IMG/VR virus record: IMGVR_UViG_3300024273_000195
Location: 1 to 24,928 of that record
Length of the DNA stretch: 24,928 nt
Strand: one strand, 5' to 3'
Source: a virus
Within the stretch, counting starts at the first letter, position 1; each line of letters starts with the position of its first letter. Position numbers and translations under genes: made by a program. Shown here in pieces: positions 1 to 24,928 of this stretch. The notes beneath the pieces were generated by a model, which saw nothing but the letters and a program-made list of their open reading frames with translations, searched no databases and was not told the origin of the DNA.

Positions 1-43
1 TGCGCGGTAGCTCTGCTTCTAACGCGACTAATACATAAATCAT
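1..43 (-). CDS. Partial ORF, possibly nucleoside phosphorylase/MTAN-like N-terminus
   Basis: An ATG at 43-41 opens a frame that runs off the window edge (14 codons, MIYVLVALEAELPR). A good ribosome site (GGAG, 8 bases before the ATG) precedes it. The start resembles the N-terminus of methylthioadenosine/adenosylhomocysteine nucleosidases and related phosphorylases, where a short hydrophobic strand is followed by a small-E-x-E segment. That similarity covers very few residues and is only a suggestion. It lies directly downstream of the tmRNA coding piece on the same strand. Confidence 0.45.
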   Translation of the reverse strand, partial: MIYVLVALEAELPR

Positions 44-59
44 ACAGTGTCTCCGGTTG

Positions 60-216
60 TAAATGGCACTTCTGTTGCTACGCAGTACCCGCGCCCACAT
101 GCCGTTAGGCTGCTAAGTTATAATTCATTTCTGCAATTATATGTTTTCTTGCGTTACGTAGCTTGCGCACGACGTCTCCACTTTCCTCACATACCAGTCG
201 ATCCTATTTCTACCCC
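60..216 (-). ncRNA. ssrA: tmRNA coding piece
   Basis: It starts GGGGTAG at 216, followed by the GGATCGACTGG segment that matches the conserved tmRNA D-arm-like region. It carries the tag reading frame at 152-105. After the tag stop, GGCAT (103-99) can pair with GTGCC (about 69-65), which may close the 3' end of this piece. The exact 3' end cannot be read; the next ORF starts at 43 with its ribosome site around 50-55. Confidence 0.85.
105..152 (-). other. tmRNA proteolysis-tag reading frame
   Basis: Fifteen codons from resume codon GCA (152-150) to TAA (107-105) encode ARKHIIAEMNYNLAA. The LAA end matches the ClpXP-recognised end of bacterial tmRNA tags, and NYNLAA resembles the E. coli end NYALAA. 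The basic start (RKH) and the hydrophobic II pair are unlike the E. coli tag. TACGTAAC just upstream of GCA occupies the position of the frame-setting element. Confidence 0.88.
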
Positions 217-217
217 A

Positions 218-334
218 TCATAAACAAACTAATATTGTGTACTGTGGATATTTAAAAACAAGTTCTTTTGCTTCTAGTAAGCTATCATATGTGTCTATGA
301 TAAGTCCAGTTTTTAAGTTTGCCACGTAATACAT
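218..334 (-). CDS. 38-residue ORF inside the tmRNA spacer
   Basis: ATG at 334-332, stop TGA at 220-218, beginning MYYVANLKTGLIIDTYDSLL and ending YTILVCL. A ribosome site AAGGA sits six bases before the ATG, in the bases just after the tmRNA CCA end. The ORF fills the 130-base gap between the mature acceptor end (347) and the first G of the coding piece (216), its stop lying one base before that G. The composition is that of a small soluble alpha/beta protein, with strand-like YYVANL, helix-like SLLEAKELVF and strand-like YTILVC. No family is recognised. It should be co-transcribed with the tmRNA precursor, so translation would compete with RNA processing. It is too short for typical gene callers. 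Confidence 0.65.
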   Translation of the reverse strand: MYYVANLKTGLIIDTYDSLLEAKELVFKYPQYTILVCL

Positions 335-346
335 TCAGTTTCCTTA

Positions 347-408
347 TGGTGGAGTAGCCGGGTACCGCCCCCGGGTTACTGCTTATGCTATGAATTGCTT
401 CATCAACG
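347..408 (-). ncRNA. ssrA: tmRNA acceptor piece
   Basis: It ends CTACTCC-ACCA at 357-347, with an encoded CCA and A as discriminator base. The T-stem is CCGGG (374-370) with CCCGG (362-358), closing a seven-base loop GGCGGTA that departs from the usual TTCRANY T-loop but keeps the central C. A small hairpin (ATGAA/TTCAT) lies upstream, around 388-402. The 5' end is placed about seven bases past the TATAAATA box and is approximate. Confidence 0.85.
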
Positions 409-413
409 TATCG

Positions 414-421
414 TATTTATA
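414..421 (-). promoter_or_regulatory. T4-type late promoter box (TATAAATA) before tmRNA
   Basis: Exact TATAAATA on the minus strand, lying in the gap after the stop codon of the 428-727 gene. The expected start of transcription, about seven bases downstream, falls where the acceptor piece begins. Confidence 0.6.
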
Positions 422-427
422 ACATGC

Positions 428-727
428 TTAGTCAAACATGTCAAGTTTTTCTTTTACTGTAGTTTGTTCTTTTTCTGGGCGAATTGGTTCTAGCCATGTG
501 TCAGCAATGTATGCTTTAGGGCTTGGTCCAAATTGAATAGTGATATCGTCGCCTTCGATCCACCAGTAGTGATCATGAACAGGGGCTTGACACGGCATGC
601 CCCTAAATTGCCACTGTTCTTTTGCTTCAAACTTACCAATATACTCGACTACTTTTACAACTAGTCCGATGTTTTCTGGGCGAATTGAATGTATAATGCG
701 GGCGTAGTCGCCTTGCTTGCATTTCAT
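428..727 (-). CDS. Conserved phage protein of unknown function
   Basis: 99 residues. The sequence is rich in short beta-strand-like stretches with turn residues (GDYARIIHSI, NIGLVVKVVEYIG, HYWWIEGDD) and resembles small SH3-like or KOW-like barrel proteins, such as those binding nucleic acid, but I cannot assign a family. Three cysteine or aromatic-rich patches (CK near the start, MPCQAP, HYWWIEG) stand out. No signal peptide or membrane segment is seen. The ATG at 727 has only a weak ribosome site (AAGAATG) and lies four bases after the stop of the upstream gene, so it is probably translated from the same message. It is the last protein gene before the tmRNA. Confidence 0.75.
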   Translation of the reverse strand: MKCKQGDYARIIHSIRPENIGLVVKVVEYIGKFEAKEQWQFRGMPCQAPVHDHYWWIEGDDITIQFGPSPKAYIADTWLEPIRPEKEQTTVKEKLDMFD

Positions 728-731
728 TGAT

Positions 732-1001
732 TTACATTCTTGATTCTGGCATAAAGTAATACAGTAGGCTTCCGCCTAGAGAAACTGCTGCTGCCATCTC
801 TGTTAGATTAAAATAATCTATGCTGTGGCCTTTGCGCTGCACAGTCCACAGTGCCTCTGCTTTCTGATTTGCCAAGATAATAGAGCCTGTGTTTCTTTTA
901 AACGTCACGGCGCGATAGGTTAATGCCTCGCCGTCAAACTCTTCGGGACTTACACCGTACTCGGCAAAAATATATTTTTTTAGTTCTTCTACATTGTTCA
1001 T
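732..1001 (-). CDS. Hypothetical protein
   Basis: 89 residues, soluble, no recognised domain. The N-terminal third is helical and acidic (NNVEELKKYIFAEYGVSPEEFDGE); the middle looks like strands (AVTFKRNTGSIILANQ); the C-terminal part (DYFNLTEMAAAVSLGGSLLYYF) is more hydrophobic but too short and interrupted for a confident membrane segment. The start is supported by GAGGT eight bases upstream and by a TAAATA box about 20 bases upstream. It is followed four bases later by the 428-727 gene, so the two probably form one transcription unit. Confidence 0.7.
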   Translation of the reverse strand: MNNVEELKKYIFAEYGVSPEEFDGEALTYRAVTFKRNTGSIILANQKAEALWTVQRKGHSIDYFNLTEMAAAVSLGGSLLYYFMPESRM

Positions 1002-1020
1002 TTATGGTTACCTCTATAGT

Positions 1021-1028
1021 GTATTTAT
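1021..1028 (-). promoter_or_regulatory. Late-promoter-like box (ATAAATAC)
   Basis: ATAAATAC on the minus strand between the 1029-1214 and 732-1001 genes, about 20 bases before the ATG at 1001. It fits the T4 late motif recognised by a gp55-like sigma factor. Confidence 0.5.
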
Positions 1029-1214
1029 TTAAACGTCTTTTTTCTTTTCTTGTATTTCTCGACGTCTTTCTACTATCAGATCTTTCATATCATGCAGTGC
1101 TTGGCGGGCACGAACAGCACTAGCCTTGACGCCTTTGTCTTCGAAACGTTCGTGTTCTCGAAGGTACATGGCCCATACTAGTTTCAACTGTTCGTGTACG
1201 CTGTCGTCGTTCAT
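1029..1214 (-). CDS. Histone H1/Hc1-like small basic protein
   Basis: 61 residues. The second half (FEDKGVKASAVRARQALHDM, then KDLIVERRREIQEKK) follows the pattern F-x-x-KG-x-KA-x-x-x-R-x-R-x-x-L-x-x-x-K-x-L-x-x-x-R-x-EIQEKK seen in the bacterial histone H1-like Hc1 family. Those proteins are helical, lysine-rich and DNA-associated. I infer a DNA- or nucleoid-binding role; this was not tested. A longer frame opens at 1292, but the start at 1214 is chosen because its ATG overlaps the stop of the upstream HAD gene (ATGA, 1214-1211), the usual junction in this genome. The first 20 residues are acidic and helical (DDSVHEQLKLVW), followed by the basic tail. Confidence 0.68.
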   Translation of the reverse strand: MNDDSVHEQLKLVWAMYLREHERFEDKGVKASAVRARQALHDMKDLIVERRREIQEKKKDV

Positions 1215-1795
1215 TTTACAATATGCTCGTAAATCTCTTTCCAACATGTAACTTTTTTCATACCATCCGGTACAACTTCGTGCATGTTCCAACCGTGTTC
1301 AATAAGAATAGGTTTCATACCCACTGCTTGGCCTGCAACTGCATTTGAAAACTTATCTTCAATCCAGTAATAGCCAGTGTCGGCATACTTTTCAAGTGCT
1401 TGATCTTTGTCTGCACCAGTGTCCAAACATTCTAATACTGGAAATACAGTAGGTCCAAACAGTTTGTTGAGATTCATCTGACGCAGTTTTTTAGCATTAG
1501 GATCAACGCTCATACTAGTGATACAATGGAATACGTACCCGTGTTCTTCGTGCAGTCGTTTTACATAGTGACGGGCGTCACGCAGTGCTGGCAGGAAGGC
1601 CATTGCTGCACTTTCATTAAAGATGATAACTTTCTCGATTGCTTCTTTGAGTGTAATACCAAATCGCTTGCCAACATCATATTCCATATTGCCATTTTCG
1701 ATCTCGGTATAGCCATGCTGTTCCATCCAACAAACAAATGCATATTCCCAGTTCAACAAGACGCCGTCGCAGTCTGTTACAATAATCTTTTCCAT
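1211..1795 (-). CDS. HAD-superfamily phosphatase-like protein
   Basis: 194 residues. The HAD motif I is at the start (DCDGV, with D8 as likely nucleophile and D10 as acid/base). Motif II is the serine in HCITS (S94), a lysine around K130-K136 can serve as motif III, and motif IV is the acidic pair E146-D147 in YYWIEDKFSNA. HAD enzymes use an aspartyl-phosphate intermediate to hydrolyse phosphate esters. Length and a small cap region fit nucleotidase or phosphatase members often found in phages (5'-nucleotidase or polynucleotide-phosphatase type), but the substrate cannot be read. It is preceded by an AAAGG ribosome site and by a consensus sigma70-type promoter, so it is probably expressed early. 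Its stop overlaps the start of the H1-like gene. Confidence 0.8.
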   Translation of the reverse strand: MEKIIVTDCDGVLLNWEYAFVCWMEQHGYTEIENGNMEYDVGKRFGITLKEAIEKVIIFNESAAMAFLPALRDARHYVKRLHEEHGYVFHCITSMSVDPNAKKLRQMNLNKLFGPTVFPVLECLDTGADKDQALEKYADTGYYWIEDKFSNAVAGQAVGMKPILIEHGWNMHEVVPDGMKKVTCWKEIYEHIVK

Positions 1796-1812
1796 AGTGA
1801 GCCTTTCTATTG

Positions 1813-1835
1813 CCTATGTATCATTATAACACAGG
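1813..1835 (-). promoter_or_regulatory. 23-bp palindromic operator-like element over the -10
   Basis: Plus-strand pattern CCTATG-N11-CACAGG (minus CCTGTG-N11-CATAGG), centred on the -10 box. It is nested in a longer inverted repeat, CTATTGCCT (1807-1815) with AGGCAATAG (1833-1841). The same 23-base design recurs at 9024-9046 and 15406-15428. Confidence 0.55.
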
Positions 1836-1851
1836 CAATAGAGTTTGTCAA
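1823..1851 (-). promoter_or_regulatory. Sigma70 consensus promoter for the HAD gene
   Basis: TTGACA (1851-1846), 17 bases, TATAAT (1828-1823), with TGT directly before the -10 (extended -10). Both hexamers are perfect. The -35 overlaps the stop codon of the upstream gene. It reads toward the HAD, H1-like and following genes. Confidence 0.85.
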
Positions 1852-2138
1852 GCTAATTGAAGGCCGCTTGTCTGTGCTGTATATTGTTTTGCAAGTTCTG
1901 CTTCGGTTTTTGCAGTGCAACACACACTGGACACAGCAAGATTAAATTTTGTGTCTGGCGATACGCTGAACATAAACGGCGCTAGTCCAAGCCCTTGCTG
2001 CTGTGCAATCAACACCATTGGCTTGCCCAGTTTGTAAGTTGTGCCGGTTTCCTCGATCAATCGAGCAATAATTTCTTCCCCAGAGGATAGTTTAAAAGAG
2101 ACTGTATCCCCTACCTTATACGGTGCTTCAATAATCAT
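1848..2138 (-). CDS. Conserved phage protein, Sm/SH3-like fold suspected
   Basis: 96 residues from the ATG at 2138 (an in-frame ATG at 2147 would add three residues). I prefer 2138 because it makes the ATGA overlap with the glutaredoxin stop that is typical of this window and has AGGA eight bases upstream. The N-terminal half (YKVGDTVSFKLSSGEEIIAR, then LIEETGTTYKL) has the alternating pattern of a small beta barrel like Sm-type or SH3-type domains, where SGEEI followed by R-L-I is typical of an Sm1-like strand pair. The remainder (MVLIAQQQGLGLAPFMFSVS) is hydrophobic and glutamine-rich. Function unknown; an RNA-binding role would be a guess from the fold impression only. Confidence 0.7.
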   Translation of the reverse strand: MIIEAPYKVGDTVSFKLSSGEEIIARLIEETGTTYKLGKPMVLIAQQQGLGLAPFMFSVSPDTKFNLAVSSVCCTAKTEAELAKQYTAQTSGLQLA

Positions 2139-2386
2139 AGTGTCCATCCTGTTCCATTGTAGTTTGTTTCTTCTAGATAAGGTCCTAGCTTATCATATCC
2201 GCCAATTTTTGTTCCGTGTACTTTAATTTGCGGAAAGGACTTTGCCTCAGGAAACATTTCTAGTACCTGTTCACGAGTAAAATCTTTGTCTAGTTCCAAG
2301 TATTTGTACTTTAGATTTCTAGACTCGCATAGTGCCTTTGCTCTTTCACAAAACCCACATTGTGCCTTTCCGTAAATTTCTATCAT
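2135..2386 (-). CDS. Glutaredoxin
   Basis: 83 residues, the usual length of a single-domain glutaredoxin. The dithiol active site is C10-G-F-C13, the cis-proline is P52 in the FPQIKV segment, and the GGYD turn at 62-65 binds glutathione in this family. Glutaredoxins pass electrons from glutathione to ribonucleotide reductase. The gene is coupled to nrdB (start overlaps the nrdB stop as ATGA), so it is very probably the reductant for the phage NrdAB enzyme, as NrdC is in T4. The active-site C-G-F-C differs from the common C-P-Y-C and could shift the redox potential. No signal peptide; cytoplasmic. Confidence 0.92.
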   Translation of the reverse strand: MIEIYGKAQCGFCERAKALCESRNLKYKYLELDKDFTREQVLEMFPEAKSFPQIKVHGTKIGGYDKLGPYLEETNYNGTGWTL

Positions 2387-3510
2387 AGACTAAATCCTTT
2401 GAATGTGTCTGTGCCAACATCCTGCTTGGTGCCGCCACTAACATAGCTTGTAATCTCTGTTTCTTGCGGTGCCACTTGTACTTCGCTACCACTAATCCAC
2501 TTCTGTGTCCACGGCAACGGATTGCTCTTTACAGCGTATGGGCTTTTTAGGTTTACATTGGTCATTCTACGTGTGCAGATCCATTCGATGTATCCACTCA
2601 GCAACTCTGTATTAAGACCGATCATGCTACCGTCTTTGAACAAATACTTTGCCCATGCTTTTTCTTGATCAACTGCTTCGATAAACATTGCAATACATTC
2701 TGCTTCTGTTTCTGCTGCAATCTTTACATAGTCCGGATCGTCTGTTTTGAGGATCTTCAACAACATCTGTGTGCTTGCTAGGTGCAGGTTCTCGTCACGT
2801 GCAATCAGTTTGATGATCTTGGCATTGCCTTCCATTTGCTTCATTTCTGCAAACGCCCAGCTACATGCAAAGCTCACATAAAAACGCACACCTTCAAGAA
2901 TGTTCACGCTCATCAATGTAAGCCACAACAGCTTCTTTAGTTCATAAAGATCAACTACAATCTCTTTACCGTTGACTGTGTGAGTGCCTACACCCAGCAA
3001 GTTGTACCAGCTGCTCAACTCAATAAGATCATCGTAATATTTTGAAATGTCGCCAGCACAGTCGGCAATCTCTTTGATGTCCATCATCTCGTCAAAGATC
3101 TTGCTGGGATTGCTGTACACATTGCGGATAATATGTGTGTAACTACGTGAGTGAATAGTTTCACTAAACGTCCAGGTAGTGATCCAGTTTTCAATCTCCG
3201 GCAAACTCACAATAGGAGCAAATGCTTCTACTGGTGCTCGGCCTTGTACACTGTCCAGCAGGATCTGACGCTTTAGGTTGCTGGTAAAGATATGACGCTC
3301 GTGATCGCTAAGAGCTTTAAAGTCTTTGCTGTCCTTGGTTACGTCTACTTCTTCAGGACGCCAAAAGAATCCTAGTTGCTTGTCAGTCAGATTGTCAAAG
3401 CTCTTGTACTTTAGCGTATCATAACGCTGAATAGTAGGACCACCTGTTGGGTCAAGGAATGCTAAAACTTTGGTGTGGTCTGCTTTATTTTCAGTGTTAA
3501 AAACGCTCAT
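2383..3510 (-). CDS. nrdB: Class Ia ribonucleotide reductase, beta subunit
   Basis: 375 residues, as in E. coli NrdB. It houses the diiron-tyrosyl radical cofactor used to make deoxyribonucleotides. All cofactor residues are present with a constant offset of two from E. coli: D86 (LLDS), E117 and H120 (SETIH), radical Y124 (SRSYTH), E206 (NILE), E240 and H243 (ARDENLH). The C-terminal tail (TDTFKGFSL) ends in the aromatic-hydrophobic type that docks into the alpha subunit. It is translated from ATG 3510 with AAGGA six bases upstream, from a sigma70-type promoter at 3540-3568, with a TAAATA box further up. It lies between nrdA and the glutaredoxin gene, forming one nucleotide-reduction unit. 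It looks intact and intron-free. Confidence 0.97.
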   Translation of the reverse strand: MSVFNTENKADHTKVLAFLDPTGGPTIQRYDTLKYKSFDNLTDKQLGFFWRPEEVDVTKDSKDFKALSDHERHIFTSNLKRQILLDSVQGRAPVEAFAPIVSLPEIENWITTWTFSETIHSRSYTHIIRNVYSNPSKIFDEMMDIKEIADCAGDISKYYDDLIELSSWYNLLGVGTHTVNGKEIVVDLYELKKLLWLTLMSVNILEGVRFYVSFACSWAFAEMKQMEGNAKIIKLIARDENLHLASTQMLLKILKTDDPDYVKIAAETEAECIAMFIEAVDQEKAWAKYLFKDGSMIGLNTELLSGYIEWICTRRMTNVNLKSPYAVKSNPLPWTQKWISGSEVQVAPQETEITSYVSGGTKQDVGTDTFKGFSL

Positions 3511-3539
3511 GCTTTATCCTTAAAGTATTATGTATGTAA

Positions 3540-3568
3540 TGTATAACATGCCCCGTAGAGCATGTCAA
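3540..3568 (-). promoter_or_regulatory. Sigma70-type promoter for nrdB
   Basis: TTGACA (3568-3563), 17 bases, TATACA (3545-3540), with TGT before the -10. The -35 is perfect and the -10 matches at four of six positions. It allows nrdB and grx to be expressed independently of nrdA. Confidence 0.7.
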
Positions 3569-3570
3569 GT

Positions 3571-3580
3571 GTTTATTTAG
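3571..3580 (-). promoter_or_regulatory. Late-like box (CTAAATAAAC) between nrdA and nrdB
   Basis: CTAAATAAAC on the minus strand, a few bases upstream of the -35 of the nrdB promoter. It sits in the loop and arm of a short inverted repeat (GTTTA/TAAAC, 3571-3587). It could give late expression of nrdB; low certainty. Confidence 0.35.
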
Positions 3581-3588
3581 TATAAACG

Positions 3589-5883
3589 TCAAATAGTACA
3601 GCTCTCGCAATCTTCGTCGTCAATTGCTGACTGGTCTAGTTCGCCTATCATCTTACTGATATCCAACTCACCTTGTCCGTCATTGGTGTTGAAGTAATAC
3701 AACTGCTTGCCACCGTACTTGTAGAACATCAACATATGCTGCAACATTGTACTCATTGGAATCTTTTCGTCTTCGAAAAATATTGGATTGTAGCTGGTAT
3801 TGATACTAATACCCTGGTCAACATACTTTTGTAGTACAGCCATAATCTTCAAGTAACCTTCTGGCGACTTCTGGTCCCACAGTAGATCGTATTTGTTTTT
3901 AAGACGCTTGAACTCTGGTACTACTTGCTTTAGTACACCGTGCTTTGATTGCTTAACACTGATAAGGCTGCGTGGCGGCTCGATGCCGTTTGTGGCATTG
4001 GCAATCTGTGCGCTGGTTTCTGCTGGCATAAGTGCCATTAGTGTGCTGTTGCGAATGCCTGTTGCTTTTAGTTGCTCACGCAAGCCTGCCCAGTCCATGC
4101 GCTCAACATGTGGAATCAGTTCATCCAAGTCTTTCTTGTATGTTTGGTTGGGCGTAATGCCATGTCCGTACTTTGTTTCCATGTTGCCACTTGGTGCGCC
4201 AAATTCTACTGCTAGGTCAGCACTTGCTTTGATCAAGTAGTAACTCCATGCTTCTGCCCATTCGTCAATCAATGCAAGTCCGGCAGCATCAATATGTTGG
4301 TAAGTTAAGCCATTCTTTGCCAGCCAGTAAGCAAAGTTGATAATGCCAACGCCTAGTGGACGGCGCTTTTCTGTGCTGAGTTGTGCAGCAAGAATAGGAT
4401 AGTTTTGGTAGCTCAGTAGTGCATCTAGTCCACGTACTGCCAAACGACACACACGCTCAAAGTCTGCAATCGTTTTTATGTTGCCCCAGTTGATAGCACT
4501 CAGAGTGCATAGGCTGATTTCGCCTTCGGGGTCGTTTAAATCGTTAAGCGGTTTGGTTGGCAAGTCAATCTCTGCACACAAGTTTGATTGTCTAATAGGT
4601 GCAAGCTCTGGAAGGAAACTACCATGATCGTTGGCGTTGTCTACGTTCTGTAGATAGATACGTCCTGTGTTCTTCCGCTCTTCCATAAAGCTACTGAACA
4701 ACTGACTTGCTGGAATAGTTTTCTTACGCAGCTTGGTGTTGCGTTCTGCACGTTCGTAAAGTTCACGGAACTTGTCTTGATCAGCAAAGAACGCTTCGTA
4801 CAACCCTGGTACATCAGCAGGCGAGAAAAGAGTAATGTCGGCTCCTGTAACAAGTCTTTCATACATCAACTTGTTAAACTGTACACCATAGTCCATGTGA
4901 CGTACACGGTTTTCTTCTGTGCCTTTGTTGTTCTTCAGTACCAACATGTCTTCTACTTCAAGATGCCAGATTGGGTAGTAGATGGTTGCGGCGCCGCCGC
5001 GAACACCACCTTGACTGCACGATTTAACTGCACTCTGGAAGTGCTTGTAGAAAGGAATAATACCTGTATGGTACGCATCGCCTTTGCGTATAGGAGATCC
5101 AATAGCACGGATACTACCTCCACCAATACCAATGCCTGCTTTTTGACTTACGTACTTAACAACTGCTGCTGCTGTGGCATTGATACTGTCTAGGCTATCA
5201 CCTGTTTCAATAAGCACACAGCTACTAAACTGACGCTGCGGAGTACGCACGCCAGCCATAACAGGAGTAGGCAAACTAATGTCGTGCAAACTAATAGCAT
5301 CATAATATTCTTTAACCCATTGCAAACGGGAACTAGCTGGGTAATCCTGAAAAAGACTCGCTGCAATAAGAATGTAGCAAATCTGCGGTGTTTCAAAGAT
5401 CTCGCCGGTTACTCTGTTTTGGCAAAGATACTTGCCGCGGAGTTGTTCCATTGCAACATAGGTTAGTTGTTCGTCACGGTCATGTCTAATAAACGAATCA
5501 ATCTTGTCCCACTCGTCATCTGTATATTTTGTAACAAGTTCTGGATCATAGAATCCGTTTTTAGTATTGCGGTCAACTAATTTTTTAACATGCCACGGCT
5601 CAAAGCCGCCGTACACTTCTTTGCGGAGTGCATAGTTAATAAGTCTGCCACCGACATGCTGATAGTTGGGATTTTCTTCGTCAATAAGATCGGCTGCTGC
5701 CTTAATGAGAGTTTCTTGAATTTCTTTGCTGGTTACGCCATTATAGAATTGAATTTGACTCTTGAGTTCAACTTCGCTCGGGCTAACTCCTGTAATATCT
5801 TCACATGCATAAAATACAACTTTGTGCAGTTTTTCGATATCGAGAGGTTCTTTAGCGCCGTTGCGCTTTGTGACTTGAATCAT
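3589..5883 (-). CDS. nrdA: Class Ia ribonucleotide reductase, alpha subunit
   Basis: 764 residues, very close to E. coli NrdA throughout. An ATP-cone regulatory domain occupies about 1-95 (VTKRNG start). Catalytic residues are all present: C222 (QFSSC), N434, C436 and E438 (SNLCAE), C459 (SLCTL), the radical-transfer pair Y729-Y730 (QLYYFN), and the mobile C-terminal thiols C759 and C762 (CESC). The C-terminal thiols are spaced CxxC rather than the CxxxxC of E. coli, which is worth noting because this tail accepts electrons from glutaredoxin or thioredoxin. It reduces ribonucleoside diphosphates to deoxy forms with NrdB. Start ATG 5883 has AAAGGA seven bases upstream. A TAAATA box at 5926-5935 may drive it; nrdB follows after a 78-base gap with its own promoter. 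Confidence 0.97.
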   Translation of the reverse strand: MIQVTKRNGAKEPLDIEKLHKVVFYACEDITGVSPSEVELKSQIQFYNGVTSKEIQETLIKAAADLIDEENPNYQHVGGRLINYALRKEVYGGFEPWHVKKLVDRNTKNGFYDPELVTKYTDDEWDKIDSFIRHDRDEQLTYVAMEQLRGKYLCQNRVTGEIFETPQICYILIAASLFQDYPASSRLQWVKEYYDAISLHDISLPTPVMAGVRTPQRQFSSCVLIETGDSLDSINATAAAVVKYVSQKAGIGIGGGSIRAIGSPIRKGDAYHTGIIPFYKHFQSAVKSCSQGGVRGGAATIYYPIWHLEVEDMLVLKNNKGTEENRVRHMDYGVQFNKLMYERLVTGADITLFSPADVPGLYEAFFADQDKFRELYERAERNTKLRKKTIPASQLFSSFMEERKNTGRIYLQNVDNANDHGSFLPELAPIRQSNLCAEIDLPTKPLNDLNDPEGEISLCTLSAINWGNIKTIADFERVCRLAVRGLDALLSYQNYPILAAQLSTEKRRPLGVGIINFAYWLAKNGLTYQHIDAAGLALIDEWAEAWSYYLIKASADLAVEFGAPSGNMETKYGHGITPNQTYKKDLDELIPHVERMDWAGLREQLKATGIRNSTLMALMPAETSAQIANATNGIEPPRSLISVKQSKHGVLKQVVPEFKRLKNKYDLLWDQKSPEGYLKIMAVLQKYVDQGISINTSYNPIFFEDEKIPMSTMLQHMLMFYKYGGKQLYYFNTNDGQGELDISKMIGELDQSAIDDEDCESCTI

Positions 5884-5925
5884 AGTGCTGTCCTTTTACT
5901 AACTTTTATATGCTACATTAATGAA

Positions 5926-5935
5926 ATATTTATTA
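5926..5935 (-). promoter_or_regulatory. Late-like box (AATAAATATT) before nrdA
   Basis: AATAAATATT on the minus strand, 45 bases before the nrdA ATG. A TATAAA at about 5906-5911 on the same strand could act as a -10, but no good -35 is seen for it. Confidence 0.35.
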
Positions 5936-5938
5936 TAT

Positions 5939-6355
5939 TCAGTTTAATGTGTATGTGATTTCGGTTGATAGGTTTTTTGGTAAATCTTCAATATCTACTG
6001 CTTTTTCAAAATCGTAGCCTATAACTTTGTTATCAAAATAAAGCAAATAAAGTACTTCGGAGTTTTTAGGATCTTTGCTGATATGTATCTCTGCAGGAGC
6101 CTTAGAAAACTTAGTAGTTAAGTTCAAAGTATAAAAAATTCCCAACAGTCTTGCAAAATTGCAATACTGATTCTCATTAAGAAGCTGCCACGGGTTAAGC
6201 CATGAGTCTTTGTCATAAGGGTCAACTTGTATATTGACCATAGGAGCGTTATTATATTTTGTTACTGTATCTTGTATTGGATCGCTTGATGCTTCTAATT
6301 TCTTTCTAAATTCAACCCACTCACGAAGCCGGTCTTCATTATTTTTATCAAACAT
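5939..6355 (-). CDS. Conserved phage protein, unknown function
   Basis: 138 residues, soluble. Features seen: a charged helical start (FDKNNEDRLREWVEFRKKLE), a D-x-Y-D-K-D-S-W-L-N-P-W segment in the middle rich in tryptophan and asparagine, and strand-like C-terminal stretches (SEVLYLLYFDNKVIGYD). The middle W-x-N-P-W block looks like a conserved structural or binding motif, but I recognise no family. Its ATG overlaps the stop of the upstream tail-fibre gene by one base (TAATG), so it is translationally coupled to it. That suggests a structural or assembly role related to the tail fibre, for example a fibre-associated or chaperone protein. This is inference from position only. Confidence 0.7.
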   Translation of the reverse strand: MFDKNNEDRLREWVEFRKKLEASSDPIQDTVTKYNNAPMVNIQVDPYDKDSWLNPWQLLNENQYCNFARLLGIFYTLNLTTKFSKAPAEIHISKDPKNSEVLYLLYFDNKVIGYDFEKAVDIEDLPKNLSTEITYTLN

Positions 6356-7980
6356 TAAGATTTAACTCTAATAGTATATGTAAATTTATCGTTGTTTGTT
6401 GCATTGGTATTAACCACTTCTATGCTTACTGTGTCAAAGGTACTGTTGCCACCAAGATCGGCCAAGTTAGCAGTAAATGTCATTCCTGCACTAATTACTG
6501 CTGGGCTTAGTGGTGGTCTAACCAACAGGTTGTATTCGTCGTTGATTGTTACATCTTCGGATCCGGCGCGATTGTCAACAGTCAGTGTTAGTACACCTTC
6601 TCTAACAATGTCGTTGAAGTCGTCGGTGTAGATATAATCTATGAAAATAGAACCAGTGTTAACAACTGGAAGTTTTAAAATCTCTGTTGAAAACAGGCGC
6701 TCTCCGATGGCAATCTGATTTGCATACTTGTTGTTGTAAAGAGTTCTACCTTCAATCTCCGGTACATATGCTTGGTTGTATGTTTCATCTGAAGCAAGGT
6801 TAGGAGACAGTGATTGTGTACGTTCAAAGTAGTCCGACTCGCTGACATTGGTAATACTGGCAAACTTAATGCAGGGTGTTCTAGTAAACTCTCTTTCAAG
6901 TGCTGGATTGTAGCCTACACCAAAGAACTTATTTCCCTTGCTGGTGTTGTACTCGCCGTTTATAATCATAATAGCTTCTTCGTCGATCAAGTCAAACGTG
7001 CAATTTTCGAAGGTGTTGAACAGCGGACCAGTGATCATTCCTACATCACCAAGTGTTGTGTTTTCTCCAAAGGATATACCAAATTTGGCCATATAGATGT
7101 AGCAATCTTTCCAGGTGTTTTCTCTTATATCATAGTTACTATACACTGCATAATGGAAGCCGTCAATCTCTAAATTTTCAAATTTATTCCATTTAGTTTC
7201 AACAGTGCCTGCACTGTCTACCCTTGATGCAAGACGTATTGCAATCAGTTGATCGTCAGCGCCGCCCGGAGCAAATCCGCCAACGACTTTAATGTTTTTA
7301 AACGTACTGTGTACGCAATCAACTACATCAAGCGCAACATTGCTGCCGGTGATGTTAATTGTAAAATCAGACATGTCAATGTATCTAGCCTGATTTGGTA
7401 CAGAGTCGTTGTAGGGAATAGTGGTTTCTACATCACTTGTGCTGTTAACAGTTTTAAAAACATTAGACAAGCTGCTAGTAAATATAGTCTTATCCTTGCC
7501 AGCGCCGCGAATGGTTGCATAAGGTGGCACAGACAACACTTCGCTGATTACATATTCTCCAGCTGGGAAATAAAGTATGACCCTGTTGCGTGATTCACCG
7601 TTGAGATACAAGCTGTTTAGTGCATTTTGAATTGCTGTGGTTTGATCTGTTCCATTGCCGCTGGCACCAAAGTTGGCAATACTCACAAAGTCGTCCAGGC
7701 GATCCTGTAAACTTCTTGCTGTGGGGATAGTTACTCCCCACAAACTGTCGTTTGGTTTGTAAGAGTATTGTTCTGCAAGGTCAAAGATATTATCGTGTTC
7801 GGTTAATACCTTGGTATTTCCTACATTAGGCGATCCTTCGCTAACACTTCCGTTACCGATATACATTTCTTGCGTGTCGATAGCCCAGCCAATTTCACCG
7901 GATGCCAGTTGAGGCATACCGGTTGATGTTAGTTTGCGTCCTCTACGATGCTGGATGCGCGAGATTTGTACAATTGCCAC
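6355..7980 (-). CDS. Tail fibre/spike protein with pectate-lyase-like beta-helix
   Basis: 541 residues. The first ~50 residues (ISRIQHRRG, then LASGEIGWAIDTQEMYIGNG) form the short phage tail-attachment motif shared with other fibres in this window. From about residue 90 a pectate_lyase_3-type right-handed beta-helix begins: VSIANFGASGNGTDQTTAIQ, followed by YFPAGEY and a PPYATIRGAGK turn. Repeating N- and G-rich coils run to about residue 450. The C-terminal ~100 residues look like a separate beta-sandwich. Such proteins sit on the tail or baseplate and bind or degrade surface polysaccharide; whether this one is catalytic cannot be read. The start is GTG at 7980, chosen because TAGGAG lies eight bases upstream and GTGGCAATTG encodes the conserved MAIVQ start. 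A TAAATA box is 28 bases upstream. Confidence 0.85.
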   Translation of the reverse strand: MAIVQISRIQHRRGRKLTSTGMPQLASGEIGWAIDTQEMYIGNGSVSEGSPNVGNTKVLTEHDNIFDLAEQYSYKPNDSLWGVTIPTARSLQDRLDDFVSIANFGASGNGTDQTTAIQNALNSLYLNGESRNRVILYFPAGEYVISEVLSVPPYATIRGAGKDKTIFTSSLSNVFKTVNSTSDVETTIPYNDSVPNQARYIDMSDFTINITGSNVALDVVDCVHSTFKNIKVVGGFAPGGADDQLIAIRLASRVDSAGTVETKWNKFENLEIDGFHYAVYSNYDIRENTWKDCYIYMAKFGISFGENTTLGDVGMITGPLFNTFENCTFDLIDEEAIMIINGEYNTSKGNKFFGVGYNPALEREFTRTPCIKFASITNVSESDYFERTQSLSPNLASDETYNQAYVPEIEGRTLYNNKYANQIAIGERLFSTEILKLPVVNTGSIFIDYIYTDDFNDIVREGVLTLTVDNRAGSEDVTINDEYNLLVRPPLSPAVISAGMTFTANLADLGGNSTFDTVSIEVVNTNATNNDKFTYTIRVKS

Positions 7981-8006
7981 TTTAATACTCCTAAGGTTTC
8001 TTAGTA

Positions 8007-8014
8007 ATATTTAT
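8007..8014 (-). promoter_or_regulatory. Late-promoter-like box (ATAAATAT) before the tail-spike gene
   Basis: ATAAATAT on the minus strand, overlapping the end of the nuclease gene and 28 bases before the GTG start at 7980. It gives the spike a separate late start site. Confidence 0.5.
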
Positions 8015-8694
8015 GCATTTTTCTCGTAATACATTTTGCAACGCTTCCACCATTCAGCTTCCCACTCATCAAACTCATCAGGCCATAGATCAAACTGTTG
8101 ATACTGTAGATCACGGCTACACATAAAGATATGTCCTTCACGGATATCTGTGCCGTGTACTGCATTATGACCTAATGCGTATGCTGTAAGTTGTAGGTAG
8201 TAGTCTTCTACCCACTCGGGCTTCTTGGGCTTGTTTGTTTGCTTGAAGTCCATGATACAAGGATTGCCCTTGTATGTGCCTACAAGATCAGTTGTACCAG
8301 CATAGATACCAGGAACATAGAGCGGAACTTCACTGCCCCAGATTTCATCAACATGCACCATTGCTTCGTCACGTACCACACATGCCATCTTGTATGCTTG
8401 TTGTGCATAGGGATTGCTGCCCGGACTCTCTGTCCACACTCCGTTGTCAACATAATCCTCGAGGTACTTGTGCATACGTGTGCCAACACCAGCAGCTTCG
8501 GTTACAATCTCTTGTGCTTTAGCTTCGCCTACACGCTTCTTCCATGCAATAAGGTGGCTCATGTCTTTAGTACCACTGAGGATAGTAGTAACACTTGCTA
8601 CAGGAGCGTAACCGGGTGCTGCGTAACGGCGCTTGCCATCTACTTCAACACGCTGTAGTTTTTCGTATTTGTATTTTTCAATTATCAAAGTCAT
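8011..8694 (-). CDS. PD-(D/E)XK exonuclease, RecB/Cas4-like
   Basis: 227 residues from ATG 8694. A frame opens 30 bases further up at 8724, but 8694 is chosen because GAGG lies about eight bases upstream and the overlap with the NifU-like gene becomes smaller (17 bases). Nuclease signature in order: G-T-R-M-H-K-Y-L-E at 71-79, an E in SEVPLY (E122), D136 in GTTDLVG, D149-F-K151 and Q168 in YYLQLTAYA. This matches RecB/Cas4/MGME1-type single-strand exonucleases that use two metals. T4-like marine phages often carry such a gene, probably for recombination or degradation of DNA ends. No cysteine cluster typical of Fe-S Cas4 is seen, so Cas4 itself is unlikely. Confidence 0.87.
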   Translation of the reverse strand: MTLIIEKYKYEKLQRVEVDGKRRYAAPGYAPVASVTTILSGTKDMSHLIAWKKRVGEAKAQEIVTEAAGVGTRMHKYLEDYVDNGVWTESPGSNPYAQQAYKMACVVRDEAMVHVDEIWGSEVPLYVPGIYAGTTDLVGTYKGNPCIMDFKQTNKPKKPEWVEDYYLQLTAYALGHNAVHGTDIREGHIFMCSRDLQYQQFDLWPDEFDEWEAEWWKRCKMYYEKNA

Positions 8695-9016
8695 CGGACG
8701 ATCCTCGGTAGAACGTGTTGTCATTCATATCCATCATTGAATAATAAGGATCTACAGTGCTAGACGGATCGTCCATGCCTTGGACTTCTGTAACCTCTGG
8801 CACCATTTCTCGCAGCATATTTTCTACACCAAATTTAAGTGTTGCTGCACTTCCTGCACATCCGCTACATGCACCACTAAGCTCTAGCATAACTAGGCCA
8901 TCTTCAAAACTGACAAAGTTTACTTCGCCACCGTGGCCCGCAACTGCTGGCGCAATATATTGCTCCAGCACTTGTTTGATGTCTTCTGTGATTTGTTCGT
9001 TGGTTCTATTGGTCAT
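8678..9016 (-). CDS. NifU-like iron-sulfur scaffold (Nfu-type)
   Basis: 112 residues. The NifU C-terminal domain covers about residues 8-75, with E-x-x-x-A-P-A-V-A-G-H-G-G-E-V leading into the C50-S-G-C53 motif (SGACSGCAGSAATLKFGVEN). Nfu proteins assemble or carry 4Fe-4S clusters through this CxxC as a dimer. The last ~35 residues (DPSSTVDPYYSMMDMNDNTF) are acidic, disordered-looking and not part of the family. It is preceded by TAGGAG and a sigma70-type promoter with the palindromic element, so it is probably an early gene. It may support host Fe-S supply during infection; the clients are unknown, and the adjacent nuclease lacks visible Fe-S cysteines. Confidence 0.92.
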   Translation of the reverse strand: MTNRTNEQITEDIKQVLEQYIAPAVAGHGGEVNFVSFEDGLVMLELSGACSGCAGSAATLKFGVENMLREMVPEVTEVQGMDDPSSTVDPYYSMMDMNDNTFYRGSSDDFDN

Positions 9017-9023
9017 AAAATCT

Positions 9024-9046
9024 CCTATGTCTTATACTAACACAGG
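9024..9046 (-). promoter_or_regulatory. 23-bp palindromic operator-like element over the -10
   Basis: Minus CCTGTG-N11-CATAGG, spanning the -10 box and running into the AGGAG ribosome site of the NifU-like gene. Same length and half-sites as at 1813 and 15406. Confidence 0.55.
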
Positions 9047-9062
9047 GTTATTGACTTGTCAA
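9034..9062 (-). promoter_or_regulatory. Sigma70-type promoter for the NifU-like gene
   Basis: TTGACA (9062-9057), 17 bases, TAGTAT (9039-9034), with TGT before the -10. Perfect -35; -10 matches at four of six positions. Confidence 0.7.
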
Positions 9063-9063
9063 G

Positions 9064-9315
9064 TTAAAGATTGTCGCCTAGGTTGGTTGCTTTTTTAGCC
9101 ATGCTCTTAACTGTATTTCTTGATGAGCGTGTCTTTGGTTTTAAATCGTCAACTTCACTGGTTTTTAATTCAACTGTATCTTGTGTAAAATCTTTAATAA
9201 GTTGTTTGACACGGTTATCGTGGTCGTGCGCTGCTTTAAACGAATCATAGTTGAATTGTGGATTGCCCAAGTTGAGCATAAATTTATTCAACTGCTCAAA
9301 AGAAAACTCTACCAT
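9064..9315 (-). CDS. Unknown protein, probably the C-terminal part of a frameshifted gene
   Basis: 83 residues from the ATG at 9315. AAGGA touches that ATG directly, which is too close for a normal ribosome site. The reading frame stays open upstream through 9417, past the poly-A tract at 9382-9390 of the preceding gene, and the extra residues (INYNTFKKKVTEANTATNKL, then YQVLNLLKDKG) look like natural helical protein that runs smoothly into MVEFSFEQLNKFML. I therefore think this is the downstream part of a longer protein made by -1 frameshifting, or that the tract is one A short. The protein itself is mainly helical with a basic, serine-rich tail and no recognised domain. Confidence 0.6.
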   Translation of the reverse strand: MVEFSFEQLNKFMLNLGNPQFNYDSFKAAHDHDNRVKQLIKDFTQDTVELKTSEVDDLKPKTRSSRNTVKSMAKKATNLGDNL

Positions 9316-9377
9316 TCCTTTGTCTTTTAAAAGATTTAGGACTTGATAGAGTTTATTTGTAGCAGTGTTAGCCTCAG

Positions 9378-10292
9378 TTACTTTTTTTTTGAAAGTGTTG
9401 TAGTTAATCTGCGGCCGTTAACGCTTTCTTTTTTAATTTTTCTTGTGATGCGTTCGACGCTTTCGCGCTTTGCACGATCAGCTGGCTCATCGCCGCCGCT
9501 GCCTGCTTCTGCCGCACCAAAGTCGTCTGCACCCATGTCCACGTCAACATCCATATCCATGTCCATATCACCATCTACTGTTGGTTCCATGTCCATGTCG
9601 TCCATGCCATCGTCTGTTCCCATTGTATCTACAAGGCCGCCTTCGCCAGTTAGTAGTGAGACACCGGAAGTTAGTGAAGTACGTGTTGCTTCAAGTGAAC
9701 TATACAAACTGTCTAGACTTGGTTTAACATTGTTGGTAAACGAATCTGCTGCTGCTTGACCCATTTCGTCACGGATAGCATCTGCAAGTTCTAGCATTGA
9801 TTCAGTTTGCATTTCGGCAGTGTCTTCCATCCAGCCTGTAACACGATCGACCATTTCTTTAGCTGCCATCACTAGCTCTGCGTGATCCTCGGCACCTTCT
9901 TTAACAAACTGTGCAGGCACTTTACCTTTTTTAGGAGCAGCGCCTTTTTTCTTATCAGCAATAGCTTTTTTCATTGGCTCTTTTTTGTCGCCGTCTTTGT
10001 CCATATCAAGGAAGTCAGGTTTTGCTTCTTCAATACCAATGTCGCCGCGTTCGCTGATTGCTGCATTGAGAACATCAAGCATCATCTTTGATTTAGCATA
10101 CGTATCGTTCTGCACACTATCAAAACTTTCGTTTGTTTCTACATTGAATAGTTTGGTGCGCAGCTTGTTACGAGCGTCTTGTAGCTGATCAAGACTGAAG
10201 TTTTCTAAATTAATTTTTCTTCCAAACCGAGCCGCTAGACTTTCGTTTAGACTTTTTGAAGTTACCGGTTTTGCGAATTCTCTTACTTGCAT
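9378..10292 (-). CDS. Acidic phage protein with DM-repeat tract, ends at slippery site
   Basis: 304 residues. An N-terminal helical part (LAARFGRKINLENFSLDQLQ) is followed by a lysine-rich linker (about 105-130), a long helical middle and a strongly acidic tract of alternating DM and DV (about residues 225-255), then a basic tail ending in KKK. Charge segregation of this kind occurs in phage scaffold, prohead-core or structural accessory proteins, but I recognise no family. The last codons form A_AAA_AAG directly before the TAA stop. The -1 frame continues into the 9064-9315 frame, so a fused product of about 410 residues is possible. Start ATG 10292 has AGGAAA upstream and a TAAATA box at 10322-10330. 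Confidence 0.8.
   Translation of the reverse strand: MQVREFAKPVTSKSLNESLAARFGRKINLENFSLDQLQDARNKLRTKLFNVETNESFDSVQNDTYAKSKMMLDVLNAAISERGDIGIEEAKPDFLDMDKDGDKKEPMKKAIADKKKGAAPKKGKVPAQFVKEGAEDHAELVMAAKEMVDRVTGWMEDTAEMQTESMLELADAIRDEMGQAAADSFTNNVKPSLDSLYSSLEATRTSLTSGVSLLTGEGGLVDTMGTDDGMDDMDMEPTVDGDMDMDMDVDVDMGADDFGAAEAGSGGDEPADRAKRESVERITRKIKKESVNGRRLTTTLSKKK
9381..9387 (-). other. Candidate -1 frameshift heptamer A_AAA_AAG
   Basis: The heptamer is in the same phase as the dnaX slippery site of E. coli (A AAA AAG read in the zero frame) and is followed at once by the zero-frame stop TAA. It lies in a run of nine A. The -1 frame is open for 22 codons to the ATG at 9315 and on to 9064. A one-base sequencing error in the run would give the same appearance. 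Confidence 0.5.
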
Positions 10293-10321
10293 GTTTATGT
10301 TTCCTGAATGGTTTGTTACTT

Positions 10322-10330
10322 TTATTTATC
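10322..10330 (-). promoter_or_regulatory. Late-promoter-like box (GATAAATAA)
   Basis: GATAAATAA on the minus strand, about 30 bases before the ATG at 10292 of the acidic protein. Confidence 0.5.
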
Positions 10331-10757
10331 TAATGTGTTGCAAGATAAACTGGTCTAGAAAAATCTTTGCATAATCAATGTTGTTTTGTGCAATTTCTAA
10401 CCGTGATTCTAGTATACATTGTTTAATTTCGTCGGTTGTTTTTGTTATGCTGTTAACATAAAAGTAGCTGTCGTTGAGATTCTTTTGGATTATTTTGTCA
10501 CAGCGTTTGATTTCTCTAACTGATGTGTTCTTAAGATGTGCATTTGCTAGTGCAACTGCGCCGTGTTTGCTGTATGCAGTGTCAATACTTTTATTTGTAG
10601 CAGTGTCAATAATTATGTAACCAAACCGTTTGCTATTGCGAACAATCAGACTGCCAATGCGAATACTCTTGCCACTATGTACTGGCAAGTTGTATGCAGG
10701 AATCTTATTGTTGACAATAACTTGTAAGTCTAGTAGTGCTTTTTCAAAGTTTTTCAT
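10326..10757 (-). CDS. Hypothetical protein
   Basis: 143 residues. The middle looks like a small beta sheet (GKSIRIGSLIVRNSKRFGYI, then IIDTATNKSIDTAYS) followed by helices (HGAVALANAHLKN, EIKQCILESRLEIAQNNIDY). Proteins with this layout, in which a displayed field and a residue string like AVALANAHL occur, are common in marine T4-like genomes without known function. No motif for an enzyme is seen. The start overlaps the end of the upstream 68-residue gene by 14 bases and has no clear ribosome site, so translation probably depends on coupling. Confidence 0.7.
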   Translation of the reverse strand: MKNFEKALLDLQVIVNNKIPAYNLPVHSGKSIRIGSLIVRNSKRFGYIIIDTATNKSIDTAYSKHGAVALANAHLKNTSVREIKRCDKIIQKNLNDSYFYVNSITKTTDEIKQCILESRLEIAQNNIDYAKIFLDQFILQHIR

Positions 10758-10950
10758 TGGGAATAAATACCACGCTACCCTTATAATTAACTTTAGTCAG
10801 TAGGCTCTTGCGAACTAGGTTGTTTGCAACTGTTTGTTCACGCTCGCTTAATGTTTCACTATAGCACGGTTTATTGATGCTGTCAAGCAACTTTTTCTCT
10901 TCGTTGCTGGTGAATATTTCAAACTCTGTTATGATATCATTTAGTTTCAT
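10744..10950 (-). CDS. Small hypothetical protein
   Basis: 68 residues, helical N-terminus (KLNDIITEFEIFTSNEEKKL) followed by a possible helix-turn-helix-like segment (LSEREQTVANNLVRKSLLTK) and a short hairpin (VNYKGSVVFIPNEKL). This order (helix, SEREQ helix, basic helix, beta wing) is reminiscent of a minimal winged-helix domain, but the match is by eye and weak. It overlaps both neighbours (ATGA with the upstream gene, 14 bases with the downstream one), so all three are translated together. Confidence 0.65.
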   Translation of the reverse strand: MKLNDIITEFEIFTSNEEKKLLDSINKPCYSETLSEREQTVANNLVRKSLLTKVNYKGSVVFIPNEKL

Positions 10951-11366
10951 ATTGCTATCGACTTCTTGATGTCATTTCTATTATAAGTTAATTTATTAGG
11001 TTGGCTAGGATCTTTTTGTCCATCTGGGTTTTCTATTTCGACTTCGTCGCCACTTACTTTGGTGATTTTAAAATTGGTTGGCTTACCTGTTCCTGCGGAC
11101 GGCAACGGAATAGTTTTCCCTGGAGCAATTGCTCTGTCAATTTCTATTTCTGCTTTGGTAACCTGTCCCTGGTCCGGCATTTGATTTTTAGCAGTACTCT
11201 GTGGTGTACCCTGAGTGCCCATTGGTTTGTTGGTAGACACAGAGCCAGTGGGTTTTGGTGCTTGCGACACTCCACGTCTAGCTTGTGCAATTGAATTGTT
11301 GCCTGTTATCAGCGGCACCACTTCGTCTAACTTTTGTTCAAGCGTGATAAATTCATTTGCTCTCAT
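10947..11366 (-). CDS. Hypothetical protein with disordered linker
   Basis: 139 residues. After a short helix (RANEFITLEQKLDEVVPLIT) comes a long low-complexity stretch rich in P, Q, T, S and G (about residues 30-70), then a C-terminal beta domain (GKPTNFKITKVSGDEVEIEN, then NPDGQKDPSQPNKL). The C-terminal piece reads like a small barrel that binds through a strand pair. The start MRANEF resembles starts of other T4-like virion-associated proteins in this window (MLLRELF, MLVVDIT, MRYQEF), where a short N-terminal peptide precedes the body. Overlaps the upstream gene by ATGA. AAGGA ten bases upstream of ATG. No family recognised. Confidence 0.68.
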   Translation of the reverse strand: MRANEFITLEQKLDEVVPLITGNNSIAQARRGVSQAPKPTGSVSTNKPMGTQGTPQSTAKNQMPDQGQVTKAEIEIDRAIAPGKTIPLPSAGTGKPTNFKITKVSGDEVEIENPDGQKDPSQPNKLTYNRNDIKKSIAI

Positions 11367-11653
11367 CTTCTTGTTTTCCTTGTACGATGTGGTTTGTTTA
11401 ATGCCTTGATACGTTTACTTGTAGGATGTTTCATTCGTGTACTGCGTCTTATTGACTGTACTTTTCCTTTGGCTCTACGTGTCTTTTTAAGTGTTATACT
11501 TTTGCGCTGATCAGTTGCAGTTGAACAGGTTGTGGGCTTTGCAACCACACGGCCCTTTTTCTTACCGTCTGTGCATCGATACTTGCGCACAACACCTTTG
11601 CTGCTGCGCCCCCAAACTTGCTTGTATCCTTCTGTGATATCAACTACTAACAT
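11363..11653 (-). CDS. Basic Cys-pair protein, paralog of the upstream gene
   Basis: 96 residues, very basic. Core W-G-R-x-x-x-K-G-V-V-R-K-Y-R-C27, then G-x-x-x-G-R-V-V and C43, then a lysine/arginine-rich tail ending SKRIKALNK. It is clearly related to the adjacent 91-residue protein: the two cysteines are 16 residues apart in both, and the W-G-R, V-V-R-K-Y-R-C, G-R and R-x-x-A-L-N-K elements are shared. The pair of cysteines may bind metal or form a disulfide; the tail suggests contact with nucleic acid. No ribosome site; translation starts by a one-base TAATG overlap with the upstream gene's stop. Function unknown. Confidence 0.75.
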   Translation of the reverse strand: MLVVDITEGYKQVWGRSSKGVVRKYRCTDGKKKGRVVAKPTTCSTATDQRKSITLKKTRRAKGKVQSIRRSTRMKHPTSKRIKALNKPHRTRKTRR

Positions 11654-11928
11654 TACTTGTTCAACGCCTGTACTCGTCTGCTGGCTGGATTTGTACGCTT
11701 GGTTCTTTTTGACTTACGTGTCATTTTGCCGCCCAGTCTAGCTTTGGTTCTTTTGAACCTTGCACTCTTTTTGAAGTCTAGCGGAGCAAAGCATTGCTGT
11801 GCTGTACTCACAATGCGCCCATCTCGACGGCCACCAGAGCAGCGGTACTTGCGTACAACCTTGCTGCCATTACGGCCCCAGATGAGTTTTTCTTCTAAAT
11901 CTAAATTAAATAATTCACGTAATAACAT
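11653..11928 (-). CDS. Basic Cys-pair protein
   Basis: 91 residues. W17-G-R, then KVVRKYRC30, G-R-R-D-G-R and C46, followed by a basic tail with S-K-R-T-K-R-T-N-P-A-S-R-R-V-Q-A-L-N-K. It is a paralog of the following gene. Similar short basic proteins occur in marine T4-like phages as uncharacterised conserved proteins. The 5' end is unusual: an ATAAATA box ends only six bases before the ATG (11928), so if that box is used the mRNA would be nearly leaderless. Confidence 0.78.
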   Translation of the reverse strand: MLLRELFNLDLEEKLIWGRNGSKVVRKYRCSGGRRDGRIVSTAQQCFAPLDFKKSARFKRTKARLGGKMTRKSKRTKRTNPASRRVQALNK

Positions 11929-11933
11929 ACAGT

Positions 11934-11940
11934 TATTTAT
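11934..11940 (-). promoter_or_regulatory. Late-like box (ATAAATA) six bases before an ATG
   Basis: ATAAATA on the minus strand, followed by ACTGT and ATG. Expected transcription start coincides with the start codon of the 11653-11928 gene. Confidence 0.45.
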
Positions 11941-11952
11941 CGTGATAAAAAG

Positions 11953-12186
11953 TTATTGCATCAAAAGTACAATTACAATAGATAGCAAACTTGCTACAAT
12001 TGTGCCGGCTGCACCAATAATTACTTTTGAAAGGCTGTGTTGCCCTGCTTTCATATCCTCGGCAATGCCGTCGATTTTTTTCTCTACACTAGACAAGCGA
12101 CTGTCCAATTGATCATAACGTATTGCACACAGATCAACGTGAGCTTCTAGACTTTCTTTTTCTAGATTAGTTGAATTAATCGCCAT
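11953..12186 (-). CDS. Small membrane protein, XhlA-like holin candidate
   Basis: 77 residues. A polar coiled-coil-like N-terminal part (about 10-50, with LEAHVDLCAIRYDQLDSRLS followed by SVEKKIDGIAEDMK) leads into one C-terminal membrane segment (about 55-76, VIIGAAGTIVASLLSIVIVL). This build, a coiled coil followed by one C-terminal helix in about 75 residues, is that of the XhlA/hemolysin-type phage proteins that assist lysis with holins. I cannot separate it from other single-span virion proteins. GGAGAGA eight bases before the ATG is a strong ribosome site. No lysis enzyme is visible nearby, which weakens the holin reading. Confidence 0.6.
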   Translation of the reverse strand: MAINSTNLEKESLEAHVDLCAIRYDQLDSRLSSVEKKIDGIAEDMKAGQHSLSKVIIGAAGTIVASLLSIVIVLLMQ

Positions 12187-12264
12187 TTATCTCTCCGGGT
12201 TGTGGTTTCAGGAATAAGCCTTGAATGAGTAATATAAATGCCTAAGAGTTTTAACGCTCTATTA

Positions 12265-12273
12265 GTATTTATC
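12265..12273 (-). promoter_or_regulatory. Late-promoter-like box (GATAAATAC)
   Basis: GATAAATAC on the minus strand at the end of the 12273-12692 gene, about 80 bases before the ATG at 12186. It would give the holin-like gene a leader of about 75 bases, which contains a short AGAG/CTCT hairpin. Confidence 0.45.
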
Positions 12274-12692
12274 TAAACGTCATCATTTAGTTCAATTAGA
12301 ATTATGTTTTTTTCTTTTTCGTCAAAGGCGTCAAATACCGAATATGTAATCTTTATAGTTTCATTTAAATTAGAAATAAATGGAACCAATCTGAAATCTT
12401 CTTTTAGAACCTCCAGCATGTTTTCCACATACTGTTCGTAACTGATGTTTAGTTTCCATATCTCGTGCTTTCCGCTATATCGTTGTCCAAAGCCGAGTTT
12501 GTTGGCATCCTCGGTAAATTGTTTTGGCTCGGCTGTAATAGTCGGATTGTTTCTCAAACTCAATGTTTGTACACCAGTTAAAAAGTTTTGTTGCTGACGT
12601 TGCTCAAACGGATCATCACCGCGGCGGGCGTTTGTTTGTGTGATATCCACTAGTGTTAGTATTTGTATTCTCATGCTGTATTTAACAGCCAT
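12273..12692 (-). CDS. Hypothetical protein, probably virion-associated
   Basis: 139 residues. Strand-rich start (RIQILTLVDITQTNARRGDD) with a glutamine-rich turn, then a mixed region with SLRNNPTITAEPKQF and a C-terminal sheet (NETIKITYSVFDAFDEKEKN then IILIELNDDV). No family recognised. It is the only gene between a strong terminator and the next TAAATA box. Two starts are possible: ATG 12692, immediately after the T-run of that terminator, or ATG 12674 (six residues shorter). Neither has a clear ribosome site. A terminator directly before the start means expression depends on read-through or an unrecognised promoter. Confidence 0.65.
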   Translation of the reverse strand: MAVKYSMRIQILTLVDITQTNARRGDDPFEQRQQQNFLTGVQTLSLRNNPTITAEPKQFTEDANKLGFGQRYSGKHEIWKLNISYEQYVENMLEVLKEDFRLVPFISNLNETIKITYSVFDAFDEKEKNIILIELNDDV

Positions 12693-12724
12693 AAAAAAAG
12701 GGCTCGTAAAATACGAACCCTTTT
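12693..12724 (-). terminator. Rho-independent terminator of the 12743-13111 gene
   Basis: Stem AAGGGTTCGTA/TACGAGCCCTT (minus strand, one G-U pair), three-base loop, followed by seven T. Extra A-T pairs extend the stem. It sits 19 bases after the small protein gene. Confidence 0.85.
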
Positions 12725-12742
12725 AAAGTTATTAACTAACTA

Positions 12743-13111
12743 TTACTTTAGTGGTGCAAATGTTGCAACAACTGCTAGTGTAACACCGCTTACTGTTGTT
12801 AGGTTTGGAGTACCAGTACCTTGTGCTTTGAAAAACACAACGTCAGTAGTACCTGATACAAACACTGAACCGTCTGCTGTGCCAACTGCGCTCAAAGTGA
12901 ATGCATCTGGACCGTTGATGTCAGTTCCAGTGCCGTCGCCGCCTGATAGAGTCAACTGTGCATACACTGCTACTAAATCAGCATGTACAATGTCTGTCTT
13001 GCTTGCACTGATGATAAGCTCGCGGCCAACATCGCTTTGTGCATTTGAAAATTTGTTGTAGTTTGCACCTACTGTTGTGCTGCCAACTACTAGTCCTGTT
13101 ACGTCTGCCAT
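12743..13111 (-). CDS. Small beta-rich virion protein, probably abundant
   Basis: 122 residues from ATG 13111. An in-frame ATG at 13141 exists, but 13111 has a near-perfect ribosome site (AAGGAGA, seven bases upstream) and gives the start MADVTGLVVGSTTV. The protein is almost only G, T, S, A and V with alternating strands (LTLSGGDGTGTDINGPDAFT, SVFVSGTTDVVFFK), the profile of a decoration or minor capsid/tail protein with a jelly-roll or Ig-like fold. It has its own terminator, a strong ribosome site and a late-type box upstream, pointing to high late expression. A perfect 8-bp hairpin stands in the leader. No family is assigned. Confidence 0.78.
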   Translation of the reverse strand: MADVTGLVVGSTTVGANYNKFSNAQSDVGRELIISASKTDIVHADLVAVYAQLTLSGGDGTGTDINGPDAFTLSAVGTADGSVFVSGTTDVVFFKAQGTGTPNLTTVSGVTLAVVATFAPLK

Positions 13112-13139
13112 TTTAATTCTCCTTGATCTGTAAATGGTC

Positions 13140-13158
13140 ACTTCACGCTCCGTGAAGT
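13140..13158 (-). promoter_or_regulatory. Perfect 8-bp leader hairpin
   Basis: ACTTCACG, loop GAG, CGTGAAGT on the minus strand, between a CTAAATAC box and the ribosome site of the small virion protein. No T-run follows, so it is not a good terminator; it may protect the message 5' end. Confidence 0.55.
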
Positions 13159-13167
13159 TCTTATATT

Positions 13168-13174
13168 GTATTTA
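13168..13174 (-). promoter_or_regulatory. Late-promoter-like box (CTAAATA)
   Basis: CTAAATACA on the minus strand, 57 bases before the ATG at 13111. Expected start of transcription lies just ahead of the leader hairpin. Confidence 0.5.
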
Positions 13175-13217
13175 GTCTCTGAGACAAAAATATACAATTA
13201 ATGGTGTCAAAACGAGG

Positions 13218-14309
13218 TTAGTTGGGTGTCCAACGATGCCTTGGTACTAACTTGGTTTTGCTGTTTTGTGCAACATAGCCTTCGCCGCCACGTTCTGCGC
13301 CTGTGCTTGCTTTGACATCTGCTGGTGCATCATCTAATTGATCAATGATATGGTTCTTGACTGTCATAATTCTGTTGACCAGTGCAAGGATTGCAGTTAA
13401 TCCGCTGGTGTTGGTTTTATACATATCGTATATTTTAAGTTGCTTTGGCTTGCTGACCTTGCTGGTTTTAATCCAATTAAAGAATCCGTCTGGGTTGATG
13501 TTGTTGATTGCATTTGCCTTAACTTGCTGGTTAACAAATGTATAAATGATGTTCTTTAGATCACTAAGACCTTGCTGCGGTGCCAAGAAGTTGTCAATAA
13601 ATTTACCATTGGATTTTACAAATGTTCTAATGCTGTTGGTTTCTTTTGTATCAACTGTTGGCTGATGACTAACATATGTTTGTCCAAGTGCTACTACATC
13701 GCCGTTGTTTAGTTCTGAAACGTTTTCAATAGGTGTTCCGTTCTTACTACCAAAGCTATCAAACTTGGTGTGGATAGTAACTCCTACTTTGCTTGCAGCA
13801 ATACGCTTGCCCAGTTGGCTGTTTGGATCAACTGTGTAAGTAACCTTGTTGGGAGTGAACTGAATACCATCTTTGGTCTTTGTTTGTGGCTTGCCCGGCT
13901 GATAGATCAAGTCGCCGTATACATATCCTTCGAAGTTTTCCGGTACGCTGCCTTTGATAATATCAAAAATTTGTGCCATGTCTGCTCCGAACTTCTGTCT
14001 CCAGTCTTCACCTTTGCCGCTGCTCTGGATAAAGTTAGAAAGGTCGTCGCCCGAGGTGCTCATGTTGCGGCCCCAGCCGTTCTTGCCTACAAGAACAAAT
14101 GTGCCGTCTGGCTCGCGTCCGTAGTAAATTGTAGGGTTGCCGTCCCATTTGATAGCAACATCACTGCTGTCTGTGCCTAGATTATCAAGAATATCTGCTG
14201 CTTCAATAGCACCACTACTACCGTCAACAAACACTAGGTCCTCTAGGTGCTGATATTCACGGCCTACCTTGGCTGCTTCTGTTAATATTTTAAACTCTTG
14301 ATATCTCAT
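13218..14309 (-). CDS. Ligase-like nucleotidyltransferase candidate (DUF6267-type)
   Basis: 363 residues. Motif I of covalent nucleotidyltransferases (DNA/RNA ligases, capping enzymes) is K-x-D-G; here V-A-I-K54-W-D-G is present in the right strand context. A motif III-like Y-G-D-L-I-Y occurs at 131-136 and a motif IV-like E-G-Y-V at 343-346, followed by T-K-L-V-P-R, which could serve as motif V although the spacing from IV is short. From memory, phage proteins of this general type are grouped in the uncharacterised family DUF6267. I infer an ATP-using ligase or nucleotidyltransferase fold; the substrate cannot be read. It is translationally coupled (ATGA) to the Pol-beta-type protein upstream, so the two probably work together. 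The start MRYQEFKILTEA looks like a virion-protein N-terminus. Confidence 0.6.
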   Translation of the reverse strand: MRYQEFKILTEAAKVGREYQHLEDLVFVDGSSGAIEAADILDNLGTDSSDVAIKWDGNPTIYYGREPDGTFVLVGKNGWGRNMSTSGDDLSNFIQSSGKGEDWRQKFGADMAQIFDIIKGSVPENFEGYVYGDLIYQPGKPQTKTKDGIQFTPNKVTYTVDPNSQLGKRIAASKVGVTIHTKFDSFGSKNGTPIENVSELNNGDVVALGQTYVSHQPTVDTKETNSIRTFVKSNGKFIDNFLAPQQGLSDLKNIIYTFVNQQVKANAINNINPDGFFNWIKTSKVSKPKQLKIYDMYKTNTSGLTAILALVNRIMTVKNHIIDQLDDAPADVKASTGAERGGEGYVAQNSKTKLVPRHRWTPN

Positions 14310-15055
14310 AGTCCGCTCAACTGTTTGATTCTGTTTAGTTCTTGTGATTCTGTTTGGCTAAACTGGGCTGGGTTGTTTGCTTTGAGATCCGTTAGCATCT
14401 GTTGTGCTGCATCTGGTTTCAGTGCTGCCATAATACTTTCCAGTGACCCTAGATCTTTTGCACTTGCATTAGGATTGAGAATACGCTTTGCAATTTCGTC
14501 CAAGTTGTTTGATACTAGTTCGTTTGTATCTCTATTGACCAGGCCCTTATAGGGGCTCCATTTCATGCCCGCTGCTTTTGATAGGTATGCCATGGCAATT
14601 TGCTTGTGTACACCCTTGTATGGCGAGTTTGCTGGAATGTCATGTACATGAAACTTCTGTGCTGCTGCGCCATCATCAACTACCATAATATCAACTTGGT
14701 GTGCATGGTCGCCCATTGGAACTTTTACGTGAACAATTTGTCCTGTTTTGCGTGTTTCAAAGCCTGCTTGTTGGAATAGCTTTTCAAATTCAATTTTAAC
14801 GTTCTTGTTGGCATTCTTGTCTGCTGGATCAATCTTAAAGTATTTCTTCAGTACGCCTGCATCAACAATCATATCCAAGTCGCCGCTGATCTTACCCGGA
14901 ACAGGAGTAGCACCCGATCCAATTGGTAATACCTTTGCACCAGTTTGTCTGGCAACGCTGTTAATCTGTTTCATCATACCAGGAATCATTGTGTGATCAA
15001 AGTTTTTGGTCTGGTCTGGCCAAATATTGCCGCCTTCTTTAATAAGTTTTGTCAT
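14306..15055 (-). CDS. Pol-beta-type nucleotidyltransferase
   Basis: 249 residues. The Pol-beta superfamily signature is visible: G46-S47 in LPIGSGATPV, then S-G-D59-L-D61-M-I-V-D for the metal-binding D-x-D, and a third acidic residue D122 in H-Q-V-D-I-M-V-V. Such enzymes transfer nucleotides to RNA, proteins or small molecules. The C-terminal 100 residues (KGVHKQIAMAYLSKAAGMKW...) are helical and may hold substrate contacts. It overlaps both neighbours by ATGA (with the ligase-like gene below and the 85-residue gene above), forming a three-gene unit. It is not a typical toxin of the MNT type, because no HEPN partner is seen. The exact reaction is unknown. Confidence 0.75.
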   Translation of the reverse strand: MTKLIKEGGNIWPDQTKNFDHTMIPGMMKQINSVARQTGAKVLPIGSGATPVPGKISGDLDMIVDAGVLKKYFKIDPADKNANKNVKIEFEKLFQQAGFETRKTGQIVHVKVPMGDHAHQVDIMVVDDGAAAQKFHVHDIPANSPYKGVHKQIAMAYLSKAAGMKWSPYKGLVNRDTNELVSNNLDEIAKRILNPNASAKDLGSLESIMAALKPDAAQQMLTDLKANNPAQFSQTESQELNRIKQLSGL

Positions 15056-15309
15056 TGTTGCTTTTTACTTTCGATTACTTTGTCTACGCCAGCTTTAAAT
15101 TTACGTGGATTGTTATTCTTAATTGCATTAAGGAAACGTCTTTCAAGGTCGATAGCAACATCGCCTTCGTAGGTTTCGTGTATCCTGGTTAACAAATTAA
15201 TTGCACTTTCAATTATGTTGTTGCCAGTTGTTTGAATGAACTCCTCACTATGAGATTTACGACCGATCGTACTAAGTTCTTCTAAAATTCCGCGTGTTCG
15301 TTTTTTCAT
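15052..15309 (-). CDS. Conserved small phage protein
   Basis: 85 residues, helical and basic (MKKRTRGILEELSTIGRKSH, NIIESAINLLTRIHETYE, ERRFLNAIKNNNPRKFKAGV). The pattern of two or three amphipathic helices with a basic face suggests a protein or nucleic-acid binding role. This kind of protein recurs in marine T4-like phages without a known function. ATG 15309 has GAGGAAG eight bases upstream and a CTAAATAC box 20 bases upstream. It overlaps the Pol-beta-type gene by ATGA, so it is the first gene of the nucleotidyltransferase unit and may regulate or scaffold it. Confidence 0.75.
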   Translation of the reverse strand: MKKRTRGILEELSTIGRKSHSEEFIQTTGNNIIESAINLLTRIHETYEGDVAIDLERRFLNAIKNNNPRKFKAGVDKVIESKKQQ

Positions 15310-15321
15310 AGTAATACTTCC

Positions 15322-15396
15322 TCACACGTATTTAGTTTTTATCTTGCTCGCATTAAAAAAAAACAACAAGCCGTATCCAGCAATAGTTAATTTCAT
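15322..15396 (-). CDS. 24-residue ORF, possible gene remnant
   Basis: ATG 15396 with AGGAG seven bases upstream, encoding MKLTIAGYGLLFFFNASKIK and four more residues, then TGA at 15324-15322. M-K-L-T-I-A-G-Y-G resembles the first strand and glycine turn of Rossmann-fold UDP-sugar dehydrogenases, and nine T follow directly, so it may be the broken start of such a gene. Alternatively it is a leader peptide. It sits immediately after a sigma70-type promoter and its end overlaps the late box of the next gene. Low certainty. Confidence 0.35.
   Translation of the reverse strand: MKLTIAGYGLLFFFNASKIKTKYV
15329..15335 (-). promoter_or_regulatory. Late-promoter-like box (CTAAATA)
   Basis: CTAAATACG on the minus strand, 20 bases before the ATG at 15309 of the nucleotidyltransferase operon. 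Confidence 0.5.
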
Positions 15397-15401
15397 AAAG
15401 G

Positions 15402-15432
15402 TACTCCTATGCTATTTTATAACATAGGAGTA
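15402..15432. repeat. Perfect 10-bp inverted repeat around a -10 box
   Basis: TACTCCTATG (15402-15411) and CATAGGAGTA (15423-15432), 11-base spacer. It contains the 23-base element CCTATG-N11-CATAGG (15406-15428). On the minus strand the first arm lies in the promoter spacer, the -10 in the loop and the second arm at the expected transcription start, where it also supplies the AGGAG ribosome site. Confidence 0.7.
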
Positions 15433-15444
15433 TTTGTTGGTCAA
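15416..15444 (-). promoter_or_regulatory. Sigma70-type promoter upstream of the nucleotidyltransferase operon
   Basis: TTGACC (15444-15439), 17 bases, TATAAA (15421-15416), with TGT before the -10. It starts just after the pstS stop codon and reads into the 24-codon ORF and then the 15052-15309 gene. Confidence 0.7.
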
Positions 15445-15448
15445 GTAA

Positions 15449-16432
15449 TTATTTTAGATCAGCAACCATTGCTTGTGTTGCTGCTAGTTCTGGATCACTA
15501 ACAAGACCGTATGTTGCTAGTGGACTGTCTGGACCTACCATATCGTCACTTACAAAGAATTCAACATATTCACGCATACCAGGAATAACATCCAAGTGAG
15601 CGTTCTTTACGTAAAAGTAAAGTGGACGACTGATTGGGTATTCACCACTGGCAATAGTCTCTGTTGATGGTGTTACACCGTTGATGTCTGCTGCGTAGAG
15701 TTTATCTCTGTTGTTCATTAAGAAAGACAACCCAAACACACCTATCGCATCTGGGTTTGACGCTAAACGGTTTAGTGTTTCTGTATAGTCGCCGTCAATG
15801 TCAACGCTTACGCTATCTTTACGAACTTCCATACAAGCTGATTCTGCTAGTTTCTTATCATCGGCATTTTGTTTTAGGAAGTAGTCATACGAACCAACTG
15901 CTTTACAACCTTCTAACATAACTTTAACATCAAACACTTCGCGTGTTCCGTGCTTGGTGCCTGGAACAAATACTTGAATCGCTTTGTTTGGAAGTGAAGC
16001 ATCAACTTCATTCCAATTTTTAACTGTACTGTTTGCACTTAACGCAACATAAACGTGTTGAGGTGTTAGGTTAGCAAATCCAGCGTTGCTTAGATTAGCA
16101 GCAAATACAATGCCATCATACCCAATACGAACTTCAGTTACAGGGCCTACAACTGCTTCACAGCGTTCCCATTCGTCTGCTTTCATTTTACTTGAACTGT
16201 TGGCAATATCAATTGTGTTCTCGCCAGTGCCTTCGCATAGACGCTTGCGTCCTGAACCCGAGCCACCACCTTCTACTACTGGTGTTGGAAAATCAAAGTT
16301 TTCTCCAAACGCTTCTGCTACTATTGTAGCGTATGGAAGCACTGTTGAACTTCCTGAAATTGCAATACCGTCACGAGCAAACGCTGTTGTGGCTGTTAGG
16401 GCTACTACTGTAGCCATTATTAAAGTTTTCAT
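15449..16432 (-). CDS. pstS: Periplasmic phosphate-binding protein PstS
   Basis: 327 residues from ATG 16432, chosen because MKTLIMATVVALTATTAFA is a clean signal peptide with an AFA cleavage site and AAAGGAAAG lies upstream; an ATG at 16459 would add nine charged residues in front of it. Phosphate-site motifs are visible: ISGSSTVLP just after the signal, EGGGSGSGRKR, and DIANSSSKMK. These are the loops that hold phosphate in PstS-type receptors. Four cysteines could form two disulfides in the periplasm. Cyanophages and other marine phages carry pstS to keep host phosphate import active during infection. No pstA, pstB or pstC is seen, so it must work with the host transporter. A candidate Pho box lies upstream. 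Confidence 0.93.
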   Translation of the reverse strand: MKTLIMATVVALTATTAFARDGIAISGSSTVLPYATIVAEAFGENFDFPTPVVEGGGSGSGRKRLCEGTGENTIDIANSSSKMKADEWERCEAVVGPVTEVRIGYDGIVFAANLSNAGFANLTPQHVYVALSANSTVKNWNEVDASLPNKAIQVFVPGTKHGTREVFDVKVMLEGCKAVGSYDYFLKQNADDKKLAESACMEVRKDSVSVDIDGDYTETLNRLASNPDAIGVFGLSFLMNNRDKLYAADINGVTPSTETIASGEYPISRPLYFYVKNAHLDVIPGMREYVEFFVSDDMVGPDSPLATYGLVSDPELAATQAMVADLK

Positions 16433-16729
16433 ATATCTTTCCTTTTCATTTTCATACAAATAAAGGACACCGTCTACACTGTGTGAGTTGTGTGTGTTTG
16501 TGTGTGTCTCTTTACTTATTCTTTATAGTAGCATATAATTGTAACAGAATTATAACAAACTTTGCGTTCTTTAAAATATTTCTAGCCTGCGTTGTTCTAG
16601 CACAGTTGCATAAAACGCTGAGACGGTATGCAAAAAACGCAGTTGTTCTTTGGTCAAAACTAGTGTAAATATATAGACAATGCTGCAACACAGCATTATC
16701 ACACATATACATATACAAGGAAATATAAA
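16433..16729. promoter_or_regulatory. Divergent regulatory region between pstS and the DUF1127 operon
   Basis: About 300 bases without a convincing gene. Seen here: a CA-rich pstS leader (16465-16512), a candidate Pho box (16540-16557), a 6-bp inverted repeat TTGCAT/ATGCAA (about 16607-16633), two AAAACGC direct repeats nearby, and a perfect 7-bp hairpin AATGCTG/CAGCATT (16679-16697) in the leader of the plus-strand operon. An antisense frame at 16512-16799 exists but has no protein-like composition. Confidence 0.6.
16540..16557 (-). promoter_or_regulatory. Candidate Pho box upstream of pstS
   Basis: Minus-strand direct repeat TGTTATA-ATTC-TGTTACA: 7-base units every 11 bases, the geometry of PhoB sites (consensus CTGTCAT-type units). 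A TATAAA-like -10 follows 12 bases downstream and the pstS ATG is 108 bases away. The units have T where the consensus has C, so binding strength is uncertain. Confidence 0.5.
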
Positions 16730-16927
16730 ATGACAACGTCGACACTGAACACATACTACTGCGCATTCTGTGCAGCAGTCTCAAAATCTGCAAAAGCAAC
16801 CTTCACTAAGTTTATGGCAGCGACTGAAACAATCGGCACTGCAAGAGCTGCTACCGAACTAGCTCGTCTAGGATACCACAAAGAAGCCAAAGCACTTATG
16901 CTGGGCAAGAATGTGGAGGACATCTAA
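16730..16927 (+). CDS. Small Cys-motif protein, paired with a DUF1127 protein
   Basis: 65 residues. N-terminal Y-C11-A-F-C14, a helical middle, and a C-terminal stretch ARAATELARLGYHKEAKALM that resembles short alphaproteobacterial host proteins often encoded with DUF1127 genes. The N-terminus (TYYCAFC) is like that of the next protein (TYCAMC), so the two may be paralogs that diverged at the C-terminus. AAGGAA lies eight bases before the ATG and a 7-bp hairpin stands in the leader. The stop overlaps the next start by one base (TAATG). This is the first gene of a plus-strand operon facing away from pstS. Function unknown; transfer from the host is likely. Confidence 0.75.
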   Translation: MTTSTLNTYYCAFCAAVSKSAKATFTKFMAATETIGTARAATELARLGYHKEAKALMLGKNVEDI

Positions 16928-17154
16928 TGAATACCCTAACAGCAACATATTGCGCCATGTGCGAAAAAATTGCATCGGCATTTCGTGCTATTAGACTTGA
17001 AATGTTTGAACAAACTGCATTTGATCCTCGATTCAACAAAGCAACTTACAACGAACTATCCGGTTTGTCTGACTACGAGCTACGCGACATTGGTATTACA
17101 CGCGGTGACATCATGCACCTATCAATGGGCGGAGAGGTCCACAGAGGTCGCTAA
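16927..17154 (+). CDS. DUF1127 (YjiS-like) small protein
   Basis: 75 residues. The DUF1127 core is at 44-62 (LSGLSDYELRDIGITRGDI), matching the family pattern L-x-x-L-S-D-x-E-L-x-D-I-G-x-x-R-G-D-I. N-terminal Y-C9-A-M-C12 is shared with the preceding protein. DUF1127 proteins are abundant in alphaproteobacteria; in Agrobacterium they have been linked to phosphate and carbon metabolism, and in Rhodobacter one acts with RNA. A strong GGAGG ribosome site lies seven bases upstream, inside the previous gene, and the starts overlap by TAATG on both sides. Position opposite pstS supports a link to phosphate control; this is inference. Confidence 0.88.
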   Translation: MNTLTATYCAMCEKIASAFRAIRLEMFEQTAFDPRFNKATYNELSGLSDYELRDIGITRGDIMHLSMGGEVHRGR

Positions 17155-17333
17155 TGGATTTATTTGATAAGTTTTTGAAACTGCTTGTATCCAACAGCAG
17201 AAAACAATACCGAGCAGATTTACAGCGCTGGGCGCAGGTTGAGTACTCTAAGGAGTGGCAATGGGCGTATCAGTTTATGCTGGACAATCCTGGAATTATT
17301 CCTAATCATACTGGAATAACAGTTGACAAATAA
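17154..17333 (+). CDS. Small hypothetical protein (59 residues)
   Basis: 59 residues starting MDLFDKFLKLLVSNSRKQYR and ending NHTGITVDK. Start overlaps the DUF1127 stop by one base (TAATG), the same junction as between the first two genes, which supports it as the third gene of the operon. An amphipathic first helix is followed by a tryptophan-rich segment (LQRWAQVEYSKEWQWAYQFM). No membrane segment is convincing. The next gene's -35 box lies in its last codons. No family recognised. Confidence 0.72.
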   Translation: MDLFDKFLKLLVSNSRKQYRADLQRWAQVEYSKEWQWAYQFMLDNPGIIPNHTGITVDK

Positions 17334-17351
17334 TAAATAGAATGTTATATT
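17323..17351 (+). promoter_or_regulatory. Sigma70-type promoter, with late-like box in its spacer
   Basis: TTGACA (17323-17328), 17 bases, TATATT (17346-17351), TGT before the -10. The spacer contains ATAAATA (17333-17339), a late-type box, and TGTTAT-ATTA-ATAACA (17343-17358) forms an inverted repeat over the -10. It reads into the 17382-17681 gene. Confidence 0.7.
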
Positions 17352-17381
17352 AATAACATACACACACATAGGAGAACTAAA

Positions 17382-17681
17382 ATGAACGATATGACAAAAC
17401 AATTTGAACAAATGGCCGAGATGTTTAAATCGGCAATGCCACAAGTAAAAGCAAATAAGAACGGTTACGAGATTCGTACTAAGGTTCTAGAGTTTGCTCA
17501 AGGTCAAGTTTGGCAGGATTATCACGCCAAGTTTGCTGGGTACGAAATGGCTGTTACCAAAGATGGTGACAATGTAGTTACTACAGTTGAAATGCCTAAT
17601 GTACCCGGGGCTGAGGCTGTACTAGAAACTGCTCAAAAGTTTTACGACTTTGTAAGCGGTACTACTACTAAAAATAAATAA
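17382..17681 (+). CDS. Conserved phage protein, unknown function
   Basis: 99 residues. A methionine-rich helical start (MNDMTKQFEQMAEMFKSAMP) recalls the N-terminus of phasins, but the remainder (NGYEIRTKVLEFAQGQVWQD, YHAKFAGYEMAVTKDGDNVV, then TTVEMPNVPGAEAVLETAQK) is a separate alpha/beta unit I know only as a recurrent protein of unknown function in marine T4-like phages. AGGAG eight bases before the ATG plus a good sigma70-type promoter suggest strong early expression. It ends just before a two-way terminator region. Confidence 0.75.
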   Translation: MNDMTKQFEQMAEMFKSAMPQVKANKNGYEIRTKVLEFAQGQVWQDYHAKFAGYEMAVTKDGDNVVTTVEMPNVPGAEAVLETAQKFYDFVSGTTTKNK

Positions 17682-17698
17682 TATACTAATTTAATTAA

Positions 17699-17716
17699 TC
17701 CGGGGCATAGCCCTTT
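17699..17716 (+). terminator. Weak plus-strand hairpin after the 17382-17681 gene
   Basis: GGGGC, loop ATA, GCCCT, followed by TTTATA. Short stem and interrupted T-run, so only a modest terminator. Confidence 0.4.
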
Positions 17717-17728
17717 ATAGTAAGTAAT

Positions 17729-17762
17729 AAAAAAGCCTCAGTTAGTTTTATACTAGCTGGGG
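17729..17762 (-). terminator. Rho-independent terminator ending the tail-fibre operon
   Basis: Minus strand CCCCAGCTAGT, five-base loop, ACTAACTGAGG (two G-U pairs), then C and six T. It lies 22 bases after the 17784-18227 gene and also faces the plus-strand gene from the other side. Confidence 0.85.
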
Positions 17763-17783
17763 TGAATCTTTATTTACTACCTC

Positions 17784-18227
17784 TTAGTTGTTGAGAGTTA
17801 TCGCAAATGTGTCAAGAACAGCATTTCCGTCCGAAGAGTTTGTTACGGTTGCGCTACTGTCGCGTGTGTCCCCGCCGATTGCCCTGAATTCAACAGTGTC
17901 GCCACTAACGACAGTAAACGTAAAACTTCCTGGGGACGAAACAGCGGAACCTACGGCAGAACCGTTAACAATCGCTTGCAGTGTATAATTGTTTCTGTCT
18001 CTCGTGAAGGTAGCTTCCAAAGTAATGGTGACGTTGATCCCAGTTATTGTCTGTATGTTTGTCGTGGCGTTGCCCGCGGCTGTAACTAGGTTGTTCCAAT
18101 TCACTGCGTCGGGCGTAAAATCATCGGGCGCCGCGGCGTACGGGTATATCTGCTCTGTTCCATAGTAGGCTTTAACCACTTCAGTTGATCCTAAGTATAT
18201 GGCGTCCGATGTGTTCAACGCTGGCAT
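17784..18227 (-). CDS. Tail-fibre-associated virion protein
   Basis: 147 residues. It starts DAIYLGSTEVVKAYYGTEQI, a short signature often found at the N-terminus of marine phage tail proteins where L-G-S-x-x-V followed by Y-x-G-x-x-x-I-Y-P recurs. The remainder is a beta-sandwich-like domain rich in T, V, N and G (VNGSAVGSAVSSPGSFTFTV, then GDTVEFRAIGGDTRDSSATV), comparable to Ig-like virion domains. AGGATAAC seven bases before the ATG. It is the last gene of the fibre block, four bases after the 347-residue fibre gene, and a strong terminator follows. Probably a small fibre or adhesin tip. Confidence 0.75.
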   Translation of the reverse strand: MPALNTSDAIYLGSTEVVKAYYGTEQIYPYAAAPDDFTPDAVNWNNLVTAAGNATTNIQTITGINVTITLEATFTRDRNNYTLQAIVNGSAVGSAVSSPGSFTFTVVSGDTVEFRAIGGDTRDSSATVTNSSDGNAVLDTFAITLNN

Positions 18228-18231
18228 AGTG

Positions 18232-19275
18232 TTATCCTGTAATCAGGTAGAGCGTAGTCGCAACTGGTGTAAGTGCATTATACTCTGCCTGTGTTAAAGC
18301 TACCCAAGTTTCTCCTGCTGGACCTTGCGCACCCGCTGCTCCTCTAGGGGACATTATAATAACTCTTGTGCCATTTGGAACCAAGGGTGCAGCGCCAGCG
18401 CCATCAGTCACAGAAACTGCTGTTAGCTTGATCCTATCGCCAGCGGTCAACTCAAATGCAGTTGACATGGATACACCACCCTCGTTCTGGTTGACATCAC
18501 GGGTAGCGTAGTTCTGGATGATTTCACCAGCCTGAGCAACATATCCGCTGCCAGTATCCAGTTCGACCTGAACAGTAAGTTCCGATCTGTTGGCGTAGTC
18601 TATAACAGCAGCAAACATGAAGACGTAGGTGCCATCAACATTGCAGGTAATGTCGGCACCACTAATCGTAAAAGAGGTGCCAGTAATTGAGGGCGAGGCC
18701 CAAGTAACGTCAACAACTCCAGCAGAGGTGTCTGCCGTAGATGTACCCTGCGCCTTAATGGTTACACCCGTTGCGCCGCCCCCGGTCGCAGCAATCCAAT
18801 CATAGTCAGCGCCATTCCAAGAAAGAACCTCGCCTGTGGTAGCAGTTCCTGTGTTCAGGTGAGTGTCCACGTCAGAGTTGGTGTAAGAACCACCAGTGCC
18901 GCCTTCGTCGGCGGCATTAACCCAAATGGTTCCATTGTATTTTAAAACCTGTCCATTTGAAGGAGAAGTAAGTGTTACATCAGAGACGTTGTTTAATGCT
19001 ACACTGGTTAGGTATCCTTGTATAGCATGATCCCCCCAACTGAAGGCAGAGTTCCAGTTGGAAATATTAGTATTTGTTATATTACTAGCAGCACTTGCCA
19101 TAAAAACTGGATCAGTTTCGGCAACTCCGGTTAGTTTAGTATCAACACTGTTTTCGTCTACAACAAATATATTGCCGTTTTTAAAGTAGAGGCGCATAAA
19201 TCCAGGATCTGCGTCTCTACCTTGTCCACTTGTTTTGTTAGGAAACTGTATACCATTGTAGGTTTTATCTGCCAT
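18232..19275 (-). CDS. Tail fibre with C1q-like domain and collagen-like stretch
   Basis: 347 residues. Modules in order: a virion N-terminus (MADKTYNGIQFPNKTSGQGR), the W-G-D-H-A-I-Q-G-Y-L-T-S motif at about 75-90 that is also in the upstream fibre, two W-N-G or Y-N-G repeats (VLKYNGTIWVNAADEGG, VLSWNGADYDWIAATGG), a C1q/TNF-like beta-sandwich at about 185-310 (GTYVFMFAAVIDYANRSELT), a short collagen-like G-x-x run (GAAGAQGPAGE) and a final A-L-T-Q-A-E-Y-N-A-L-T-P segment common at the end of phage fibres. Trimeric adhesin is the likely state. It is in one operon with the upstream repeat fibre (gap three bases) and the downstream 147-residue protein. Confidence 0.82.
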   Translation of the reverse strand: MADKTYNGIQFPNKTSGQGRDADPGFMRLYFKNGNIFVVDENSVDTKLTGVAETDPVFMASAASNITNTNISNWNSAFSWGDHAIQGYLTSVALNNVSDVTLTSPSNGQVLKYNGTIWVNAADEGGTGGSYTNSDVDTHLNTGTATTGEVLSWNGADYDWIAATGGGATGVTIKAQGTSTADTSAGVVDVTWASPSITGTSFTISGADITCNVDGTYVFMFAAVIDYANRSELTVQVELDTGSGYVAQAGEIIQNYATRDVNQNEGGVSMSTAFELTAGDRIKLTAVSVTDGAGAAPLVPNGTRVIIMSPRGAAGAQGPAGETWVALTQAEYNALTPVATTLYLITG

Positions 19276-19278
19276 TTA

Positions 19279-20940
19279 TTAAAATCCGATGATTGCTACT
19301 TTAATGCCTGTTAGGGCAACACTTGATGTAATTTTAAGATTGTTTGTATCTACACTATCAATGTCAACTGAAACTTGTGACCCGGTTGTGTCTGCGACTG
19401 TGATTATATATGAATCCTTGTTGGTTAATTCCAATGCATGGGCAATGGTTATTTCGGTATCAGCTGTGAGTGTGACAGTACCGTTAAAGTATGTTTTAGG
19501 TAGAGCGCCGCGCATTTCATTAATCGCAGCAACAAGATTGGCTTTTTGTGTTGTTTCCAACGACGATAGAGTACCAATAGCATTTGCGTTGGTTGCGATA
19601 CCTGATAACTCAGGAGGTGTGTATGTAACCACACCAGTGGTGTTGTTGTAAGCAATACCGCCACTACCTGATGCTGCGGCATTTGTTCCGACACTTAAAT
19701 CTGTTAACTCAATGAATGCGCTAGTGAACGTAATTTGGCTTTCATTGATACTTAATGCACCCTGGTGTTGCGTGACACTTGACTCTGTGATGTTCGCATT
19801 AGGTACATTAGCCCAAGTAACAGCACTGGTTAGGTCATTGGTTTCTGTGTAACTTGTTAAATAGGTGCTATTATCAACTGTATAGTTTCCTGCACCGTCA
19901 GTTTTCATAAAGCCAGCAGTAGCAAAGTCGCCATCAACAAGTACATCTGCGTGTGACGTCTCAGAAGTTAGATAACTTTGTAAATCACTGATTTGTGATT
20001 CAGTGATACTTAATGCACCCTGGTGTTGCGTGACACTTGACTCTGTGATGTTCGCATTAGGTACATTAGCCCAAGTAACAGCACTGGTTAGGTCATTGGT
20101 TTCTGTGTAACTTGTAAGATATGAACTTAAATCAGGAGGTGTGTATGTAACCACACCAGTGGTGTTGTTGTAAGCAATACTGCCACTACCTGATGCCGAG
20201 GAAGGTGTACCAATACTTAAATCTGTTAACTCAATGAATGCGCTAGTGAACGTAATTTGGCTTTCATTGATAGCCAACGCACTCTGGTGTTGCGTGACAC
20301 TTGACTCTGTGATGTTCGCATTAGGTACGTTGGCCCATGTAACAGCACTGGTTAGGTCATTGGTTTCGCTGGTTATATAACCCTGTGCTGCGTGGTCACC
20401 CCACCCAAATGCTGTATTCCAGTTTGATGAATTATTAGTAGTAACAGTATAGTTTCCACTACCATCAGTGGTCATAAGACCTGCCGAAGCAAAGTCAGCG
20501 TCTACGATCGCATCTTCAAGATTTCTTTGAAGAACCGTTGCTGCCGAACTGCTAGTAAAAAGTATAACATCGCCAAGTTCAACTGCACTCGAAGGTGTAA
20601 ATGTTACCCCAGTCATTGACGGTGTGCCAGCGGTTGAAACTACGTATTGATTGCCAGCTTCGGCAGTTGCTTGCGCATCTAAACTAACAGAAGCATCAAT
20701 TGTGCCGCGGAATACAACATCGCCAGTAATAACAAGAGCGTCTCGTAACCACGCAACTCCGTTCCAAATATATGGTGCGTTATCGTCTGTATCCCAAACT
20801 TGAAGACCTTTATGGTCTACAGTTAACGGCGTGGCTGCTAGTGTTGCTCTAGCAGTACTGTCAACATTGTGCAATCGAGCATTTAGTAACTGCCCTACGC
20901 TTACTAAATCTATATCATGATAAAACTTCTTTACTGCCAT
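19279..20940 (-). CDS. Long tail fibre with near-identical internal repeats
   Basis: 553 residues from ATG 20940, chosen over ATG 20946 because AGGGGG is seven bases upstream of it and the encoded start is MAVKKFYHDI. Three copies of a module with ETNDLTSAVTWANVPNANIT followed by ESSVTQHQ are separated by strand-rich linkers (ITFTSAFIELTDLS, GSIAYNNTTGVVTYTPP). The DNA of the repeats is identical over 112, 58 and 49 bases, which indicates recent duplication or gene conversion. A W-G-D-H-A-A-Q-G-Y motif near the first third is shared with the next fibre. The C-terminal ~100 residues form a separate domain that may be the tip. Two TAAATA boxes lie upstream. Confidence 0.82.
   Translation of the reverse strand: MAVKKFYHDIDLVSVGQLLNARLHNVDSTARATLAATPLTVDHKGLQVWDTDDNAPYIWNGVAWLRDALVITGDVVFRGTIDASVSLDAQATAEAGNQYVVSTAGTPSMTGVTFTPSSAVELGDVILFTSSSAATVLQRNLEDAIVDADFASAGLMTTDGSGNYTVTTNNSSNWNTAFGWGDHAAQGYITSETNDLTSAVTWANVPNANITESSVTQHQSALAINESQITFTSAFIELTDLSIGTPSSASGSGSIAYNNTTGVVTYTPPDLSSYLTSYTETNDLTSAVTWANVPNANITESSVTQHQGALSITESQISDLQSYLTSETSHADVLVDGDFATAGFMKTDGAGNYTVDNSTYLTSYTETNDLTSAVTWANVPNANITESSVTQHQGALSINESQITFTSAFIELTDLSVGTNAAASGSGGIAYNNTTGVVTYTPPELSGIATNANAIGTLSSLETTQKANLVAAINEMRGALPKTYFNGTVTLTADTEITIAHALELTNKDSYIITVADTTGSQVSVDIDSVDTNNLKITSSVALTGIKVAIIGF
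19610..19658. repeat. 49-bp exact repeat, copy 1 (copy 2 at 20132-20180)
   Basis: Identical over 49 bases with 20132-20180; both encode the Y-N-N-T-T-G-V-V-T-Y-T-P-P part of the fibre. Confidence 0.85.
19693..19750. repeat. 58-bp exact repeat, copy 1 (copy 2 at 20215-20272)
   Basis: Identical over 58 bases with 20215-20272; both encode the ITFTSAFIELTDLS linker. Confidence 0.85.
19746..19857. repeat. 112-bp exact repeat, copy 1 (copy 2 at 20004-20115)
   Basis: Identical over 112 bases with 20004-20115 and partly with about 20266-20370, where several third-position changes occur. Encodes the ETNDLTSAVTWANV module. Confidence 0.88.
20004..20115. repeat. 112-bp exact repeat, copy 2
   Basis: Second identical copy of the 19746-19857 repeat inside the same fibre gene. 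Confidence 0.88.
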
Positions 20941-20973
20941 TGTCATGCCCCCTATACTAATGACTACTGCTTA

Positions 20974-20980
20974 TATTTAT
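20974..20980 (-). promoter_or_regulatory. Late-promoter-like box (ATAAATA)
   Basis: ATAAATATAAG on the minus strand, 34 bases before the fibre ATG at 20940. A second box (AATAAATAC, 21013-21019) is 73 bases before it. Confidence 0.5.
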
Positions 20981-21012
20981 ATTAACTGCGGTTTTAATAT
21001 GCTGATTATTAG

Positions 21013-21019
21013 TATTTAT
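21013..21019 (-). promoter_or_regulatory. Second late-like box (ATAAATA) before the long fibre
   Basis: AATAAATACTAAT on the minus strand, over the stop codon of the 21016-21408 gene. Confidence 0.45.
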
Positions 21020-21408
21020 TTGGCATGTACTATGCGTAGAAGATGATTAATTAGCTCAATATTAGAATCTATAAATATTCTGTCATTATATACGTTGTAT
21101 GACGCTTCTACAACCTGATTATTTTGATCTAATAGATCAAAACTTATTAAATTTTCTACACCATATGCAGAGAATAGAAATGTAAACGATGTACCTTCTA
21201 GTGCATAAACCTCAGTGTACACTCCAAACGGGCGCGGTCCAGACAGGCGATTGTCTGCACCTGCAACAACAATACCACCTAGCGTTAGACCATCACTAGC
21301 ACGTATTGTTCTATCTTCTTCAGAATAAAATAAATTGCCTTTTTCGCCAACAAATTCGTTTACTTCTGCTGTAGGTTTGTAGGACGAACGAATTTTAAAT
21401 AGTGGCAT
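21016..21408 (-). CDS. Small virion accessory protein
   Basis: 130 residues. The first 50 residues hold the G-x-L-F-Y-x-x-x-x-x-x-I-x-x-S-D-G-x-T-x-G-G motif (GEKGNLFYSEEDRTIRASDG, LTLGGI) that is also in the 724-residue fibre (LGHVGRLFYDSDNGVIKISD, GVTPGG). It is a common attachment-type N-terminus in marine phage tail proteins. The rest is a beta-domain (SFTFLFSAYGVENLISFDLL, DRIFIDSNIELINHLLRIVH). ATG 21408 has AAGGAAG upstream and a GATAAATAC box 23 bases upstream. Probably a short fibre or whisker-type component. Confidence 0.75.
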   Translation of the reverse strand: MPLFKIRSSYKPTAEVNEFVGEKGNLFYSEEDRTIRASDGLTLGGIVVAGADNRLSGPRPFGVYTEVYALEGTSFTFLFSAYGVENLISFDLLDQNNQVVEASYNVYNDRIFIDSNIELINHLLRIVHAK

Positions 21409-21430
21409 AATTGCTCTTCCTTACTAGGAG

Positions 21431-21437
21431 TATTTAT
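21431..21437 (-). promoter_or_regulatory. Late-promoter-like box (ATAAATA)
   Basis: GATAAATACT on the minus strand, 23 bases before the ATG at 21408. Confidence 0.55.
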
Positions 21438-21458
21438 CTGCACACGCCGGTTATTACT

Positions 21459-21761
21459 CTACAAGGATGCCATTAGCTGTTTGATTCTGTCCAGCAAACT
21501 AGTATCAGCATCTTGGATTTCAGCATCGGCATCGTCGGTTTCAGAACCGATATCGTCTGGTTGTAATAGTTTGTCTATTACAGGACTAGATTTACCTGCT
21601 GCGGCTTTTTTAAGTTCCAGCTCTTGTTGTAGAGGACCGACCATAACTGGATTGTCTTGTAGCGTGGGCTCTTCTTGTCCCGGTGCGTCTACTTCGGGCT
21701 CGCCGTCGGCGTTGAGCTTGATAGTAATCGGTACGTTGATTGTTATTTCTCTTGCTTTCAT
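21459..21761 (-). CDS. Acidic small protein with PLQQ-LEL-KK motif
   Basis: 100 residues. Strand-like start (AREITINVPITIKLNADGEP) and a predicted disordered, acidic middle and end (DDIGSETDDADAEIQDADTS). Residues 39-52 (VMVGPLQQELELKK) match the segment VMMTPNQQKLELLKK of the 95-residue protein at 23980-24267. The two acidic proteins flank the ice-binding-like fibre, suggesting a shared structural function such as a binding peptide for a common head or tail partner. AGGATAAG eight bases before the ATG. No known family. Confidence 0.7.
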   Translation of the reverse strand: MKAREITINVPITIKLNADGEPEVDAPGQEEPTLQDNPVMVGPLQQELELKKAAAGKSSPVIDKLLQPDDIGSETDDADAEIQDADTSLLDRIKQLMASL

Positions 21762-21800
21762 GTTGTACTTATCCTATACTATTAGCTTGTTATTTTTTGA

Positions 21801-23975
21801 CTATGTCGATATCGGTGATGCTATCAGTGCCATCCCAGGTCCGATAGCAAATTCGCCAATGGGCACCGTTGTTCGAACATCTAATATTTGCCCTGCGCCT
21901 ACAGTTGCTATAGTGTGTATTGACATAGGCCAGGCGCTTGTTAAAAATGTGTGTGTTTGTCTGCGATTAGAATCCGGAATTTCTACACCATCAACATAAA
22001 TGCCGTATTCAATAACACCCAAATCTGCTGCTCCGCCTGGGTAGATTTCTCCTGAGACGGTAGCAGTGCCAAAGCCGGTGATTGTACCATTATTGGTTCC
22101 TATGCTCTGAGCAATGGTACTTGCGTTTGCGTTGGTCAATGATCCGATACCAGCAAAAATAGAAAATATGCTTAATGATGCCTCATCTAATGTGCTTATA
22201 CCGGTGGGTTCTAAGATGTCAATGTTGTTGACTCCAATTGCTCCGTTAACTGCCAACACTCGACCTTCTACGGTGGCACCTGAACCTGGGGTGTTTGCAG
22301 CTTGGTTTGACAGTAACGATCCTCTGATAGTAGCATTGTTGCCTGTGCTGATAGCGCCTTCTGCTACCCACCATACGTTTTTACTGGTGGCTCCACCAGC
22401 CAACACAATCGTAGCACCTGCACCTGTTGTGAGTGCTCCAGCACTGCGGAACACGAATAATGCAGCAGGATCACCGCCAGCATCTAGTGTCAATGTACCA
22501 GCAATAGAAGATGCACCTGCTTGCGTGTAGACGCCTGGTCCCAGTGTTTCGCCCCCGCCGTATGCCGGTGCGTGTCCTGTGACTGTGGCAGGCAGCGCCT
22601 GCAGATCGTTGTATAGTATTGCCAAGTCTGCTGCTGCTGTCGAAGTCACACTGCCTACCAATGTGTTGACATATTCACTGTTGAATGTCACCAAGTAACT
22701 GCCAGCGGGTGGTGACAGCGTCATATTAGTAATAGTAGTAGCATCCTGGCTAACAGCAAGAAAAAGATCGACGCTTGCCAATGCTGACAGCACTGTGGGA
22801 CGTACACCAGTAAGTTGACTACCGTCGCCTACAATAGGATTGGTAACAGTAAGATCGGTCAACGTGCCAACTGATGTTAAACTACTGTTAACTACTGTTG
22901 AGTTTAGTGTTGTGCCGGTCATTGTGCCAGCAACATCAGCAGGGTCAAATCCGCTAAATGTTAATCCTGTGACTGTGGCTCCGGTAACATCAAGTGTGTT
23001 ACCCGAGCCAATAGTAACATTACCAGTTAAGTCACCTACAAAGCCCACTGTACTAACTATGCCTGTTGCTGTAACCTCTAGTGCTGTGACTGCAAAGTTA
23101 AGAGCATCAGTGCCGTTGGCTGTAACATCAAATGTAATCTTACCGCCTTGGTTGTTTGGTCCTTGATCCTCTGTGGCAATGAAATTCAGTTTAGCTGGTC
23201 CAAATGTTTCAAAGTCTGTTCCGGTGCTTGCTTGCCCAACAACTCGGAAGAATATTTCATTGTTCAGTACTGGTGTTAATGCCCCAACTGACCCGTTGTA
23301 TCTGCGACCTACAATAACAGGATAGTTGTTGACGCCGTCTAGATATTTTCTTGCGGGCAATCCTTCGTTACCAGTGGTGTGCATGATAACACCAGTTTGA
23401 TTTGGCGGATGAATTGCTCCTGTATCGTTGCCAATAACTTCAAACGCTCCCAGCAAAGGGTCTGCGTTAGGAACCAAGAAGCGAACCTTTCCGTCATTGA
23501 ACACGCGGAAAATTGGCTCTAACAATAGCGCACCGTCGATGCTGCCATTGGGTGATCGCACGCTGAAGTCGCCAAGAATCTTAACAATACCAGTGCCGTT
23601 ACTTGCGATTACAATGTCTTCGTTAGCATTAACACTTTGTAGTAAAGCGTAGTCTTCTCCTACCTGTGGGTTGCCCGCAGCATAAGTACCAACAATTCCC
23701 TGGAAGTCACCAAAAGTAAATTCAAGTCCTGCACTGTCCAGCAGTATCTGTCCTTCACTGTTGATGGTAACGCCTGGACCTTCTTTGATGCCGCCAACAA
23801 TGGTGTCAGTGGCAATAGTATAAGGTATGAACAATCCGCCTGGGGTAACGCCATCTGATATCTTTATAACACCGTTGTCACTGTCGTAGAACAGTCGTCC
23901 GACGTGTCCTAGATAGTTCTCTGCTGTTATCGAAGCAGATCCGTTTCTACTTAAAAAGAAATCATAGATGGCCAT
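21801..23975 (-). CDS. Large tail fibre with DUF3494 ice-binding-like domain
   Basis: 724 residues. N-terminal virion motif (YLGHVGRLFYDSDNGVIKIS at 21-40, then DGVTPGG). A long beta-rich body follows with fibre-type segments (GFVGDLTGNVTIGSGNTLDV, 311-330). Residues about 445-590 match the DUF3494 ice-binding-protein fold: a helical entry (AADLAILYNDLQALPA), TLGPGVYT (477-484), GTLTLDAGGDPAALFVFRS (493-511), A-L-T-T-G-A-G-A, N-V-W-W-V-A (533-538) and G-R-V-L-A-V-N-G-A-I (571-580). The last ~130 residues form another domain, possibly the receptor-binding tip. DUF3494 proteins are right-handed beta-solenoids that bind ice or act as adhesins. Whether ice binding is retained cannot be told. GGAG lies upstream, inside the preceding gene. 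Confidence 0.87.
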   Translation of the reverse strand: MAIYDFFLSRNGSASITAENYLGHVGRLFYDSDNGVIKISDGVTPGGLFIPYTIATDTIVGGIKEGPGVTINSEGQILLDSAGLEFTFGDFQGIVGTYAAGNPQVGEDYALLQSVNANEDIVIASNGTGIVKILGDFSVRSPNGSIDGALLLEPIFRVFNDGKVRFLVPNADPLLGAFEVIGNDTGAIHPPNQTGVIMHTTGNEGLPARKYLDGVNNYPVIVGRRYNGSVGALTPVLNNEIFFRVVGQASTGTDFETFGPAKLNFIATEDQGPNNQGGKITFDVTANGTDALNFAVTALEVTATGIVSTVGFVGDLTGNVTIGSGNTLDVTGATVTGLTFSGFDPADVAGTMTGTTLNSTVVNSSLTSVGTLTDLTVTNPIVGDGSQLTGVRPTVLSALASVDLFLAVSQDATTITNMTLSPPAGSYLVTFNSEYVNTLVGSVTSTAAADLAILYNDLQALPATVTGHAPAYGGGETLGPGVYTQAGASSIAGTLTLDAGGDPAALFVFRSAGALTTGAGATIVLAGGATSKNVWWVAEGAISTGNNATIRGSLLSNQAANTPGSGATVEGRVLAVNGAIGVNNIDILEPTGISTLDEASLSIFSIFAGIGSLTNANASTIAQSIGTNNGTITGFGTATVSGEIYPGGAADLGVIEYGIYVDGVEIPDSNRRQTHTFLTSAWPMSIHTIATVGAGQILDVRTTVPIGEFAIGPGMALIASPIST

Positions 23976-23979
23976 TAGC

Positions 23980-24267
23980 TTACTCCAGTGGTTCGTCGTC
24001 TGATGCTGCGTGAATCACTGCTGGATTAATACCTGCGTTCTTCTTGATAGCTGTCAGTTCGTCTTGTCCTTCGTTGTCAAACTCTGATTCAACGCCGACG
24101 CCTTTCTTTAGAAGTTCCAACTTCTGTTGATTGGGTGTCATCATTACTGCCTGTTCTTCGCCGTCGATATCCATTGTTTGATCAGGTTGTCTAGGTGCAG
24201 CACTGTTGGGGCCTTCGATGCCGTCCAACTTGTCTGCCAACTGTCTTAATAAATCTGCCATTTTCAT
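23980..24267 (-). CDS. Acidic small protein with PNQQ-LEL-KK motif
   Basis: 95 residues. Helical start (KMADLLRQLADKLDGIEG), a P- and Q-rich linker, then VMMTPNQQKLELLKKGVGVE at about 40-60 and a charged tail (DELTAIKKNAGI, then an acidic end DDEPLE). The central segment is shared with the 100-residue protein at 21459-21761. The order L-E-L-L-K-K-x-V-G-V-E-S-E-F-D-N-E-G-Q-D-E-L-x-x-I-K-K-N-A-G-I recurs in marine T4-like phages as far as I recall, without known function. AAGGAA nine bases before the ATG. It sits four bases upstream of the large fibre and could be its assembly partner. Confidence 0.72.
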   Translation of the reverse strand: MKMADLLRQLADKLDGIEGPNSAAPRQPDQTMDIDGEEQAVMMTPNQQKLELLKKGVGVESEFDNEGQDELTAIKKNAGINPAVIHAASDDEPLE

Positions 24268-24279
24268 GTTGTGTTTTCC

Positions 24280-24534
24280 TTATTCGCCAAAGTAATCTAT
24301 TTCGCCGTTGTCCGGAAACTCTGCCGGACCCGAACTGTCGCCAACGATTAATGCTTGTTTGTAATCTTGTACATAGTTTGCCCATGCAATCTTTGCTGCT
24401 GCTCTACTTGCTTTGGTTGCAACGCCGTTACCGGTATCTGTACTGTCAGTAGCATGAGCGATACCGTTGGGCTCACGTGGATCAGTTGGACGATTTAATC
24501 CTGTTTGATTGTCGCCGCGTGTGTCTAAACTCAT
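24280..24534 (-). CDS. Hypothetical small protein
   Basis: 84 residues. Disordered N-terminal half rich in D, T, N and P (SLDTRGDNQTGLNRPTDPRE), then a helix (ASRAAAKIAWANYVQDYKQA) and an acidic tail. No cysteine, no membrane segment. The start is well supported: GGGAGAAG ahead of the ATG and an exact TATAAATA box 22 bases upstream. It is the first gene of the minus-strand fibre block and lies 12 bases upstream of the acidic-motif gene, so it is probably a late virion gene. Function unknown. Confidence 0.7.
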   Translation of the reverse strand: MSLDTRGDNQTGLNRPTDPREPNGIAHATDSTDTGNGVATKASRAAAKIAWANYVQDYKQALIVGDSSGPAEFPDNGEIDYFGE

Positions 24535-24555
24535 TATTCTACTTCTCCCATACTG

Positions 24556-24563
24556 TATTTATA
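24556..24563 (-). promoter_or_regulatory. Exact T4-type late promoter box (TATAAATA)
   Basis: TATAAATAC on the minus strand, 22 bases before the ATG at 24534. The best late-promoter match together with that before the tmRNA. It probably starts the fibre block. Confidence 0.65.
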
Positions 24564-24617
24564 TAAGTATGCATATGAAGAAGTTTTTATATAATATTTG
24601 GAAAGATTGGAATCACA

Positions 24618-24928
24618 ATGAGGATACGTAAAACTCTATGGCTAGGCGCAGGTCTTTTTTGTCTGGGCATGGCCTATGTGGGTGTAATAGTTCCAGGAAT
24701 ACCTTTTAGTATTTTCCTAGTAATGGCTGCATACTGCTTCAGTAAGTCCAGCAAGCGTATGCATGACTGGATCTACAACCACAAATACTTTGGTCCGTTC
24801 CTTACCAACTGGACACAGAAAAAAGTATTTCCTACCAAGGGAAAATATGCCATGGTGATTGTAATGAGTTCCAGTTTGTTGTTCCTTTGGTTTACTACAG
24901 AAAACCTTAAAGCTGTTGCGTGGACCGG
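24618..24928 (+). CDS. DUF454 (YbaN-like) inner-membrane protein, partial
   Basis: First 103 residues; the frame runs off the window. MRIRKTLWLGAGLFCLGMAY begins a first membrane helix, followed by V-G-V-I-V-P-G-I-P-F-S-I-F-L, then A-Y-C-F-S-K-S-S-K-R-M-H-D-W and N-H-K-Y-F-G-P-F-L-T-N-W. This is the DUF454/YbaN pattern (V-x-P-G-x-P-x-x-x-F, C-F-x-x-S-S, H-x-x-F-G-P-x-L-x-x-W). The family is two- or three-span bacterial membrane proteins of unknown role. It is the only plus-strand gene at this end and diverges from the fibre block. A TATAAT at 24590-24595 may serve as -10. Acquired from a bacterial host, most likely. Confidence 0.82.
   Translation, partial: MRIRKTLWLGAGLFCLGMAYVGVIVPGIPFSIFLVMAAYCFSKSSKRMHDWIYNHKYFGPFLTNWTQKKVFPTKGKYAMVIVMSSSLLFLWFTTENLKAVAWT

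Follow-up and report, generated by a model that had tools for sequence, protein, structure and literature searches.

Two-piece tmRNAs are already known in phages, for instance in the methylophage Melnitz and in roseophages. Among 133 unique phage tmRNAs, 53 two-piece structures were described, 50 of which came from marine or aquatic phages (PMC9004378). The tmRNA of Melnitz and of its marine relatives is permuted and akin to the alphaproteobacterial kind, and the Melnitz gene was described with an early promoter and a glutamine riboswitch (PMC9004378). A permuted tmRNA is also annotated in the roseophage Bacteriophage DSS3_MAL1 (MN602268).

We found a gene of this kind in an IMG/VR virus record of 24,928 bases, which was analysed whole (hereafter the window) and which carries genes for ribonucleotide reductase, an exonuclease, virion proteins and tail fibres. 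Upon a cmscan search of the whole window against all Rfam models, a permuted tmRNA gene was identified on the minus strand at about 61-409, with a match to RF04321 of 70.3 bits (curated cut-off 47, E 6.7e-12) and a match to RF01849 (alpha_tmRNA) of 58.9 bits (cut-off 50, E 4.3e-14). An earlier note, made from the sequence alone, had proposed a phage-encoded, permuted tmRNA of the alphaproteobacterial type and had asked for such a covariance-model search; the proposal is backed by both Rfam matches, by the phage genes of the window and by the relatives described below. ARAGORN did not report the tmRNA gene in the window, and this program can overlook genes of this kind and predict tags that are too long for them.

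The gene shares its order of parts, the acceptor and T arm, the resume context and the 3' pseudoknot with alphaproteobacterial ssrA (RF01849), whereas the tags and the promoter of the phage family are unlike the bacterial ones. Compared with Melnitz, with its early promoter and glutamine riboswitch (PMC9004378), the window has a promoter composed of TTGACA and TATAAATA, and Rfam reported no riboswitch in the window. The gene of DSS3_MAL1, the matched pieces of which are about 88% like those of one relative of the window gene (L253), differs in its tag (ANTNAAPMEMAIAA) and in that it adjoins tRNA genes and not an ORF of phrog_2529; it also belongs to a different phage group. The features of the locus are as follows.

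1-43, minus strand: 5' end of the following gene, a member of the phosphorylase/nucleosidase superfamily that is present in full in contig L240.
61-216, minus strand: coding piece, with the 5' acceptor strand GGGGUAG, D-region, first pseudoknot, tag frame and 3' pseudoknot (Rfam match; the 3' end is approximate, the last conserved stem stopping near 65).
65-100, minus strand, left boundary approximate: alpha-type 3' pseudoknot ending in ...GCGUAGCAACAGAAGUGCC (read by eye).
105-134, minus strand: tag reading frame AEMNYNLAA plus stop.
217-346, minus strand: intervening segment of 130 nt, presumably removed (comparison with relatives).
347-409, minus strand: acceptor piece, the 5' part of the precursor, with a P2 strand, the T arm, the 3' acceptor strand and ACCA (RF04321 and RF01849 matches; cofolding).
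358-374, minus strand: T arm CCGGG-GGCGGUA-CCCGG (Rfam match).
414-421, minus strand: TATAAATA, a -10 element and T4-late-type box combined.
428-727, minus strand: conserved small ORF (phrog_2529), directly upstream of the tmRNA here and preceding it in many relatives too.
439-444, minus strand: -35 element TTGACA.

The permuted order follows from the position of CTACTCCACCA (357-347) upstream of GGGGTAG (216-210) on the minus strand. All seven positions of GGGGTAG pair with CTACTCC (357-351), which is followed by ACCA (350-347), the pairs being G1-C72, G2-C71, G3-U70, G4-C69, U5-A68, A6-U67 and G7-C66, and the T stem CCGGG/CCCGG adjoins this acceptor stem. The acceptor pairing, the upstream acceptor piece, the G3-U70 pair and the adjacent T arm had thus been read correctly, base by base, in the earlier note, which left the minus strand unstated, overlooked TTGACA and made the tag six codons too long. 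Cofolding of the two pieces recovered the expected fold, but we did not take this as evidence, because its energy was unexceptional (z -0.8, no better than shuffles).

A search of viral contigs with the upstream ORF and NrdB gave 160 loci, in which signature scans identified 41 distinct tmRNA entries, many directly behind the phrog_2529 ORF. The gene was present in all six related phage records that were searched whole (13 to 246 kb), and one 20-base tmRNA pattern matched at least 120 viral contigs, some of which may be host DNA. DNA searches against phage isolates gave no match for the first 800 bases of the window or for the upstream ORF. In most relatives the intervening segment is 29 to 130 nt long, and in one it reaches 245 nt.

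Covariation was assessed in the 32 distinct sequences, counting the window, that have a complete tag. All seven positions of the acceptor stem were paired in 32 of 32 (four kinds of base pair were seen at position 5, three at position 6), the T stem was paired in all 32, and G3-U70, the alanine acceptor signal, was invariant, although the relatives share ancestry and such counts are not counts of independent events. With shuffled partners pairing reached 91% at most, a control that retains column make-up and ignores relatedness, so that the effect size does not translate into a probability. The stems of the 3' pseudoknot differ between relatives and stay complementary (CAACUU/AAGUUG, CGACUU/AAGUCG, GGUAC/GUGCC, GGAGGC/GCCUCC); these stems and P2 were read by eye, without statistics. 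Stems that change in step point to selection on the RNA. Together with the permuted order, the resume context, the short tag ending in LAA and a dedicated promoter that was kept, these elements form the sequence basis on which we consider the gene very likely to be a functional tmRNA gene.

We considered whether this is a host tmRNA gene copy that decayed, or was captured only recently, and has no function in the phage. The window copy has the lowest Rfam score among the relatives tested, some of which reach 131 bits, and it is missed by ARAGORN, so that partial decay of this copy is conceivable; yet no defining element is broken. The compensatory stem changes across relatives, the intact tag and resume site, the conserved promoter and the presence of an identical ORF and tmRNA in a separate contig (L240) all argue against a functionless copy, which we therefore regard as improbable.

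The resume codon was located with a profile of 17 positions (the codon and the 14 bases before it) derived from 114 alphaproteobacterial alpha-type tmRNAs in fetched genome loci. The GCA at 134-132 scored +15.8 bits, near the bacterial median of 16.9, and it is at this internal GCA that the relatives, with their homologous tags, and the bacterial sequences align. Because this later GCA has the resume context common to bacterial tmRNAs, we read the tag as AEMNYNLAA. The earlier note had started from the GCA at 152-150, which scored -14.6 bits, and had arrived at ARKHIIAEMNYNLAA, a tag that has to be shortened by six codons; the residues RKH and II, which it singled out as unusual, belong to a conserved stretch ahead of the resume codon that is not translated. 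In three other viral contigs (L108, L075 and L118) ARAGORN gave odd long tags (e.g. AKKAHNDNINYSAMKIAA), which may be over-extended frames as well.

In the phage family the tags have mostly lost the ANDN start of the bacterial tags and have retained LAA. An ANDN start was found in 3 of 32 phage tags and an LAA end in 29 of 32, as against an ANDN start in 110 of the 114 bacterial tags, a contrast that is inflated because the bacterial sample was selected for AA[C/T]GA after the first codon; the same ANDN pattern appeared in the tags that ARAGORN listed for these genomes, where this condition did not apply. In Escherichia coli the two parts of the tag have different binding partners, the adaptor SspB for the front and ClpX for the end. 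The phage tag may escape such an adaptor. We found nothing specific in the literature on the function of phage tmRNA tags.

That tag fronts differ from the bacterial tag would also suit a decoy, a tRNA-like part that ties up SmpB or otherwise inhibits host trans-translation without any tagging. An inhibitor of this kind was reported for a molecule like the mycobacteriophage DS6A gene, which consists of the tRNA-like domain only (PMC4131195; PMC11915505). The present gene has kept its tag frame, resume site and 3' pseudoknot, none of which a decoy needs, and we judge a decoy to be about as improbable as the decayed copy. The weakest alternative, that ARKHIIAEMNYNLAA in its full length serves as the tag and steers proteins to a different protease, draws on a frame that is open back to the GCA at 152 and on a similar extension by ARAGORN in L253, but it is very improbable in view of the resume-site scores and the alignment at the internal GCA, on which grounds we rejected the long tag.

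The promoter of the gene is conserved in the family. Among 33 distinct family promoters TATAAATA was identical in all and each position of TTGACA was kept in 91-97%, almost always with 17 bases between the two elements, while the spacers themselves were only 39% alike on average. Other TTGACA promoters in the same loci had TATAAATA in only 11 of 101 cases, several of which again occupy this site after the phrog_2529 ORF, and 59 of 70 other TATAAATA sites had at most four matches to a -35 element. In the window, two further TATAAATA sites, neither with a good -35 element, are located 20-30 bases upstream of genes in the tail-fibre region. The tmRNA promoter was not listed by a promoter scan, because the scan demanded T at position 6 of the -10 element. 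In addition, a second consensus promoter (1823-1851, minus strand; TTGACA-17-TATAAT) was observed before a phosphatase-like gene, without TATAAATA, and is found in L240 too.

The earlier note had predicted late expression from TATAAATA. The strict late-type box indeed stands, but a T4-type late promoter has no -35 element and here a consensus sigma-70 promoter with a conserved TTGACA is present, for which reason we rejected a late-only promoter. Since TATAAATA was kept, in almost all cases with TTGACA 17 bases upstream, expression both early and late is likelier than late expression only, and reading by host sigma-70 as well as by a late phage sigma factor seems rather probable. A gene for a gp55-type late sigma factor was found only in the 246-kb relative (G006); the window and the remaining records, classed as linear and perhaps fragmentary, yielded none.

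The explanation that we prefer, and consider likely as a whole, is that of a functional two-piece tmRNA gene of the alphaproteobacterial type, encoded by the phage, acting in ribosome rescue during infection and controlled by a dual promoter. Transcription would start near 408, and the precursor would be processed into two RNAs by host enzymes that cut out the 130-nt segment between the pieces. Loading would fall to AlaRS and SmpB of the host (no SmpB was found in seven phage records), and the tmRNA would then free ribosomes stalled on broken mRNAs during infection and add AEMNYNLAA, the LAA end of which would still be read by a ClpXP-type protease of the host. Given the consensus -35 element combined with a strict TATAAATA, the promoter would probably serve the host sigma-70 polymerase early in infection and a gp55-type phage sigma factor late, which would keep up the rescue capacity during host shutdown.

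The 3' ends of the relatives are of two kinds, matching either alpha_tmRNA or, in the region ...CCUUGUUACCAAA, beta_tmRNA, and some of the genes score best with RF01850. In L241, L316, L288, L313 and other contigs, alpha-type 5' parts were seen joined to a 3' module of the beta_tmRNA type. Shared middle segments (first pseudoknot) occur with either 3' module, which suggests module exchange between alpha-type and beta-type 3' parts. Of 80 contigs (L240-L319), 28 stopped no more than 500 bases past the phrog_2529 ORF, and no contig end lay that close on its upstream side; the tmRNA locus is a hotspot for assembly breaks and the hybrids may therefore be chimeric contigs. More speculatively, the gene might be a phage-adapted, exchangeable cassette that has shed ANDN, presumably the adaptor-binding part, has kept LAA, has a 3' half that can be swapped between alpha and beta types and has a promoter read by host and phage sigma factors, and that would give the phage its own ribosome rescue throughout infection.

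The tmRNA had also been put forward as an indicator of the host lineage. Its alpha-type tRNA-like part agrees with a further gene of the window, which encodes a PstS-like phosphate-binding protein (15449-16459, minus strand; an auxiliary metabolic gene and host clue, at most 65% identical to Rhodobacterales proteins), and a Rhodobacterales host is plausible. Of the genomes of the Sulfitobacter order (Rhodobacterales), 58 have a match to the PstS-like protein, and in 54 of these the identity is 56-65%, as against 36-42% in the SAR116 order (one fragment 50%); in a sample of the whole class, the widest bacterial group covered, the next best two genomes gave 55% and 49% and the rest at most 47%. 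The best protein matches among isolates were to large phages of several hosts. Because relatives mix alpha-type and beta-type parts, the tmRNA type by itself is of little use for telling the host of these phages.

Other genes observed were those for a small DUF1127 protein on the opposite strand (16927-17154, plus strand) and for a phage protein with a NifU-like iron-sulphur scaffold domain (8678-9016, minus strand). In L240, an ORF with a signal-peptide-like start (6559-7335, plus strand) lies downstream of the tmRNA and the nucleosidase-like gene; it looked porin-like by eye and had no Pfam match.

The large related set, the conserved dual-type promoter and the altered tags lead to two predictions for this phage family, namely that the tmRNA would be expressed in both phases of infection and that its tags would use ClpXP without the adaptor.
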